A stretch of DNA of 64,000 nt from Deltaproteobacteria bacterium (GTDB lineage Bacteria; Desulfobacterota; Desulfobacteria; Desulfobacterales; SpSt-501), in assembly GCA_016219005.1 (NCBI GenBank), contig JACRCN010000094.1:1-64000 (forward strand). The letters are read 5' to 3'. Positions 1 through 64,000 of the stretch are shown here, one piece after another. The translations under genes and the position numbers were made by a program. The notes beneath the pieces were generated by a model, which did no database searches, had not been told where the DNA came from, and worked only from the letters and a program-made list of their open reading frames with translations. Each line of letters starts with the position of its first letter. Position 1 is the stretch's first letter.

Positions 1-1
1 C

Positions 2-640
2 TTGGGCGTCGACATCACCGTGGACCCCTCCGTGGTGGAGGAGGCCGTGGCCGGGATCGGCATCGGGTTTCTCTTCGCGCCCCTTTACCACGGGGCCATG
101 AAGCACGCGGCCGCGGCCCGTAAGGAGGTCGGGGTGCGCAGCATCTTCAACATGCTCGGGCCGCTCACCAACCCCGCGGCCGCCAACTGCCAGCTGCTCG
201 GCGTGTACGCCCCCCAGCTGACCGAAATGTTTGCCGAGGCCCTGCGACTGCTCGGCACCCGGCGCGCCCTGGTCGTGCATGGCCACGACGGCCTGGACGA
301 AATTTCGGTGTGCGCGCCGACCCGTGTGACCGAGTTGAAGGACGGCCTCATCCGCACCTACGACATCGCTCCGGAACGCTTCCTGGGCCGCAGGGCCGAG
401 CCGTCGCAGATCGCCGGCGGCGACCCGGCCCGCAACGCGGCGATCACCCGCAGCGTCTTGAACGGCGACCCAGGGGCCTGCCGCGACGTGGTCGTGCTCA
501 ATGCCGCCGCCGCCCTGGTGGCCGCCGACAAAACCGACACCATCGAGGCGGGGATGCGCCTGGCGGCCGAATCCATCGACTCCGGCTCCGCCCGCCGCAA
601 ACTGGACGAACTGGTCAGCTTCACCCGTCAGGCCGGGTGA
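2..640 (+). CDS. trpD: Anthranilate phosphoribosyltransferase, C-terminal part (5' end outside window)
   Basis: TrpD transfers the phosphoribosyl group of PRPP to anthranilate, the second step of tryptophan synthesis from chorismate. Only the last 213 codons are present; the family is about 340 residues long, so the start and the glycine-rich PRPP loop lie upstream. The first in-frame codon seen (TTG at 2) is simply a leucine codon within the gene. The family signature FNMLGPLTNPA is visible about 50 residues in, preceded by a KHAAAARKEVGVRSIFN stretch typical of the anthranilate-binding region. It heads the visible part of a trpD-C-F-B-A gene run and is followed by about 100 bases before trpC. 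Identification is secure; only its length is unknown. Confidence 0.95.
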   Translation: MGVDITVDPSVVEEAVAGIGIGFLFAPLYHGAMKHAAAARKEVGVRSIFNMLGPLTNPAAANCQLLGVYAPQLTEMFAEALRLLGTRRALVVHGHDGLDEISVCAPTRVTELKDGLIRTYDIAPERFLGRRAEPSQIAGGDPARNAAITRSVLNGDPGACRDVVVLNAAAALVAADKTDTIEAGMRLAAESIDSGSARRKLDELVSFTRQAG

Positions 641-744
641 AAAAAAGGGTTCCAGGGGTCGCGGGTCCACGGGTTCAGGAAACCCGATGCAGGCAACCCC
701 GCCCGGTCACCGGCACAACCGGAAGTTGGAGCATCGTGAAGATT

Positions 745-1554
745 ATGGAGAACAAGGGCACGCCATCCGATATGCTCGAACGGATTGTCCGGGCCAAGCA
801 GGCGGAAGTAACCGCCGCCCAGCGGGAGATTTCGCTCAACCGGATGCGGGAAGCGGCCGAGGCCCGGCGGAATGTCCGGCCGTTCTTTGATGCCCTCAAG
901 GCGCCAGGGCCCTCGGGGGTCAACATCATCGCGGAAATCAAACGGGCCTCGCCCTCCAAGGGGGTGATCCGCCGGGATCTCGATCCGGGCCGGCTGGCCG
1001 AGTCCTATGCGGCCGGCGGCGCCCGCGCCATCTCGGTGCTGACGGAGAAAAGCTTCTTTCTCGGCTCGGCCGATGACGTGAAGCAGGCCCGGCTCGCCTC
1101 CGGCCTGCCCGTCCTGCGCAAGGATTTCATCTTCTGCGACTACCAGGTTTACGAATCCGCGGCCATGGGAGCCGACGCGGTACTGCTGATCGTGCGCATC
1201 CTCGATCAGCAGAGGCTGGCGGACCTGATCCAGCTGGCCTCATCCCTTCGGTTGGCGACCCTGGTGGAAATATACACCGAGGCCGACCTCGATGCCGCCG
1301 GCCGTGCCGGCGCCCGGCTGGTCGGTATCAACAACCGCAACCTCACGTCTTTCGAGACCGACCTCGGCCACACGCTGAAATTCCTGCCCCTGCTGCAGCC
1401 GGGCCAGGTGGCCGTAGCCGCGAGCGGGATCAAGACCCGGGAGGACATCCGGCGCTACCAGGCGCACGGGGTCTTCAACTTCCTGATCGGCGAAAGCCTG
1501 GTCCGTTCAGAAAGCCCGGAGGATTTTCTGAGAATGCTTCAGGGGAAAAACTGA
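745..1554 (+). CDS. trpC: Indole-3-glycerol phosphate synthase
   Basis: Converts carboxyphenylamino-deoxyribulose phosphate to indole-3-glycerol phosphate. The 269-residue TIM barrel shows IIAEIKRASPSKGVIR (catalytic Lys region), the LRKDFIFCDYQVYES segment with the second catalytic Lys, GINNRNL and ASGI near the phosphate site. The open frame extends far upstream of the true start, overlapping trpD out of frame. I chose ATG 745 because TrpC homology begins near the DMLERIVRAKQAEV segment; GTG 736 with GGAAG about 10 bases upstream and ATG 772 are alternatives. Two bases separate its stop from the trpF start, so translation is probably coupled. Confidence 0.93.
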   Translation: MENKGTPSDMLERIVRAKQAEVTAAQREISLNRMREAAEARRNVRPFFDALKAPGPSGVNIIAEIKRASPSKGVIRRDLDPGRLAESYAAGGARAISVLTEKSFFLGSADDVKQARLASGLPVLRKDFIFCDYQVYESAAMGADAVLLIVRILDQQRLADLIQLASSLRLATLVEIYTEADLDAAGRAGARLVGINNRNLTSFETDLGHTLKFLPLLQPGQVAVAASGIKTREDIRRYQAHGVFNFLIGESLVRSESPEDFLRMLQGKN

Positions 1555-1556
1555 TC

Positions 1557-2254
1557 ATGTCAGGGTGTCAAAAGAAATGGGCCGGAGAATCTCTGCCGCA
1601 GCCCGGGACCGTTCAGGTCAAAATCTGCGGGCTGACGCGGGTGGATGAGGCCGTGGCCTGCGCCCAGGCCGGCGCCCGGGCCATCGGATGCGTGTTTTAC
1701 GCCAAGAGCCCGCGCTGCGTCACCGCCGCCACCGCGCGCGAGATCCGCCGCGCTCTTCCGCCGGAAATCACATGCGTGGGGGTGTTCGTTGACGAGCCGT
1801 TCGAGGGCATCATGGCGCTGGCAGCGCACACCGGCTTCACCGCCGTCCAGCTTCACGGGAGCGAATCGCCGCAGGTGGTCCAGCTGCTGCGCCGCGAGGG
1901 GCTTTTCGTCATCAAGGCGCTCTTTGCCGAGCGGGCGCCCGGGATCGAGGCTGCATCCGGATTCCCTGCCTCGGCCTTCCTCGTGGAGTGCGGACAGGGG
2001 CCGCTGCCCGGCGGGAACGCCCGCGCCTGGGAATGGGGTCGCGCCGCTGCCCTCGGCGAACGTCACCCTCTGATCCTGGCCGGAGGCCTTGACCCTCAAA
2101 ATGCCGCGCAGTCTGTTCGCGCGGCATTGCCGGACGCGGTCGACGTCAGCTCCGGCGTCGAAGTCCGCCCGGGGCGGAAGGATATCCGCAAAGTGGAGCA
2201 ATTCATTGCGGCCGTTGCAACGGCCAGCGCAAGCGTAAGAAGGAGGATATTCGC

Positions 2255-2279
<25 letters not shown>
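1557..2279 (+). CDS. trpF: Phosphoribosylanthranilate isomerase
   Basis: Amadori isomerase of the tryptophan pathway that opens N-phosphoribosylanthranilate. The [12 protein letters not shown] segment carries the catalytic Cys, AVQLHGSES and LAGGLDPQN match the barrel strands, and the catalytic Asp sits in [10 protein letters not shown]. At 240 residues it is somewhat longer than the usual 200-220; about 18 residues precede the first strand, and the C-terminus runs 25 bases into trpB in another frame. The N-terminal extension could mean that translation really begins a little later, but ATG 1557 directly after the trpC stop is the obvious coupled start. Confidence 0.92.
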
Positions 2280-3489
<1,210 letters not shown>

Positions 3490-3493
<4 letters not shown>

Positions 3494-4296
3494 ACCGGAT
3501 CGAAGCAACCTTCAAACAACTGGCCGGCAAAAAAGAAAAAGCCCTGGTTGGATTTGTCACAGCCGGCGACCCCGACACCGAACAGTCCCTCAAGCTGATT
3601 TCCGCCATGTGCACGGCCGGGCTGGACGTGCTGGAACTGGGGGTGCCGTTCTCGGACCCGACTGCAGACGGCCCGGTGATCCAGCGCTCCTCCGCGCGGG
3701 CGCTCGCGGCCGGGACCGGCCTGAGTCATGTCCTGGGCATGATCGAAGCGCTGCGCCGGCGCACGCAGATCCCGATCATTGTTTTCAGCTACTACAACCC
3801 CATCCTCGCCTATGGAGCGGCGGCCTTTCACCGTGATGCCCTGAACGCCGGCGCAGACGGCGTCCTGCTGGTGGACGTGCCCCCGGAGGAGTCCGAGGAA
3901 CTGACCGCCTGCTGGCCGGACAACCGCCTGTGCCTGATCCGTCTGACGACGCCCACCACGCCGCCGGAGCGCATGCAGCGGATCAGCGCCTGCGCCTCCG
4001 GCTTCATCTACCACGTCTCCAAGCTGGGGGTCACGGGCAGCCAGGGGCTGCCGTTGGAGGACATCGGCCGCAAGGTGCGGCAGCTGCGCTCCGTCACGCG
4101 GCTGCCGATCTGCGTGGGTTTCGGGATATCGACTCCGCAGGAGATCGCCGCCGTCGCCGGGCTCTGCGACGGGGTCGTGATCGGAAGCGCGTTCGAGCGG
4201 CTGATCGAGGAGAACATCGGAAAACCGGAGCTGCCGGACCTCCTCGCGGCGCGGGTCGCCGTCCTCAAGCGCGAAACCCACCCACCTTCCTCTTGA
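3490..4296 (+). CDS. trpA: Tryptophan synthase alpha chain
   Basis: Cleaves indole-3-glycerol phosphate to indole, which passes to TrpB. The 268-residue TIM barrel shows the catalytic Glu in [15 protein letters not shown], the catalytic Asp in the LLVDVPPEE strand region and GFGISTPQE near the phosphate site. The frame is open for 800 bases upstream, but the start must be ATG 3490, which overlaps the trpB stop as ATGA and is preceded by GGAAGGAGG. It ends the visible trp gene run. No convincing terminator lies between it and the next gene on the same strand, 140 bases on. Confidence 0.95.
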
Positions 4297-4437
4297 TCGC
4301 CCGTGCGTCATGATTTAGGATCCTGGTGCTTCTCGATGGCGAGCCAGGGGCTCACCGGGAGAACGGGCCCGATGGGAGCATTCCCCGGTGGCCCTCTTCA
4401 CCGCCTTGGAAAAACAGCCCTCTGCTAAAAAACGGTT

Positions 4438-7167
4438 ATGGGGATCCCATGGCATACAAAACCGGTTGAAGACGTGCTGAGGCATTGGTCTTCCTCCGAG
4501 GCCGGCCTTTCGGCGGCCGAAGCGGCGACGCGGCTGAAGACCCACGGGCCCAACGAACTCACGGGGCGCCGCGGCAAGGGCCCGCTCGCCATGCTCCGGG
4601 AGCAGTTCACCAAAACCATGGCGCTGATCCTGATCGCCGCCGGAGTCATCTCGGCCTTCCTCGGAAAGGGCACCGAAACCGCGGTCATCCTCGCCATCGT
4701 GGTACTCTTTGCGGTCCTCGGCTTCGTTCGGGCGCACCGCGCCGAGCGTACCATGGCGGGGTTGAAGCAGCCGGCCGTGCCAGTGGTCCGCGTCCGCAGA
4801 GGCGGGACGCTGCAGGAAGTGTCCTCCCGCGACCTGGTCCCCGGCGACATTGTCCTGCTGGAAGAGGCCGACGTGGTGCCCGCGGACGTCCGCCTGCTGG
4901 AAAGCGCCAGCCTCCAAATCCAGGAGGCGGCACTGACCGGAGAGTCCGAAGCGGTCGAAAAGGCGGTGGATGCAATTCCCGAAGATGTGCTGCCTGCAGG
5001 CGACCGCCGCAACATGGCCTACCTGGGAACGTCGGTCACCTGCGGCCGCGGCAGCGCCGTCGTTGTGGCCACCGGCATGAAGACCGAGCTCGGCAAGATC
5101 GCCGGCCTCATCCAGGACGTGCCTCCGGAAAGAACCCCGCTGCAGCGGCGCCTCGACCGGATCGGCAAAACCCTTGCGGCCGCGGCCGGCATCGCGACGG
5201 GCCTGGTGCTGCTCGTCGGCTGGTGGAGCGGCGAGCCCCTGGCCGACATGTTCCTCGCGGCGGTCAGCGTGGCCGTGGCGGTGGTGCCCGAGGGGCTGCC
5301 GGCGGTCGTCACCATCACCCTCGCCCTCGGGGCCCGGCGCATGCGGCAGCGCAACGCCCTTATCCGCAGGCTGCCGGCGGTGGAGACCCTCGGGGCGGTC
5401 ACCGTGATCTGCGCGGACAAGACGGGCGCCCTCACCGAGAACCGCATGACGGTGACGGTGGTGGACGCGGCCGGTGAGCGGTTGAACCTCATGGAAAACC
5501 TGCGCCACCGCTCCCCGACCGTGACGGCGGACGAATGCCGCATCTCCGCCGGCTGGGACCTGCCGCTGCCCATCCGCCTGGCGCTGGCGGCCGGGGCCCT
5601 TTGCAACGACGCCGTGCTCAAACCCGATCGCAGCCCGGGCTGCTTCCACGCCATCGGAGATCCGGCCGAGGGTGCACTGCTGGTGGCGGCTGCCCGCGGC
5701 GGGATGTTCCCGGACCGCCTGCAGGCAGAAGCGCCGCGTGTCGCCGAAGTACCGTTTGATTCGAACCGCAAGCGGATGAGCACGGTCCATCGCCTGGCCG
5801 CCGACGGCAACCTGCCCGCTGCACTGTCCGCCTTCACGGGAACCGGACATGTGGCCTTCGTCAGGGGCGCCGTGGACGGGCTGCTCGCGCTTAGCACGCG
5901 CGTCTGGGCCGCAGAGCGGCCGGAGCCGCTCACGGATGCGCTGCGGATGCAGATCCGCGCGGCGAACGACGGCCTGGCCCAGGCCGGCATGCGGGTGATG
6001 GGGGTGGCCTGCCGGCCGCTGGAGGCCGTGCTGCCCGCTGCCGGCGCCGGTGACATCGAGCGCGATCTCACGTTTCTCGGCCTGGTCGGGCTGATGGACC
6101 CGCCGCGGGCCGCGGTCAGGCCGGCCGTCGCCAGCTGCAAAACCGCCGGCATCCGCCCGGTGATGATCACCGGCGACCACCCGCTCACCGCGGTCGCCAT
6201 AGCCCATGATCTAGGCATCGCCGAGCGTCCGCAGGTGATCACCGGCGAAGCCCTCAGTCGCATGGGGCCCTCGGAGCTTGCCGGACTCGTCGACCGGACC
6301 TCGGTCTACGCACGGGTGTCTCCCGAGGATAAGCTGCGCATCGTGGACGCCCTCAGGCGACGCGGTCAGGTGGTGGCCATGACCGGTGACGGCGTCAACG
6401 ACGCACCGGCGCTGAAGAAAGCCGACATCGGGGCCGCCATGGGAATCACCGGCACGGACGCCGCCAAGGAAGCCGCCGACATGGTGCTGCTCGACGACAA
6501 CTTCGCCGCCATCGTGGCTGCCGTGGAGGAAGGCCGCGTGATTTACGCCAATATCTTGCGCTTCATCAAGTTCTCCCTCGGGGGCAACCTCGGCAAGGTG
6601 CTGGTCATGCTGGCGGCCCCGCTCTTCGGCATCGATGTGGCCTTGCGGCCGCTGCAGCTGCTGTGGCTCAATCTGCTCACCGACGGGCTGATGGGCCTGG
6701 GGCTGGGGCTCGAACCGGCCGAGGCCGACACGATGCGCAAGCTGCCGCGCACACCGGCCGCCCCGGTGCTGGGCCGGGCCTCACGGGTGCACATCGGATG
6801 GATCGGCGTCGTGATCGCCGCTGCCACCCTGGGCCTGGGCGCCCTGTACGTCAACCCGACACAGCCGGAGGACGCGACCTGGCAGACCATGATCTTCGCG
6901 ACCTTGGGATTCACCCAGATCGGGCATGCCCTGGGACTGCGGGCATCCGGCCGACCGGTGCTGTCCTTCCGTTCCAACCCTGCCATGGCGGCCATGACCA
7001 TGGCCACGCTGGTGTTGCAGCTGGGGGCCATCTACCTGCCCTTCATGGATCGATTTTTCGATCTGACGCCCCTCCCGCTGAAAGATCTGGGGATCGCGTT
7101 CGGAATGGGGGTTTTGACGTGGGCCGGCGTGCAGGTTGAAAATTTGAAAAAAAATCGCCGGCGGTGA
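4438..7167 (+). CDS. P-type cation-transporting ATPase, SERCA/PMA-like (P2-type)
   Basis: A 909-residue membrane pump that would use ATP to move a cation, most likely Ca2+ or another divalent or monovalent ion. In order: an N-terminal cation ATPase domain, an actuator domain with LTGESEAV, membrane helices with VVPEGLPAVV (the PEGL motif of P2 pumps), the phosphorylation loop at about residue 328, the nucleotide-binding domain, the hinge AMTGDGVNDAPALK, and a C-terminal helix set. The oddity is the phosphorylation motif, which reads DKTGALT where the family almost always has DKTGTLT; the phosphorylated Asp itself is intact. Substrate cannot be read from the sequence. Its stop codon lies inside the loop of a strong bidirectional terminator. 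Confidence 0.9.
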   Translation: MGIPWHTKPVEDVLRHWSSSEAGLSAAEAATRLKTHGPNELTGRRGKGPLAMLREQFTKTMALILIAAGVISAFLGKGTETAVILAIVVLFAVLGFVRAHRAERTMAGLKQPAVPVVRVRRGGTLQEVSSRDLVPGDIVLLEEADVVPADVRLLESASLQIQEAALTGESEAVEKAVDAIPEDVLPAGDRRNMAYLGTSVTCGRGSAVVVATGMKTELGKIAGLIQDVPPERTPLQRRLDRIGKTLAAAAGIATGLVLLVGWWSGEPLADMFLAAVSVAVAVVPEGLPAVVTITLALGARRMRQRNALIRRLPAVETLGAVTVICADKTGALTENRMTVTVVDAAGERLNLMENLRHRSPTVTADECRISAGWDLPLPIRLALAAGALCNDAVLKPDRSPGCFHAIGDPAEGALLVAAARGGMFPDRLQAEAPRVAEVPFDSNRKRMSTVHRLAADGNLPAALSAFTGTGHVAFVRGAVDGLLALSTRVWAAERPEPLTDALRMQIRAANDGLAQAGMRVMGVACRPLEAVLPAAGAGDIERDLTFLGLVGLMDPPRAAVRPAVASCKTAGIRPVMITGDHPLTAVAIAHDLGIAERPQVITGEALSRMGPSELAGLVDRTSVYARVSPEDKLRIVDALRRRGQVVAMTGDGVNDAPALKKADIGAAMGITGTDAAKEAADMVLLDDNFAAIVAAVEEGRVIYANILRFIKFSLGGNLGKVLVMLAAPLFGIDVALRPLQLLWLNLLTDGLMGLGLGLEPAEADTMRKLPRTPAAPVLGRASRVHIGWIGVVIAAATLGLGALYVNPTQPEDATWQTMIFATLGFTQIGHALGLRASGRPVLSFRSNPAMAAMTMATLVLQLGAIYLPFMDRFFDLTPLPLKDLGIAFGMGVLTWAGVQVENLKKNRRR

Positions 7168-7185
7168 TGCCGCCGGCGATTTTTT
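7150..7185. terminator. Bidirectional rho-independent terminator
   Basis: A perfect 15-bp inverted repeat (arms 7150-7164 and 7170-7184) with a 5-base loop, an A-run on the left and a T-run on the right, so it can stop transcription from both sides. The stop codon of the P-type ATPase lies in the loop (7165-7167). Confidence 0.85.
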
Positions 7186-7190
7186 ATGTG

Positions 7191-7215
7191 ATTTTCCCGC
7201 CAACGGCGGGAAAAT
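7191..7215 (-). terminator. Hairpin directly after rubrerythrin
   Basis: An 11-bp perfect inverted repeat (7191-7201 and 7205-7215) with a 3-base loop abuts the rubrerythrin stop codon at 7216-7218. Read on the minus strand it lies just before the larger bidirectional hairpin, so the two act in tandem. Confidence 0.6.
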
Positions 7216-7713
7216 TCAGCTGACCTTCATGAAGACCTTTTTCTTGGCCTTGCAGACCGGGCATTCCTCCGGGGCTTCCTTCTCGCAGGTGTAGCCGCAC
7301 ACCGAGCAGACGTAGTAGTCCACGTCCGCCGCGGCTTTCGCCAGATTGTCGATCGCCTTCTGGTAAAGCGCGGCGTGGACCTTCTCGACCTCGTTCGCGT
7401 AGGTGAAGGTGCGCACGGCGGCCTCGTTGCCCTCCGCCTTGGCATCGGCGATCATGGGGGGGTACATGGTCTGGAACTCGTAGGTTTCGCCGCCGTGAGC
7501 TTCCTTGAGGTTCTCCAGGGTGCTCTTCACCCCTTTGAGCGTGCGCAGGTGGGTGTGGGCATGCACGGTCTCGGCTTCGGCCGCGGCCCGGAAGAGTTTG
7601 GCCACCTGGGGATAACCCTCGGTCTGGGCTTTCTGGGCAAAGGCGAGATACTTGCGGTTGGCCTGGGATTCTCCGGCGAATGCATCCTTCAGATTCTTTT
7701 CGGTCTTGCTCAT
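7216..7713 (-). CDS. rbr: Rubrerythrin
   Basis: Cytoplasmic non-heme iron peroxidase that reduces H2O2 with electrons from rubredoxin or NADH rubredoxin reductase, a standard oxygen-defence protein of anaerobes. The 165-residue protein has an N-terminal ferritin-like four-helix bundle with the GESQANRKYLAFA and EAETVHAH diiron motifs, and a C-terminal rubredoxin-like knuckle YYVCSVCGYTC...CPVC with both Cys pairs intact. The start at 7713 follows AAAGGAGG at a good distance; an in-frame upstream extension has no ribosome site. It is transcribed alone, convergent with the P-type ATPase. Confidence 0.95.
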   Translation of the reverse strand: MSKTEKNLKDAFAGESQANRKYLAFAQKAQTEGYPQVAKLFRAAAEAETVHAHTHLRTLKGVKSTLENLKEAHGGETYEFQTMYPPMIADAKAEGNEAAVRTFTYANEVEKVHAALYQKAIDNLAKAAADVDYYVCSVCGYTCEKEAPEECPVCKAKKKVFMKVS

Positions 7714-8031
7714 TTCAATTCCTCCTTTTGATGGTGAGATGAAGTCAAAAATACGAGGTAACTGCTTAACAAATTGCGTGCCAATAGCCGGCCTCGGAAC
7801 CGTTATTAAAAAAACCACGTGATTCAAAATGGTTAAAGAAGAGAGATCGCGTTGAGCCGTTGACGGTCCGCTGCAACCTGAGACACGTCAGGGCGGGCTC
7901 GATCCGGGACACACCCGGCTTGCGCCGGCGCCGCGCCTCTAATCCCGCGCCTACTGCGGATCCGTGGGTGTTTCAACTATTATCTGATGCATAAGTGTCT
8001 CGATACACCCCCCTCGGCAGACCTGTCTCGC
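7714..8031. other. Intergenic region between rubrerythrin and ppdK
   Basis: About 320 bases without a gene. It holds the rubrerythrin ribosome site next to 7720. At 7768-7783 the minus strand reads TGGCACGCAATTTGTT, which resembles a sigma-54 site but has GT instead of the essential -12 GC, so I do not call it a promoter. I see no clear sigma-70 promoter or terminator. Confidence 0.4.
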
Positions 8032-10770
8032 TCAAGGTCCGGTCTTTTGCTCCTTCAAGGCCGCGTGGGCTGCTGCCAGGCGGGCGATCGGCACCCGGAA
8101 CGGCGAGCAGGACACGTAATCCAGGCCCAGCTTGTGGCACAACTCGATGGAGGTGGGATCTCCGCCGTGCTCGCCGCAGATGCCGCATACCAGGCCGGGC
8201 TTGACCCGTCGCGCCTTCTCCATGGCGATGCGCATGAGCGCGCCCACGCCTTCGGGGTCGATGGTCGCAAACGGATTGTCCGGCAGGATCCCCGCCGAAA
8301 TGTAGGGCACGAGGAAGCTCGCCTCGGCGTCGTCGCGCGAGATGCCGAAGGTGGTCTGAGTCAGGTCGTTGGTCCCGAACGAGAAGAACTGGGAAAAGTC
8401 GGCAATCTTGTCGGCCGTGAGCGCCGCCCGGGGGATTTCGATCATCGTGCCGAACTTGTAGTCCACGGGGTAGCGTTGCTCATCCATGACCTTTTTCGCC
8501 TCGGTCTCCAGCACATCCCGCTGGCGCTTGAGCTCGTTGACGTGGCTGGTGAGCGGTATCATGATCTCGGGGTGCACGTCGACCCCCTCGCTCGCCACCA
8601 GGCAGGCCGCCTCGAACACGGCCCGCACCTGCATCCGCGTCAACTCCGGGATCATGATTCCGAGCCGCACCCCGCGCATGCCGAGCATGGGGTTGGCCTC
8701 GTCCAGGGCCTTGGCACGCTTGAGCAGGTTCTCCTTGAGCCGGACCTGCTCGAGCAGGTCGTCCACCTGTGCCAGGGTGGGGGCGTGCTGCATGCGGATC
8801 TTGAGATCGGCCAGCTCGTGCATGAGATCGGAGATGTTCGGCAGAAACTCGTGCAGCGGCGGATCGATCAGCCGGATGATCACCGGCAGCCCGTTCATGA
8901 TCCGGAAGAGCCCGGCGAAATCGTCGCGCTGGAAGGGCAGCAGGTTCTCGAGGGCCTCGCGGCGCTCGCTCGGCAGGTCGGTCATGATCATCTTCTGGAA
9001 AAACGCCAGCCGCACAGGTTCAAAGAACATGTGCTCGGTGCGGCACAGCCCGATGCCCTCGGCGCCGTACTCGCGCGCGCGCTGGGCATCGCGCGGGTAG
9101 TCGGCGTTGGCCCGCACTCCCAGCCGACGGAACTCGTCGGCCCAACGCAGCAGCTTGATGAGCCAGGGATCCTTGATATCCGGCACCACGGCCTTTAGCT
9201 TGCCCAGGTAAACCTCGCCGTCGGTCCCGTCGATGGAGATCCACTCGCCTTCCTTGATGACCGTGTCGCCCACCCGCATGAGCCGGTCGTTCAGGTCGAT
9301 CTCCAGGGCCGAAACCCCGACCACCGCGGGTCTGCCGAACTGGCGCGCCACCAGCGCCGCGTGGCTGGTGCGGCCGCCCCGGCTAGTCAAGATCCCCCGG
9401 GCAGCGAGCATGCCGTGCACGTCGTCGGGCTTGGTCTCCGGCCGGACCATGATGACGGCCTTGTTGTCGTTCTTGGCCCAGTTCTCGGCCAGGTCGGCGT
9501 CGAAGGCCACCATGCCCACCGCCGCCCCGGGCGACACGTTCAACCCCGTGGCCAGGAGCCCCCCCGCGGTCTTCGCCTCCTGCTTGGTGAGGTGGTCGAA
9601 CTGGGGATGCATGAAGAAGTCCACCTGCTCGGGGGTCACCCGCAGCACCGCCTCCTCGCGGGTGATGAGCTTCTCTGTGGCCATGTCCACCGCGATGCGC
9701 ACGGCCGCCTGGGCCGAGCGCTTGCCGTTGCGGGTCTGCAGCATCCACAGCTTGCCCTTTTCGATCGTGAACTCGACGTCCTGCATGTCCCGGTAGTGCT
9801 GCTCGAGCCGCTTGGCGATGCCCAGAAACTCCGCATAGGTCTCGGGCATCTCCTTGATCAGATGGTTGATCTCCTTGGTCATGCGGATGCCGGCCACCAC
9901 GTCCTCACCCTGGGCGTTGGTGAGGTAGTCGCCCTCGATGTCCTTCTCGCCGGTGGTGCTGTTGCGGGTCATGGCGACCCCGGTGGCGCTGGTCTCGCCC
10001 ATGTTGCCGAACACCATGGCCACGATGCTGACGGCTGTCCCCAGGTCGTGGGCGATCCCGGCGGCTTTGCGGTAATCCACGGCACGCCTGCCGTTCCAGC
10101 TTTCGAACACCGCGGCGGTCGCCATCCGCAGCTGCTCGTAAGGCTCGGCGGGGAAATCGCGGTTGGACATGCGCCGGAAGATCTTCTTGAACTCCGCGAT
10201 GACCTCCTGGAGATCCTCGGCGGTGAGCTCGGAGTCGACCTTGACGCTGGCCTTGCGCCGCGCCCGGGAGAGCACCTCCTCGAACGGCTCGTCCGCAAGC
10301 CCCATCACCACGCTGCCGAACATCTGGATCAGGCGGCGGTAGGCGTCGAAGACGAAGCGCGGGTTGGCGGTGAGCGCGATCATGCCCTGGGTGGTGTCCT
10401 CGTTCAGGCCGATGTTGAGCACCGTGTCCATCATGCCCGGCATGGAGAACTTCGCGCCCGAGCGGCAGGACACGAGCAGCGGGTTGTGCGCATCGCCGAA
10501 CTTCCGGCCGCTCAGCGCCTCGACCTTCTCCAGACCGGTGATCGCCTGGTCCCACATGCCGGCGGGGAAAGCGCCGCCGTGGGCAAGGTACTCGTTGCAG
10601 GCCTCAGTACTGATGGTGAAGCCCGGCGGCACAGGCACCCCGATGCGCACCATCTCCGCCAGGTTCGCTCCCTTGCCGCCGAGCAGCCCGCGCACCGCAT
10701 CCCATGAAGCGCCGATGTAGGCCTCGGCCTGGTCGAGTTCGTCGAAAAGATAGACCCATTTTTTTTCCAT
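8032..10770 (-). CDS. ppdK: Pyruvate, phosphate dikinase
   Basis: Interconverts pyruvate + ATP + Pi and phosphoenolpyruvate + AMP + PPi, linking acetyl-CoA/pyruvate metabolism to gluconeogenesis in anaerobes. The 912-residue protein has the N-terminal nucleotide-binding region (GGKGANLAEM near residue 35), the swivelling His domain with GGRTSHAALVARQ at about residue 450, and the PEP/pyruvate barrel with ICGEHGGDP, carrying the catalytic Cys, near the C-terminus. The start is ATG 10770, six codons inside the longest frame, because AGGAGGAGG lies just upstream. It stands alone on the minus strand with a good sigma-70 promoter at 10899-10927. Confidence 0.96.
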   Translation of the reverse strand: MEKKWVYLFDELDQAEAYIGASWDAVRGLLGGKGANLAEMVRIGVPVPPGFTISTEACNEYLAHGGAFPAGMWDQAITGLEKVEALSGRKFGDAHNPLLVSCRSGAKFSMPGMMDTVLNIGLNEDTTQGMIALTANPRFVFDAYRRLIQMFGSVVMGLADEPFEEVLSRARRKASVKVDSELTAEDLQEVIAEFKKIFRRMSNRDFPAEPYEQLRMATAAVFESWNGRRAVDYRKAAGIAHDLGTAVSIVAMVFGNMGETSATGVAMTRNSTTGEKDIEGDYLTNAQGEDVVAGIRMTKEINHLIKEMPETYAEFLGIAKRLEQHYRDMQDVEFTIEKGKLWMLQTRNGKRSAQAAVRIAVDMATEKLITREEAVLRVTPEQVDFFMHPQFDHLTKQEAKTAGGLLATGLNVSPGAAVGMVAFDADLAENWAKNDNKAVIMVRPETKPDDVHGMLAARGILTSRGGRTSHAALVARQFGRPAVVGVSALEIDLNDRLMRVGDTVIKEGEWISIDGTDGEVYLGKLKAVVPDIKDPWLIKLLRWADEFRRLGVRANADYPRDAQRAREYGAEGIGLCRTEHMFFEPVRLAFFQKMIMTDLPSERREALENLLPFQRDDFAGLFRIMNGLPVIIRLIDPPLHEFLPNISDLMHELADLKIRMQHAPTLAQVDDLLEQVRLKENLLKRAKALDEANPMLGMRGVRLGIMIPELTRMQVRAVFEAACLVASEGVDVHPEIMIPLTSHVNELKRQRDVLETEAKKVMDEQRYPVDYKFGTMIEIPRAALTADKIADFSQFFSFGTNDLTQTTFGISRDDAEASFLVPYISAGILPDNPFATIDPEGVGALMRIAMEKARRVKPGLVCGICGEHGGDPTSIELCHKLGLDYVSCSPFRVPIARLAAAHAALKEQKTGP

Positions 10771-10898
10771 GCGGACCTCCTCCTGCAATGCGCCCCGGCT
10801 CTTTGGATGGAATGGGGCATGTGCACTCGCTGTGTTTACGACAAGGAAGAGTAACCAGAGAAAAGGCTTTTTGAATAAGGGCGCCTGAAGCAGGACTA

Positions 10899-10927
10899 TT
10901 CATACCGAACCTGTCTCGGCAAGTCAA
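10899..10927 (-). promoter_or_regulatory. Sigma-70-like promoter for ppdK
   Basis: On the minus strand TTGACT (10922-10927) and TATGAA (10899-10904) are spaced by 17 bases, about 130 bases upstream of the ppdK start. It is the only good match in the 380-base gene-free stretch 10771-11151, in which I otherwise see only the ribosome sites of the two flanking genes. Confidence 0.55.
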
Positions 10928-11151
10928 ATCCTAATGTACTCTGTTGAGAAAACATCCCCGCTGGGCCGGATCCACGAAAAGGGGGTTGACGCTTTCAGCC
11001 CTGGACCGGAAAAAGGTTGTTTTCTACACCCAGAATGGGGCGGGACGTTGCGGGGACTTCACTCTTGAAAACCTGTGCGAACGTGATAATGATGCGAATT
11101 AAATGACGGATCGTCAGCGATGCGTTGCACCGAGGAAACTGGAGGTCCCGG

Positions 11152-11421
11152 ATGGAGGAGCATTGGGAAAAAAAACTGTCATGTGTCAGCAAATGCCAGC
11201 GCTGCGGCGAGCCCCTGGGGAAAAAGGACGTGAGGACACTTTCGGTCTTCGACCACCAGCCCATTTGCACGGCGTGCAAAAAAGCCGAGGAAACGCGCCC
11301 GGACTACCCTGACCAGTCCAAGCAGATGATCGCGGAGTGCATCGCCGCGACCGGCAAGCCTTACGGTGACACGGCGAGCTACTGCTTCCACCATTTTCTT
11401 CCTTTCAAATGCAAAGATTAG
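11152..11421 (+). CDS. Small Cys-rich hypothetical protein (zinc-ribbon-like)
   Basis: An 89-residue protein that I do not recognise by name. It has a CQRC pair near residue 14 and a CTAC pair near residue 39, spaced like a small zinc ribbon, then two further Cys near the end (YCFHHFLPFKCKD). The start ATG 11152 is supported by GGAGGT five bases upstream; the frame could begin at 11125 but without a ribosome site. It has no operon partners; the next gene begins 110 bases on behind its own promoter. The codon use looks normal for the window, so I regard it as a real gene of unknown function. Confidence 0.65.
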   Translation: MEEHWEKKLSCVSKCQRCGEPLGKKDVRTLSVFDHQPICTACKKAEETRPDYPDQSKQMIAECIAATGKPYGDTASYCFHHFLPFKCKD

Positions 11422-11432
11422 CAATTTAACTT

Positions 11433-11462
11433 TTGACTTTAACCGGTCGCGTCAGGTATTGT
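11433..11462 (+). promoter_or_regulatory. Sigma-70-like promoter for the tct operon
   Basis: TTGACT (11433-11438) and TATTGT (11457-11462) with an 18-base spacer, about 70 bases before the tctC start. Confidence 0.4.
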
Positions 11463-11533
11463 TGCACCAAGCGATCGGATGTCGTAGTGTGCGCCGGTCG
11501 CAACTGTCCGTCTTGATTAAAGGAGGAGGCCTG

Positions 11534-12559
11534 ATGAAGCGAGCACAAAGCGTCAGACGCGCAGTATGGGTGGTGTTGGCCTTATGGGCGGTGTTTGCCT
11601 GGGTGGGACCGGTGATGGCGCAGGAGTGGAAACCGACCAAGACCATCACGGCCATCGTGCCGTGGCCGGCCGGAGGGGCCACGGACCTTACCGTCCGCAT
11701 CCTGGCAAGCGAGATGGAAAAAGTCCTGGGCCAGCGGATCTCGGTGGTCAACACGGCAGGCGCTTCAGGCGCCATCGGTATGCAGAACGCCTATGACGCC
11801 CCCAAGGACGGATACACATGGACGGGCAACGCCGACGTATCGGTGGTCAACTACCCCGTGTTGGATCTCATGAAAGTGACCCATCGCGACTGGAACCAGT
11901 GGTACGCCCTGATGACCCCCAACATCATCGCCGTCACGGCCAACTACCCGGCCAAGGACCTGCCGGACCTAGTGCGCATGATGAAGGAAAAGCCGGGCCA
12001 GGTGGCGGTGGCCTCGGCCGGCGTGGGCTCCTCCGGCCACACGGCCCTCGAGGTGTTCAGCACCGCTCTGGGGGTGAAGGGCCGGCACATCCCGTATGCC
12101 GGAGGCAACCCTGCCGTGGTCGCCACGATATCCGGGGAGTCCGACGTGGTCATGCAGCTCTCCATGGAGGAGGCGGACATGATCCGCGCGGGTAAGCTGA
12201 AGCCGCTCGCCAACATGAGCGACCAGCCGTTGACCATTTCCGGGTATGGCGAAGTGCCGCCCATCACCAAGTGGTACCCGAGCTTTCCCTCCATCGGCTC
12301 GCATTTCGGCCTCATGCTCCCCAAAGGAGTGCCGCAGGACGTCATTGCCTCCGTGAGCAAGGCCTTCGACGTCGCCGCCAAGTCCGAAGCGCTGGCGAAA
12401 TTCGCGGACCAGAAAGCGGTTTTCCTGGTCAACCTAAAAGGTGCCGAGGCCGCCAAGAAGATGGAGGACGTCGCCTCCATCGTCACGTGGACGCTCTTTG
12501 ACACCGGGTCGGCAAAAGTCTCACCGGCCCAGTTCAACATCCCCAAGCCCAAAAAATAA
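11534..12559 (+). CDS. tctC: Tripartite tricarboxylate transporter, periplasmic binding protein (TctC/Bug family)
   Basis: Periplasmic receptor of a TTT-type secondary transporter; members bind carboxylates such as citrate or aromatic acids. The 341-residue protein starts with a Sec signal peptide (basic KRAQSVRR, hydrophobic core, cleavage probably after PVMA-Q). The mature part shows ITAIVPWPAGGATDL, typical of the family's first ligand loop, and VNTAGASGAIG in the second. The start ATG 11534 follows AGGAGGAGG; the frame is open further upstream without a ribosome site. It is followed by a hairpin that may set its level above that of the membrane subunits. The ligand cannot be inferred. Confidence 0.92.
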   Translation: MKRAQSVRRAVWVVLALWAVFAWVGPVMAQEWKPTKTITAIVPWPAGGATDLTVRILASEMEKVLGQRISVVNTAGASGAIGMQNAYDAPKDGYTWTGNADVSVVNYPVLDLMKVTHRDWNQWYALMTPNIIAVTANYPAKDLPDLVRMMKEKPGQVAVASAGVGSSGHTALEVFSTALGVKGRHIPYAGGNPAVVATISGESDVVMQLSMEEADMIRAGKLKPLANMSDQPLTISGYGEVPPITKWYPSFPSIGSHFGLMLPKGVPQDVIASVSKAFDVAAKSEALAKFADQKAVFLVNLKGAEAAKKMEDVASIVTWTLFDTGSAKVSPAQFNIPKPKK

Positions 12560-12573
12560 ATTCGCGGCATTGT

Positions 12574-12614
12574 AATCGGAGTGGGAAGACCTCAGGCCTT
12601 TCCGCTCCGATTTT
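12574..12614 (+). terminator. Intra-operon hairpin between tctC and tctB
   Basis: Arms 12574-12588 and 12598-12612 pair over 15 positions with two G-U pairs and a 9-base loop, followed by a short T-run. Placed between the binding-protein gene and the membrane genes, it could be a partial terminator or an mRNA-stabilising structure. Confidence 0.55.
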
Positions 12615-12631
12615 GTTGAAGAGGAAACCGG

Positions 12632-13111
12632 ATGGAATATCCGTTCCGACGACAAGATATATACGCCGCCATCATTTTGATCGCTTTCTCCGTTTTAATT
12701 ATTGTGGCAAGCTGGCGCATGCCCCGGGACCTTTTAGGGTTCCCGGCCTATGCCGGGCCGGGCGTCGTGACGGGGTTGCTCGGCCTCGGGCTCCTTGGTA
12801 TGGCGGTCACCTTGCTGGTGCGGGCCTTGCGGCGGCCGGGTGCCCTGCTGTCCATCTCCCGGGCGGAGGTTCATGCCTATCTCACCAATCCCCAGAGCCG
12901 ACGCCTGGGACTGGTGCTCCTGATCAGCTCCGCCTACCTGCTGTCTCTCGGCCGCGGGATTCCGTATTACATCACCACCGCTACTTACCTGATCCTAACC
13001 ATGACTGTTTTTAGGGCGGCGTCCTGGTGGGTGATTCTCTTGGTCAGCGGCCTGACCACTGCCGGTCTCGCGATTGTCTTCAACATGATCTTCCTGGTAC
13101 CGCTTCCCTGA
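12632..13111 (+). CDS. tctB: Tripartite tricarboxylate transporter, small membrane subunit (TctB family)
   Basis: A 159-residue inner-membrane protein with four hydrophobic segments (about residues 10-28, 38-65, 92-108 and 115-150), the size and topology of TctB subunits, which are poorly conserved in sequence. GAGGAAA lies about 7 bases before ATG 12632. Its position between tctC and tctA, with only 7 bases to tctA, makes the assignment firm. Confidence 0.87.
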   Translation: MEYPFRRQDIYAAIILIAFSVLIIVASWRMPRDLLGFPAYAGPGVVTGLLGLGLLGMAVTLLVRALRRPGALLSISRAEVHAYLTNPQSRRLGLVLLISSAYLLSLGRGIPYYITTATYLILTMTVFRAASWWVILLVSGLTTAGLAIVFNMIFLVPLP

Positions 13112-13118
13112 GGTCGGC

Positions 13119-14648
13119 ATGCTCTACGGCCCCTATTACATCCTGGTTGAGATTTGGAACCTGCTGACCCCCATGGTCCTGTTCCACGTGTTCTGGGCGA
13201 CGTTGGTCGGCACGATTGTGGGCATGCTGCCCGGCCTGACCGCCACCATGGGCATTGCCCTGCTCACGGGCCTCACCTTCGGGATGGACCCCCGGTACGC
13301 CATCATCATCCTGCTGTGCGTGTACGTGGGAGCCATCACGGGCGGCAGCCGCTCCTCCATCCTGATGAACATCCCGGGCACGCCGGCAAACGCAGCCGCG
13401 ACGCTGGACGGGTTCCCCCTGGCCCAGCGCGGCGAGGCCGGGCCGGCCATCGGGCTGTCGGCCACTTCCTCCTTCATCGGAACCGTGTTCGGGATCATGT
13501 GTTTGGCCTTCCTGACCCCGCTGCTGGGCCAACTTGCGCTGAAGTTCCAGTCCTGGGAGTTTTTCTGGCTGGGCATATTCGGCGTCGTGGTCTGTGGGAA
13601 CCTGACCGCACCCACCGATCCCCTGAAAGGCTGGATCGCGGGGTTCCTGGGTCTGCTCCTCTCCCTGGTGGGACAGGAAGGCATTGCCGCTTACAGCCGT
13701 TTTTCTTTCGGGATCGACCAGATGCGTGGCGGCTTCTCGCTCATCCCGGTGCTGGTGGGCGCCTACGGCCTGGCCGAGGTGTTTGCGGTCATGCGCGAGA
13801 AAACCCATATCAAGATCCCGAAGCAGGTGGGCCGCATCCTGCCGAAGTGGGTCGACATCACTCAGAACTGGATTCACATGCTGCGCTCCGGCGTCATCGG
13901 TGTCATCATCGGGATCATCCCGGGGGTCGGCGAGGACGTCGCTTCCTGGGTCTCTTATGATTTCGCCAAACGCGCAAGCAAGCACCCCGAGCTGTTCGGC
14001 AAGGGATCGAAAGAGGGGCTCATGGCGGCGGAAACCGGCGATAACGCCTGCATCGGCGGGGCCATCATCCCGGTGCTCTCGCTGGCGGTGCCGGGCAGTG
14101 CTCCCGCCGCCGTCCTGCTCGGGGCCATGTGGCTGCACGGCATCCGTCCGGGGCCGCTGCTCATGGTCGAGTTTCCTAACTACATCTGGGAGATCACCGC
14201 CATGCTGATCCTGGCCGCCAGCGCCTCGCTGCTCATCAGCTTGGCCGGCGTGCGCTTCCAGGTCAAAATCCTTCTGGTCCCGCGGCCCCTGCTCATGCCG
14301 ATCGTCTTCACCCTGTGCGTGATCGGCTCCTTCGCCATCAACGTGCGCATCTTCGACCTGTGGGTCATGCTCGCCTTCGGACTGTTCGGCTATGCCATGC
14401 GGCAGTACAACTACCCGGCGGCCCCTCTGGTCCTGGGGATCATCCTGGGGGACATGGTGGACGTCAACCTGCGCCGGGCGCTTATCCGCACGGATGCGGA
14501 CATCACCCCGTTCTTCACCCGGCCCATCTCGCTGATTCTGCTCGGCATCACGCTGCTGGTCATCCTTTCCCGCATGGCGTGGTTCCGGCGGGCTATGGCC
14601 GCCGTCTTTCGGCGGCGACCGGCGGAAACGACCTCGACAGAATCCTGA
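13119..14648 (+). CDS. tctA: Tripartite tricarboxylate transporter, large membrane subunit (TctA family)
   Basis: The 509-residue permease of the TTT transporter, with about 11-12 membrane segments, which would couple uptake to the proton or sodium gradient. Family motifs include GTIVGMLPGLTATMGIALL near the N-terminus, GSRSSILMNIPGTPANAA, and the internal counterpart IGIIPGVGEDVASWVSYD. All are intact, and the length is normal for the family. It lies 7 bases after tctB and 13 bases before a dehydrogenase gene, so the transporter and two sugar-type enzymes probably form one transcript. Confidence 0.94.
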   Translation: MLYGPYYILVEIWNLLTPMVLFHVFWATLVGTIVGMLPGLTATMGIALLTGLTFGMDPRYAIIILLCVYVGAITGGSRSSILMNIPGTPANAAATLDGFPLAQRGEAGPAIGLSATSSFIGTVFGIMCLAFLTPLLGQLALKFQSWEFFWLGIFGVVVCGNLTAPTDPLKGWIAGFLGLLLSLVGQEGIAAYSRFSFGIDQMRGGFSLIPVLVGAYGLAEVFAVMREKTHIKIPKQVGRILPKWVDITQNWIHMLRSGVIGVIIGIIPGVGEDVASWVSYDFAKRASKHPELFGKGSKEGLMAAETGDNACIGGAIIPVLSLAVPGSAPAAVLLGAMWLHGIRPGPLLMVEFPNYIWEITAMLILAASASLLISLAGVRFQVKILLVPRPLLMPIVFTLCVIGSFAINVRIFDLWVMLAFGLFGYAMRQYNYPAAPLVLGIILGDMVDVNLRRALIRTDADITPFFTRPISLILLGITLLVILSRMAWFRRAMAAVFRRRPAETTSTES

Positions 14649-14661
14649 AAGGATCACCTGC

Positions 14662-15828
14662 ATGGAAAAAATCGGCATCGGCATCATCGGCTCGCGCTTT
14701 GCCGCGGAGCTGCATGCCCACGCGCTCGGCAAGCTGCGCGGGGTCAAATGCGAGATCCTGGCGGTCTGCTCCAAGACCCGGGAGAGCGCCGAGGCGTTCG
14801 CCCGGAAGTTCAGCATCCCGCACGTCACCACCGACCACCGGGCATTACTGGAGCGGCGGGACATCCACCTCGTGGCGCTGCCCGTAGTGACGAACCTGCA
14901 CCACCGCCTGGCCATCGACTGCGCCGAGGCCGGCAAGCACATCATCATGGAAAAACCCCTCACCGGCTGCTTCGTCGATGCCGGTCGCATGACTCGGCGG
15001 CAGATGATGGCGGAGACCATGGAAAACGCCGACGCTGTGGTCGATGCCTGCCGCCGGAACAAGACGATCTTCGGCTATGCGGAAAACTTCGTGTATGCCC
15101 CGCCGGTTGCCAAGCTGCGCCGCCTGATGGATGTCGGCAAGGGCACGCTGCTGGACCTGCGCGCCGAGGAGAGCCACTCCGGCTCGCATGCGTCCTACTC
15201 CCGCCGATGGGTCACCGCGGGGGGCGGCTCCATGCTCCGCATGGGTTCGCATCCGATCGGCGCCGTGATCCACCTGAAGCACTACGAAGGATTGCGCAAG
15301 ACCGGCACTCCCATCCGGGTCAAATCGGTCATCGCCGACGTGGGGCAACTCACGAAGACGCCGGCCTTCCGGGCCGAGGCGCAAAAGTGGCTGGTGCATT
15401 CGTGGGAGGACGTGGAGGACTGGTCGGCCGCGATCCTGACCTTCGAAGACGGTACCAAGGCAACGGTCATGTCTACCGACGTGAGCCTGGGCGGCGTGAA
15501 GAACCTGCTGACCGCCTACATGACCAACGGTGTCGTCCAGGTCAACATCAACCCCAACACCAGCCTGCAGGTCTACGCACCCGACGGGGCGATATGGGGC
15601 GATGAGTACATCACCGAGAAAGTGGAGACCAAAGGCGGCTGGCAGTTCCCCAGCCCCGATGAGGACTGGATGCGCGGTTATCCCCAGGAGATGGAAGACT
15701 TTGTCGACGCCGTGCGCGAGGGCCGCGAACCTCTGTCCGGCCTATTGCTGGCCCACGAGACAGTGGAGGTCATCTACGCCGGCTATGTCTCGGCCGAAGA
15801 GGGTCGGCGTGTGGATTTGAAACGATAG
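14662..15828 (+). CDS. Gfo/Idh/MocA-family NAD(P)-dependent oxidoreductase
   Basis: A 388-residue soluble dehydrogenase of the glucose-fructose oxidoreductase family, which oxidises or reduces sugar-like or cyclitol substrates. An N-terminal Rossmann fold carries GIGIIGSRFAAELHAHAL, and the family's catalytic EKPLTG motif (Lys) is at about residue 100. A C-terminal alpha/beta domain follows. AAAGGA precedes the start. It sits between tctA and a NagB-like deaminase, so its substrate may be the compound imported by TctABC or an amino-sugar derivative; the sequence does not tell which. Confidence 0.88.
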   Translation: MEKIGIGIIGSRFAAELHAHALGKLRGVKCEILAVCSKTRESAEAFARKFSIPHVTTDHRALLERRDIHLVALPVVTNLHHRLAIDCAEAGKHIIMEKPLTGCFVDAGRMTRRQMMAETMENADAVVDACRRNKTIFGYAENFVYAPPVAKLRRLMDVGKGTLLDLRAEESHSGSHASYSRRWVTAGGGSMLRMGSHPIGAVIHLKHYEGLRKTGTPIRVKSVIADVGQLTKTPAFRAEAQKWLVHSWEDVEDWSAAILTFEDGTKATVMSTDVSLGGVKNLLTAYMTNGVVQVNINPNTSLQVYAPDGAIWGDEYITEKVETKGGWQFPSPDEDWMRGYPQEMEDFVDAVREGREPLSGLLLAHETVEVIYAGYVSAEEGRRVDLKR

Positions 15829-15837
15829 GCAACGACC

Positions 15838-16590
15838 ATGAAGATCAACGTGTACGATACGCCGACGGCCGCGTCCCAGGCGGCGGCCGAGGCGGCGGCC
15901 GGAATTCTGCGGAAAGCCATCCAAGCGAAGGGGCGTGCCGTATTCGTGGCTGCCACCGGGAATTCCCAGCTCGAGTTCCTGAATCATTTGACCGCAGCCC
16001 CGGGGATCTCCTGGGAGCGAACGACCCTGTTTCACCTGGACGAATACATCGGGATCCCGCCCACTCACCCGGCGAGTTTCCGACGCTACCTCCGGGAGAG
16101 GCTGACGAGCCGTGTCCCCGTTGGTAACGTCCACTTCATCCAGGGCGATGCGCCCGACCTCTCCGCTGAGGTGGCGAGGCTAAACGCCGCCGTCGCTGCC
16201 GCAGCGGTCGACGTCGCCTTCATCGGCATCGGCGAGAACGGACACATCGCCTTCAACGACCCCCCGGCGGACTTCGTTACCGAGGCCCCTTTTATCGTGG
16301 TCGATCTGGATGAGGCCTGCCGCCGACAGCAGGTCGGCGAAGGATGGTTCGGCTCGATCGACAATGTCCCCCGGCAGGCCGTCTCGATGTCGGTAAAACA
16401 GATCATGAAGTCGGCATGCATCCTCTGCACGGTGTTGGAGAAACGCAAGGCCCCTGCCGTCAAAACCTGTCTGGAGGGCGAAATAGAGTCGATGTTCCCA
16501 GCCTCCATCCTGCGAACGCATCCGGGCTGCGACGTCTTCCTCGATCGCGATGCCGCCGGTCTTCTCTCGCAGGCCGCGCGGTCCTCCTGA
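15838..16590 (+). CDS. nagB: Glucosamine-6-phosphate deaminase-like protein (NagB family)
   Basis: NagB isomerises and deaminates glucosamine 6-phosphate to fructose 6-phosphate and ammonia. The 250-residue protein shows the catalytic Asp in FHLDEYIGIP and the active-site loop IGIGENGHIAFNDPP with the catalytic His, at family-like positions and length. The upstream site (AGGCAA) is weak, and translation may be coupled to the dehydrogenase gene ten bases earlier. Operon context suggests amino-sugar or sugar-acid catabolism, although the same fold is used by 6-phosphogluconolactonases, so the exact substrate is open. Confidence 0.82.
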   Translation: MKINVYDTPTAASQAAAEAAAGILRKAIQAKGRAVFVAATGNSQLEFLNHLTAAPGISWERTTLFHLDEYIGIPPTHPASFRRYLRERLTSRVPVGNVHFIQGDAPDLSAEVARLNAAVAAAAVDVAFIGIGENGHIAFNDPPADFVTEAPFIVVDLDEACRRQQVGEGWFGSIDNVPRQAVSMSVKQIMKSACILCTVLEKRKAPAVKTCLEGEIESMFPASILRTHPGCDVFLDRDAAGLLSQAARSS

Positions 16591-16597
16591 TGGGGCG

Positions 16598-16618
16598 AAA
16601 CCGCTTGCCGGTTTTTTT
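16598..16618 (+). terminator. Short terminator after nagB
   Basis: AAACCG (16598-16603) pairs with CGGTTT (16609-16614) around a 5-base loop and runs into a T-tract. The stem is short, but the T-run and position at the operon end fit a rho-independent terminator. Confidence 0.45.
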
Positions 16619-16668
16619 ATCCTGCCCGGCCGGCAACGGTATCAATTGGACGCCCAGCCGCTTTCGCC

Positions 16669-16698
16669 TTGACAATCCTCAAGGGCTTTTCATAGGAT
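16669..16698 (+). promoter_or_regulatory. Sigma-70-like promoter for the thiolase
   Basis: TTGACA (16669-16674) and TAGGAT (16693-16698) with an 18-base spacer, about 60 bases before the thiolase start. Confidence 0.5.
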
Positions 16699-16760
16699 GC
16701 CCCACTTCGATAGAATCGGCCGATCATCGGGAACCCACCTGAACCGGAAAGGAGTGATGT

Positions 16761-18011
16761 ATGAAGGATGTCGTGATTGCATCGGCGTGCAGAACTGCCA
16801 TCGGGGCTTTCGGCGGGACTTTGAAGGATCTGCATGCGGCCAAGATTGCCAGTGTGGCCATGCAGGCCGCCGTAAAACGGGCGGGAATCGACCCGGCCGT
16901 TATCGACGACGTGCGCTTCGGGTGCTGCCTGGAGCCGGTCGACACCATGAACGTGACCCGTATCGCGGCGCTGCTGGCCGGCATCCCGGACACGGTCACC
17001 GCGGCCACCATCAACCGCGTGTGCATCTCCGGCATGGAAGCGACCATCTCGGGCATGGCCATGATCCAGGCCGGCATGGCCGAGGTGGTCCTGGCCGGGG
17101 GCGTGGAGCACATGTCCGGCGCCGCCTATTCCGTCCCCAACGCGCGCTGGGGCTGCCGGCTGCAGGACCAGGAGTTCGTGGACAATGTCATGCGCGGGCT
17201 CCACTGCGGCTCCCATCTGATCCCGCATCCCGAGGACGGTCCCGTCGATGCATCGAAGCCGCCGCTCAGCCTGTTCAAGGGCAAGCCCTACATCATGGGC
17301 GCCACGGCTGAATTCGTGGCCCAGCACCTGAACATCAGCCGGGAGGAGATGGACGCGGTCGCTCTGCGCAGCCATAACAACGTCGAGCGCGCTACCAAAA
17401 ACGGGGATTTCAGGGACGAGATCGTACCGGTCAGAATCCCTCAGCGCAAGGGAGAGCCTATCGTCTTCGACAAGGACGAGCACTTCCGCCCGGGCATTAC
17501 CCTGGAGCAGCTCGCCAAGCTCGCGCCGGCCTTCGTGCCGCAGGGCGGCAAGGTCACGGCGGGAAACTCCAGCGGCATCAACGACGGCGCAGCCGCGATG
17601 CTGATCATGTCGGCCGAGAAAGCCAAGGAACTGGGCATCACACCCATGGCCCGCATCCGGGCCGTCGGCCGCGGAGCCTGCCACCCCTCCATCATGGGGC
17701 TGTCCCCGGTGCCGGCCGTGAAAAACCTCCTCACCCGCAGCGGCCTCGGACTGGGCGACTTTGAATTGATCGAAGTGAACGAGGCCTTCGCCGCCCAGTA
17801 CCTCGGCGTGGAAAAGGAGCTCGGTCTGAACCGGGAGATCACCAACGTGAACGGCTCGGGCATCGGCCTGGGCCACCCGGTGGGGGCCACCGGCGCCCGC
17901 ATCATGATCACCCTGATGCATGCCATGAAGAAGCGGGGCAAGCAACTGGGTCTGGCCACCCTCTGCGGCGGGGGCGGGGTATCGATGGCCTGCGCCATCG
18001 AGATATTATAG
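16761..18011 (+). CDS. Acetyl-CoA acetyltransferase (thiolase)
   Basis: A 416-residue thiolase that condenses or cleaves acyl-CoA thioesters. The nucleophilic Cys lies in NRVCISGMEA (about residue 90), the NEAFA motif near 340, the GHPVGATGAR His loop near 375, and the second Cys in CGGGGVSMA close to the C-terminus, so the catalytic set is complete. The length is slightly above the usual 390 because of an insertion around residue 130-160. GGAAAGGAGTG precedes ATG 16761. It is monocistronic, with its own promoter, so it could serve butyryl/acetoacetyl-CoA metabolism or beta-oxidation; the context does not decide. Confidence 0.93.
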   Translation: MKDVVIASACRTAIGAFGGTLKDLHAAKIASVAMQAAVKRAGIDPAVIDDVRFGCCLEPVDTMNVTRIAALLAGIPDTVTAATINRVCISGMEATISGMAMIQAGMAEVVLAGGVEHMSGAAYSVPNARWGCRLQDQEFVDNVMRGLHCGSHLIPHPEDGPVDASKPPLSLFKGKPYIMGATAEFVAQHLNISREEMDAVALRSHNNVERATKNGDFRDEIVPVRIPQRKGEPIVFDKDEHFRPGITLEQLAKLAPAFVPQGGKVTAGNSSGINDGAAAMLIMSAEKAKELGITPMARIRAVGRGACHPSIMGLSPVPAVKNLLTRSGLGLGDFELIEVNEAFAAQYLGVEKELGLNREITNVNGSGIGLGHPVGATGARIMITLMHAMKKRGKQLGLATLCGGGGVSMACAIEIL

Positions 18012-18053
18012 CCCGCTGACCCTAAACGCCCACCCGCGGTGTTACGCTCATCT

Positions 18054-18095
18054 CGAGGCACTGCGGCGCACTGAACCGTACGCCGCAGTGCCTCG
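18054..18095. repeat. Perfect 15-bp palindromic hairpin after the thiolase gene
   Basis: Arms 18054-18068 and 18081-18095 are perfectly complementary with a 12-base loop. There is no T-run, so it is not a classic terminator. The core TGCGGCG...GTACGCCGCAG also occurs in the gene-free stretch at about 52.77 kb, which suggests a REP-like intergenic element. The rest of 18012-18257 holds nothing that I recognise. Confidence 0.5.
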
Positions 18096-18257
18096 GGATT
18101 TCGCGCGCCCTGTATCCGGAGATTTCCGAGCAGCCTGCCAAGGGAGGAAAAAGCAGTTCGCATCGGGCGGGCCCGCAGGCGGCCACATGGGCGCACCGAA
18201 GAAGAGGCAAGCGGCCGGGGCACTAAACAGGTTTGAGAGGTTGACGAACTAGTATAC

Positions 18258-18288
18258 GCGGAGAAAAGAGCCCTTCTCTTTTCTGCGC
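18258..18288 (-). terminator. Hairpin at the end of the hdr operon
   Basis: Arms 18258-18270 and 18276-18288 pair over 13 positions with one mismatch and a 5-base loop, directly after the stop codon of the last gene of the minus-strand operon. The stem contains a TTTT run, but no long T-tract follows. Confidence 0.5.
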
Positions 18289-19461
18289 TCAGAGGAGCAC
18301 TGGCAGCCGATGCTCCGCATTCCGGTTATGGTGCGCTTCTGCCGTTGCCCGTTGCGGGATAAGGACCCGAAATACGCTGCCGTGACCGATAACGGAACGG
18401 ACCTTGATCCGGCCGCCATGCTGTTCGACGATTTTCTGGGTGACGAATAGTCCCAGCCCGGTCCCCTCCGCGCCCTTGGATGAGAAAAAGAGCGTGAAAA
18501 TTTTCTTTTGGGTCTCGCTGTCCATCCCGACGCCGTTGTCGATGATCTCGAAGGTGATGTCGTCGGCCGCGCGGTGCGCATTGAAAACGATCCGATGATC
18601 CATCTTGGAATCATCTTTCAGACAAGCATCCACGGCATTGTCGAAAATGTTGGCCAGGGCTGCCTGCAGATAAGTGGGATCGGCTTCGAATTCCCCGGCC
18701 AAGGGGTCCACCTCGCTCACAAACTCGATATGCAGTTCCTGGATCCTCTTCCCGAAGAGGGTGGCCAGTTGGCCGGCAAACCGGGCAACGTCCACCCGTT
18801 CCGTTTTGAGTTCGCGCTCCTTGGCGTAGTAGAGGATGTCGAGCATCATTTTACGGATGCGCGAGATTGTCAGCTTTACGGCCCCCCACCCTTCGGCGAG
18901 CGTCCGCGGGTCCTTCTTGGAAAGCCCGGAGTCCACCAGATAGATCCCGCCGTCCAGTCCCGTGAGCAACCCCTTGATCCCGTGGGAGATGGAGCCGATC
19001 ATCAACCCCAACGACGACAGGCGGCTCTGGAGCTCCGATTTCTCCCGGATGAGCTGCTCCAGGTGCTCGGTATACTCCCTCAACTGGCGCCGGGTGACAA
19101 TGCGCTCCTCGACCCGGCGCAGGGCTATTTCGAGGACATCGATGTTGATGGGCTTGGTGATGAAATCCGTGGCCTCGCACTTGAGGCTGCGGATCGCCAG
19201 GTCGAGGTCGCCGTGTCCGGTGATCATGATGACTTCGGTTTCCGGGTTTTCCTGCTTCAATTTCTGCAGCAGATCGATCCCGTCCATTCCCGGCATCTTG
19301 ATGTCCGTCACCACGATCGGCGGCGATGCCTCCCGGAACAACCGCAAGGCCTGCTCCCCCTCCCCTGCCGTGAGGACATCGTGTCCCATGTCTGCGAGGG
19401 CCATGGCCAGGACATCGCGGATGTCCTTTTCGTCATCGACGATGAGAATCTGCCGTTTCAT
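18289..19461 (-). CDS. Response regulator-histidine kinase hybrid (receiver followed by kinase)
   Basis: A 390-residue cytoplasmic protein. The N-terminal receiver (residues 3-120) has ILIVDDE, VVTDIKMPGMDG (phosphoacceptor Asp), MITG and ITKP. A coiled linker follows, then a kinase core whose H-box reads GSISHGIKGLLTGLDGG instead of the usual H-E-[LF]-N-N-P, and a HATPase domain with IFDNAVDAC, DNGVGM and GTGLGLFVTQKI. An almost identical H-box occurs in the kinase at 48455-50377. The start at 19461 overlaps the upstream sensor kinase gene by 29 bases. It is the last gene of the hdr operon and could receive phosphate from the heme sensor kinase; partner choice is inference. Confidence 0.88.
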   Translation of the reverse strand: MKRQILIVDDEKDIRDVLAMALADMGHDVLTAGEGEQALRLFREASPPIVVTDIKMPGMDGIDLLQKLKQENPETEVIMITGHGDLDLAIRSLKCEATDFITKPINIDVLEIALRRVEERIVTRRQLREYTEHLEQLIREKSELQSRLSSLGLMIGSISHGIKGLLTGLDGGIYLVDSGLSKKDPRTLAEGWGAVKLTISRIRKMMLDILYYAKERELKTERVDVARFAGQLATLFGKRIQELHIEFVSEVDPLAGEFEADPTYLQAALANIFDNAVDACLKDDSKMDHRIVFNAHRAADDITFEIIDNGVGMDSETQKKIFTLFFSSKGAEGTGLGLFVTQKIVEQHGGRIKVRSVIGHGSVFRVLIPQRATAEAHHNRNAEHRLPVLL

Positions 19462-21736
19462 GCTGCTGTCCTGTAGCGGGGAATTCCAACACGAAGCAGG
19501 CACCCCGGGCGCTGTCGCGATGGAGCCGGATGGTGCCCCCGCACTCCTGAATAATGCCGTAGCTGATGGAAAGCCCCAGACCGGTGCCCTTGCCGACTTC
19601 CTTGGTGGTGAAGAAAGGCTCGAAGATTTTCTCGGCCAGAACCGGCGGGATCCCCTTCCCGGTGTCGCGCACTTCGCAGATGACCTGATGCCCGTCATAC
19701 CGGGTCCTGAGTGTGATGGTCTTGCTGCCGGGCGCGGCGTCCCGGCCTTCCCACTTTTCATCGATGGCGTCCCGCGCATTGAGCAACAGGTTGATGAACA
19801 CCTGCTCCAGGCGGCCCGGATCGGCGAGGACCCCGGGGATGTCCGGTTGGAGATCCCAAACGACCTCGATGCCGCGCAGCCGCAGCTGCTGGCTGAAGAT
19901 TTCGAAGGCCTTGCCCAGTATCTCGTCAAGCTTGACCTTTTCCAGCCGCAGATCGGACTTGCGCGCGAACTGGCGCATGTGTTCGATGATACGAGTCGCC
20001 CGGTCCACGTTGCTGTCGATTTTCTTCAGCATGGGATGCAGGATGTCGTCCTGAACCGGTTCGTTCCGTTCGAGCTTTTTGATGAAAAAACTGCTGGCCG
20101 TCTTGATGACGGACATCGGTTGATTCAGCTCGTGTGCTACTCCCGTCGCCATCTCCCCCAGGGTGGCCATCTTGCTGGCCTGGATCAGCTTGCGCTCGGC
20201 TTCGAGGCGCTTGGTGATGTCGCTGGTTGTCACCAGCAGCACCTGTCGTCCCGGATACTCCGAAGGCGAAACCCGGACGTTGACAAAAAGCTGACTGCCG
20301 GCTTTGCTGCGTTGCCGCACCTGGTTCAGGACGTCGGCCTTGTGGAGTTGCTCGGCATATCCCGCCTTTTCATCCTCCGTGAAAAACTCCAGGAAGGATC
20401 GTCCGATGATCTCGTCCTTGTCGTACCCGTAGACTGTTTTGACGCTCTCGTTGCAGTCGATGATCTCCAGGGTGCCGCTGTCCAACACGAACACCGGGTT
20501 GGGGATATGGTTGAAGATTTCATGGTACTTGCGTTCGGACTTGCCCAGTTGCACCTCCAACAGCTTGCGCGCGGTGATGTCAAGACTCATCTCCAGCGCC
20601 GCGACGATGTCCCCCCGGGCATTGCGAATCGGCGAGGTCCGGAAAATCCAGTGTGCCTCGGATCCGTCCTTGTTCAGTCCGGCCTCCTCCCCTTGATGAG
20701 GCAGCCCGTCCTCAAAGGTCAACGCCACCTGGCAGTTGGGGCATTTCTCGCTCCGCCCTTTGTAGGCCTGGTAGCAATGATCGCCGGGGCCGGGGCCGAA
20801 CCGTTCGGCAAACTCTTGATTGTAGCGAAGCAATTTGAAGGTGCGGTCCTGGACGGTGATCAGGCACGGCACATGCTCGAACAGGTTCTGGTATTCATTC
20901 CGCTGCTCGTTTAGCTCCGCCTGCTTCTGGGTGATCTCCCGGCTCATGGCGCCGATCGCCGTGGCCAGTTGTCCCATTTCGTCCTTGCGGCCGATCGGGA
21001 TCTTTTCCGGATAAGCCCCCCGGGCAATCTGGCGGGTGCCTTCGATCAGTTGCTGCACCGGGCGATTGACGAATCTTAACACCAGGATGCCGACAATGCT
21101 CGAAATCAGCAAGAAGGCAAACCCGGCCAGGCCGACCATCCCCTTTTTGGCCAGCAGAATTTCCCGGTCGGTTGCTTGGAGTGAAACCACCACGTCCAGG
21201 GCACCCAGGACCTTCTTGCCTTCAGGGTGAACGTGGCACGCGTCGGTGGCGCATCCCGGCTCGTTGAAGATGGGGCTGATGATTCCCAGCAGCCGGTAGC
21301 CTTGGTCGGAATCAAACAGCCGTATTCTTTCCTGAAGACCCAATTCCACCAGCGGGGGTTCCGTCCGGTGGCAGATGTCGCAGGCTTCGGCCTTGATGTT
21401 GGTGGTCGTGTCGACCTCCGCCCGGTGGTTGGAATATTTGATCTGACCGTGCTTGTTGTAGATCCGGATGTTTTGGATCTCTTTCAGTTTGCCGATGTTG
21501 GTGATGATCTGGTTGATGTCGTCCCGGGAGTTCAGCATCATGGCATAGTGGGTGCCGAGCTTGATGGTGGTGGTCAGCCGGTCGGTGCCTACCACGATGT
21601 TCTCCGTGAGCTTGCTCTCCTGGTAGTCGATGTTGAAGTAGGCCCAGGTGGCGATGCACACCAGCAAAGTAAAGCCGACCGCCAAAATAAGCCGGAACAC
21701 CAGGCGGTGCCGCAGCTTAAACACCGAGCTCACCAT
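19433..21736 (-). CDS. Membrane sensor histidine kinase with periplasmic c-type heme motifs
   Basis: A 767-residue sensor. TM1 spans about residues 13-35, a periplasmic domain 36-198 and TM2 about 199-221. The periplasmic part contains a CDICH heme motif (119-123) and a CATDACH motif (162-168, the C-x4-CH spacing found in cytochromes c3), so it may bind two covalent hemes. HAMP follows, then two PAS domains (about 285-390 and 405-520), HisKA with [12 protein letters not shown] and HATPase with [16 protein letters not shown] and [11 protein letters not shown]. Heme ligation suggests sensing of periplasmic redox state, NO, CO or O2; none can be chosen from sequence. It is the penultimate gene of the hdr operon and overlaps the next gene by 29 bases. 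Confidence 0.9.
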
Positions 21737-21801
21737 CCGAGCCTCCCATTGATGCTCCCGGTATCCGGGGTGTCCGTCTTGCGCCTGTGCCCCGAAAGCG
21801 A

Positions 21802-24800
21802 TCAGACACGATCCAGGGCCGCGTCGATTACGTCCAGCATCTGCGAATCGCTAAAACTCAGAAGCACCGAGGCGCTGTTGGGGCATACCGTGGCACAATC
21901 GCCGCATCCCTGGCACATGGCGACATTGACCAGCACCTTGTCCCTATCGGGGCCCAAAGAACGCGCATGGTATGGACAGGTCTCGATACAACGCTCGCAG
22001 AGGCTGCACAGGCTCTGGCGCACCGTGGCGACGACCTTGGCCGCGGGAAGTTTCTCATGCGACAGAATTCTCAGGCAGCGCTGGGCCGCAGCGCATGCCG
22101 TGGCGATGGATTCAGGTATCGAACGTGGCGAGAGGGCCAACCCGCAGGCAAACACGCCCTCCTTGAGGCCGTCCACCGGTCGCCACTTGAATTCGGCTTC
22201 CGCGAAGAAACCGTCGGTGTCGGTCTCGGCACCAAAAGCGTTAGATAGATCGAAGGGAAGCTCGGGGACCACACCGGTCGCTAATACGACCAGATCGGCC
22301 TCAACTTCGATCGGGCGCCCGAGAATCGGATCCATCGCGGTGACGCGCAAAAGGCCGCCTCCATCCCCGCCCGGCCCGTCCGCAACCACAGGCTTGCCGG
22401 CCGGCTCATACGGGATAAAGATCACCCCCGCCCGACGGGCCTCGGTGAAATAGCGTTCATTGAAACCGTACGTCATGATGTCCCGGTAGAAAACATAAAT
22501 GGATACCTGCGGATTCTTCTCTTTGAGATGCAGGGCGTGTTTCATGGAAGCGGTGCAGCAGATGCGGCTGCAGTAGTTCCGCGGCTCCTCCCTGGAATCG
22601 ACGCACTGGATCATCACCACGCAGTTTAAGGCGCCGGGATTCAGTTCACCGCTGGCCAGCTTGGTTTCCAGTTCTTTGTGGGTGACGATGCGCACCGAGG
22701 CTCCGTAGCCATAGGACCGCGTGGGAGCTTCACGACCACCGGTGGCCAGCACCGTGACCCCGTGTTCGATGGTTTCCACGGCCGCCTCGGCGTTCTCGAC
22801 GGCGGTGGTGAAGCGACCGACCTCCCCCCAGGAAGCCGTGACCCGGTTGCCGCAACGCACCCGGATGTGGGGATGTTTTTCGACTTGCTGCACCGTCTCG
22901 GCGAGTAGGCCCTGCGGATCGGCGCCGCCGGCGGTCCGCTGGATCCAACGCAGGTTGCCGCCCAAAACGCCTTCTTTTTCTACCAGAACAACGGGAAAAC
23001 CGTGGTCCGCAATGGAGAGTGCCGCTGTCATCCCGGCGATGCCGCCGCCTACCACCAGCGCGCTGCGGACCACGGATACGTCCGCGACCGGCTTGGGTTC
23101 GCTCTTTTTGACGCGGGCCAGGCCCATGCGCAAGGGTGAAAGGTCTGCCCGGAAGGGCGAACGGCTCTGGGCAGGAACCGAAGCCGGTTCAACATTCCAG
23201 ATCTGGACCGCGTCCATCAGCGCCGGATCCAGCTCGCAACGGCGGCCCAGTTCGCGAAACTTGCGTCCGAACAGGTAGGGGTGGCAGACGCCGATGAGCA
23301 GCCGGTTGGTTTGACCGCCAGCCAGGTGTGCTTCCAGTTTGTCCCAGCCGGCTGCGGTGCATAGCCCATCGACCAGCAGAATCTCATCTCCGGCCGGGTC
23401 TGCACCCAGCAGGGCTTTGAGTGCCCTTGGGGCCATGGCGGCATCCAAGCGGTTCTGGCAGGTGCAGACGCCGATGAGCACCGTGGGCGGCTGCCGGCTC
23501 ACATCGCGAAACGTCGGTGTCGAGCTTGGTTCGAGCGCTAAGCTCCCGCCCGAGGCATGAATCACGCGCGAGGACTCCAGGGCCGCCGCCGAGGCTTGGA
23601 TGACCGCCTCGCTGATGTCTTTAAGGCCGGAAAAAGACCCGCCCACCGCGATGCCTCTGGCGGCGGTGCAGGCGGGGTGAAAGGCCAGGGTGTCGATAAA
23701 GCCCCAGGAATTCACCGCCAGCCCGGCCATTTCTGCCAACTGCTGCGTTCCCGCGGGCGGCCGTTGGCCCACGGCGAGGACCAGCAGGTCGAAGGTTTCC
23801 ACGTGCTCGTCCCCATTCAGCGCGACATAGCGAATAACCGGCGAGCCCGTGGCCGCATCGGTGGTCACCGAGTGAACCCGGCCTTTCTCGAAGCGGATGC
23901 CGTGCTGGGTCTCGGCCTTGAGGCGATAGCGTTCGAAGGGCTTGTTGAAGGTGCGCATGTCCATATAGAACACGGCCGCATCCAGATCGCCGCCGGCTCG
24001 CTCTTTTGCCAGCATGGCCTCTTTGAGGGCGAACATGCAGCACGCCGAGGAACAGTAGTCGGCCTCCACCTGGAGGTCGCGCGAACCCACGCATTGCAGC
24101 CACCCGATCTTCGCGACGGGCCGACCGTCATGGGGTCTGATCAACCGCCCGCCGGTCGGTCCGGTGCCGCTCAGCAGCCGTTCGAACTCCAGGCTCGTCA
24201 GAACATGCGGGTTGATCCCGTAACCGTAGGTATTCTTGCCCTGGGCCGGATCAAAGAAACCGGTTCCCCCGCACAGTACGATGGCACCGACCTCCAGCTT
24301 GTAATCGGCGGCCGCCTGGAAGGCGTCATAGATCTTGACCACCATGGGGATGAGGACATCGGGGTCAAAGGGCTTGACGAGGTAGTCCAAGGCGCCGATC
24401 TTCATGGCTTCCACCGCGGTTTCCACGGTGGCGTATGCCGTCATCATCAGCACGCACAGATCGGGATGAGCCGCCTTGGCGGCCGTGATCAACTCGACCC
24501 CGTCCATGCCGGGCATCTTGATATCGGTGAGCATCAAGTCGAAGGATTCGGCCGCCAGCATTTCCATGGCGCTGGCGCCCGATTCAGCCGTCTCCACGGT
24601 GAAGCCTTCCTCGATCAGCGTATCGCGCAACGATTCACGCACAATCATTTCGTCGTCCACCACCAAAATACGGAACCGACCCCAGCGGCCGACGGCCAGA
24701 TCGATGGCCTCGGTGGGACAGACCTTTTTGCACTCGCCGCACCCGTTGCAGGCCGATCCATCGATGACATAGGTGTTGGGGAGGCTGTGGGGAACGGGCA

Positions 24801-25242
24801 GGTAAATGGCTTTGCGAACGCTAAGACCGGCATTGAAGTCCTCGGGCGCTTCCACGGGGCAGACCGCTTGACACATGCCGCAGCCGACGCAGCGCTGCGG
24901 ATCGACCCCGGAAGGTGTCTGCCGGAGCGTAACGGTGAAATGACCCGGTTGGCCCTTGATGGAGGCGACCTGGGTTGCCAGCCGAATGTCGATGTTGTCG
25001 TGAAACAGCCCCTTGCGCAGGCAAAACTGGGAGGAAGCGTCCCGTTCCACCAGGGGCAGCATCTTGCACATCCCGCAGCCATTGGTGGGGAATTGAAAAT
25101 CGAGCTGGCTGAGGATGCCGCCAATGTGGCCTGCGCGGTCGATCAGCGTAACACCGTAGCCTGTCTCCGCCAAGTCCAGGGCGGCCCGGATGCCGCCGAT
25201 CCCGGCCCCGACCACCAGGGCCTTGCCGATTTTACGGTTCAT
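21802..25242 (-). CDS. Tandem HdrA-type flavoprotein with an embedded response-regulator receiver domain
   Basis: A 1146-residue fusion. Residues 1-190 are an HdrA N-terminal part: FAD motif GAGIGG (12-17), NGCGMC (54-59), ferredoxin motifs at Cys118/121/124/128 and Cys165/168/171/175. Residues about 190-312 are a complete receiver domain (LVVDDE, LTDIKMPGMDG with Asp240, MTAY with Thr268, LVKPF with Lys290). HdrA then resumes (VGAIVLCGGTGF). A second HdrA copy follows: a Cys-rich N-terminal domain (GVCTCQNRL...CHPYLFGRKF), a second FAD motif GGGIAG near 715, and two C-terminal ferredoxins (CSLCERCIETCP, CQGCGDCATVCP). HdrA proteins carry FAD and Fe-S for flavin-based electron bifurcation. 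The built-in receiver suggests phosphorylation-controlled electron flow. Confidence 0.9.
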   Translation of the reverse strand: MNRKIGKALVVGAGIGGIRAALDLAETGYGVTLIDRAGHIGGILSQLDFQFPTNGCGMCKMLPLVERDASSQFCLRKGLFHDNIDIRLATQVASIKGQPGHFTVTLRQTPSGVDPQRCVGCGMCQAVCPVEAPEDFNAGLSVRKAIYLPVPHSLPNTYVIDGSACNGCGECKKVCPTEAIDLAVGRWGRFRILVVDDEMIVRESLRDTLIEEGFTVETAESGASAMEMLAAESFDLMLTDIKMPGMDGVELITAAKAAHPDLCVLMMTAYATVETAVEAMKIGALDYLVKPFDPDVLIPMVVKIYDAFQAAADYKLEVGAIVLCGGTGFFDPAQGKNTYGYGINPHVLTSLEFERLLSGTGPTGGRLIRPHDGRPVAKIGWLQCVGSRDLQVEADYCSSACCMFALKEAMLAKERAGGDLDAAVFYMDMRTFNKPFERYRLKAETQHGIRFEKGRVHSVTTDAATGSPVIRYVALNGDEHVETFDLLVLAVGQRPPAGTQQLAEMAGLAVNSWGFIDTLAFHPACTAARGIAVGGSFSGLKDISEAVIQASAAALESSRVIHASGGSLALEPSSTPTFRDVSRQPPTVLIGVCTCQNRLDAAMAPRALKALLGADPAGDEILLVDGLCTAAGWDKLEAHLAGGQTNRLLIGVCHPYLFGRKFRELGRRCELDPALMDAVQIWNVEPASVPAQSRSPFRADLSPLRMGLARVKKSEPKPVADVSVVRSALVVGGGIAGMTAALSIADHGFPVVLVEKEGVLGGNLRWIQRTAGGADPQGLLAETVQQVEKHPHIRVRCGNRVTASWGEVGRFTTAVENAEAAVETIEHGVTVLATGGREAPTRSYGYGASVRIVTHKELETKLASGELNPGALNCVVMIQCVDSREEPRNYCSRICCTASMKHALHLKEKNPQVSIYVFYRDIMTYGFNERYFTEARRAGVIFIPYEPAGKPVVADGPGGDGGGLLRVTAMDPILGRPIEVEADLVVLATGVVPELPFDLSNAFGAETDTDGFFAEAEFKWRPVDGLKEGVFACGLALSPRSIPESIATACAAAQRCLRILSHEKLPAAKVVATVRQSLCSLCERCIETCPYHARSLGPDRDKVLVNVAMCQGCGDCATVCPNSASVLLSFSDSQMLDVIDAALDRV

Positions 25243-25297
25243 GGTGGCTCCTTGTCCTCGGTTTCGCTACTGCCATCCTCGCTGCGCCTGGCGTTCG

Positions 25298-26437
25298 TTA
25301 AATCCCCACGACTTCGGGGAACTCGTTTTCGCGGAACTCGGAAAGCGGCGGCTTTTCATCGAGACTGCGGCCCGCCGCGTAGCCAAACCCCGCCTGGGTC
25401 CTGTGGGCCACGCTGCGAAACAACTCCATCAGCGACAGGTCGTTCGGGCACGCATTCGAGCACTGGCCGCAGCCCACGCAGGCCGTGCTCATGTGGGCCA
25501 GGCGCGTGAGGTGATAGAACAGGGTGTCGGTGGGCAGCTTGACGGCCCCCTTGCGCTCGGCCCAGCGCAGGTATTGGGCCGGTTCGTGGTCGAACACGTC
25601 GGTGACAAAGACGCACTCGCGGCAGTAACACACGGGGCAGGCCACGCGACAGTTGTAGCAATTGACGCAGTTGGCCAGGTACGTGCCGAGCTTTTCCATA
25701 TTGTCCGTGGCCGCGCGGGTTTGGTTGAACATCTCATCCCGAAAGGCGATCCGTTCCGCCACCAGTTTTTCCAGCGCTTTCATGCGGCCGGGCGGTTCCT
25801 GGGTTTCAACGAGCCCGAGCTTTCCCAGCAAATTTTCGCCTTCGGGGGTGCGGGCCTGGACCAGAAGGTGCTGAGCCGTGTCCACGCCGTAGAGCCCCAC
25901 GGCAATATCCGCTCCATCGGCCGTCGGTAATTCGCAGGCCTTGCACGCCCGCGACAGATCGACGCCGTCCATCGCGGCCCCGGAGCCCGTCAGGACGGCC
26001 CGGTAGAACTTTTGGGTGGAGGCCTCCGCATCGTCCCCGACCCAGCGGAAATAATCCCGGTTGCCAAAGGCGCCCAGGCAGTCGAGGCCGATGATCACCA
26101 GTTCCTCGGTGCGTCCCTGCCTGAGTTTTACCAGCTCGACAAAAGCTCTTATTTCGCATGGCCGCATCACCGCGACCACCTTGCCCGCCGAGGCCCTGCG
26201 GGTCAGCCGGGACACCACGCGGGCCGTATTGATCGCAAAGCCCGGAGACAACGGGTCGGCCCGGTCCAGTTGCTGGGGATCCGTTATCAAGGTCGGCATG
26301 ACCGTGTTTTTCATGGGAAGCCGCCAAGGCACCAGGATCGCGCTGATTTCTTCCCGCTCCAGAACCGCTTTGAAAAAACCCCTCAGGGCCCCCAAGAGGT
26401 CCTGATCCTTGAGGTCGACTTGTGTCGTTTTCACCAT
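25298..26437 (-). CDS. FrhB/FdhB-like iron-sulfur flavoprotein (F420 hydrogenase/dehydrogenase beta family)
   Basis: A 379-residue cytoplasmic protein. The central GKVVAVMRPCEIRAFVELVKL segment is typical of the FrhB/FdhB family, whose members pass electrons between a flavin and F420 or other carriers. The C-terminal part has two 4Fe-4S motifs, CVNCYNCRVACPVCYCREC and CVGCGQCSNACP. The start is ATG 26437 behind GGGGAGGAG; a TTG start 15 bases earlier would lie in that site. In non-methanogens this family often accompanies HdrA/MvhD and probably links ferredoxin or NAD(P)H to the flavoprotein. It lies between the two HdrA-type genes, 56 bases from one and 34 bases from MvhD. Confidence 0.8.
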   Translation of the reverse strand: MVKTTQVDLKDQDLLGALRGFFKAVLEREEISAILVPWRLPMKNTVMPTLITDPQQLDRADPLSPGFAINTARVVSRLTRRASAGKVVAVMRPCEIRAFVELVKLRQGRTEELVIIGLDCLGAFGNRDYFRWVGDDAEASTQKFYRAVLTGSGAAMDGVDLSRACKACELPTADGADIAVGLYGVDTAQHLLVQARTPEGENLLGKLGLVETQEPPGRMKALEKLVAERIAFRDEMFNQTRAATDNMEKLGTYLANCVNCYNCRVACPVCYCRECVFVTDVFDHEPAQYLRWAERKGAVKLPTDTLFYHLTRLAHMSTACVGCGQCSNACPNDLSLMELFRSVAHRTQAGFGYAAGRSLDEKPPLSEFRENEFPEVVGI

Positions 26438-26470
26438 GGACTCCTCCCCCAAACCGCGAAACGATTGTGT

Positions 26471-26893
26471 TCAAATCACCATCTTCAACCGGCCTTCATT
26501 GGGGCCCAAGGATTTGATCTGGGCCGTCATCTCCCGCATGATCTCGGCGAACCGGATGCCGTCGCTTGCTCCGATCCAGGTCAGGCGCAGGCGCTCGGGC
26601 TGAAAACCGAATTGCGCGAGGATCTCCTTGAGCAGCTTGATCCGCCGACGGGCCTTGAAGTTCCCGTTGATATAATGACAGTCACCGGGATTGCACCCGC
26701 TGATCAGGACGCCGTCGGCGCCCTCCAGAAACGACTTGATCACGTATTTGGGGTCGACCATGCCGGTACACATCACCCGGACGATTTTGATATTGGACGG
26801 ATAGGACAGGCGGGAGGTACCGGCCAGATCCGCGGCGGTGTAAGTGCACCAATTGCAGAAAAAGGCCACAATGGTCGGTTCGAAATCATTCAT
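26471..26893 (-). CDS. mvhD: MvhD-like [2Fe-2S] electron-transfer subunit
   Basis: A 140-residue protein of the methyl-viologen-reducing hydrogenase delta family, which carries electrons between a donor module and HdrA. Visible Cys motifs are AFFCNWCTYTAADLAG at the N-terminus, RVMCTGMVDP and SGCNPGDCHYINGN, with the expected spacing and length. The real start is ATG 26893, preceded by AAAGGAG; a long open frame upstream is a shadow of the HdrA gene. It ends 34 bases before the FrhB-like gene and starts 15 bases after the HdrA-NfnB gene, so one complex is very likely. Confidence 0.92.
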   Translation of the reverse strand: MNDFEPTIVAFFCNWCTYTAADLAGTSRLSYPSNIKIVRVMCTGMVDPKYVIKSFLEGADGVLISGCNPGDCHYINGNFKARRRIKLLKEILAQFGFQPERLRLTWIGASDGIRFAEIMREMTAQIKSLGPNEGRLKMVI

Positions 26894-26907
26894 CAGCTCA
26901 CTCCTTT

Positions 26908-29900
26908 CTATCCGGCCAGCAGTCCATCGATTTCCGCGAAAATCTGCTGGTCGGTAAAGTGGCGGATCTTGGCGGCGCTGCTGGGACAGTACGCGGCGCA
27001 GCTTCCGCAGCCTTTGCACACGGCCTCGTTCACCTCGCTGACGCCTTTCAGCGGATTGAATTCGATGGCCGAGTAGGCGCACAAGTCGATGCACACTTGG
27101 CAGCCGATACAGATATCCGGGTCGATGAACGAAATCATCGGGGCCACCGACACTTTTCCGGACGCGCTCAAGGCCAGAGCTTCGGCTGCGGCCCCCTTGG
27201 CCTGGGCCACGGTGTCGGGAATGTCCTTCGGACCTTGACAGGTTCCAGCCAGAAAAACCCCGCTGGTGGCCGTGGACACCGGTTCCAGCTTTGGATGTTC
27301 CTCCAAGAAGAAGCCATCGGCCCCGATGGTGATCCCGAAAATGCGCGCCACCTCGTTGGCCGTGGCCCGCGGTTCCATGGCGGTACACAGGATCACCATG
27401 TCGACGGCGACGTCCAGCATGGCGGCCGAAAGGGTGTCTTCGGCCTTGACGACCAACCAGCCCCCTTTTTCCTCGATCTTGGCCGCCTTGCCGCGCACCA
27501 TGCGCACGCCCTCGCTCTGCACGCGCTTGAAAAATTCTTCGTAGCCTTTGCCAAAACAACGCATATCGATGTAAAAATTGGTCACCTGGGTGTGGTGGCC
27601 GCATTTGTCCTTGATCAGATGGGCATATTTCAGCGCATACATGCAGCAGGTGCGTGAGCAGTACTCATGGTAGTTCTTGTCGCGGCTGCCGATACAGTGA
27701 AGGATCGCGACCCGTTGAGGCGGTTCGGTGAATTTGCAGCGGTCGTTGGGGTCGCGTTTCAGGATCCTGCCGCCGGTCGGCCCGGTGGCGTTGGAGAGCC
27801 GTTCGAACTCCAGGTTGGTAAGAACATTGGCGAAGGTGCCGTATCCGTACTGGCGCATCGGCGTCGGATCCAGGGGGTCAAAACCGGTTGCCACGATAAT
27901 GGACCCCACCTCGATCTGCTCCACCGCATCGGTCATGACATGGTCGATGGCCTTGGCCTCACAGGCTTCAACGCACAACCCGCACTCGCAGCAGGTCCCG
28001 CAGGACAGGCAACGGGCCGCTTCGCGGCGGGCCTCCTGTTCGGGGAAACCCAGCTCGATTTCGCGAAAATCACCTTTGCGCGCCTCGGGCTCGGCTTCGG
28101 ACATCTTGGCCCGAGCCAGCCAAGGGGCCTTTTCAGGCAGAGGCTCCCAGCGGCTGCCCTTGGATTTGGACGGCCGCCCGGCGTTGGCACCGACACCGCG
28201 CACGAAACGGTCAATCGACACGGCGGCCTCGCGTCCGGCGGCCACGCAGCGGATGGCAGCAAACGGTCCGGACTGCACCTCGCCGCCGGCAAACAGCCCC
28301 GCACGCCCGGTTTGGAACGTATCCGGGTCCACGACCACCGTGCCCGAGACGGTGAGCTTGACCCCCTTTACCCCCTCGAAAACGTCCGCAGCCGGCCTTT
28401 GGCCCACAGCGGGGACAACGATGTCGCAGGTCACGTCGTAAGACGCTGGGCTGCCAGGGCTCCGGGCGCCGTCGCTCTTTCCTTTCGGCACGGAAGGCGT
28501 CATCTTCTGACAGCGCAGTCCTACCACCTTGCCGTTTTCCGTCAGCACGGCAACGGGTCTGGCCTCGGTCTCAATGCGGATGCCTTCGGCGCCGGCGGCC
28601 TTGATGTCTTCTTCGGCGGCGGGCAGCAGGTCCTTGCCCCGTCGGACGCGCTGGTAAAAAAGAGTCACCTCGGCACCCGTTCGCAAGGCGGCCCGCGCGG
28701 CATCCACGGCCGCAGCGGTGCCGCCGACGACAGCCACGCGCTGGCCGGTTTGCGTCGAGCCATCTATATTGATCTGCTTTAGAAAACGGCCGCCCGGGAC
28801 AACGCCCTCGGTGTCTTCGCCGGGAATCTTCAGCGGCACATCCGCATTCAGACCCGTGGCGACGAATACGGCCCGGTACCCCTCGGTGAAGAGCTCTTCG
28901 AGGCGATGACCTTTGCCGATCGGATGATCGGTGACAAATTCCACGCCGAGTTTTTGGATCATCGCGATGTCCAGGTCCAGTGCATCGGCGGGCAGGCGAT
29001 AGTCCGGGATACCGACCCGCAGTTTTCCGCCCAAAACGGGCAGGGCCTCGAAAACGGTGACCGGATAGCCGTCACGGGATAGAAAGTACGCACAGGACAG
29101 ACCCGTCGGTCCCGCGCCGACCACGGCGATTTTCTCTTCCGGGGGCTTGGGGTCGGCCTTCGGGATCTCGATGTCGTCCCGTCCGATCTGATCGGCGACA
29201 AAGCGCTTGAGTTGGCGAATGGCGACGGGCTCGTCCATCTTTGCGCGACGGCATGCTTTTTCGCAGGGGGCCGGACAGATGCGGCCGATCGACCGCGGCA
29301 GCGGGATCCGCTCCAGAATAAGCCGCATGGCCTGGCGGTAGTTTCCCTCGCGGACCATGGTGACATAGCCCTGGATATTGACCCCGGCCGGACAGCTTTG
29401 CACGCAGGGTGCGCGGTCGGACTTGTCGATGGTGTAGGTGATGGGAACGGCCTGGGGAAAGGGCCTGTAGATCGCCTTGCGCATGCGGGTCCGTACGTCC
29501 CACTCGTTCGGTTTTTCAACCGGGCACACCTGGGCGCAGGCGTTGCAGCCGATGCAGGTGGCTTTTACATGCCGGGCCTTCTTGCGCACCTTGACCGTGA
29601 AGTTGCCGACAAACCCGTTGACCTCTTCCACCTGGGCGTAGGTGAGCAGCTCGATGTTGGGGCTTTGGCCGACGGAGACCATCTTGGGCGTGCCGATACA
29701 GGCCGCACAGTCCAGAGTGGGAAAAGTCTTGTCGTACTGGAGCATGTGGCCGCCGACCGTGGGCTGACGCTCCACCAGGTAGGCTTTGAAACCGGCCTTG
29801 GCGATGTCCAGGGCGGCCTGCATGCCGGCAATGCCCCCGCCCACGACCAGGGTGTTCGTGCACACCGGAAACGTTGCCGGCGTCAGGTCGGTTTGGTGGA

Positions 29901-30285
29901 CGACGCGCAAAATGCCGGCGCCTATCAGGATCTTGGCTTTTTCCGTGGCCTCGTCTTCACTTTCGGTGACCCACGAGACGTGCTCGCGCACACAGACCAT
30001 GTGAAAGGCCCGGTATGGATTGAGCCCAGCCCGTTGGCAGGCGCCTCGGAAGGTTTTTTCGTGCATGCGCGGAGAACAAGAGGCCACCACCACGCGGGTG
30101 AGCCGGTGCGCCCGGATATCGCTTTCGATGAGTTCCTGCCCGGGATCGGAGCACATGAAGAGATAATCCCGCGAGACCGCCACGTTCGGCAATTGGGCCA
30201 CATAAGCGGCCACATCTTTGACCCGCACCCGGTAGGCAATGTTGATCCCGCAATGGCAGATGTAAAACCCGATGCGTTCAGGCAT
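26908..30285 (-). CDS. HdrA-type flavoprotein with an inserted NfnB/GltD-like NAD(P)H oxidoreductase domain
   Basis: 1125 residues. Residues 1-140 are the HdrA N-terminal domain (FYICHCGINIAY, VVVASCSPRMHEKTF). FAD motif GGGIAG is at 149-154, LDCAACIGTPK at 191-201, and ferredoxin Cys244/247/250/254. From about 290 to 735 lies a GltD/NfnB-like module: Cys-rich N-terminal domain (CVQSCPAGVNI, ICPAPCEKAC), VVGAGPTGLSCAY for FAD and VVGGTAAAVDAARAAL for NAD(P). HdrA then resumes with CLSCGTCCECGLCVEAC and VGSIIVATGFDPLD, and ends with ferredoxins CIGCQVCIDLC and CKGCGSCAAYCP. It should exchange electrons between NAD(P)H, ferredoxin and the MvhD/Hdr partners. Start 30285 follows AGGAGGC and overlaps the upstream gene by 8 bases. 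Confidence 0.9.
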   Translation of the reverse strand: MPERIGFYICHCGINIAYRVRVKDVAAYVAQLPNVAVSRDYLFMCSDPGQELIESDIRAHRLTRVVVASCSPRMHEKTFRGACQRAGLNPYRAFHMVCVREHVSWVTESEDEATEKAKILIGAGILRVVHQTDLTPATFPVCTNTLVVGGGIAGMQAALDIAKAGFKAYLVERQPTVGGHMLQYDKTFPTLDCAACIGTPKMVSVGQSPNIELLTYAQVEEVNGFVGNFTVKVRKKARHVKATCIGCNACAQVCPVEKPNEWDVRTRMRKAIYRPFPQAVPITYTIDKSDRAPCVQSCPAGVNIQGYVTMVREGNYRQAMRLILERIPLPRSIGRICPAPCEKACRRAKMDEPVAIRQLKRFVADQIGRDDIEIPKADPKPPEEKIAVVGAGPTGLSCAYFLSRDGYPVTVFEALPVLGGKLRVGIPDYRLPADALDLDIAMIQKLGVEFVTDHPIGKGHRLEELFTEGYRAVFVATGLNADVPLKIPGEDTEGVVPGGRFLKQINIDGSTQTGQRVAVVGGTAAAVDAARAALRTGAEVTLFYQRVRRGKDLLPAAEEDIKAAGAEGIRIETEARPVAVLTENGKVVGLRCQKMTPSVPKGKSDGARSPGSPASYDVTCDIVVPAVGQRPAADVFEGVKGVKLTVSGTVVVDPDTFQTGRAGLFAGGEVQSGPFAAIRCVAAGREAAVSIDRFVRGVGANAGRPSKSKGSRWEPLPEKAPWLARAKMSEAEPEARKGDFREIELGFPEQEARREAARCLSCGTCCECGLCVEACEAKAIDHVMTDAVEQIEVGSIIVATGFDPLDPTPMRQYGYGTFANVLTNLEFERLSNATGPTGGRILKRDPNDRCKFTEPPQRVAILHCIGSRDKNYHEYCSRTCCMYALKYAHLIKDKCGHHTQVTNFYIDMRCFGKGYEEFFKRVQSEGVRMVRGKAAKIEEKGGWLVVKAEDTLSAAMLDVAVDMVILCTAMEPRATANEVARIFGITIGADGFFLEEHPKLEPVSTATSGVFLAGTCQGPKDIPDTVAQAKGAAAEALALSASGKVSVAPMISFIDPDICIGCQVCIDLCAYSAIEFNPLKGVSEVNEAVCKGCGSCAAYCPSSAAKIRHFTDQQIFAEIDGLLAG

Positions 30286-32575
30286 GACAGGCCTCCTGAT
30301 CAACATGGGCATCCACACGCGCTTGCCCATGGGTCTCATCGGCGACCATCACCGATTTTACGAGCAGTTGGGCGATGTCCATGACGGCAATCCGATCCCC
30401 GAGCCCGAGTTTTTCGGCCGCATCGGCGAGCATGCGAACACAATAGGGACAAGCCGTGGCAATCACTTGCGCGCCGGCGCTGAGCGCTTCTTCGATGCGC
30501 TGCTGGCCGAAGCGCCGGCTTCCCGGATCCGTGCGCCAGCCATTGGCGCCCCCGCCCCCGCAGCACAGGCTGTCTTTTTTGCTGCTCGCCATTTCCACCA
30601 GCACCAGTCCCGGAATGCGCAACAACACCCGTCGCGGTGCCTCGTAAATTCCGTTGTGACGCCCAAGGTAGCAGGGATCATGATAGGTGACGGTCAATGC
30701 CGCGTTCAGGGCCGGGGTGAGCCGGCCCGCGACCAGCAGCCGATCGAGAAGCTCGGTGTAATGCTCAACGCCCACGCCCTTCAATCCGGCATAAACGTTC
30801 TTGAACGCGTTGAGGCAATGGGGTGAGATGGTGAGGATCTTTTTCACGCCGGACTGCACAAACAGCTCGGTGTTGCAGCGGGCCAGTTCGGCGAAGGCCA
30901 CGTTGGCCCCTGCCTGTCGGGCTTGGTCGCCGCAGCAGCTTTCGCGGGTCCCCAGGGTCCCGAAAGACACCCCTGCCTTTTCGAGCAGTTGAACGAGGGC
31001 CCGGCCGCCGCCGCGATTGCCCACATCATAGGCCGTGGTGCAACAGGCGAACAGGCAGTACTCGTTATCGGCCGAAAATGCCGGAATGCCTAAACCTCCG
31101 GCCCAATCCAGGCGCTTGGTGCGGGCGCCGTCCCAGGGGTTCCCCTTCTCCCTGAGGCTGGTGAACGGGGCCTTTAAAAAAGCAGGCGGTTTTCCCGCGC
31201 TGATGGCAAGCCCCCGCACGGCCTTGATCACATCGATGATCCCGATGCCCCGCGGGCAGTCCGGGGTGCAGGCGTTGCAGGTCAGACACTCCCAGGCGGC
31301 CTGATCGACAGAGCGCTCGGTACCGCTTTCCAGGCAGACCCGGCGCAGGACCCGGCGCGGGCTGAAGGAGCCCTCCCGGCTGACCGGGCAAAGGCTGGTG
31401 CAGGTGCCGCATTGCAGGCAGCTCTGAAAAAGCTCGCCTGCTTCGGCCGTAATCCGGGCGAGTGCCACCGTGGTGTCCGGGGCGGCCTTCTGCCGGAGCC
31501 TGGTCAAAAAAATCGCCAGGGGCCGGTAAAATAGGTGAGAGAGCTTACCGAAGGGAAGCATGATGCAAAGCATGCCCACGGCAATGGACAAGTGGACCGC
31601 GTAGGTGCCGTAGGTCATCAGCGGCCAGCCGGCAAGGCGAAAGGCATGAACGAGGATTCCGGAAAATGCCGTTGAAAACAACAGCAGCAAAAAAAACCAG
31701 TCCGTGAAATCCGAGTACCTGTGCGGGGTCTCCTTTTTTTGTCTCCGGCTGATCATCATGTCCGCCGAGATGATCATCAAGACGACGGTGGCGTAGTAGC
31801 CGAAAAGGCGCGTGGGGTGCCACATCGGATGGACGATATCGGTCTGGAACGCTCCGAGGAAGGCGACCACCAATACTTCCATCGTCACGTAGCCGGAAAA
31901 CAGGAGCAGATGGCGTAGCCACCGGCCACGGCGATCCGCCCCGCATTTGCGCCAGCGCATCTGAGTCAGGTAATGAAGGACAAAGGCCCAGGCCTGAGTA
32001 ATGTAAAGCCACAGCGGCGGTTTTACATCGCCCAAGATCCGGCGGTGCATGCGAAAACCATTGGACAGCAGCAGGGCACCGAGGGTGGAGAGCATGATCT
32101 TGTCGCCAAGTTGGATCCAGGCCACCGGCGCAAAACTGTTGAGTTCCACGCGGCTGGTGACGATGGGCCCGTGGCCCAGGCAAAAGGCCAGAAGGATCCC
32201 CAGCGCGACAACGGCAAAGGCACCGACTTGCCAGACCGGTGAAATGTAAAATCGCCTGGCCAGCCCGGTCCAGTCGTACTGGGTGGTCAGCCAGCGGCGG
32301 GCGGCCATCATCGTCTCGGCCGGCTCGGCCCCCCTGGGGCAGTCCTTGTTGCATTCGCCGCAGTAATAGCAAAGCCAGGGCTCGGGCGAGGCGAGCAGTT
32401 TGTCCTCCAACCCGAGTTGTAGATAACGGTAAATTTTGCGCGGGAATGCATTGGCGCCGCAGGACTGCGGGCACGACGCACTGCATACGGCACACTGCAT
32501 GCACAACTCCATGTCCCGAGCGCCCAATCGGAACACCTCCTGGGCCAATTTCAAATCCGTGCCGCCTTTAGTCAT
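30278..32575 (-). CDS. Membrane Hdr-like fusion: HdrC/QmoC-type Fe-S plus cytochrome-b-like membrane domain plus HdrD-type CCG domains
   Basis: A 765-residue protein. The N-terminus has two 4Fe-4S motifs (CMQCAVCSASCP, CYYCGECNKDCP) like HdrC/QmoC. About six membrane segments with NarI-like spacing follow (about residues 110-380). Then comes a second pair of ferredoxin motifs (CLQCGTCTSLCP, CLTCNACTPDCP). The C-terminal third has HdrB/HdrD-type CCG domains (ESCCGDQARQAG; HDPCYLGRHN, CCGGGGANG, ACPYC) that hold the non-cubane cluster in heterodisulfide reductases. It would move electrons between the quinone pool or a membrane heme and the cytoplasmic HdrA complex. The closest named relatives are QmoC, HdrE/HdrD and TmcB/DsrK; this single-chain arrangement fits none exactly. 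The operon partners are both HdrA proteins. Confidence 0.85.
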   Translation of the reverse strand: MTKGGTDLKLAQEVFRLGARDMELCMQCAVCSASCPQSCGANAFPRKIYRYLQLGLEDKLLASPEPWLCYYCGECNKDCPRGAEPAETMMAARRWLTTQYDWTGLARRFYISPVWQVGAFAVVALGILLAFCLGHGPIVTSRVELNSFAPVAWIQLGDKIMLSTLGALLLSNGFRMHRRILGDVKPPLWLYITQAWAFVLHYLTQMRWRKCGADRRGRWLRHLLLFSGYVTMEVLVVAFLGAFQTDIVHPMWHPTRLFGYYATVVLMIISADMMISRRQKKETPHRYSDFTDWFFLLLLFSTAFSGILVHAFRLAGWPLMTYGTYAVHLSIAVGMLCIMLPFGKLSHLFYRPLAIFLTRLRQKAAPDTTVALARITAEAGELFQSCLQCGTCTSLCPVSREGSFSPRRVLRRVCLESGTERSVDQAAWECLTCNACTPDCPRGIGIIDVIKAVRGLAISAGKPPAFLKAPFTSLREKGNPWDGARTKRLDWAGGLGIPAFSADNEYCLFACCTTAYDVGNRGGGRALVQLLEKAGVSFGTLGTRESCCGDQARQAGANVAFAELARCNTELFVQSGVKKILTISPHCLNAFKNVYAGLKGVGVEHYTELLDRLLVAGRLTPALNAALTVTYHDPCYLGRHNGIYEAPRRVLLRIPGLVLVEMASSKKDSLCCGGGGANGWRTDPGSRRFGQQRIEEALSAGAQVIATACPYCVRMLADAAEKLGLGDRIAVMDIAQLLVKSVMVADETHGQARVDAHVDQEACHA

Positions 32576-32644
32576 TGCAGATCATTTTCTCCCGGGTGTC
32601 GCACCGACTGGGCTCATCCGGGCCCGATCGATGGCGCCCGTTCA

Positions 32645-33109
32645 CTACGGCAAATCCGATCCGGATGGCCATCCGCGCCACCGCAGAGTTGTGGGATAGG
32701 CTGCCGGGGCTGGTGCTGTCAGCGCCTGAACCCAGCCGATGAGCTCGTCGGCGTTCAAGGGCTTTTTCAAGTAGGCTCCCGGGACGGATGGGTCTGCCTC
32801 CGGCAGGGTGCAATAGGATCTCTGGTATTGTAAAAACGTGTTCTTTCCGACGCTGGACACCATGATGACCGGAATGCTCTTCAATCGAAGGTCCTCCTTG
32901 AGATCACGGTAGAGCTGAAGCCCGGCTTCGTTGGGCATCATCACATCCAGGATAATCAAGACCGGTTTTTCCCTCTTGGCTTTACGCAGACCGTCCTGCC
33001 GGTCCCCGGCATGGATGGTGGCGTACCCGCAGCCTTCCAAAAGATTGCAGAGAAAGAACCGCATGTCGGGCTCGTCTTCGACGATCAGGAGCTTGATCCG
33101 CTTATTCAT
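32645..33109 (-). CDS. Single-domain response regulator
   Basis: A 154-residue receiver with LLIVEDEPDM, the phosphoacceptor in IILDVMMPNEAG, VSSVG and a YLKKPL lysine. About 25 residues rich in Ala, Pro, Arg and Trp follow the domain, and no output domain is seen. There is an insertion before the conserved Lys (TFLQYQRSYC), which is also hinted at in the 116-residue receiver of the tmc operon. GGTGGAG lies just upstream of ATG 33109. It is the first gene of the hdr operon, 42 bases downstream of a candidate sigma-54 promoter. It probably acts by protein contact, as DivK/CheY-type receivers do. Confidence 0.9.
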   Translation of the reverse strand: MNKRIKLLIVEDEPDMRFFLCNLLEGCGYATIHAGDRQDGLRKAKREKPVLIILDVMMPNEAGLQLYRDLKEDLRLKSIPVIMVSSVGKNTFLQYQRSYCTLPEADPSVPGAYLKKPLNADELIGWVQALTAPAPAAYPTTLRWRGWPSGSDLP

Positions 33110-33150
33110 TCTCCACCTGGAGCGATAGCGCCGTTTGCTGTGGATCCATA

Positions 33151-33166
33151 AGCATGGATCGTACCA
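33151..33166 (-). promoter_or_regulatory. Candidate sigma-54 promoter of the hdr operon
   Basis: The minus strand reads TGGTACGATCCATGCT, with GG and GC separated by exactly 10 bases as required for RpoN. It differs from the TGGCACGN4TTGCW consensus at two positions. The start would give a leader of about 30 bases before the receiver gene at 33109. Confidence 0.65.
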
Positions 33167-33328
33167 ATCCGGCCGATTCTTAATTTATCTCATCAGAGCA
33201 ATTGGTTGGGCGAAATGGCAGGGGTAAGCCGGCGAGGCTTCATGGACGGTATGATACAAATGGTGAAACGCGATGATGCCTGTTTCTGGCTAGAATAATT
33301 TAGAATTAACGTGATGCATCAATACGGT

Positions 33329-33345
33329 TTGCAACATATCTGCAA
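33329..33345. promoter_or_regulatory. Palindrome TTGCA-N7-TGCAA upstream of the hdr sigma-54 promoter
   Basis: Inverted repeat TTGCA (33329-33333) and TGCAA (33341-33345) lies about 160 bases upstream of the -24 element, within the usual range for enhancer-binding sites of sigma-54 activators. A second perfect palindrome, TGATGCATCA, lies at 33312-33321. Arms are short, so this is tentative. No gene is seen in 33110-33409. Confidence 0.35.
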
Positions 33346-33409
33346 CACATGCGCGCAGCAACTGAATCTGCTGATCATCTGCTCTCCATTCTCATCTGTA
33401 ATCCAATCA

Positions 33410-33464
33410 ACTTATAAAAAAGCCGGTCACGGCGTGTTTCGCCGTGACCGGCTTTTTTATAAGT
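33410..33464. terminator. Long bidirectional terminator-like hairpin
   Basis: A perfect 25-bp inverted repeat (33410-33434 and 33440-33464) with a TGTTT loop and A/T runs at the stem base. It overlaps the stop codon of the sigma-54 activator gene on the minus strand and separates it from the hdr operon promoter region. Confidence 0.85.
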
Positions 33465-35212
33465 CATCGATCGTTCAGCTGATACTTCCTCATCTTCCGC
33501 CACAGCGTGCTGCGGTCCATGCCCAGAGACCGAGCGGCCAGCGCGCGGCTTCCTTCGCTCCGCCTTAGAGCCGCGAGGATCCGGGTGCGTTCGGATGAAC
33601 CCGCAGCCTTGACCTTCTCCGGCCGAGTGCCAGACGCAGGCGGCCGCTGCCGCAGGTAGTCGGGGAGATGTTTGCGTCGCAAGGTGTTCTCCGAACAGAG
33701 AATGAGCGCATGCTCCAGGATGTTTTCCAACTCGCGGATATTGCCGGGGTAAGTGTAGTTCAAGAGCACCTGCATGGCGTTCTCCGATATCTCCGGAGGC
33801 ACCACCCCCCTGGACGTGCACAGACGCCGCATGATGTGGCCGACCAGCAAGGGAAGGTCCTCCGGTCGGTCCTTGAGGCTGGGGATATCAATACGGAAGA
33901 CATTGAGACGGTAGTACAGGTCTTCCCGGAAACGCTTGCGGGCCACCAGCTGCTCCAGCTTTTGATTGGAGGCCGAAATAATGCGCACATCCACCTTGGT
34001 GGTCTGCGGCGTGCCCAGGCGGAAGAAGACCTTCTCTTCGATCACCCGCAGCAGCTTGGCCTGCAGCGCGAGCGGTAGATCCCCGATCTCGTCCAGAAAG
34101 ATGGTCCCGCCGTCGGCGGCCTGGAAGCGGCCGATGCGATCCTGCACTGCGCCGGTGAAGGCCCCCTTGACGTAGCCGAACATTTCCGATTCGAGCAGGG
34201 TGTCTGGGATGGCTGCACAGTTCACCTTGACCAGAGGCTTTTCACTGCGCCGGCTGGCCGAGTGGATGACCTTGGCCAAGACATCCTTGCCGGTCCCGGT
34301 GGGACCTTCGATCAGCACGGTAGCGTCGGTCTTGGCCACGACCCGTACGTTTTCAAATATCCGCTGCATCTGCGGAGACTTTCCGACCATGTCATGAAAC
34401 GTGTAACGGTTCTGAATCGCCTGGCTCAGCTGGTGAACCAAGGTGAGGTCGCTGAAGGTGGCCAACCCCCCCACCGCAATCTCCTTCTCGTTGCGCAGGG
34501 GCAGATAGGTGGCCCGAATGGGGACGGTGACCCCCTCGCGGGTGAGGATCCGGCTTTCGATGCCGCTGCGCGGGCTGCCGCTGGCGATGGTCTCCCTGAG
34601 CAGATCCCACTCCGCGGCGGATCCCTCTCTGAAAAGCGCGGCACAAGGCCGCCCCAGGACTTCCTGCCGGCTGAAACCGGATATTTTCTCGGCAGCGGTG
34701 TTGAAGAAAGTGAAGACCCCACCCCGGTCCACCGTGAAGATGCCGACATCGAGATTGTCCAGAATGATCTTCAGGCTGCGTTCCTCGTAGTGGATACGGT
34801 TGACGAGGTCGGCGATGGGCGCATGATCCTGGAGGATGGTGAGGCATCCCACGACCTGGCGGTCTGCGCCATACACAGGAGCGGCGATACGCGTCACCAG
34901 GTAGCTTTCATCGCCTTCGCCCGGCAGCCGCAGGACCGGCTCCGGCTGTTTCACGTCCTGCGGCCCTTTGAAGGGGCAGGAGACCAGACAGGGTACGCCG
35001 AGAAAAACCTCCCGGCAGTCTTTGCCGATGGCGTCACTTTCCCGGACGCCGATCATGGCCTGGGCGCTCAGATTCAACGATTCAATCCGTCGATGCCGGC
35101 CGACCATGAATGCACCGATGTTGAGCTCGTCAAGGATGGTCAGCCAGTCCTTGCAGGCGATGGTCTTTCCGGAGAAACCGGAAGATCGAATCATGCAGCA
35201 CGTCCTTGGCAC
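33464..35212 (-). CDS. Sigma-54-dependent activator with two PAS domains (NtrC/PspF-like AAA+ enhancer-binding protein)
   Basis: 582 residues. Two N-terminal PAS domains (about 20-135 and 145-260) precede an AAA+ domain (about 270-500) with Walker A GPTGTGKDVLA, the sigma-54 contact loop GAFTGA, Walker B GGTIFLDEIGDLP and the arginine-finger region. A Fis-type HTH ends the protein (EGSRALAARSLGMDRSTLWRKM). There is no receiver domain, so activity is probably set by the PAS domains or by the kinase hybrid encoded 18 bases upstream. Two Cys in the first PAS (GVPCLVSCPFKG) resemble the FlgP/rsp-type Cys pair seen in related sensors. It could activate the sigma-54 promoters in this window. ATG 35194 is an alternative start. 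Confidence 0.92.
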   Translation of the reverse strand: MPRTCCMIRSSGFSGKTIACKDWLTILDELNIGAFMVGRHRRIESLNLSAQAMIGVRESDAIGKDCREVFLGVPCLVSCPFKGPQDVKQPEPVLRLPGEGDESYLVTRIAAPVYGADRQVVGCLTILQDHAPIADLVNRIHYEERSLKIILDNLDVGIFTVDRGGVFTFFNTAAEKISGFSRQEVLGRPCAALFREGSAAEWDLLRETIASGSPRSGIESRILTREGVTVPIRATYLPLRNEKEIAVGGLATFSDLTLVHQLSQAIQNRYTFHDMVGKSPQMQRIFENVRVVAKTDATVLIEGPTGTGKDVLAKVIHSASRRSEKPLVKVNCAAIPDTLLESEMFGYVKGAFTGAVQDRIGRFQAADGGTIFLDEIGDLPLALQAKLLRVIEEKVFFRLGTPQTTKVDVRIISASNQKLEQLVARKRFREDLYYRLNVFRIDIPSLKDRPEDLPLLVGHIMRRLCTSRGVVPPEISENAMQVLLNYTYPGNIRELENILEHALILCSENTLRRKHLPDYLRQRPPASGTRPEKVKAAGSSERTRILAALRRSEGSRALAARSLGMDRSTLWRKMRKYQLNDR

Positions 35213-35230
35213 TCGTAGCGGGCCTGCGGG

Positions 35231-36781
35231 TCAGGAGGCTCGGGGCACCGGAAGCGTGATCTCGAACAAGGCGCCGCCCTCGTCCGGGTTGTGGGCCTCG
35301 ACCCTTCCGTGATGCCGTTCCATGATGCCGTAAACCGTAGACAATCCCAGCCCTAAGCCATGGCCCTCGGTCTTGGTGGTGAAAAACGGTTCGAAGATGC
35401 TGGAGAGGTGTTCGGGCGGTATTCCCGGGCCGGTGTCCTTTACGCGGATGGAAACGGTTTGCCGCTGATCGCCGGCCTGAGCTCCCAGAGTCAGCGTGCC
35501 GCCCTGCGGCATGGCATCGAGGGCGTTGAAAATCAGGTTGATCACGCACTGTTGCAGCTGGTTGAAATCCCCTTCGGCGACCGGCAGGTCCGGTTGGATA
35601 ATGGATTCCAGGCGGATGTGGCTCAACTCCAGCCTGTGCTGGCTCAGCAGGATGCAGCGCCGCAGGAGCTCGGCCACATCCACCGGCGCGAAGGCTGCAG
35701 GCGACCGGCGCGAAAAGCTGAGCAGGTTGGAGACGATCTGCGAACAGCGGTTGGTCTCGGTTTCGGCAATGTTCAGGTAGCGATTGAACTTGTCCCGGCG
35801 CTCGTCCGTGAAGGCGCCCTGCTGCAGAAGTCGCGCCATGAGCCGGATATAGTTCAAAATGCCCGACAGCGGGTTGTTGATCTCATGCACCACGCTCGCG
35901 GCCAGACGCCCGAGTGACATCATCTTGTCCTGGTGCAGAATGCGCGCCTGATCGGCGATCTCGCGTTCCAGCTTCCGAATCGCTCGCAGGTCCCTGAAGA
36001 AACCCACCACGCCGCATTCGCGGCCCTCCTCCATCAGGGTGACCGCCGACACCTGCACGGGAATCTCCCGCCCGAGATTGCTCTTTAAAAGGGTCTCGTA
36101 GAGAAAAAGCGTGTGTTTGCCCCCGGCATGGCCGCCCTTCAAATCCGCTTTGAACCGCGCCGCTTCCGCCGGGGGAAAAAGTTGCGGAAAGGTCATCTTG
36201 CGGAGGACATCGTCCCGGGGATATCCGACGAGTTCTTCCATGCGGCGGTTGTAAATGACCACGATGTCGCGCTCGTCGACGCCCACGATCCCGTCCATGG
36301 AGCTTTCGATCAGATTGCGCTGGAAGGCGATGGTCTTGAGGAGCTGCTGGCTGGTTTCGGCCTTCTCCCGCTCCAGGAGCAGGGTGTAGTCTTTAAGCCG
36401 GCGCCGGGCCGTGTAGCGCTCGCGGGCGCGGTTGAGGGCGAGCAGGAGGTTTTCATTGCCGATCGGCTTGGTGATGAAGTCCGACGCATCCAGCTGCAGG
36501 GCCCGGATGGCCACCTCCATCTCACCGAAGGCCGTGGCGACGATGACCTCGATGTCGGGAAAGCTTGCTTTGAGCCGCTCCAGGACCTGGAGCCCGTCCA
36601 TGCCGGGCATGCGGATGTCCGTCACGACGATCTGGGGGCCGCCTTCGGTGCACATCCTGATCCCGGAAGCACCGTCTGCGGCCGTCCGGACGTCGTAGCC
36701 AGCGTCCAGCAAGGTGAGGGCCATCACATCCCGGATGTCTTCCTCATCGTCGATCAGGACGATTTTCCATGTCTCAGACAC
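35231..36781 (-). CDS. Receiver-PAS-histidine kinase hybrid
   Basis: 516 residues, cytoplasmic. The receiver (1-120) has IVLIDDEEDIRD, VVTDIRMPGMDG, ATAF and ITKP. A coiled segment and a PAS domain (about 165-285) follow, then HisKA with ASVVHEINNPLSGIL and HATPase with LIFNALDAM, DTGPGIPP and GLGLGLSTVYG. All catalytic motifs are present. It is the first gene of a two-gene unit with the sigma-54 activator and is divergent from the DUF134/ORP-like genes. It may be a phosphorelay intermediate, since the receiver precedes the kinase core. Confidence 0.9.
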   Translation of the reverse strand: MSETWKIVLIDDEEDIRDVMALTLLDAGYDVRTAADGASGIRMCTEGGPQIVVTDIRMPGMDGLQVLERLKASFPDIEVIVATAFGEMEVAIRALQLDASDFITKPIGNENLLLALNRARERYTARRRLKDYTLLLEREKAETSQQLLKTIAFQRNLIESSMDGIVGVDERDIVVIYNRRMEELVGYPRDDVLRKMTFPQLFPPAEAARFKADLKGGHAGGKHTLFLYETLLKSNLGREIPVQVSAVTLMEEGRECGVVGFFRDLRAIRKLEREIADQARILHQDKMMSLGRLAASVVHEINNPLSGILNYIRLMARLLQQGAFTDERRDKFNRYLNIAETETNRCSQIVSNLLSFSRRSPAAFAPVDVAELLRRCILLSQHRLELSHIRLESIIQPDLPVAEGDFNQLQQCVINLIFNALDAMPQGGTLTLGAQAGDQRQTVSIRVKDTGPGIPPEHLSSIFEPFFTTKTEGHGLGLGLSTVYGIMERHHGRVEAHNPDEGGALFEITLPVPRAS

Positions 36782-36933
36782 GGCCGAGTCCCCCTCCCCG
36801 ACTGTTTTTCGAATCAGCCTGCCGGGGCAGAAACATCCAACGGGGATAAAGAGGCGTTCTAATAATCTTGCATATCACAATCCTGCAGAAAGCAAAACAA
36901 CCGGCTTATTATGAAATAATGTTGAAAATAGAC

Positions 36934-36962
36934 TTGACACTCGCTTTTCGGCTGAATATGAT
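36934..36962 (+). promoter_or_regulatory. Sigma-70 promoter of the DUF134 gene
   Basis: TTGACA (36934-36939) and TATGAT (36957-36962) with a 17-base spacer, close to consensus. An inverted repeat TTATG (36963-36967) and CATAA (36978-36982), 10 bases apart, directly follows the -10 element and could be an operator. Confidence 0.75.
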
Positions 36963-36994
36963 TTATGCACGATGGTTCATAACAGCGAGGAATC

Positions 36995-37474
36995 ATGCCG
37001 CGACCCAGAATGAACAGGCGGATTGGCCACCAACCGCCGGTGCGCTTCTACAAGCCCCAGGGGATCCCTTTGGGTCAGCTTCGCGGCGTCACGTTGACGC
37101 TGGACGGTCTCGAAGCCATCCGGTTGGCGGACGCCGAGGGGTTGGACCACGAAAAGGCCGCCGCAAGGATGGGTATCTCCAGGCCGACATTTTCGAGGCT
37201 TCTCGCCGAGGCGCGCGGAATCGTGGCGCGGGGCCTTGTCAACGGTTGGGCCATCCGCATCGACGGTGGGAATTACACCCTGACGGAAGCCGAAACACCC
37301 GTCGCACCAAGCTGGGGCCGTTGCAGACGAGGCCGGGACTTCGAAATGACATCCCCAAAATCAGCCACGGCAGAAAATGTCTGCACGCATCCGGGGGAGG
37401 GGCAGCGCACGCACCCGGCCCGCTCCGAAGCGATTACCGGCTTGCCCGCCGACTCAAGCCGTACGGATGACTGA
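36995..37474 (+). CDS. DUF134-family DNA-binding protein
   Basis: A 159-residue protein. The first 95 residues match the DUF134 family of small predicted regulators: MPRPRMNRRIG start, FYKPQGIPLGQL, LDGLEAIRLADAEGLDHEKAAARMGISRPTF with a helix-turn-helix, and LLAEARGIVARGLVNG. The C-terminal 60 residues are low-complexity and polar, and contain two or three Cys. GAGGAA lies about 8 bases before the ATG. In Desulfobacterota such proteins sit beside NifX/NifB-like and MRP/ORP-type ATPase genes, as here. It probably regulates that neighbourhood; this is inferred from context. Confidence 0.85.
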   Translation: MPRPRMNRRIGHQPPVRFYKPQGIPLGQLRGVTLTLDGLEAIRLADAEGLDHEKAAARMGISRPTFSRLLAEARGIVARGLVNGWAIRIDGGNYTLTEAETPVAPSWGRCRRGRDFEMTSPKSATAENVCTHPGEGQRTHPARSEAITGLPADSSRTDD

Positions 37475-37505
37475 TTCAGACCGTGCCACATTCAAAACGT
37501 TTTAG

Positions 37506-37549
37506 TTGACGCTTGGTCTGATCTGATTTAATTATGATCAAAAGACCAA
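37506..37549 (+). promoter_or_regulatory. Promoter with a large palindromic operator before the DUF134-NifX gene
   Basis: TTGACG (37506-37511) and TAATTA (37529-37534) are 17 bases apart. An interrupted palindrome overlaps the -10: TTGGTCTGATC (37513-37523) on the left, GATC (37536-37539) and AGACCAA (37543-37549) on the right. This is the layout of an autoregulated promoter. Confidence 0.5.
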
Positions 37550-37567
37550 TTGATTTATAGGTATTGC

Positions 37568-38314
37568 ATGCCGCGCCCACGAAAATGCAGGATGGTGGAT
37601 GCCAAGCCCGGTGTGTGGCTGTTCAAACCCCAGGGGATTCCGGCGCGGCTCCTCGACGAGGTCTACTTGCCGATCGAGGGTTACGAAGCGCTGAGGTTGG
37701 CCGACCTCGAAGGGTTGCGACAGGACGAAGCGGCCGCGAAGATGAAGGTTTCGCGCCAGACATTCGGACGTATTCTGGCGGACGCCCGCCGGGCGGTGGC
37801 GGATGCCCTCATCCATGGGCTGGCGCTGCGCATCGAAGGCGGCGCCTACCGCATGCAGGGCGACAACCTGGAAAAAACGATGGGCGAGGACGCTGGTGCT
37901 TGCATAGTGCAGCCCGCCGCCCACACCTCTCAGAGGAAATCGAACATGCGAAAAATCGCGGTGAGCAGTGAGGGTCCCGCCCTCGACAGCCCGGTGGACC
38001 CGAGGTTCGGCCGGGCCGCCGGTTTTGTCATCATCGATCCCGAATCCATGGCGTTTGAATACGTCGACAACGGCGCCTCCCAGGCCATGAACCAGGGCGC
38101 CGGAATTCAGGCAGCGGAGCTCATGACCCAACACGATGTGGGCGTGGTGCTGACCGGCTATGTCGGTCCCAAGGCCTTTCACTCGCTCGCGGCCGTCGGC
38201 ATCAAGATCGGTCAGAACCTCGAAGGCCTCAGCGTGCGCGCGGCCGTGGAAAAGTACAAAAGCGGACAGGTCTCCATCGCCGAGGCCCCCAACCGCACCG
38301 GGGGCCGGCCATGA
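37568..38314 (+). CDS. Fusion of a DUF134 DNA-binding domain and a NifX/NifB-like Fe-Mo-cofactor-binding domain
   Basis: 248 residues. Residues 1-105 are DUF134 (MPRPRKCRM, FKPQGIPARLL, HTH in DEAAAKMKVSRQTFGRIL). After a short linker, residues 130-245 are a dinitrogenase iron-molybdenum cofactor fold (KIAVSSEGPALDSPVDPRFGRAAGFVIID, GASQAMNQGAGIQAAELM, VLTGYVGPKAFHSL). The two parts usually occur as separate proteins, so this looks like a one-chain regulator with a cofactor- or Fe-S-sensing domain. I start it at ATG 37568, since DUF134 homology begins there; an in-frame codon at 37550 would lie in the operator. It overlaps the next gene by 4 bases. Confidence 0.85.
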   Translation: MPRPRKCRMVDAKPGVWLFKPQGIPARLLDEVYLPIEGYEALRLADLEGLRQDEAAAKMKVSRQTFGRILADARRAVADALIHGLALRIEGGAYRMQGDNLEKTMGEDAGACIVQPAAHTSQRKSNMRKIAVSSEGPALDSPVDPRFGRAAGFVIIDPESMAFEYVDNGASQAMNQGAGIQAAELMTQHDVGVVLTGYVGPKAFHSLAAVGIKIGQNLEGLSVRAAVEKYKSGQVSIAEAPNRTGGRP

Positions 38315-39198
38315 TCGTTGCTATAGCGAGCGGCAAGGGCGGCACCGGCAAGACCACCGTCACCGGCTCTCTGGCCTGGGTATGGAACCGTAAGGTGACG
38401 GCTGTCGATCTCGATGTGGAGGAGCCGAACCTGCATCTTTTTCTGAAGCCGGAGATTCTTGGCCGTGAGGTCGCTGCACTCGAAGTGCCCGTCGCGGATG
38501 AATCCAAGTGCACGGCCTGCCGGGCCTGCGCCGACCTGTGCCAGTTCAAAGCCATCAGCGTCCTGGGTTCGGTGCTGTTGACGTTTCCGGAAATGTGCCA
38601 CGGCTGCGGCGGGTGCATCGCCGTGTGCCCGGAGAAGGCGTTGTCTTCCGGCACCCGCGAGCTGGGGGAAATCCTGTGGGGCCGGGCTGCGGGCCGCATC
38701 GGCTTTTGCATGGGACGCCTGCGGGTCGGGGAGGCCATGAGCCCGCCGCTGATGCGGGCGGTAATGGAAAAGCTCGCGAGCGCCTCGCCAAACGCGCCGA
38801 CCGACGTCCTCATCGACGCCCCGCCGGGCACGAGCTGCCCCGCCATCAACGCGGTGCTGCCGAGTGATGCCATTGTGCTCGTTACCGAGCCGACACCCTT
38901 CGGTAACCATGACTTCCGGCTGGCGCACGCCGCCTTCCGTCCCCTGGAAAAACCCATGGCCGTTATCATCAACCGCGCCGGGCTGGGGGACCGCTCCGTC
39001 TACGAGTACTGCCACAGCGAACACCTGCCCATCCTGGCCGAGATCCCCTTCGACCGGCGCCTGGCCGAAGCCTACTCGCGCGGGCGGATCGTGGCCGAAG
39101 CCCTGCCGGCAATGAATCAGGTGTTCACCGAACTGGTCTGCCGGCTGCGCGAGTGGGCTCCGGTCGAATCCGTCCGGGAGGTGGCGCTCGATGCCTGA
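38311..39198 (+). CDS. MinD/MRP-type P-loop ATPase with two 4Fe-4S motifs
   Basis: 295 residues. The deviant Walker A SGKGGTGKTTV is at residues 7-17, with DLDVEEPNLHLFL following. A ferredoxin domain is inserted at about 60-115 (CTACRACADLCQF and CHGCGGCIAVCP), and the ATPase then resumes with DVLIDAPPGTSCP and TEPTPFG. The arrangement is the same as the paired ATPases of the ORP/MRP cluster of Desulfovibrio, which are linked to cell division and Fe-S/cofactor handling. It overlaps the next, homologous ATPase gene by 8 bases. Function beyond ATP- and cluster-binding is not established by the sequence. Confidence 0.9.
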   Translation: MIVAIASGKGGTGKTTVTGSLAWVWNRKVTAVDLDVEEPNLHLFLKPEILGREVAALEVPVADESKCTACRACADLCQFKAISVLGSVLLTFPEMCHGCGGCIAVCPEKALSSGTRELGEILWGRAAGRIGFCMGRLRVGEAMSPPLMRAVMEKLASASPNAPTDVLIDAPPGTSCPAINAVLPSDAIVLVTEPTPFGNHDFRLAHAAFRPLEKPMAVIINRAGLGDRSVYEYCHSEHLPILAEIPFDRRLAEAYSRGRIVAEALPAMNQVFTELVCRLREWAPVESVREVALDA

Positions 39199-40105
39199 AA
39201 TCGTCGTCATCAGCGGCAAAGGCGGAACGGGCAAGACCTCCCTCACCGCCGCCTTCGCCCACCTGGCCAAAGCGGCCGTCGTCTGCGACCTGGATGTAGA
39301 CGCTCCGGACCTGCATTTGATCCTCCAGCCCGAAATCGAGACCCGGCAGGATTTTTTCTCGGGCCACGAAGCCATCATCGATCCGGCCGACTGCACCCGC
39401 TGCGGCCTGTGCGCGGACGTCTGCCGCTACCAGGCCGTAATCAGCGCTTCCGGCGGTTTTTCGATCAACCCCTTGAAATGCGAGGGCTGCAAGGTCTGCG
39501 TGCACTTCTGCCCGGCCCAGGCCATCCGCTTTCCGGAGCGGCATTGCGGCCGGTGGTTCCTCTCGCGCACCCGCTTCGGCCCCCTGGTCCACGCCCAGCT
39601 GTTCCCGGGCGCGGAGAACTCCGGGCGACTGGTGGCGCTCCTGCGGCAGAAGGCGCGGGAACTGGCATCGCAAACCGGTCGCACACTGATCCTCTCCGAC
39701 GGATCGCCGGGGATCGGCTGCCCTGTGATCAGCTCCCTGACGGGCACCGATGCCGCCGTGCTGGTGACGGAACCGACCCCCTCCGGCCTGCATGACCTGC
39801 AGCGCGTGGCCGACCTCTGCCGGCACTTCACCATCCCGATCGGGGTGATCGTCAACAAGGCAGATTTGAACCCCGAAACCACGGAGGCCGTCCAACGCTG
39901 GTGCGAGGCCGAGAATGCTGATTTTCTCGGCGCCCTGCCCTATGACCCGGCCGTGACCGAGGCCATGGTCCGACGGCAGGCCGTTACCGAATTTTCCGAC
40001 AACGGCTCGTCCGCGCCCATCCGCATGGTCTGGGCCAGGATTGTCGAGCAGATGCAACGGACTCGATCGCCCCGGACGGCCGTAACGGCCGCCCCTGTAA
40101 AATAA
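39191..40105 (+). CDS. Second MinD/MRP-type P-loop ATPase with two 4Fe-4S motifs
   Basis: 304 residues and clearly paralogous to the preceding gene product: SGKGGTGKTSL, DLDVDAPDLHLIL, ferredoxin motifs CTRCGLCADVCRY and CEGCKVCVHFCP, ILSDGSPGIGCP and TEPTPSG. The aspartate of the distal Walker motif sits in SDGSPG where the first copy has DAPPG. The pair probably forms a heterodimer. It continues the operon; a NifX-like gene follows after 22 bases with its own ribosome site. Confidence 0.9.
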   Translation: MPEIVVISGKGGTGKTSLTAAFAHLAKAAVVCDLDVDAPDLHLILQPEIETRQDFFSGHEAIIDPADCTRCGLCADVCRYQAVISASGGFSINPLKCEGCKVCVHFCPAQAIRFPERHCGRWFLSRTRFGPLVHAQLFPGAENSGRLVALLRQKARELASQTGRTLILSDGSPGIGCPVISSLTGTDAAVLVTEPTPSGLHDLQRVADLCRHFTIPIGVIVNKADLNPETTEAVQRWCEAENADFLGALPYDPAVTEAMVRRQAVTEFSDNGSSAPIRMVWARIVEQMQRTRSPRTAVTAAPVK

Positions 40106-40127
40106 AACCATGAGAGAGGAGCAGATC

Positions 40128-40511
40128 ATGAACACGATTGTTGCCATTCCGTCCAGCACCCCCGGAGGCCTTGATTCCGCCATCGGGGCTCACTTCGGCC
40201 ACTGCGAGCTTTACACGCTGGTCACGCTCGAAGACAGCCAGGTCAAATCGGTCGATGTCATTCCCAACGTGGCCCACGAGCAGGGCGGCTGCATGGCACC
40301 GGTGAGCTACCTGGCGCAAAACCGCGTCCGGGTGCTGCTCGCCGGCGGCATGGGCATGCGCCCGCTGATGGGTTTCCAGCAGATGGGTATCCAGGTCTAT
40401 CACTGCGGCCAGGCCCAAACGGTGGCCGAAGCCGTGCAGGCCTTCGGCGAAGGGCGGCTATCGCAGTTCAGCCAACAGCACACCTGCGGTGGAGGCGGCG
40501 GGCAACACTAG
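40128..40511 (+). CDS. NifX/NifB-family dinitrogenase iron-molybdenum cofactor-like protein
   Basis: A 127-residue single-domain protein: VAIPSSTPGGLDSAIGAHFGHCELYTLV, GCMAPVSYLAQNRV and VLLAGGMGMRPLMGF are typical of the fold. The C-terminus ends in a Cys/Gly/His tail (HTCGGGGGQH) common in this group and probably metal-binding. ATG 40128 follows GAGAGGAG. Homologues include the orange protein ORP, which binds a Mo-Cu cluster; whether this one does so cannot be told. Second copy of the fold in the operon, the other being fused to DUF134. Confidence 0.87.
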   Translation: MNTIVAIPSSTPGGLDSAIGAHFGHCELYTLVTLEDSQVKSVDVIPNVAHEQGGCMAPVSYLAQNRVRVLLAGGMGMRPLMGFQQMGIQVYHCGQAQTVAEAVQAFGEGRLSQFSQQHTCGGGGGQH

Positions 40512-40576
40512 AATCGATTTCATAACCCAGTCAGACAACCGATGGCAGCGCTGCCCCGCGGCGCGGAATTTACGGC

Positions 40577-40990
40577 ATGGTTGATTTCCAGAAACTCAAG
40601 AACCGGTTCATCCGGCACGTGAATATGCCGAGCAACCTGGGGGCCATCGAAGCCCCCTCCGGCCGGGCGGTGGGTGTCGGCCAGTGCGGGGATTCCGTCG
40701 AAGTGACGCTGCAAGTGGAAGACGAGCGCATCTGCGATATCCGGTATATCCCCCGCGGCTGCGCGTTCACCATCGCCTGCTCCAGCGCCATGAGCGAGCT
40801 GGCTAAAAACCGCACGCTGGAGCAGGCTCTGGAAATCTCCCCCCAGGATGTCGAATCCGAACTGGGGGGACTTCCGGAGGACCATCTGCACTGCGCCCGC
40901 CTCGCGGTCAACACCCTGGGAGAAGCCATCGCCGATTGCTACCGCCGGAGGGTTGCACCCATCTCCCATCCGGACAACCCGGCCAGCTAA
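40577..40990 (+). CDS. NifU/IscU-like iron-sulfur scaffold protein
   Basis: A 137-residue protein matching the N-terminal IscU-like fold: GQCGDSVEVTLQVEDERICDIRYIPRGCAFTIACSSAMSEL contains the CGD and two further Cys, and the third scaffold Cys lies in HLHCARLAVNTLGEA. The typical cluster-assembly residues are thus present. There is no C-terminal NifU domain. It would supply Fe-S clusters to the ferredoxin-containing ATPases or to the Ech and Hdr proteins encoded nearby; the client is inference. The next gene follows after 14 bases. Confidence 0.82.
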   Translation: MVDFQKLKNRFIRHVNMPSNLGAIEAPSGRAVGVGQCGDSVEVTLQVEDERICDIRYIPRGCAFTIACSSAMSELAKNRTLEQALEISPQDVESELGGLPEDHLHCARLAVNTLGEAIADCYRRRVAPISHPDNPAS

Positions 40991-41004
40991 GGAGTGCCCG
41001 CACA

Positions 41005-41262
41005 ATGCCCATATTTGAAGTCCACTGTCGCCACTGCGATTACCAGGGGGAGTTGCTGGTGTTGTCCGCCGAAACTCCGCTGGCGTGCCCGGCCTGCGGG
41101 GCCGCCAACCCGGAAAAGCTGATGTCGCCCACGAGTCCGCTCAGCGGCAACAGCCGCAGCCGCACTCCCGGCCCCAAGGACCACGGCTGCTGCGGCAGCC
41201 GTCCGGCCGAAGCCGGCTGCGCAGGACCGGGTTCCTGCTGCGGGCACAATCGTTCAGTCTAA
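41005..41262 (+). CDS. FmdB-type zinc-ribbon protein
   Basis: An 85-residue protein. The first 40 residues have PIFEVHCRHCDYQGELL and CPACG, the two CxxC pairs of the FmdB regulatory family. The tail has CCGS, GCAGPGSCCGH and is Cys-rich. AAGGAGTG precedes ATG 41005; the frame is open further upstream but overlaps the NifU-like gene. Such proteins accompany Fe-S and formate/amide regulons, but their role is not known. Confidence 0.78.
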   Translation: MPIFEVHCRHCDYQGELLVLSAETPLACPACGAANPEKLMSPTSPLSGNSRSRTPGPKDHGCCGSRPAEAGCAGPGSCCGHNRSV

Positions 41263-41280
41263 CTCGAGGGGAGGCTCAGG

Positions 41281-41688
41281 ATGACACACAGGATTCTGGT
41301 GGTCACGTCGGACCCGAAACGTTTGGCCGAATTCGCCAGCTGCCTGACGGCAAGCCATGAAATTCACGTGGCGTGGGCAGATTCCGGCGCCGCAGCGCTC
41401 TCCGACGTCAGGCAGCATCCCCCGCTCGGCGTGATCGTCGACGAAGACCTCCCGGACATGCCGGGGCTGGAACTCGTGCGCCGCCTGTTGCCCATCAATG
41501 CCATGATCAACACGGCGGTGATCAGCAGCCTTCCGGAAGCGGTCTTCCACGAAACCAGCGAAGGGCTCGGGATCCTCGCCCAACTGCCCCCGGCCCCGAC
41601 CGAATCCCATGCTCGGGACTTGCTGGCACGGCTCAAGCGCATGCGTGTGGCAACGGCCTTGGGGGGGACATCACCTGCACGCGCCTGA
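41281..41688 (+). CDS. Degenerate receiver-like protein
   Basis: A 135-residue protein with a receiver fold. The phosphoacceptor-like Asp is kept (VIVDEDLPDMPG), but the N-terminal acidic pair is reduced to a single TSDP, the Thr/Ser position is SS, and the conserved Lys is replaced (AQLPP instead of a KPP-like turn). It may therefore bind partners without normal phosphoryl chemistry. The ribosome site is GAGGGGAGG, 9 bases upstream. It is the last gene of the plus-strand cluster and converges on echF. Confidence 0.7.
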   Translation: MTHRILVVTSDPKRLAEFASCLTASHEIHVAWADSGAAALSDVRQHPPLGVIVDEDLPDMPGLELVRRLLPINAMINTAVISSLPEAVFHETSEGLGILAQLPPAPTESHARDLLARLKRMRVATALGGTSPARA

Positions 41689-41786
41689 GGACCGGAACGC
41701 GGTTCTTCTTCCCGCTGGCGCCGTCCGCCATTCTCGGCAGGCGCCGATGGCTCGATGGGCTTATGAATGCGCCGGGGCTGAGGGAT

Positions 41787-42206
41787 TCATCCGGTGGCTG
41801 CGGGTCCTTCGGGTTCAACGGGGGCGGGTTTGTCTTTTTCGGCTTCCTTATCCTTTTCCCTGGACTTTTTCTTGAGCTCGCCCTGCATGCTGATCAGGAT
41901 GCGTTTGTCCACGGAGCGAAGGTATTGGGTCTTCTGGGAAAGGCTTTTAGCCGGGCAGATGTCCACGCACACCCCGCAGAAGACACAGGCGAAGGGGTCG
42001 TAATTCCAAACGGCGGCTTTGCGGTCGACCTGGATGCACTGGGACGGGCACCTGACTTCGCAGCTGCCGCAGAAGATGCAGCGCACAATGTCGTTCACGA
42101 GTTCGCCGCGCACCTTGTCGAACGCTTCGCGCACCTCGAAGGGATAGCGCCGGGTCGACTTCCTGACCACAAGGTTCCGCAGGATGTTATGCGTCATCTT
42201 GAACAT
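41787..42206 (-). CDS. echF: Ech-type hydrogenase, ferredoxin-like subunit (NuoI homologue)
   Basis: A 139-residue protein with two 4Fe-4S motifs, CIFCGSCEVRCP and CVFCGVCVDICP, which relay electrons from soluble ferredoxin to the small subunit in group 4 [NiFe] hydrogenases. The C-terminal 45 residues are a charged Lys/Glu/Pro tail. It is the last gene of the ech operon, 25 bases after echE. Confidence 0.9.
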   Translation of the reverse strand: MFKMTHNILRNLVVRKSTRRYPFEVREAFDKVRGELVNDIVRCIFCGSCEVRCPSQCIQVDRKAAVWNYDPFACVFCGVCVDICPAKSLSQKTQYLRSVDKRILISMQGELKKKSREKDKEAEKDKPAPVEPEGPAATG

Positions 42207-42231
42207 GGACGGATATCTCCTATTGCGCCGC

Positions 42232-43314
42232 TCAGCGCTCGGTGCAGCTGATGCACGGATCGATGGACAGGGTCACCACCGGCACGTCGGACAAATACAC
42301 CCCGGGCAGCATGGCGAGCAGCGGTGGAATGTTGGCGAAGGTTGGGGTGCGAATCCTTAAACGATCCAGGTTTTTTTCCCCGGACCCTTTGAAATAATAC
42401 AGCAGCTCGCCCCGCGGCTGCTCCACCCGCATGACCGTCTCCCCCTTCGGGGGCTTGAGGCTCTTGACCTTGGCCCGCACCTCGCCCGCGGGCAGCTTGT
42501 CGAGCGCCCGGCGGATCAGGTCGACGCTGGCCAGGGCCTCGCGAAACCGCACCTTGCTGCGGGCGTAGCAGTCACCCTCGGTTTCCACGACGGGCTCGAA
42601 GTAAAGTTCCCCGTAAGCCGCATAGCTCGTCTGGCGCGTGTCCTGGGACAGCCCGCTGCCGCGCGCCACGGGTCCCACGGCGCCCAGCTCGTAGGCCTGC
42701 TGAGCGGTGAGGACCCCCTTGCCCACGGTGCGCTTCTTGACCGTGTAGTCCTCCATCATGGTGGTCTGCAGGCGCTGGATCTGCTCCTCCACCCAGTCCA
42801 GTTCCGTCAGAAGCCAGCGGGTCTGCTCAGCACTCAGATCCCGGCGCACCCCGCCGATCACGTTGACCGACACGATCACCCGGTTGCCGGTCGTGGACTC
42901 GCTGATGTCCATGATCTTTTCGCGAATGCGCCAGAACTGCATGAACAGGCTCTCGAAGCCGAAGCTGTCGGCAAAGAGCCCCAGCCAGAGCAGGTGGCTC
43001 TGAATCCGGTGCACCTCGGACCAGATGACCCGCAGGAACTGGGCGCGCGGCGGCACTTCGACCGCCATCAGCTCCTCGATGCCCATGCAATAACAGTGCG
43101 CGTGAATCATCGAGCAGATCCCGCAGACGCGCTCGACGACCTGGATCATCTGGTGGAAATCGCGGACGTCTGCCAGCCTCTCCAGCCCCCGGTGGACATA
43201 GCCCAGATTCGGGATGGCCTCGACAACCCGTTCATCGACCAGCGTCAGCTTCAAGTGAATGGGCTCGGGCAGCACGGGGTGCTGGGGCCCGAAGGGGATG
43301 ACTGTCTTGCGCAT
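42232..43314 (-). CDS. echE: Ech-type [NiFe] hydrogenase large subunit (NuoD homologue)
   Basis: 360 residues. Both nickel-binding Cys pairs are intact: RVCGICSMIHAH at about residue 63 and DPCISCTER at the very C-terminus. That separates a true hydrogenase from complex I-like relatives, which have lost them. The protein ends three residues after the last Cys, so no cleavable C-terminal peptide is present, as in some Ech enzymes. It catalyses H2 evolution or oxidation with ferredoxin, coupled to ion translocation by EchA/EchB. Fifth gene of the operon. Confidence 0.95.
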   Translation of the reverse strand: MRKTVIPFGPQHPVLPEPIHLKLTLVDERVVEAIPNLGYVHRGLERLADVRDFHQMIQVVERVCGICSMIHAHCYCMGIEELMAVEVPPRAQFLRVIWSEVHRIQSHLLWLGLFADSFGFESLFMQFWRIREKIMDISESTTGNRVIVSVNVIGGVRRDLSAEQTRWLLTELDWVEEQIQRLQTTMMEDYTVKKRTVGKGVLTAQQAYELGAVGPVARGSGLSQDTRQTSYAAYGELYFEPVVETEGDCYARSKVRFREALASVDLIRRALDKLPAGEVRAKVKSLKPPKGETVMRVEQPRGELLYYFKGSGEKNLDRLRIRTPTFANIPPLLAMLPGVYLSDVPVVTLSIDPCISCTER

Positions 43315-43364
43315 CAGAATGTCTCCACGTCTGGATGGCTTCTAAAAAAAACCGGATTTCCGCG

Positions 43365-43823
43365 TCATGAGTCCATCTCGCCCGGGGCCGGTTCCCCCGG
43401 CATCGCTGCGGCCGGCGGCTCAGCCGGTTCGGCATGCGCGATCGACGGGGCCGAGGTTTTTTCAGCGGTCTGGATGCTGAACTTGCAGAACGGCGTCTTG
43501 AGCGCTTCCTCTTCCAGATAGAGCATCCCCTGGAAGTCCACGACCAGACCCTGGAACTTCAGGCCGAAGAAATCCTGGATCTCGTTTTCGATCAGCAACG
43601 CGGCAAAATACACGGGCGAGATGCTCGGCACCGGTTCCGCCTTCATCGCGGTCAGCCGCAGGTGCTTGAGGCCCAGGTCCTTGTCGAAATGGTAGAGGAC
43701 GTCGATGCAATTCGCGTCGATTTCGGTGCAGGAGAGGGTCACGAGACGATAGCCCTGGATTTTGAGCTTCGCCACCTCTCCGATGAGGTCGGCCGGGCGG
43801 ACGGGTGTGATCTCTTCGCGCAT
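43365..43823 (-). CDS. echD: Ech-type hydrogenase subunit EchD (NuoC-like)
   Basis: A 152-residue protein. The LIENEIQDFFGLKFQGL segment matches the NuoC/EchD family's conserved E-x-x-x-DFFG stretch, and the preceding beta-rich part fits. About 35 Ala/Pro/Glu-rich residues form a tail. It has no cofactor motifs and probably has a structural role. It lies between echC (4 bases) and echE (50 bases). Confidence 0.88.
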   Translation of the reverse strand: MREEITPVRPADLIGEVAKLKIQGYRLVTLSCTEIDANCIDVLYHFDKDLGLKHLRLTAMKAEPVPSISPVYFAALLIENEIQDFFGLKFQGLVVDFQGMLYLEEEALKTPFCKFSIQTAEKTSAPSIAHAEPAEPPAAAMPGEPAPGEMDS

Positions 43824-43827
43824 GGTC

Positions 43828-44301
43828 TCAAGCCTCTTTTTCCACGGAGGGTTGCTCGTGCAGGCGCTGCAGCTTCTGCAGGCCGAGCACGACGCCGTCG
43901 ATGATGGCCTCGGGCTTGGGCGGGCAGCCCGGCACGTAGACGTCGACCGGCAGCACCTTGTGGATCCCGCCGACGACGTTGTAGGCCTCCCGGAAAATGC
44001 CCCCCGACAGGCCGCAGGCGCCGATGGCCACCACCAGCTTCGGGCTGGGCATCTGCGCGTGCAGATTGGTCAGCACCTTCTTGTTGCGGTGGTTGACCGT
44101 ACCGCTGACGAGCAGAACGTCGGCGTGGAAAGGGTTGCCCACGTTGATGATGCCGAAACGCTCCACGTCGTAGACCGGCGTCAGACAGGCCAGGATCTCG
44201 ATGTCGCACCCGTTGCAGCTGCCGCAGTCGAAGTGCAGCAGCCAGGGAGACTTGGAGCGCATCCGATTGATAAACCGTTTTACCGCTTGCATACGCATCA
44301 T
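43828..44301 (-). CDS. echC: Ech-type [NiFe] hydrogenase small subunit (NuoB homologue)
   Basis: A 157-residue protein with the cluster motif DCGSCNGCDIE near residue 25, ACGLSGG and the final PGCPPKPEAI, giving the four Cys of the proximal 4Fe-4S cluster. It overlaps echB by 4 bases. Two further in-frame Met codons lie within the first four codons, so the exact start may shift by a few residues. Confidence 0.94.
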   Translation of the reverse strand: MMRMQAVKRFINRMRSKSPWLLHFDCGSCNGCDIEILACLTPVYDVERFGIINVGNPFHADVLLVSGTVNHRNKKVLTNLHAQMPSPKLVVAIGACGLSGGIFREAYNVVGGIHKVLPVDVYVPGCPPKPEAIIDGVVLGLQKLQRLHEQPSVEKEA

Positions 44302-45149
44302 CCTTGATGGAGCCAGATAAGATTCACCAGGGAAAGGGTCAGCCCCACGCCCCAGACGTAGCTGAGCATCCAGCGCCAGTTCATCCGGGAGGTGATGTTG
44401 TCCACCAGCACCTCGAGGAAGTAGGTGGCTACCAGCAGGATCGCCATCCCGAACCAGTTAGTGGCCCAGAACAGGCTGCAGATGCCCAGCAGCAGAATGA
44501 CTTCAAACCAGTGGGCGATCTCGGTCAGCGCCAGGAAGGGCCCGGAATAGTCGGTGAGCAGCCCCTTGACGAGTTCCTGGTGGGCGTGGTGGCAGGTGGA
44601 CAGGTCGAAGGGCGATTTGCGCAGCTTGATGGTCAGCACGTAGCCGAGCACGATGAACAGAAACGGCAGCTTCAGCAGCAGGGGCTCGCGCCAGGCGTAA
44701 ATGCTCGTCAGCTTGAAGCTGCCGGTCTCGAGATAGAACCCCACCACCACCAGGACGAGCAGCGGCTCGTAGGAGAGGATCTGCAAAAGCTCCCGGTGGG
44801 CGCCGATGTGGCTGTAGGGCGAGGTGGACGACAGCGCGCCCACGACCAGCATGACCGCCCCCACGGCCTGCACGAACAGGATCAGCAGCAGGTCGGACTG
44901 CAGGAAGAAGAGCACCAGGGCGATAGAGGAGGCCGCGATGTAGCAATAGGCGCAGAAGACCTGCCAGACGTTGACCACCAGGGATTCCTTGAAAAGCAGC
45001 TTGGCCACGTCGTAGAACGGCTGCAGCAGGGGCGGGCCGATGCGCGACTGCATGCGGGCGGTCAGGATGCGGTCCATGCCGCTGACGAGCCCTCCGAGGA
45101 TCGGGCCGGCGATCAGCCCGCAGGCAATCAGGATGGCGGTCCTCGTCAC
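44298..45149 (-). CDS. echB: Ech-type hydrogenase membrane subunit EchB (NuoH homologue)
   Basis: A 283-residue membrane protein with about eight hydrophobic segments. RMQSRIGPPLLQPFYDVAK and SPFDLSTCHHAHQELV match the conserved cytoplasmic loops of the NuoH family that contact the quinone/hydrogenase module. It overlaps both neighbours by 4 bases, typical of tight translational coupling. Confidence 0.93.
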   Translation of the reverse strand: MTRTAILIACGLIAGPILGGLVSGMDRILTARMQSRIGPPLLQPFYDVAKLLFKESLVVNVWQVFCAYCYIAASSIALVLFFLQSDLLLILFVQAVGAVMLVVGALSSTSPYSHIGAHRELLQILSYEPLLVLVVVGFYLETGSFKLTSIYAWREPLLLKLPFLFIVLGYVLTIKLRKSPFDLSTCHHAHQELVKGLLTDYSGPFLALTEIAHWFEVILLLGICSLFWATNWFGMAILLVATYFLEVLVDNITSRMNWRWMLSYVWGVGLTLSLVNLIWLHQG

Positions 45150-47065
45150 AGTGCACCTCCTAATATCAGGGTCAGCAGGATGCCCCCGCCCAGGTTGACC
45201 CAGTCGGTCAGTCGCTTCTCACCGAAGATCGAATCGAGGTAGTAGTTCCGGGCCTCGGCCTTGACCGGCTGGTTCATCGGCCCCTGGAAAAAGAACGGCT
45301 GGCCCGTCTGGAGGCCGCTCATGTAGGCGGGAACGATCCTGGACTTGAACGCGCGCTTCAGCGCCACCACGGCGACGACCAACCCGAGGAGAGCCACCGC
45401 GCACATCGGCAGGATGGCGAAGGCGCCGTAGGCGTTCTCCAGGACCCCGGCCTTAAGGATGTAGCTCGCGGTGTAGGATCCGCTCAGCACCGGTTGAATC
45501 AGCCCCATGTAAAGCCAGGGGGCGAACACGCTGAGCGCGGCCCCGCCGGCGCACAACGGGCCCAGCGCCAGCCACGTCAGCACCGGCTGGCGCTCCGGCC
45601 GGAAACGCCCCGCGAACGGGTCGCTCATCAGGGTGCCGGCCCAGCGCGCCCAGTACATCACGGTGAGGGCGCTCGCGAGCGCGATCATGATGATCACGTA
45701 TAGGTTGCGCGCGGCCGCCTCCATGGCCATCCACTTGCTCAGCAAGACGCCGAAAGGCGGCATGATCATCATGACGACCCCCGTCACGGTGATCAGCGCC
45801 GTAACCGGCATGACCGCGTAAAGCCCCCGCATGTCCTCGATGTCGCGGCTGGCGATGCGCTGCTCGATGGCCCCCACGCTGAGGAACAGCAGCGCCTTGA
45901 TCACCGCGTGGAACATCAAGAGCAGCATCGCGGCGATCATGGACTCGGCGGTGTTGATGCCGGCGCAGGCGAAGATGAGACCCAGGTTGCTGATGGTCGA
46001 GTAGGCCAGCACCTTCTTGCCGTTGCTCTGGCCCACGGCCAGGGCCGCGCCGGCGAGGAAGCTGAAGGCCCCGAACACCGCGACACTCTGGCTGAGGAAA
46101 GTCCCCGCGAACCCCGGCGCCAGCCGCAGAACGAGATAGATGCCGACCTTGACCATGGTGCTCGAGTGCAGCAGGGCGGAGACCGGGGTCGGCGCCACCA
46201 TCGCCCCCAAAAGCCAACTCTGGAAGGGGAACTGGGCCGACTTGATGAAGGCGGCGACACACAGGAGTGCCAGCGCCAGCAGGTAGATGCCCGAGCCGGC
46301 CAGCCCGGGCAGCAGGATGTTCTGCAGCTCCAGGGTCCCGGTCTCGCGGTACACCGCGAGGATCCCCAGGATGAAGGCGGCCCCGCCGGCGCTGTTCATC
46401 CACAGGGCCCGCAGGGCGTTCTGGGTGGCGATGGTGGTGCGGTCGTGACCGATCAGGAGGAACGAGCAGAGGGTGGTCACCTCGAAGAAGAAATAGATGA
46501 CCGTGAGGTCGTTGAAGAGCACCAGGCCGTTCATCGCGCCCAGGAAGAGCAGCATCACGAAGAAGAAGCGCGGCTGCCGGGAGGGGGCCACCTGGTAGTG
46601 ATGTTCGTGCTCGCGCATGTAAGGGATGGCCTGGTAGCAGATGATCGAGCCGACGATGGAGATGATCAGCACCATCATGAGCGAGAGCTGATCGCAGTTG
46701 ACGCGTTCATAGACCGTCGGCCCGCTGACGAGAAAGAACTCCAGGGTGACGAGCATGGCGACCTGGAACAGCCCCAGCGCGATGATCGCCAGGTGCCGGT
46801 GCTTGAAGCCGTAGTAGAGGATGATCAGCAGCAGGATGAAATCCGCCACCTGGACGATGCGATGCAGGTCCAAGCCGAAGACGGACGCAAGGCTCAGCTT
46901 GAACGGCGTGAGCGGGACCAGGAATGCCGCGCTCACCACCAGGATGGCGCCGGTTGCCAACACGATGGCCGAGCGGACGGCCTGGGTTCGCAAAAAGGTG
47001 CAGAGAACGGCGCCGATCAGGGGCGCCAGCACCAAGAGGGCGATCAGCACAGCACGCATGTCCAT
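45146..47065 (-). CDS. echA: Ech-type hydrogenase membrane subunit EchA (NuoL/MrpA-like ion pump)
   Basis: A 639-residue antiporter-like membrane subunit with about 14-16 hydrophobic segments. Conserved stretches of the proton-pumping family are present, such as FQSWLLGAMVAPTPVSALLHSSTMV split over the TM7-TM8 region, and FHAVIKALLFLSVGAIE with its Lys. It is the first gene of the echABCDEF operon and lies about 80 bases downstream of a candidate sigma-54 start. The ion (H+ or Na+) is not readable. Confidence 0.93.
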   Translation of the reverse strand: MDMRAVLIALLVLAPLIGAVLCTFLRTQAVRSAIVLATGAILVVSAAFLVPLTPFKLSLASVFGLDLHRIVQVADFILLLIILYYGFKHRHLAIIALGLFQVAMLVTLEFFLVSGPTVYERVNCDQLSLMMVLIISIVGSIICYQAIPYMREHEHHYQVAPSRQPRFFFVMLLFLGAMNGLVLFNDLTVIYFFFEVTTLCSFLLIGHDRTTIATQNALRALWMNSAGGAAFILGILAVYRETGTLELQNILLPGLAGSGIYLLALALLCVAAFIKSAQFPFQSWLLGAMVAPTPVSALLHSSTMVKVGIYLVLRLAPGFAGTFLSQSVAVFGAFSFLAGAALAVGQSNGKKVLAYSTISNLGLIFACAGINTAESMIAAMLLLMFHAVIKALLFLSVGAIEQRIASRDIEDMRGLYAVMPVTALITVTGVVMMIMPPFGVLLSKWMAMEAAARNLYVIIMIALASALTVMYWARWAGTLMSDPFAGRFRPERQPVLTWLALGPLCAGGAALSVFAPWLYMGLIQPVLSGSYTASYILKAGVLENAYGAFAILPMCAVALLGLVVAVVALKRAFKSRIVPAYMSGLQTGQPFFFQGPMNQPVKAEARNYYLDSIFGEKRLTDWVNLGGGILLTLILGGAL

Positions 47066-47157
47066 AGCGCTCAGCCCTTTCCTAACCTGAGATGTCCATA
47101 TGGTAAATGCCGGGGCGATGCCGCTTGCGCATCCTGGATAAGAACACCCTCGGGAAC

Positions 47158-47173
47158 AGCAAGCGTCATGCCA
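47158..47173 (-). promoter_or_regulatory. Candidate sigma-54 promoter of the ech operon
   Basis: The minus strand reads TGGCATGACGCTTGCT, one change from the TGGCACGN4TTGCW consensus, with the required 10 bases between GG and GC. The inferred transcript start gives a leader of about 80 bases before echA. Confidence 0.75.
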
Positions 47174-47262
47174 ATAGAGACCACCTGTCTAAAAACCAAC
47201 CATCCGATATTATGAATTAAAGCCGCACATGGCGCCGGTGGTCCGAAGCATCGGCAGGCACG

Positions 47263-47283
47263 GGTGTCAGAATTTTTGACACC
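47263..47283. promoter_or_regulatory. Candidate enhancer site GGTGTCA-N7-TGACACC upstream of ech
   Basis: A perfect 7-bp inverted repeat with a 7-base AT-rich spacer, about 90 bases upstream of the -24 element. This is where NtrC-type activators normally bind. Confidence 0.6.
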
Positions 47284-47285
47284 TT

Positions 47286-47330
47286 GAAAAAAACCAGGCG
47301 GTTCGCACCGAGAGGACCGGGCCCGAACCG
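47286..47330 (-). terminator. Probable terminator of the tmc-miaA transcript
   Basis: On the minus strand CGGTTCG (from 47330-47324) pairs with CGAACCG (47305-47299) and is followed, five bases on, by a T-run (plus-strand A-run 47286-47291). It lies 35-80 bases after the miaA stop. Confidence 0.4.
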
Positions 47331-47364
47331 AAAAGGTGTTTTTTAGCGGGGACGGCCGGGAGTG

Positions 47365-48363
47365 TCAACCCGCAACCGGTGACCCGGATGGATCCGGGGG
47401 GAGCCGCAGCAGATACCCGCGGGCAAGCCGGCCGATCTCGGAAATCCGGTCCGGGCGGCTCCACACGATCTGCGGGTGCGCGCGAAACCAGGTCATCTGG
47501 CGCTTGGCGAAGCGGCGGGTGTCGCGCTTGAGGGTGCGCACCGCCTCGTCCCGGCCGATCCGGCCGGCGAGCCAGGCGGCCGCATGGCTGTACCCGATGG
47601 ACTGCATGGACTTGAGCTGCGGGCCGTACCCCGCAGAGAGCAGGCCCCGCACTTCATCCTCCAGCCCTGCCGCCAGCATGGCATCCACCCGGCGGTCGAT
47701 GCGCTCGTAGAGCACGTCCCGGTCGAGGTGCAGCCCGATCTGCAGGGCATCGAAGGGCGCCTCGGCGAAGCGGTGCTCCCGGTGGAAACCGGAGATGGGC
47801 CGCCCCGTCACCTCGAAAACCTCCAGCGCCCTCAGGACCCGGGCGGTGTCGTGCGGGTGCAGCCGGCGGGCGCTCTCGGGATCGCAGGCCGCCAGCCGGG
47901 CATGCAGGTTCCGGATACCCCGGGTTTCGGCTTCAGCCGTAAGCCGCCGGCGCACCGCGGGGTCCCCCGCGTCGGAGTGGAACAGCCCGTGCAGAAGTGC
48001 CTTGATGTAAAGGCCCGTGCCGCCGACGACCAGCGGCACCACGCCCCGGCGGTGGAGCTCCAGCACCTTGGCACGGGCCAGCGCCGCATACCGGGCCGCG
48101 TCGAAGGGCTCGTCCGGATCGACGATGTCGATCAGGTGATGCGCCGCGGCGGCCCGCTCCGACGCCGTCGGTTTGGCCGTGCCGATGTCCATGCGGCGGT
48201 AGACCTGCATGGAATCGGCGCTGATGATCTCGGCGCCGAGCGTCTGCGCGAGCGCGATGCCGGCCGCCGTCTTGCCGCTGGCGGTAGGCCCGCAAATGAC
48301 GATCACCCGGGGTTTGTTCCCCGGCGGATCTTTGTCGCTCGATGCTCGTTCGCTCGTACGCAT
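47365..48363 (-). CDS. miaA: tRNA dimethylallyltransferase
   Basis: Isopentenylates A37 of tRNAs that read UNN codons. The 332-residue protein shows the P-loop CGPTASGKTAAGIAL, ADSMQVYRRMDIGTAKP, DIVDPDEPFDAARY and VVGGTGLYIKAL, all family signatures. The start ATG 48363 has GAGGA five bases upstream; a longer open frame lacks one. It follows the kinase gene of the tmc cluster by 92 bases, in which a structured inverted repeat lies, so it may be co-transcribed with that cluster. Confidence 0.95.
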   Translation of the reverse strand: MRTSERASSDKDPPGNKPRVIVICGPTASGKTAAGIALAQTLGAEIISADSMQVYRRMDIGTAKPTASERAAAAHHLIDIVDPDEPFDAARYAALARAKVLELHRRGVVPLVVGGTGLYIKALLHGLFHSDAGDPAVRRRLTAEAETRGIRNLHARLAACDPESARRLHPHDTARVLRALEVFEVTGRPISGFHREHRFAEAPFDALQIGLHLDRDVLYERIDRRVDAMLAAGLEDEVRGLLSAGYGPQLKSMQSIGYSHAAAWLAGRIGRDEAVRTLKRDTRRFAKRQMTWFRAHPQIVWSRPDRISEIGRLARGYLLRLPPDPSGSPVAG

Positions 48364-48384
48364 GTCCTCACGCAATCGCAGCGC

Positions 48385-48460
48385 GCATAGGGCATGGGGT
48401 TGAGAGACCCCGTAAGCCTTGCGACGCGATGCACGCTGCCCGGCGCGCAATGCCCTATGC
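48385..48460 (-). repeat. Branched inverted repeat between the kinase gene and miaA
   Basis: GCATAGGGCAT (48385-48395) pairs perfectly with ATGCCCTATGC (48450-48460). Inside it GGGGT and ACCCC form a second small stem. It covers the kinase stop codon and could be an RNA processing or attenuation structure. Confidence 0.4.
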
Positions 48461-50377
48461 CTTTTGCGCCTTGCCCTCGGCTGAACGCGGCAGCGTCATA
48501 TGGAAGCGCGAGCCATGGCCCGGCCTGGACTCCACGGCGATCTGCCCGCCGTGCTGGCGGATGATCCGGTCGGTGAGGAAAAGCCCCAGGCCGGTGCCCT
48601 GGCTGCCCTTGGTCGAGAAGAAAATGGTGAAGAGGTTCTGCAGCTGTTCGGTGCTCATGCCGATGCCGTTGTCCTCCACCGTGATGTCCACCGTGTCGTC
48701 GCCGGCCTCGATCCGCAACACAGCCCGGGGCTCGCGGTAAAGGCCCTGGGCGACGCAGGCGTCGACGGCATTCTCCAGCACGTTGACGAGCGCCGACCGC
48801 AGCATGTCGGCATCGACTTCGAAGGAGGCCGGCAGGCCTTTGAAGTCGCACTCCAGCCGGATGCCCTTGCCGTCGAACTTGGGCTGGACGGTTTCCACCA
48901 CGTCGTCGGCGAACGCCTGGACCTCGACGGTGGTGCGCTGGAGCTCCCGCTCCCGGGCGCAGAACAGAATGTCCAGGATCATTTTGCGCATGCGGTTGAC
49001 CATGCGCCGGACGACATCGAACCCGCTCTCGATCTGGGCGTCGTCTTTTTTCTGGAAGCCCTTGTCGAGCAGGTACACGCCGGCGTCCAGACCCGTCAGA
49101 ACCCCCTTGATGCTGTGGGAGATGGAGCCGATCATGAGCCCCAGGGAGGCGAGATTGCTCTGCAGCTCCCGGATCTGGGTGATGTCGAGAAAGATCAGCA
49201 GCACCTGCATGAGCTTGCCGGCCGCCGTGGAGATGGGAGAGGTCCAGACCAGCAGATGGTAACGCCGGCCGTTGGGACCCACCAGGGTCATCTCTCCGTG
49301 CCGGGACTGGGCGTCCGTGAGCGTCTTGTGGACGGGCGAGGAGAGAAAAGCCTCGTCATCCAGGTAAAACACGTCCCGGAAGGCCGCCCCGCTGCGGTCT
49401 CCGAATTCACGGATGAAGGCCCGGTTGTTGGCCGAGAAGATGAGGCCCCGGTCCAGCACCGCCAGGTAGCAGGGCACGGCGTCAAACAGCAACTGGTAGC
49501 GCTGCTGCGTGTTTTGGGTATCCTCCCGGAGCCGCTGGACATCCTGGGTGCCGGCCGAAACCTCCAGCACCAGTTCCACCTCGCCGTTGTCGTTGTAGAT
49601 GGGCGCGGTGTGGACGATCACCGGCACCTTGGCGCCGCTGCGGTACCGCACGACCTCCCGGGACTGCTGGGCGTTGGCCGTAGCCAGGGTGCGCCCCACC
49701 GGGCAGCCGCCGGGCTCGCCGGATTCGCCTTCATAAATCGACCCGCTGCCGTCGCCGGCGTGGGCGCCGAGCAGCAGGCGGTAGGGGCGGCTGGCCGCGA
49801 GCACCCGGGCCTGGCGGTCGTGGATGGACACGAAATACGGTACCTCGTTGAAGTAGCGCACGCCGCCCTCCACGTCCCGGGCGATGCGGCCGATGAAGGT
49901 CGAGATCTTGTCGACGATCTGCTTGACAACGAGAAGGCGCTCGGTCTCCAGCCGCTGCCGGAACCGCTCTTCGAGCCGGCGCTCGATGCGCACGGGCTGC
50001 TCCCGCAGGCGGCGCCGCAGTGCCGCGCGCTCGCAGGCCCCGCGCAGAGTGACCTCCAGCACATCGGCATGCAGAGGCGGCAGCAGAAAGCCGTCGGCGG
50101 CGTGCTTGAGCATGGAGACCTCTCCCGGCCCCTCGCACAGGACCAACTGTGTGGCGTCCCGGCTGCGCTCCCGGATCGCTTGCAGCAGGGATTCGGCCGG
50201 CATGTCCGGCAGGCGGGCGGCCAGCAGCACCACCCGCAGCCGGGCGGTTTCAACCAGCGCCAGCGCCGCAGCGCCGCTGCCGGCAGCCAGCACGCGGTAA
50301 CCCAGAGCGGACAACAGCGTCTTCAATCTGCGGCGACGGGACCCCTTTCCGTCGGCAATCAGCACGGTCTCGGCCAT
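48455..50377 (-). CDS. Histidine kinase with an N-terminal pseudoreceiver and PAS domains
   Basis: 640 residues. The N-terminal receiver-like domain (1-120) has lost the phosphoacceptor: the place of the Asp reads LLAARLPDMP, the acidic pocket is ADGKGS, and the Lys turn is LLPP. A segment with Cys (GEPGGCPVGRTL) and two PAS-like domains follow (about 165-285, 295-405). The kinase core has the atypical H-box GSISHSIKGVLTGLDAG, like the product of 18289-19461, and HATPase with VLENAVDAC, DNGIGM and GTGLGLFLTDRI. ATG 50377 follows AGGAGA; an upstream extension lacks a ribosome site. It follows the receiver gene of the tmc cluster by 174 bases. Confidence 0.87.
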   Translation of the reverse strand: MAETVLIADGKGSRRRRLKTLLSALGYRVLAAGSGAAALALVETARLRVVLLAARLPDMPAESLLQAIRERSRDATQLVLCEGPGEVSMLKHAADGFLLPPLHADVLEVTLRGACERAALRRRLREQPVRIERRLEERFRQRLETERLLVVKQIVDKISTFIGRIARDVEGGVRYFNEVPYFVSIHDRQARVLAASRPYRLLLGAHAGDGSGSIYEGESGEPGGCPVGRTLATANAQQSREVVRYRSGAKVPVIVHTAPIYNDNGEVELVLEVSAGTQDVQRLREDTQNTQQRYQLLFDAVPCYLAVLDRGLIFSANNRAFIREFGDRSGAAFRDVFYLDDEAFLSSPVHKTLTDAQSRHGEMTLVGPNGRRYHLLVWTSPISTAAGKLMQVLLIFLDITQIRELQSNLASLGLMIGSISHSIKGVLTGLDAGVYLLDKGFQKKDDAQIESGFDVVRRMVNRMRKMILDILFCARERELQRTTVEVQAFADDVVETVQPKFDGKGIRLECDFKGLPASFEVDADMLRSALVNVLENAVDACVAQGLYREPRAVLRIEAGDDTVDITVEDNGIGMSTEQLQNLFTIFFSTKGSQGTGLGLFLTDRIIRQHGGQIAVESRPGHGSRFHMTLPRSAEGKAQKA

Positions 50378-50551
50378 GGCCGGGTCTCCTCTCTGCGCGG
50401 CTCCGCCCATGCGGCGGTTCAGGAAGTCAGCGGGGAGGTAACTATCAGAGGATGGCAGCCGGCGCAACTGCCGGCGGTAAGGATGGGAATTCGCGAAGCC
50501 GGAAAGGGCCCGCCGATGCGGGCCTGGCAGGAGCCGGCGCGCCGCCGCAGG

Positions 50552-50902
50552 CTACCCGATGGTGTTCTTGATGATCCCGATCAGTTTTTCAGGGTCGAAG
50601 GGCTTGCGAACGAACGCTACGGCATCCTTGATCGCGTGGTCGCCGTCGACCCCGCTGATCACGATCACGGGCGTGTTTTTCAACTCCTTGTCCAGGCGCA
50701 GTCTGCGGTAGAACCGAGGCCCCCACTCGCCGGGCATCTGAATGTCCAGCGTGATGAGGTCCGGTTTTTCCTGGCGCACCCGATCGAGCCCTTCCATGCT
50801 GCTGCCGGCCTCACAGCTGGCGTAGCCGTTGTCGCTGAACACGGCTTGAAGGTACTTCACGATGACCGGATCGTCGTCGATGATCAGGATTTTCTTCGGC
50901 AT
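50552..50902 (-). CDS. Single-domain response regulator of the tmc cluster
   Basis: A 116-residue receiver: ILIIDDDPVIVKYL, LITLDIQMPGEWG with the phosphoacceptor Asp, VISGVDG and FVRKPFDPEKL. No output domain is present. AAGGGGGA lies before ATG 50902, and it starts 10 bases after tmcA. It resembles the receiver that opens the hdr operon (32645-33109) in the QMPGEWGPRFYRRL region, which suggests a duplicated regulatory cassette. In Desulfovibrio vulgaris, receivers also lie beside tmc genes. Confidence 0.9.
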   Translation of the reverse strand: MPKKILIIDDDPVIVKYLQAVFSDNGYASCEAGSSMEGLDRVRQEKPDLITLDIQMPGEWGPRFYRRLRLDKELKNTPVIVISGVDGDHAIKDAVAFVRKPFDPEKLIGIIKNTIG

Positions 50903-50911
50903 GTGTCCCCC

Positions 50912-51319
50912 TTATTCGGCGGCAGCCCCTGCCTTGATCGGCCGCCAGACATGACATTGCCCGCACATCACCGGCCCCTTCTGCTGCTCGAGATGGCATC
51001 CCTTGCAGTTCGTATGGAAGGCGATGGTCAGGGAGGGCACGCGACCCTGGGTCATTCGGCCGTGGCAGTCGGCGCAGCGCTCGCCCTCGGAGCTTTCATC
51101 CTCGACCTTTTTGCCGTCCCGGTGGACGTGGTGGCACTCGTTGCAAGCGTCAATGCCGGCTTTCTCGTTGTGCGCATCGTGCTTGAACAGCGCGGGCGCC
51201 CGCTGGGGCCGCTCGAACGGGCTGGCGTCCACCGCCGTCATGTCCTCCTGGGAAAACCCCGGCGCCCACAGCCACAGGGAGGCTAACGCCAGCACCGGTG
51301 CCAATGCCCATCGCTTCAT
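50912..51319 (-). CDS. tmcA: Periplasmic tetraheme cytochrome c3, TmcA-like
   Basis: A 135-residue secreted protein. The signal peptide covers residues 1 to about 23 (MKRWALAPVLALASLWLW, cleavage near GFS-Q). Four heme motifs follow: CNECH, CADCH, CKGCH and CGQCH, with additional His residues (FKHDAH, HHVHRD, FHTN) for bis-His ligation, as in class III cytochromes. In sulfate reducers TmcA accepts electrons from periplasmic hydrogenases through type I cytochrome c3 and passes them to TmcBCD. It sits 16 bases after tmcB. Confidence 0.92.
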   Translation of the reverse strand: MKRWALAPVLALASLWLWAPGFSQEDMTAVDASPFERPQRAPALFKHDAHNEKAGIDACNECHHVHRDGKKVEDESSEGERCADCHGRMTQGRVPSLTIAFHTNCKGCHLEQQKGPVMCGQCHVWRPIKAGAAAE

Positions 51320-51334
51320 GCGTCTGTCTCCTCT

Positions 51335-52672
51335 TCACCCGGCGGGCTTCTCGATGACCTCGTACAGGATATCGCCGAGAAACTTGATCTCGAAGCCGAT
51401 GTGGTAGTGATGGTTGATGTCCTCAAGACCGCTGTGGCAGTTGTGACACGGCGTGATCAACACCGTCGCGCCCTTGGCCTTCACCGCGAAGAGCTGCTCG
51501 GCCTTGACGCGGTTGCCCTCGATGCGGACCATTTTATAAGGCGGCCCGGCGTTGATGACCCCGCCCCCGGCGCAGCAGCAGATGTTGTGCTCGCGGTTGG
51601 GGTGCATTTCGATGAAGTTCTCGCAGAGCGCGTTCACCACATAGCGGGCCTTGTCCGCCAGACCGCCGCCGCGCACGACGTTGCAGGGGTCGTGCAGCGT
51701 GACGGGCTCCTCGAATTTCTTGGCGACCTTCAACCGGCCGGTCTTGAGCAGGTCGTAGTAAAAATCGATGGCGTGCACGATGGGAATGGGCGGCATGCGC
51801 CAGCCGAGCCAGCGGTTGCCCACGTCGTAGACGGAGCGGAAGGCATGCCCGCACTCGCCCATGACGATTTTCTTGACCTTGAGCCGCATGGCGGTCTCAA
51901 AATGCACCCGCTTGAGGCGGCCCATGAGCTCGTTGTCGCCCGTGAACATGGCCATGTCGCTGTTGTCCCAGCCGGGGGTGGCCGGCATGGTCCAGTCGAG
52001 GCCGGCCACGTTCATGATGACGGCCGCCTGGTAGATCAGCTGGGCCTGGAACTTCGGCTCCGGGCCGATCACCGAGTACATGATCTCGGCCCCTTCCTTT
52101 TCCAGCGGAATCCTCAGGTTGGGCAGATCCCCCCGCGCCTCGTCCTCTTGCCACTGCAGGGTGTCGATCCACTCGTCCTCCTTGACCCACATCTGGTTCA
52201 TGTTGACCGAGTGGCTGTGGGCCGTGTCCTGGATGTAGCGCGGGGTGACGCCCAGCAGGTGGCAGATGCGCCGGACCACGAGCATCAGGTAGGCTACGTC
52301 GATACCGAAGGGGCAGTACATGGCGCAGCGCTTGCAAAGGTTGCACTGGGTCGAAGAGATCAACCGCGCCTGCTTGATGAACTCGGGGCTCACCCGGCCG
52401 CGCTTTTTCAACATCTCCCACAGCGTCTGTTTGACCTTGCCCACCGGCGAGTAGCGCGGGTCACGGTCGTGCGACAGGAAATAATGGCAGGCCTCCGAGC
52501 ACAGGCCGCAATGGATGCAGGTCTCCACATAGGCCTTCAGCCGGGCGCCGGTCTCCCCCGTGAGCACCCGGTTGATCGCCTTTTCGATCTTCGCTTCGGT
52601 CAGGGCTGCCATCCCGCGTTCCAGCCCCTCGTCGAGCTGTTTGCTTTTGTCCTTGGACGCAGACTCGGTCAT
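51335..52672 (-). CDS. tmcB: TmcB-like iron-sulfur protein (HdrD/DsrK family)
   Basis: 445 residues, cytoplasmic face. Two 4Fe-4S motifs occur near the N-terminus (CIHCGLCSEACHYF, CNLCKRCAMYCP). CCG-type segments follow (GECGHAFRSVYD, LHDPCNVVRGGG, CCCAGGGVINAG, TPCHNCHSGLED), which bind the non-cubane cluster in the HdrD/DsrK family. A start with TCCTAAAG-type spacing precedes ATG 52672 on the minus strand. Together with TmcA, C and D it forms the transmembrane complex linking periplasmic cytochrome c to cytoplasmic thiol/disulfide or sulfite chemistry. A 190-base structured gap separates it from tmcC. Confidence 0.92.
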   Translation of the reverse strand: MTESASKDKSKQLDEGLERGMAALTEAKIEKAINRVLTGETGARLKAYVETCIHCGLCSEACHYFLSHDRDPRYSPVGKVKQTLWEMLKKRGRVSPEFIKQARLISSTQCNLCKRCAMYCPFGIDVAYLMLVVRRICHLLGVTPRYIQDTAHSHSVNMNQMWVKEDEWIDTLQWQEDEARGDLPNLRIPLEKEGAEIMYSVIGPEPKFQAQLIYQAAVIMNVAGLDWTMPATPGWDNSDMAMFTGDNELMGRLKRVHFETAMRLKVKKIVMGECGHAFRSVYDVGNRWLGWRMPPIPIVHAIDFYYDLLKTGRLKVAKKFEEPVTLHDPCNVVRGGGLADKARYVVNALCENFIEMHPNREHNICCCAGGGVINAGPPYKMVRIEGNRVKAEQLFAVKAKGATVLITPCHNCHSGLEDINHHYHIGFEIKFLGDILYEVIEKPAG

Positions 52673-52734
52673 GGATATCTCCTAAAGATGAAGGCGGGTT
52701 CGATGCGAACCGCAATTTGTTGGCGCATGCCGGA

Positions 52735-52859
52735 GGCGGCTTGGCCCAAGGCCCGGGATCAAGGCGCGCGAATGCCGTGCGGCGAGGCGTAGCGCTCGTA
52801 CGCCGCAGCCGCAACGGCCTGAGGCGCAACGCAGCGCCTGGGCTTTGGGCCAAGCCGCC
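52735..52859. repeat. Large palindromic intergenic element between tmcC and tmcB
   Basis: GGCGGCTTGGCCCAA (52735-52749) is perfectly complementary to 52845-52859, and after one mismatch four more pairs follow. Inside is a second palindrome with TGCGGCG and GTACGCCGCA around 52776-52806. The whole 190-base gap 52673-52862 contains no gene. It resembles a REP/MITE-like element and shares its core with the hairpin at 18054-18095. Confidence 0.55.
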
Positions 52860-52862
52860 CCC

Positions 52863-53522
52863 TCACCAGTCGCGCGCATGCCGGACCCCCCCGAACTCAC
52901 TGCCCATATAGGCCCGCGTGAACGGTGCGAAAAGCATGTGGCTCAGCCGCGTGAAAGGGATGGCCGCCAGCATGATCTCGCCGGACAGGATGTGCAGGAT
53001 GAACAAGATTTCGTAGGCGAACCACTGATGGTACGCCAGAAAGCCGGTAACGAAGGGGGCGGCCGCGATGGCCAGAATGACGTAGTCCGAGGCGGAGGTG
53101 ACGTATCGGACCTCGGGCTGGGCGAGCCGGCGCACCAGAAAGTATCCGCAGCCGGCGATGACGATCACGGTCATGACGTCCGCCACCCCGTCCGGCAGCG
53201 TCCACCAGCTCAGGCCCCAGGATTCCTCCCAGAGCAACACGTGCGACAGGAGCAGTACGGGTGTAAGGATCAGCCCCAGATGGAAGGCGAAGGTCACCAC
53301 CGTGAGCACCCGGTTCATGCGCATGTTCACGGCGGCAAACGGGGTCATCCAGTGCAGGATGGAACGCAGACTGTACTTCCAGCTCATGTAGGAGTAGATG
53401 AACTTTTCTTTCCGGTGGACCAGCATGAGCAGGTGCAGGAGCCGGTACAGGCTGCCGCCGATGAACACGCCAAAGGCGGCCCACGCCAGCGGTCCCCTCA
53501 CGAACGCATAGAGATCATGCAT
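52863..53522 (-). CDS. tmcC: TmcC-like membrane subunit (NarI-type cytochrome b)
   Basis: A 219-residue membrane protein with about five hydrophobic segments (residues 10-32, 70-95, 110-130, 143-165, 168-190). His residues lie in helices as expected for heme b ligands (RLLHLLMLVH, TFAFHLGLILTPVLLLSHVL, AYHQWF, LFILHILSGEI). It anchors the Tmc complex and carries electrons across the membrane. It lies 12 bases after tmcD. Confidence 0.9.
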   Translation of the reverse strand: MHDLYAFVRGPLAWAAFGVFIGGSLYRLLHLLMLVHRKEKFIYSYMSWKYSLRSILHWMTPFAAVNMRMNRVLTVVTFAFHLGLILTPVLLLSHVLLWEESWGLSWWTLPDGVADVMTVIVIAGCGYFLVRRLAQPEVRYVTSASDYVILAIAAAPFVTGFLAYHQWFAYEILFILHILSGEIMLAAIPFTRLSHMLFAPFTRAYMGSEFGGVRHARDW

Positions 53523-53534
53523 CTTGCGCCTCCT

Positions 53535-54797
53535 TCAGCCGGCGATTTCGGAAACGGGAAGTACCCGCCGGAGGTAGCTGCCATTCTCGATGGTTCGGAA
53601 AAGTATCTTCCGGCCGTCGGGGCTGAACACCGGGTCCCAGGCGGCTTCCGCCTGCCCGTTCCAGAGACGTCCGTCGATTGCGAAGGTGTACTTGCCTTTC
53701 TTTTCGACCCGGGCGGCCGCCAGGCGGCCGTCCGGGCTGAACACCGGGGCCCAGGCCATGTCGAAGGCCTGGGGCCACACGGAATCGTCCACGATGATGT
53801 GATAGAAGCCGTTCTTCTTGCCGATGGCGGCCACCCGCTTCCCATCCGGGCTGAACACCGCGTCCGACACCAGCTCGTTGAAGGTGCTGCGCCAGGGCGT
53901 GCCGTTTACGGCGACCGTCCAGTTCCCGAACGAGAGGGCCACGACGGCCGCGAGATTGGCTCCGTCGGGGCTAAAGACCGGATGCCAGAGTTGGATAAAC
54001 CGCCGTTCCCACGCCGGGCTCCCATCGCGGGCGAGCGTCCACTGGCCGGCCTGCCGAACGGGGGCCAGCACGCTGCCGTCGCGCGGGTCGAAAACCGGTT
54101 CCCACACGCAGTTGAACGTCTGCCCCCACGGCTCCCCGTTCACGGCGATGGTGTAGTCGTATAGCGTCAGACGCACCTCAGCGGCAAGCTTTCGGCCGTC
54201 CGGGCTGATGGCCAGGTTCCACACGTTGACGAAGCGGCGCTCCCACGGCTTCCCGTCCAGCGCCGCGCTGAAGGTTCCCTGCTGAAACGCGAAGATGTCC
54301 GCCTCCCCGAAATCCGCCACCTGGACCGCCGCAGCGCTCCGGCGGCCGTCCGCGCTCAGCGTGGCGCAGGTCATGTTGGCGAAGGTGGTGGCCCAGGCAG
54401 CATCGTTCACGGCCATGCCGTAACGCATGTCCTGCTGGAACTTGACCGCGATGGAGGTTCCGTCCGCGCTGAAGCGGGGCTCCCAGACGTAGCCGAAGCG
54501 ATTCTCCCAGGGCCGGCCGTCGACGGCGAGCGTCCATTCCCCGGAATCGGAGACGATGGCCGTCAGGCGGCCGTCCGGTGCGAAGCGCAGGTGCCAGATC
54601 TTTTCGAACGGGGTCTCCCAGGTCGCACCGTTGATGCAGACGTTGAATTCACCCTCGCCGGTGTTCACAATAGCGGCGACGGACTCCCCATCGGGGCTCA
54701 CCTGAGGTTCTTCGACCCACTTGAATTGACCCTGCCATGAAGCGAAGGGTATCTCTTTGCGGAGGGAGTCCCAATCCCATTGCTCCGGGTGCTTCAT
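53535..54797 (-). CDS. tmcD: TmcD-like WD40/TolB-type repeat protein
   Basis: 420 residues of tandem beta-propeller-like repeats: units of about 45-50 residues with FSPDG, LAA, W-T-x-A-V-N/D-G and P-W-x-x-x-F recur some eight times (for example VFSPDGKRVAAIGKKNG, RFSADGTSIAVKF). No signal peptide or cofactor motif is seen. TmcD of Desulfovibrio is a Trp-rich cytoplasmic subunit of unknown role, which this matches. Start ATG 54797 has CAAGGAGG upstream; an in-frame extension to 54938 lacks one and would cover the regulatory region. It is the first gene of the cluster on this strand. Confidence 0.87.
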   Translation of the reverse strand: MKHPEQWDWDSLRKEIPFASWQGQFKWVEEPQVSPDGESVAAIVNTGEGEFNVCINGATWETPFEKIWHLRFAPDGRLTAIVSDSGEWTLAVDGRPWENRFGYVWEPRFSADGTSIAVKFQQDMRYGMAVNDAAWATTFANMTCATLSADGRRSAAAVQVADFGEADIFAFQQGTFSAALDGKPWERRFVNVWNLAISPDGRKLAAEVRLTLYDYTIAVNGEPWGQTFNCVWEPVFDPRDGSVLAPVRQAGQWTLARDGSPAWERRFIQLWHPVFSPDGANLAAVVALSFGNWTVAVNGTPWRSTFNELVSDAVFSPDGKRVAAIGKKNGFYHIIVDDSVWPQAFDMAWAPVFSPDGRLAAARVEKKGKYTFAIDGRLWNGQAEAAWDPVFSPDGRKILFRTIENGSYLRRVLPVSEIAG

Positions 54798-54912
54798 GCA
54801 GCCTCCTTGCGGAAAGTCGTGACTGTCGTCTTCCAGCAGCAGTTGCGTTCGGGACGGATGGCGGTGGACTTCGGGCTCCAGCAGACGATCGAAGAGCGCC
54901 AGCGGATATGCG

Positions 54913-54959
54913 GTTGCATTCCGGATTGTTATATACAAAATCGTGTCCGGGAATGCAAC
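54913..54959. promoter_or_regulatory. Palindromic operator candidate between tmcD and the divergent kinase gene
   Basis: GTTGCATTCCGGA (54913-54925) pairs with TCCGGGAATGCAAC (54946-54959) apart from one extra base, around an AT-rich 20-base centre. It lies between two divergent start codons, so one regulator could control both directions. A weak sigma-70-like TTGAAC-18-ATAAGT (54984-55013) faces the kinase gene. Confidence 0.5.
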
Positions 54960-55044
54960 AGGCCTTGTTCACTTTTTCCGATCTTGAACTTTTTGGTAAA
55001 CTGCCGCATAAGTAGCATGTCCATACATCCTTGGGAGCGTCCGC

Positions 55045-56475
55045 ATGAACATCGCAATCGTTGGATCGGGCGGCCGGTGCATCCAGATTCTGGATTTTCT
55101 CAATTCGAGCAGAACCGGCGGAATCGGGATCAACATCCAGGGGATCGCCGATGCCCGCCGGGACCCCAACTGTCTGCTGGCGGCCGAAAAAGCCGGGATC
55201 CCGGTGTGCTCCGACTACAGGGCCTTTCTGGAACGCGAGGACATCGATCTCATCATAGATCTTTCCGCTGATCCCAAAACGTTTCAAGACATCCTGATGA
55301 ACAAAAAGAAAACGACCCGCATCATGAATTACCAGACCGCTCGTTTGTTCCTGGATATGTGTCGCATTCACGAGCAGCAGCCAAGCGCTCCGGACTCCAT
55401 CCTGCGGGCCAGCTCCATTTACAAAACCGTCATGAACGACTTCATTCACGAGGACGTACTGGTCATCGCCTCCAACTACCAGATCCTGGACGCCAATGAC
55501 GCCCTGCTGAAGCGGCTGGGCCGCACGCGCGATGAAGTCATCGGCCACAGCTGTTTCGAGGTGACCCACCATTACACCAGCCCCTGCGCGGTCGAGAGCT
55601 GCCAATGCCCCTTGAAGGAGACCCTGGCCACCCAAAAGCCTTTCACTACGACCCATGTGCACCTGGACAAGGAAAAGCGCGAGCACCACGTTGCCATTTC
55701 CTGCTACCCGCTCATGGGCCATGAAGGGCTGATCGGAGCCATCGAAATATCCAAGGACATCACCCGGGACATCATGATGCAACGGTCCCTCATGCAGCAG
55801 GATAAACTTGCCTCCATCGGCCGGCTATCGGCCGGCGTGGCGCACGAGATCAACAACCCGCTGACCACCGTACTGACCACCGTCATGCTGCTGCAGGAAG
55901 ATCTGACCCCGGAGGACCCCCTGTACCAGGAGCTCGACATTATCGCCCGGGAGACCCTGCGCTGCCGCAAAATCGTCTCGAGCCTGCTGGATTTTGCACG
56001 CCAGGGCCATCTTAGAAAAGAAACCATCGAAGTTAATCCGATTGTGGCGGAAAGTGTCGCGCTGGTCCGGAAACAAGCCGGCTTCAAGGGCATCCCGATC
56101 ACCCTTTCACTGGTCGATGGGCTGCCGGCCGCTCTGGCCGACCGCAATCAGCTTCAGCAGGCCTTCATCAATCTGCTCGTCAACGCCATCGAAGCCACCG
56201 CCTCCGGCGGCGCCATCGAGGTGGCCACCCGTTGCGACCCCGGGCGCAAAGAGATCCGCGTCGTCATCTCCGACTCCGGGTGTGGGATGTCAAAGGATGT
56301 CCAGGAGAAAATATTCGACCCCTTTTTCACCACCAAAAATAGCGGCACCGGTTTGGGCCTGGCCATCACCCACGGCATCATCGAGCAGCATGACGGCCGC
56401 ATCGATGTGGACAGCACGCCCGGTCAGGGGACGACCTTCATGATCATCCTTCCTGCGATAGGCCATACGCCATGA
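55045..56475 (+). CDS. PAS histidine kinase with an N-terminal Rossmann-type nucleotide-binding domain
   Basis: 476 residues, soluble. Residues 1-115 look like an NAD(P)- or CoA-binding Rossmann fold: NIAIVGSGGRCIQILDFL, a strand ending in GIADARRDPN, and IDLIIDLSADP, resembling the first domain of dehydrogenases. A PAS domain follows (about 125-245) with a Cys cluster (SPCAVESCQCPLKE), then HisKA with SAGVAHEINNPLTTVL and HATPase with LLVNAIEAT, DSGCGM and GTGLGLAITHG. It overlaps the NtrC-type regulator gene by 4 bases and is divergent from tmcD. I infer that it reads nucleotide redox state and phosphorylates that regulator. Confidence 0.88.
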   Translation: MNIAIVGSGGRCIQILDFLNSSRTGGIGINIQGIADARRDPNCLLAAEKAGIPVCSDYRAFLEREDIDLIIDLSADPKTFQDILMNKKKTTRIMNYQTARLFLDMCRIHEQQPSAPDSILRASSIYKTVMNDFIHEDVLVIASNYQILDANDALLKRLGRTRDEVIGHSCFEVTHHYTSPCAVESCQCPLKETLATQKPFTTTHVHLDKEKREHHVAISCYPLMGHEGLIGAIEISKDITRDIMMQRSLMQQDKLASIGRLSAGVAHEINNPLTTVLTTVMLLQEDLTPEDPLYQELDIIARETLRCRKIVSSLLDFARQGHLRKETIEVNPIVAESVALVRKQAGFKGIPITLSLVDGLPAALADRNQLQQAFINLLVNAIEATASGGAIEVATRCDPGRKEIRVVISDSGCGMSKDVQEKIFDPFFTTKNSGTGLGLAITHGIIEQHDGRIDVDSTPGQGTTFMIILPAIGHTP

Positions 56476-57899
56476 GCCGGACCGAGACTCCCCGGGTGCT
56501 CGTCGTCGACGACGAACCGCCCATCTGCCGCAGCGTCGAAAAGATCCTCGCCAAGGTGAATGTCCTCACCCGCTCCGCCCTGAACGGTCATGCGGCGCAG
56601 ACGCTCATGGAAGCCGAGTCTTTCGACGTGGTGATCACCGACCTTAGAATGAGCAGCCTGGGGGGACTGGAGGTCCTGCGCCGAGTCAAGGAGGGAAATC
56701 CCGACGCTGTGGTGATCGTGATGACCGGCTATGCCAGCGTCGCCTCGGCCGTGGAGGTCATGAAATCCGGGGCCTTCGATTACCTTCCCAAGCCCTTCAC
56801 GCCGGAGGAGCTGCGAGCCGTCGTTGGCCAGGCCCTCCAGGAAAGCGCGCGGCGAAAGCAGCACCGTGCGCTCCAGGATACGCCGGCCGGCCGCAAGCCT
56901 CTGACGCATCAATTCATCGGCGAGAGCCCGAAGATCAAGACCGTTATTTCCATGGTGAAAAAGGTGGCCGCGACGGATTCCACGGTCCTGATCTGCGGGG
57001 AAAGCGGGACCGGAAAGGAGCTGATCGCCCGAGCCGTGCACGCCAACAGCCCTCGCCGCGATCGGGTGTTTTTCGCCGTGGACTGCGGCACCCTGTCCGG
57101 GAACCTGCTCGAAAGCGAGCTGTTCGGCTTCCAGAAAGGCGCTTTCACGGGAGCCGACCGCGACAAGGAGGGCATCTTCAGCCTGGCTGCCGGCGGAACC
57201 GTGTTCCTGGACGAAATCAGCAATAGCGGCCCGGAGGTGCAGGGCAAGCTGCTGCGCTTCCTGGAGCAGCGGGAATTCCTGCCGCTGGGCGCCGGCGCCG
57301 TCCGAAAGGTCGACGTTCGCCTGATTTTCGCCACCAACCAGAACCTGGAAGACATGGTGGCCGCCGGGACGTTCCGGCAGGACTTCTATTACCGCATCCA
57401 GGTGTACCCGATCCCCCTTCCGCCGCTGCGCGAGCGGCGCGAGGACATTTTGCCGATTGCCTACCACTTTCTCAGGCTTTACAACCAAACGCTGGGGAAA
57501 AAAATTGCGGGCTTCGACGATGATGTCGCCCGCCACCTGACCGCGCACGACTGGCCCGGGAATGTCCGACAGTTGCGAAATGTCGTCGAGCGCGCGGTGA
57601 TTCTGTGCGAGAAAAGCACAATCACTTCTAAAGAGGTGCATGCGTCCGGCGAACCGGATGAAATGAACCGGCTTTTAGAGTGCGTGCCCCAAACCAGCCA
57701 TGAACTGAAGCACCTCAAGCAAGAAATCCGCGCCCGGGCGACCGCGGCCGTCGAAAAAAACTTCCTTTTACAAGCACTTGATAAAAATGCATGGAATGTG
57801 AGCCAGGCGGCCCGCCAGGTGGGTCTGTTGCGAAGCAACTTCCAGGCGCTGATGAAAAAGCACGGTATAGCGCGCAGCGCCCGTGTGAGCAAACCCTGA
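56472..57899 (+). CDS. NtrC-type sigma-54 response regulator
   Basis: 475 residues. Receiver (1-125) with VLVVDDEPPICRSVEKIL, VITDLRMSSLGG, MTGY and LPKPF; AAA+ domain (about 145-385) with Walker A GESGTGKELIA, the GAFTGA sigma-54 loop, GTVFLDEIS and the sensor region; C-terminal Fis-type HTH (WNVSQAARQVGLLRSNFQAL). All functional motifs are intact. It is translationally coupled to the Rossmann-PAS kinase. Its own receiver resembles the first receiver of the next gene product, whose promoter is a strong sigma-54 match with an upstream palindrome, so that gene is the prime target. Confidence 0.94.
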   Translation: MSRTETPRVLVVDDEPPICRSVEKILAKVNVLTRSALNGHAAQTLMEAESFDVVITDLRMSSLGGLEVLRRVKEGNPDAVVIVMTGYASVASAVEVMKSGAFDYLPKPFTPEELRAVVGQALQESARRKQHRALQDTPAGRKPLTHQFIGESPKIKTVISMVKKVAATDSTVLICGESGTGKELIARAVHANSPRRDRVFFAVDCGTLSGNLLESELFGFQKGAFTGADRDKEGIFSLAAGGTVFLDEISNSGPEVQGKLLRFLEQREFLPLGAGAVRKVDVRLIFATNQNLEDMVAAGTFRQDFYYRIQVYPIPLPPLRERREDILPIAYHFLRLYNQTLGKKIAGFDDDVARHLTAHDWPGNVRQLRNVVERAVILCEKSTITSKEVHASGEPDEMNRLLECVPQTSHELKHLKQEIRARATAAVEKNFLLQALDKNAWNVSQAARQVGLLRSNFQALMKKHGIARSARVSKP

Positions 57900-58040
57900 T
57901 GACTTTTGTCGATTTTATCAACACTGCGATCAATACCTGAAATATAAAATATATACACTGCCTTTTTAGATTATACACAGACCCCTTCCTGCGTTTCTGC
58001 CCGGAAACAGCCCCTGATGACCGTTTCTGTTATCGAGAGC

Positions 58041-58059
58041 TGTATATTTAATTTATACA
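58041..58059. promoter_or_regulatory. Candidate enhancer palindrome TGTATA-N7-TATACA
   Basis: TGTATATTTAATTTATACA is a perfect 6-bp inverted repeat with a 7-base spacer, about 75 bases upstream of the sigma-54 -24 element. Further TATACA half-sites lie at 57952-57957 and 57972-57977. The surrounding 57900-58242 region is AT-rich and holds no gene. Confidence 0.6.
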
Positions 58060-58132
58060 CTCCCGGCATCAAAAACTCAGCTACAAATTATAATTTGTTT
58101 TATATCAACATGTTAATATTAATCCGCGGCGC

Positions 58133-58148
58133 TGGCACGTCCTATGCT
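58133..58148 (+). promoter_or_regulatory. Candidate sigma-54 promoter of the double-receiver gene
   Basis: TGGCACGTCCTATGCT differs from TGGCACGN4TTGCW at one position and has 10 bases between GG and GC. The leader would be about 85 bases, ending in AAGGAGGG before ATG 58243. Confidence 0.8.
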
Positions 58149-58242
58149 ACGTCTGCGTGCAACAATGTGTTGTGCAATTTAATCGACCCGAAAGATCATC
58201 CCAACATCAACTCTAAAAAAAATTTATCGCAAGGAGGGTCTC

Positions 58243-59904
58243 ATGGGAAAAGCTCAAAAAATTCTGGTTGTCGACGATGAATTGCAGATTTGCAAAAGCG
58301 TCGAAAAAATCCTCGCCAAGAGCAACTACCAGGTCACGCATGCCTGCAGCGCCCATGAGGCCATCGAGAAACTGGCGAAGGAGTCCTACTCCCTGCTGAT
58401 TTCAGACATCGTCATGCCCGGCAAGAACGGACTCGAACTGCTCAAGATGGTCAAGAAGGAGTGGCCGCTCACCAAGGCCGTGATGATGACGGCGTTCGCC
58501 TCCACCGATACCGCCATGAAGTCCATCCGCCTCGGCGCGCTGGACTATATCCCCAAGCCGTTCACACCCAAGGAACTGCGCAACACCGTGGACAACGCCA
58601 TCAGCGGAAAGCTGATTGAAACCGCCGCCCCGGCGAAGGAACGGGACCTGATCGACGTGATCGACATCGATGCTCCCTTTGAGGCCAAAGAGGTCATCGA
58701 ACAGGTCGGCGAGGATTACGCCAAGATGCTGGGGCGTTCCGACATGCCGGTGGTGGAGGTGAAACTCCCGGCGGCCTTGCCCAACTACTGCGAGGTCGGC
58801 ACCATGGTCTGCGACATCTTCAAGAAACTGGGGGCCACCTGCAAAGCCGGCACCAAGACCGGCGAATGCCCACAGAAAAAAGCCAAGAAGTCCGCCGCCA
58901 AATCCCAGGATGTGGACACCCGGCGGTTGGTGGGCATCGACCAGCCTTTCAGCTACGAGGACGTCGTATCGGTGACCGGACCCCAGTACGCCCATCAACT
59001 GGGTCGCGAAGGCGTGGCCTATGTCCCGTATGAGGAGCTCAGGAAAAACATGGCCGCGCATCTGAAAGCGGACGCTGCGCAGATGGATGTGGACCTCCCG
59101 TTCAACCGAAGAGAAGTCGAGCAATACACGGACACGGATTATACGGTGCGCCTGTCGCGTTCGGACGTCCAAGTGGTGGAGGTCAAGGTGCCCGAGTCGG
59201 TGCCCAATTACTGCCAGGTGGGCCATATGGTCTGCGAGATCTTCAAAAAACTGGGAGCCACCTGCAAAGCCGGCACCAAGAGCGGTGAGTGCCCTCAGCT
59301 CAAATCCAAAAAGGCCAAAGCCGCCGCGGCAGGCCCGGCCGTGGATGATCGAAAGCTCATCGCACCCGATTGGCCGTTTGAGTATGAAGAGGTAGCCGCA
59401 GCGACCGGAGCGGACTATGTCCGCCGACTGTCGGTGGAAGGCTCGATGGTCATGCCCTACGAAGAGTTGAAACGCAACATTACCGCTCTGCGCCTGCAGC
59501 CGGCGCAGGCCGATTCGCGCATGGCGAAGGCGCTCGGCACCCGGCAGATCCTGGTGGTGGACGACGAGGTTGCGGTAAACAACAACATCCGCAAAATCCT
59601 GGCCAAGAAAGCCTACCAGGTCGATCAGGCGACATCCAAGAAGGACGCCTTGGAAAAGATTCAGACACGGCCTTACGCGCTGGTCCTTTTGGACCTCAAG
59701 ATCCCGGGGGTGAAGGGGTTGGAATTGCTGGCGGCCATACGCGAGCAGCAACCGACCGCCAAAGTCATCATCATCACCGGGTATGCCAGCATCGAAACGG
59801 CGGTCGAAGGAGCCCGGATGGGAGTGATCGACTACCTCCCCAAACCCTTCACCCCTGAAGAAATCCGTAACGCCACGGAAAACGCTTTTCGCCTCGCGGC
59901 TTGA
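58243..59904 (+). CDS. Double-receiver protein with tandem Cys4 repeats between the receivers
   Basis: 553 residues. A receiver lies at each end: 5-122 (Asp55, Lys105) and 434-550 (Asp484, Lys534), both with complete motifs. Between them are two repeats of about 140 residues, each with an A part and a B part. A1 (about 140-215) and A2 (280-355) share NYCxVGxMVC and IFKKLGATCKAGTK, giving four Cys each with identical C-x6-C-x9-C-x8-C spacing (183/190/200/209 and 324/331/341/350). B1 (229-275) and B2 (371-417) lack Cys but share PFxYE, TGxxY, LxxEG and PYEEL. I do not recognise the middle domain; metal or Fe-S binding is an inference from the Cys pattern. No DNA-binding or catalytic domain is present. 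It stands alone behind a candidate sigma-54 promoter. Confidence 0.88.
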   Translation: MGKAQKILVVDDELQICKSVEKILAKSNYQVTHACSAHEAIEKLAKESYSLLISDIVMPGKNGLELLKMVKKEWPLTKAVMMTAFASTDTAMKSIRLGALDYIPKPFTPKELRNTVDNAISGKLIETAAPAKERDLIDVIDIDAPFEAKEVIEQVGEDYAKMLGRSDMPVVEVKLPAALPNYCEVGTMVCDIFKKLGATCKAGTKTGECPQKKAKKSAAKSQDVDTRRLVGIDQPFSYEDVVSVTGPQYAHQLGREGVAYVPYEELRKNMAAHLKADAAQMDVDLPFNRREVEQYTDTDYTVRLSRSDVQVVEVKVPESVPNYCQVGHMVCEIFKKLGATCKAGTKSGECPQLKSKKAKAAAAGPAVDDRKLIAPDWPFEYEEVAAATGADYVRRLSVEGSMVMPYEELKRNITALRLQPAQADSRMAKALGTRQILVVDDEVAVNNNIRKILAKKAYQVDQATSKKDALEKIQTRPYALVLLDLKIPGVKGLELLAAIREQQPTAKVIIITGYASIETAVEGARMGVIDYLPKPFTPEEIRNATENAFRLAA

Positions 59905-59926
59905 GCCGAACCCGCGGATCGTGGCG

Positions 59927-59967
59927 GTGCTGTCCCGGGAAAGGAACACCTCTTCCCGGGATAGCAC
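59927..59967 (+). terminator. Strong hairpin after the double-receiver gene
   Basis: Arms 59927-59941 and 59953-59967 pair over 15 positions with one G-U pair and an 11-base loop. There is no T-run, so termination would be rho-assisted, or the hairpin may stabilise the mRNA end. Confidence 0.5.
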
Positions 59968-60114
59968 TCGATGAATCAATCCCATGCGCCAAGCGGGGAT
60001 GCCATCCCTCCGCACCGAGCCCTGCAAATAGTTGCCCGAAAGGCGCCTATCGCGCAGGATTTTCCCGACTACTCCCCCCTTTCCAGATCAATTCTTCCAA
60101 TAGTCCGAATACAC

Positions 60115-60143
60115 TTGACAATAAGGCGGCATGGGGATAATCT
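60115..60143 (+). promoter_or_regulatory. Sigma-70 promoter for the hdrA-fragment/nuo-like genes
   Basis: TTGACA (60115-60120) and TAATCT (60138-60143) with a 17-base spacer. CCACTT just downstream and AAGTGG 25 bases on form a possible operator. The rest of 59968-60244 holds no gene. Confidence 0.7.
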
Positions 60144-60244
60144 GACCACTTCGTGGTGGTGAGACATGTCAAGTGGCTCAAAAAATGCTTTTATATCAAA
60201 TAATTGACTTGTTCCGCCCAACCTTATGTGAGGAGGCTTAGCGC

Positions 60245-60631
60245 ATGGCTCAGGACGTCATCGGGTCAGTGATGGTTGTCGGAGGAGGGATCGCCGGGAT
60301 GCAGGCGGCTCTCGATCTGGCCAATTCCGGATATTATGTCTACCTGCTCGAAAAATCGCCATCGATCGGGGGCGTCATGTCCCAACTGGACAAGACCTTC
60401 CCCACCAACGACTGTGCCATGTGAATTATCTCGCCCAAACTGGTCGAGGTCGGCCGGCACATGAACATCGAGTTGATCACCTACGCTGATTTGGAATCTG
60501 TCCAGGGATCCCCGGGAAATTTCAAAGTCAAAGTCAGAAAACGCGCCCGCAGCATTATCGAAGACCGCTGCACAGGATGCGGCGCGTGTGTCGAAAATTG
60601 TCCGGTGAGATTTGAGGCGCACACCAACTGA
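60245..60631 (+). CDS. HdrA N-terminal fragment with in-frame UGA, probable selenoprotein
   Basis: Translated through the UGA at 60422-60424 this is a 128-residue protein: FAD motif [13 protein letters not shown] (residues 11-23), [11 protein letters not shown], then [10 protein letters not shown] followed by Sec60 and [12 protein letters not shown], and a ferredoxin motif [13 protein letters not shown] near the end. The UGA falls exactly where the HdrA-NfnB protein of this window has the second Cys of LDCAACIGTPK, and HdrA selenoproteins are known in methanogens and Desulfobacterota. Homology continues in the same frame after the UGA, so it is not a decay stop. The frame ends at 60629-60631, right after the first ferredoxin, whereas HdrA normally continues for hundreds of residues. 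GAGGAGG precedes the start. The missing remainder appears to be fused to the NuoG-like gene at 63193. Confidence 0.78.
60440..60457 (+). promoter_or_regulatory. Candidate bacterial SECIS stem-loop
   Basis: CTGGTC (60440-60445) pairs with GGCCGG (60452-60457), using two G-U pairs, around the loop GAGGTC. The loop lies 21 bases after the UGA and contains the GGTC found in the E. coli fdhF SECIS loop. Bacterial SECIS elements are short and variable, so the UGA context is the stronger evidence. Confidence 0.55.
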
Positions 60632-60799
60632 CATGATGCCTCGCACCGGACACATACCGTTGCCTTCCGGGCCATGGGACGCCGCAGGCGGGGCAGTCCT
60701 TTCCGCTCCTCGCCCTCGCCCGACGCGAAAACCACCCGGCCCTGAATTTCTGCAATCCCCCGTCTGTCCGATGACAATTTTGCCAAAGGAAGCGTGCGC

Positions 60800-61282
60800 A
60801 TGGTAGCCAAACTGGAAATCGACTGGAGCAAAATAGAAGAGATCATCGCCCGGTATGAAAGCAACAAGGAATCCCTGTTGATGATCATGCAGGACATCAG
60901 CGACCTTTACCACTTTGTTCCGCCGGAAGTAGTTCCGGTACTGGCCGAAAAGCTGGGGGTCCGCAAAAGCCTCATATTCAGCGTCGCCACGTTTTACAAG
61001 ACGATCAGCCTGGTGCCGCGGGGAAAATATATCGTCCACGTGTGCACCGGAACCGCCTGCCATGTGAGGGGTGCGGAAAAAGTGATGGACGCGCTCAAGG
61101 GCTCGCTCGCCATCCAGGAAGGCGGGACCACGACCGATGGGCTGTTCACCCTGGAAGGGGTTCGCTGCATCGGGTGTTGCGCGTCGGGGCCGGTCATGAC
61201 GGTCAACAAGGAGACACACGGCGGCCTGGACCGATCAGCGACGCTCAAAATCATCGATGATTACCGGGGTCTTTCGTCATAG
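60800..61282 (+). CDS. NuoE/HndA-like [2Fe-2S] subunit
   Basis: A 160-residue thioredoxin-fold subunit with helical N-terminus. Its four cluster Cys lie in VCTGTACHVRGA and RCIGCCASGP, the standard NuoE/HydC pattern. AAGGAAG precedes ATG 60800 by 7 bases; a GTG two codons earlier lies too close to that site. It works with NuoF-type proteins to exchange electrons between NAD(H) and Fe-S chains, in complex I-like, hydrogenase or Hdr-linked bifurcating complexes. It starts 168 bases after the HdrA fragment; that gap holds no recognisable gene. Confidence 0.92.
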   Translation: MVAKLEIDWSKIEEIIARYESNKESLLMIMQDISDLYHFVPPEVVPVLAEKLGVRKSLIFSVATFYKTISLVPRGKYIVHVCTGTACHVRGAEKVMDALKGSLAIQEGGTTTDGLFTLEGVRCIGCCASGPVMTVNKETHGGLDRSATLKIIDDYRGLSS

Positions 61283-61318
61283 CGGCTCGGGCATGGAGCA
61301 GGGAGGTTACTTTCGGAC

Positions 61319-63172
61319 ATGGCAAAACTAATAAACAGAGAGGCACTTGAGAAACTGAGGCAATCCCTGCAGGCCAAGGGCAAAAAAGAGCCTCAAAAGC
61401 TCATTTCGCTTTGCGCCGGGTCGGGGTGCGGTGCTTACGGGACGGCGAAAGTCCATGAGGCGCTGACCCGGGAGCTCGCCGCCCACAAAATTCAGGACGA
61501 GGTCGAAGTCAAGCTGACCGGGTGCCACGGATTTTGCGAAAAAGGGCCGATCATGGTGATCCATCCGGAAGGCATCTTCTATCCCCAGGTCACTGCAGAG
61601 AAGGTGCCGGAGATTGTGAAAACCACCCTGATCGGCAAGGAACTGGTCGACAAATTGATCTACAAGGACCCCGTCACCAAGAAAAAAATAAGCCACGAAC
61701 ACGAGATCCCTTTTTACAAACTGCAGAAACGGGTCATCTTCGGCAACAACGGCTTGATCGACCCGACCAGCATCGAAGATTATATTGCCGTGGGCGGGTA
61801 TTCGGCCCTGTCAAAGGCACTCTGCGACATGAGCCCCCAGGAGATCATTTCGGAGATCAAGAAATCCGGCCTCAGGGGCCGCGGGGGCGGCGGCTTCCCC
61901 ACGGGAATCAAATGGGAGTCCTGCCGCAGGCATGAAGGCGTCCGCTATGTGATCTGCAACGCCGACGAGGGCGACCCGGGCGCCTACATGGATCGCAGCC
62001 TGCTGGAGGGCAATCCCCACAGTGTCATCGAAGGCATGATCATCGGTGCCATCGCCATCGGGTCCAACCAAGGCTACGTCTACGTGCGGCACGAATACCC
62101 GCTGGCCGTCACCAACCTGACCATGGCCCTCAAGAGCGCCCGGGAGCTGGGCCTGCTGGGGGAGAATGTTCTCGGCAGCGGCTTCGGTTTTGACATCCAC
62201 ATCAGCCGCGGTGGCGGGGCCTTTGTCTGCGGGGAGTCCACGGCCCTGATGGCCTCGCTCGAAGGCAAGCCCGGCCGCCCCCGGGCCAAATACGTCCATA
62301 CCGTTGAAAAAGGTTTCAGGGACGGCCCCTCCAACCTTAACAACGTCGAGACCTGGGCCAACGTTCCGGTAATCGTCAACCAGGGCGCGACCTGGTACGC
62401 GGCCATCGGCACTGAAAAAAGCAAGGGCACCAAAATCTTCTCCCTGGTCGGCAAAGTCGTGAACACCGGCCTGGTGGAAGTGCCCATGGGAACCACCCTG
62501 CGCCAGATCATCTTCGATATCGGCGGGGGGGTCCCTAAAAAGAAGAAATTCAAGGCCGTTCAGACCGGAGGCCCTTCCGGCGGCTGCATCCCGGAACAGT
62601 TCCTTGACCTGCCCGTGGATTTCGACGAATTGGCCAAGGTGGGGTCCATCATGGGTTCGGGCGGCATGATCGTCATGGACCAGGACACCTGCATGGTGGA
62701 CCTGGCCCGCTATTTTGTGGAATTCCTCAAGGATGAGTCCTGCGGACAATGCAATCCATGCCGCGAGGGCCTCAAGAACATGCTGGACATCTTGACCGAC
62801 ATCTGCCAGGGCCGCGGCAAGGAAGGCGATATCGAACTGCTGGAAGAAATCGGCATGATGATGCAGAAGCTTTCCCTCTGTGGACTGGGGACCTCCGCCC
62901 CGAATCCCGTGCTGACCAACATTTTGTACTTCCGGCACGAATACGAGGCCCACATCCGGGATAAAAAATGCCCGGCCGGCATCTGCAAGCCGCTTTTTCA
63001 CTACGACATCGATCCGGAAAGCTGCACCGGCTGCCACATCTGCTTTCAGAAGTGCCCCCAGCAGGCGGTATCCGGGGACAAAAAGAAACCCCACACCATC
63101 AACCAGGACACCTGCATCAAATGCGGCATCTGTTACGACGGATGCAAGTTCGATGCAATCAAGATTTGCTGA
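61319..63172 (+). CDS. NuoF/HndC-like NADH-binding flavoprotein subunit
   Basis: 617 residues. The N-terminus is a thioredoxin-like 2Fe-2S domain (CAGSGCGAYG, GCHGFCEKGP). Then comes the NuoF core with RGRGGGGFPTGIKWE (FMN/NADH loop), CNADEGDPGAYMDR and the cluster motif ESCGQCNPCREG. The C-terminal 60 residues hold two ferredoxin motifs (CTGCHICFQKCP, CIKCGICYDGC). This is the domain set of the NADH-oxidising subunit of bifurcating hydrogenases and related complexes rather than of respiratory NuoF, which lacks both ends. It lies 36 bases after the NuoE-like gene and 20 before the NuoG-HdrA gene. Confidence 0.95.
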   Translation: MAKLINREALEKLRQSLQAKGKKEPQKLISLCAGSGCGAYGTAKVHEALTRELAAHKIQDEVEVKLTGCHGFCEKGPIMVIHPEGIFYPQVTAEKVPEIVKTTLIGKELVDKLIYKDPVTKKKISHEHEIPFYKLQKRVIFGNNGLIDPTSIEDYIAVGGYSALSKALCDMSPQEIISEIKKSGLRGRGGGGFPTGIKWESCRRHEGVRYVICNADEGDPGAYMDRSLLEGNPHSVIEGMIIGAIAIGSNQGYVYVRHEYPLAVTNLTMALKSARELGLLGENVLGSGFGFDIHISRGGGAFVCGESTALMASLEGKPGRPRAKYVHTVEKGFRDGPSNLNNVETWANVPVIVNQGATWYAAIGTEKSKGTKIFSLVGKVVNTGLVEVPMGTTLRQIIFDIGGGVPKKKKFKAVQTGGPSGGCIPEQFLDLPVDFDELAKVGSIMGSGGMIVMDQDTCMVDLARYFVEFLKDESCGQCNPCREGLKNMLDILTDICQGRGKEGDIELLEEIGMMMQKLSLCGLGTSAPNPVLTNILYFRHEYEAHIRDKKCPAGICKPLFHYDIDPESCTGCHICFQKCPQQAVSGDKKKPHTINQDTCIKCGICYDGCKFDAIKIC

Positions 63173-63192
63173 TTCTTTAAGGAAATGACCTC

Positions 63193-64000
63193 ATGATCAC
63201 ATTCAAGCTAAACGGCCAGGCGGTTCAAGGCGAAAAAGGGCAGTACATCCTTCAGGTGGCGGAGAAATTCGGCGTCGACATCCCTACCCTCTGCCATCAC
63301 AAGGCACTGGAACCCGCGGGCATGTGCCGCCTGTGCACGGTGGAAGTGTTCGATGGGCGCCGGACGCGCTACGTCACCTCCTGCAACTATCCCATCTGGG
63401 AAGGCATGGAGGTCAAGACCGACACGGAGATCCTGCGGGATGGGCGCAAGCTGATCGTCGAGATGCTGCTGGCACGCTGCCCGGAATCAAAGACCGTTCA
63501 AACCCTCGCCGGGGACTACGGCATCGTCAAGCCGCGATTTCGAACCGGGGATGACACCTGCATCCTGTGCGGTCTGTGCACGCGGATGTGCGAGCGCATC
63601 GGCGCCAACGCCATCACCCTCACCCAGCGCGGCCTGGACATGAAGGTCGACACCCCGTTCAGCATCAATACCGAGGCCTGCATCGCCTGCGGGGCGTGCG
63701 CCTTCGTCTGCCCCACCGGCCACATCACTTACGATAAAATCACGGCCTGCGTGACCCAGCGGCCGGGCAAACCGATCCCCTCCGAATACGACGTGGGCCT
63801 CAAGGGGCGAAAACCCGTCTATGTTCCTTACGCCCAGGCCGTGCCCAACACCCCGGCCATCGACCGCAGCACCTGCATCCATTTCAAGACCGGCGGCTGC
63901 AAGGTCTGTGTCGAGTTCTGCGGGGTGGACGCCATCGACCACACGATGCAGGACGAGACGGTCGAGGTCAATGTCGGCTCCATTATCCTGGCGCCTGGCT
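63193..64000 (+). CDS. NuoG/HndD-type N-terminal module fused to HdrA (3' end outside window)
   Basis: The first 269 codons are visible. Residues 1-80 are a [2Fe-2S] ferredoxin domain (PTLCHHKALEPAGMCRLCTV, TSCNYP). Two 4Fe-4S motifs follow, CILCGLCTRMCERIGA and CIACGACAFVCPTGHI (near residue 175), as in NuoG/HydA. From about residue 200 the sequence turns into HdrA: PIPSEYDVGLKGRKPVYVPYAQAVPN, CIHFKTGGCKVCVEFC and VNVGSIILAPG match HdrA just downstream of its first ferredoxin. The HdrA N-terminus with the FAD motif is absent and is encoded separately at 60245. AAGGAA precedes the start. With the NuoE- and NuoF-like proteins it should form an NAD(H)-linked HdrA complex. Confidence 0.85.
   Translation, partial: MITFKLNGQAVQGEKGQYILQVAEKFGVDIPTLCHHKALEPAGMCRLCTVEVFDGRRTRYVTSCNYPIWEGMEVKTDTEILRDGRKLIVEMLLARCPESKTVQTLAGDYGIVKPRFRTGDDTCILCGLCTRMCERIGANAITLTQRGLDMKVDTPFSINTEACIACGACAFVCPTGHITYDKITACVTQRPGKPIPSEYDVGLKGRKPVYVPYAQAVPNTPAIDRSTCIHFKTGGCKVCVEFCGVDAIDHTMQDETVEVNVGSIILAPG

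Follow-up and report, generated by a model that had tools for sequence, protein, structure and literature searches.

Dual-receiver Cys4 proteins are a real, undescribed bacterial signalling family. The member studied here is encoded at 58243–59904 (+ strand) of the window, the 64,000-nucleotide stretch of DNA that was analysed. Its product is a 553-aa protein, with orthologues, of architecture REC1-(m-Cys4-m)x2-REC2, in which two receivers (REC) flank two units built from a four-cysteine segment (Cys4) and two copies of a small module (m). A scan of genome contigs found 47 related Desulfobacterales loci, with titles of Desulfobacterales, Desulfobacteraceae, or broader Deltaproteobacteria or Proteobacteria MAGs; 31 of these (L001–L031) span both units, and the remainder have one unit or are truncated by the contig. 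Recurrence in dozens of genomes and invariance of all four cysteines indicate that the architecture is not due to chance, and recurrence in independent genomes rules out an assembly or frameshift artefact. Within the order Desulfobacterales the unit profile matched 62 of the 291 genomes sampled (among them G562, which has GcvH-type proteins only); in a sample of 297 from across the phylum it matched 7, and elsewhere in the phylum the family is nearly absent. The number of units varies, with one in 28 ORFs (some of which a contig end cuts short) and two in 37, and mixed orders of the parts also occur, e.g., in L089. Neither Pfam nor NCBIfam names a REC-(m-Cys4-m)-REC architecture, and no description of the dual-receiver Cys4 arrangement was found in the literature searched.

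Receivers and repeat units

The original prediction, of two intact receivers around two Cys4 repeats with no output domain, held in full. REC1 (58261–58593, + strand; residues about 7–117) and REC2 (59548–59877, + strand; residues about 436–545) are the two stretches above the Pfam cut-off for PF00072 (E 2e-58 for the protein). The phosphorylation residues of REC1 (acidic pair D11 and D12, phospho-Asp D55, Thr/Ser T83, Lys K105) are present in all 42 aligned rows; those of REC2 (D440, D441, D484, T512, K534) are present in 39–41 of the 42, the remainder being gaps or one D-to-E change at position 440. Judged by these residues, both receivers look phosphorylatable. The best NCBIfam matches for the whole protein were likewise receiver-type models, and no output domain was matched in Pfam or NCBIfam, only the receivers being recognised. 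The protein thus resembles CheY-like receiver proteins (PF00072) that have no DNA-binding output, in having two canonical receivers, no output domain, and an expected action through protein contact; it differs from them in that the receivers flank one or two undescribed m-Cys4-m units.

The middle region comprises two units, each having C-x6-C-x9-C-x8-C spacing and a IFKKLGATCKAGTK core as predicted. The first consists of m copy 1 (58654–58761; the ID-D-PF-EV-G-Y-LGRSDMP form, recognised by hhalign against the m of the B part), Cys4 segment 1 (58789–58872; C183-x6-C190-x9-C200-x8-C209-P210), and m copy 2 (58921–59055; GIDQPFSYEDV..TGPQY..L..EG....PYEELRKN by alignment). The second consists of m copy 3 (59083–59187, by homology to m), Cys4 segment 2 (59212–59295, with spacing identical to that of segment 1), and m copy 4 (59350–59484, by alignment); all six features are on the + strand. 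The unit of ~140 aa proposed originally was borne out, but its division into A and B parts was not: the N-terminal third of A is homologous to the whole of B (hhalign 98.5%, E 2e-15), so that m-Cys4-m is the better reading.

All four cysteines are present in each of the 102 repeat units collected and their exact spacing in 99, although the units were gathered by a pattern requiring the first three spacings, so that cysteine loss there would escape the count. The three units with odd spacing come from one genus (L094–L096) and have x6 instead of x8 ahead of the last cysteine. An alignment of 74 units, reaching down to 28% identity, has ten invariant columns (C48, G51, C55, K60, C65, K66, C74, P75, P100, and F101), all four cysteines among them, and the sole family ORF lacking a full Cys4 (L047) is truncated by a contig end. 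This strict conservation, in about 60 genomes and to 28% unit identity, supports the proposal that Cys4 is a metal, Fe-S, or redox site. Because there are four cysteines and a final Cys-Pro, features that favour Fe-S or Zn over a bare disulfide, the predicted ligand is more likely to be one of the former.

Searches with the middle region and with m alone gave nothing above cut-off in Pfam, NCBIfam, or PDB sequences, and the middle region matched no described Cys4 zinc or Fe-S family in Pfam or PDB sequences. A Foldseek search of the PDB with the unit found no solved relative, returning one meaningless match. Since the repeats fit no domain described so far and their cysteines are conserved, the two outcomes that might have overturned the original prediction did not materialize. 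Resemblances to HdrC (phmmer, E 0.5) and to a terminase subunit (hmmsearch, E 0.4) were unsupported and were dropped. In AlphaFold2 (AF2) models of the full protein the receivers were well predicted and the middle region had pLDDT values of 40–60; in models of a single unit the second m, folded as a helix, a short helix, a turn, and a helix, reached about 88–92 and the Cys4 segment about 52, the latter counting, together with the lack of a solved relative, against the explanation that we favor below.

The Lys-rich stretch that follows most Cys4 segments, and the prediction of m as a small helical unit, could point to nucleic-acid binding, with Cys4 and its Lys-rich tail forming zinc fingers and m a helix-turn-helix, i.e., to an unusual transcription regulator. 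This is very unlikely: hhalign gave a probability of only 0.8% for m against HTH_17, so that a MerR/HTH_17-type helix-turn-helix was rejected, no Pfam zinc finger or HTH scored above cut-off, and Foldseek gave no match.

Predicted control by the kinase-NtrC pair

Upstream of the gene lie a histidine kinase (HK) gene (55045–56475, + strand) and a gene for an NtrC-type sigma-54 activator with receiver, AAA, and Fis HTH domains (56472–57899, + strand), both assigned from Pfam and synteny. The kinase has a Rossmann-like N-terminal segment (a weak GFO_IDH match), a PAS domain with a Cys motif, HisKA, and HATPase_c. Its N-terminal segment is swapped for a receiver in the relatives L004, L005, L035, and L037, and the PAS motif is conserved as C-(Y/F)E-TH-PC-CPL. 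The NtrC-type neighbor had been predicted, as had a special likeness of its receiver to REC1; the neighbor is there, but the special likeness fell away, identity being 44% between REC1 and the NtrC receiver and 45% between REC1 and REC2. Divergent from the kinase gene, on the – strand at 51335–54938, are tmcB, tmcC, and tmcD of the Tmc complex (NCBIfam equivalogs over cut-off), a neighbourhood not seen at related loci.

The predicted sigma-54 promoter was located at 58133–58148 (+ strand; TGGCACG-TCCT-ATGCT, score 14/15, with -24/-12 GG-N10-GC), preceded at 58041–58059 (unstranded) by a perfect TGTATA-N7-TATACA palindrome, the predicted upstream activating sequence (UAS) of the adjacent NtrC-type regulator. 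Both elements recur in relatives. Of 45 loci, 44 (all but L010) have a sigma-54 site scoring above shuffles 46–117 bp 5′ of the start codon, and 42 have the palindrome at ≤1 mismatch in the 450 bp upstream, 29 of them as an exact copy. The 518 kb of locus DNA holds only three other palindromes at ≤1 mismatch, two of them barely beyond the 450-bp limit. Where a locus extends far enough upstream, the HK and NtrC genes almost always precede the gene, also in genomes whose Hdr cluster lies in another place. The 5.24-Mb home genome has a single exact copy of the palindrome, at 58041–58059, and one further one-mismatch site; because the exact copy is unique genome-wide, the pair is predicted to act mainly or only on this gene. 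We infer from these sites that the HK-NtrC pair controls mainly the 58243–59904 gene. Like NtrC/AtoC-type sigma-54 circuits, this one has an HK-NtrC pair, a UAS palindrome, and a -24/-12 promoter; unlike them, its predicted target is essentially a single adjacent gene, which itself encodes a double receiver protein.

Such strict predicted control by the same NtrC, in a protein that has two receivers about 41–44% identical to that of NtrC and no output domain, would suit a feedback phosphate sink that competes with NtrC for kinase phosphoryl groups, with Cys4 as structural zinc and the Hdr link described below as shared ecology. This reading is less probable than the adaptor role set out below, about one chance in several, as no sink would require its Cys4-m repeats to be strictly conserved, or be expected to follow one split HdrA where the two are unlinked.

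Links to GcvH-like proteins and to a split selenocysteine HdrA

As homology indicates, m is a separate module that is present in GcvH-like proteins as well. It stands at the N-terminus of such proteins in L092, L093, L097, and L102, and makes up almost the whole of a 70-aa protein (L097:4380-4592); one m-GcvH form carries an extra Cys-rich CPFD-type segment. The m-GcvH genes resemble the dual-receiver gene in encoding m, in lying near HK-NtrC pairs (the order in L092 is HK-NtrC-(unnamed ORF)-m-GcvH-m-GcvH-HdrA), and, at three loci (L092, L093, and L097), in having strong sigma-54 sites, there without the TGTATA-N7-TATACA palindrome. They differ in having a GCV_H domain where the receivers would be, in having no Cys4, and in being confined to one family of the order. 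In the home genome m is confined to the 58243–59904 gene, and it was not found in genomes that have neither the dual-receiver family nor m-GcvH, one match in the phylum sample at E 0.005 aside.

This distribution bears on whether the protein might instead be an upstream redox or metal sensor, in which Cys4 gates the receivers and informs the kinase with no contact to the Hdr enzyme. Consistent with such a sensor are the conservation of the cysteines, the kinase PAS domain with its own conserved Cys motif, and the anaerobe setting. However, m is common to GcvH-like proteins that have no Cys4, which argues for docking rather than sensing, and we consider the sensor unlikely, somewhat more so than the phosphate sink.

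Downstream of the gene, Sec-HdrA and Nuo-like genes are present as originally predicted, except that the first encodes not a full HdrA but a conserved 128-aa HdrA fragment (60245–60631, + strand) with an in-frame TGA at residue 60 that covers HdrA2 positions 138–264. It is followed on the same strand by genes for a NuoE-like [2Fe-2S] subunit (60794–61282; Pfam PF01257, NCBIfam), a NuoF-like NADH-binding subunit (61319–63172; Pfam PF01512, NCBIfam), and, by its sequence, a 1085-aa NuoG/HoxU-HdrA fusion that starts at 63193 and continues past the window end (64000) to contig position 66450; AsrA/AsrB-like electron-transfer genes come after it. Thus nuoE and nuoF stand between the short Sec-HdrA and the rest of HdrA, which is fused to a NuoG/HoxU-like N-terminus. 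The short fragment is a widespread conserved ORF (79–94% identity), and Desulfobacterium autotrophicum HRM2 is known to have split Sec-HdrA genes (HdrA1–A3; PMC2702500). In joining HdrA to NADH-linked subunits, the cluster is akin to HdrA-based electron-bifurcating complexes such as FlxABCD-HdrABC.

Some HdrA match was found in 285 of the 291 genomes of the order. The short Sec-HdrA at ≥79% identity, a cut chosen after the list was viewed, was found in 57 of the 291, the dual-receiver family in 62, and both in 48 (Fisher p = 6e-33), in a sample whose MAGs are incomplete and whose related genomes are not independent. With stratification by taxonomic family, 45 co-occurrences were observed against 21 expected (CMH p about 1e-19). 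The two are not adjacent in 24 of 47 compared genomes, where as much as 404 kb lies between them or they are on different contigs. The family therefore co-occurs with the split Sec-HdrA, part of an enzyme for energy-conserving electron transfer, beyond linkage in these bacteria of sulfate-reducing type. Counting against our favored explanation, 14 genomes have the family without a short HdrA at ≥79% identity and nine show the reverse; likewise, no conserved sigma-54 site was found before the HdrA operon in relatives. The window itself has a sigma-54-like site before the HdrA fragment (TGGCTCA-AAAA-ATGCT, 12.75/15, within 60150–60200) that is not conserved in relatives, and in another locus a one-mismatch palindrome precedes the fragment (L036:7037). 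Directly 3′ of the dual-receiver gene, at 59927–59967, is a strong 15-bp inverted repeat (GTGCTGTCCCGGGAA...TTCCCGGGATAGCAC) with no T-run, which may separate the gene from the HdrA operon.

A possible adaptor role

The best explanation of the whole, which we hold tentatively and at somewhat less than even chances, is that the protein is a receiver-only adaptor, the main and perhaps the sole transcriptional output of the HK-NtrC pair, that tunes electron flow through the split Sec-HdrA/NuoEFG machinery. In its favor are the conserved cysteines and receivers, the recurrent HK-NtrC neighbors, sigma-54 sites, and palindrome, the co-occurrence with short Sec-HdrA, and the distribution and genomic setting of m. 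On a cue from the cytoplasm, redox or nucleotide, the kinase would phosphorylate NtrC, and phospho-NtrC, to judge from the conserved sites, would bind the palindrome and drive sigma-54 transcription of the one gene. The product would then receive phosphate at REC1, REC2, or both, for which the pair's own kinase is the simplest donor. In each m-Cys4-m unit two small motifs for docking would enclose a Cys4 site for a metal or an Fe-S cluster, and the units would attach to some component of the split Sec-HdrA/NuoEFG machinery, either directly or via the m-bearing GcvH-like proteins where these are present. Phosphorylation and Cys4 state might jointly set this interaction and so tune NADH-linked HdrA electron flow, while the protein, by drawing phosphate from the kinase, would damp its own induction. 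The more specific and bolder notion of a new class of two-component adaptors, whose m-Cys4-m metal or Fe-S switch docks on split selenocysteine HdrA and so places an electron-bifurcating enzyme directly under the control of phosphorylation and redox state, is at present a speculative one, with perhaps one chance in four of being right.

Electron-bifurcating enzymes of the HdrA type have a central place in anaerobic energy metabolism. No dedicated control of such enzymes turned up in the literature searched, nor was a dedicated two-component adaptor for HdrA complexes found there. The one-target circuit, the conserved site, and the co-occurring enzyme together make control of HdrA directly testable, and the m and Cys4 modules are undescribed protein parts.
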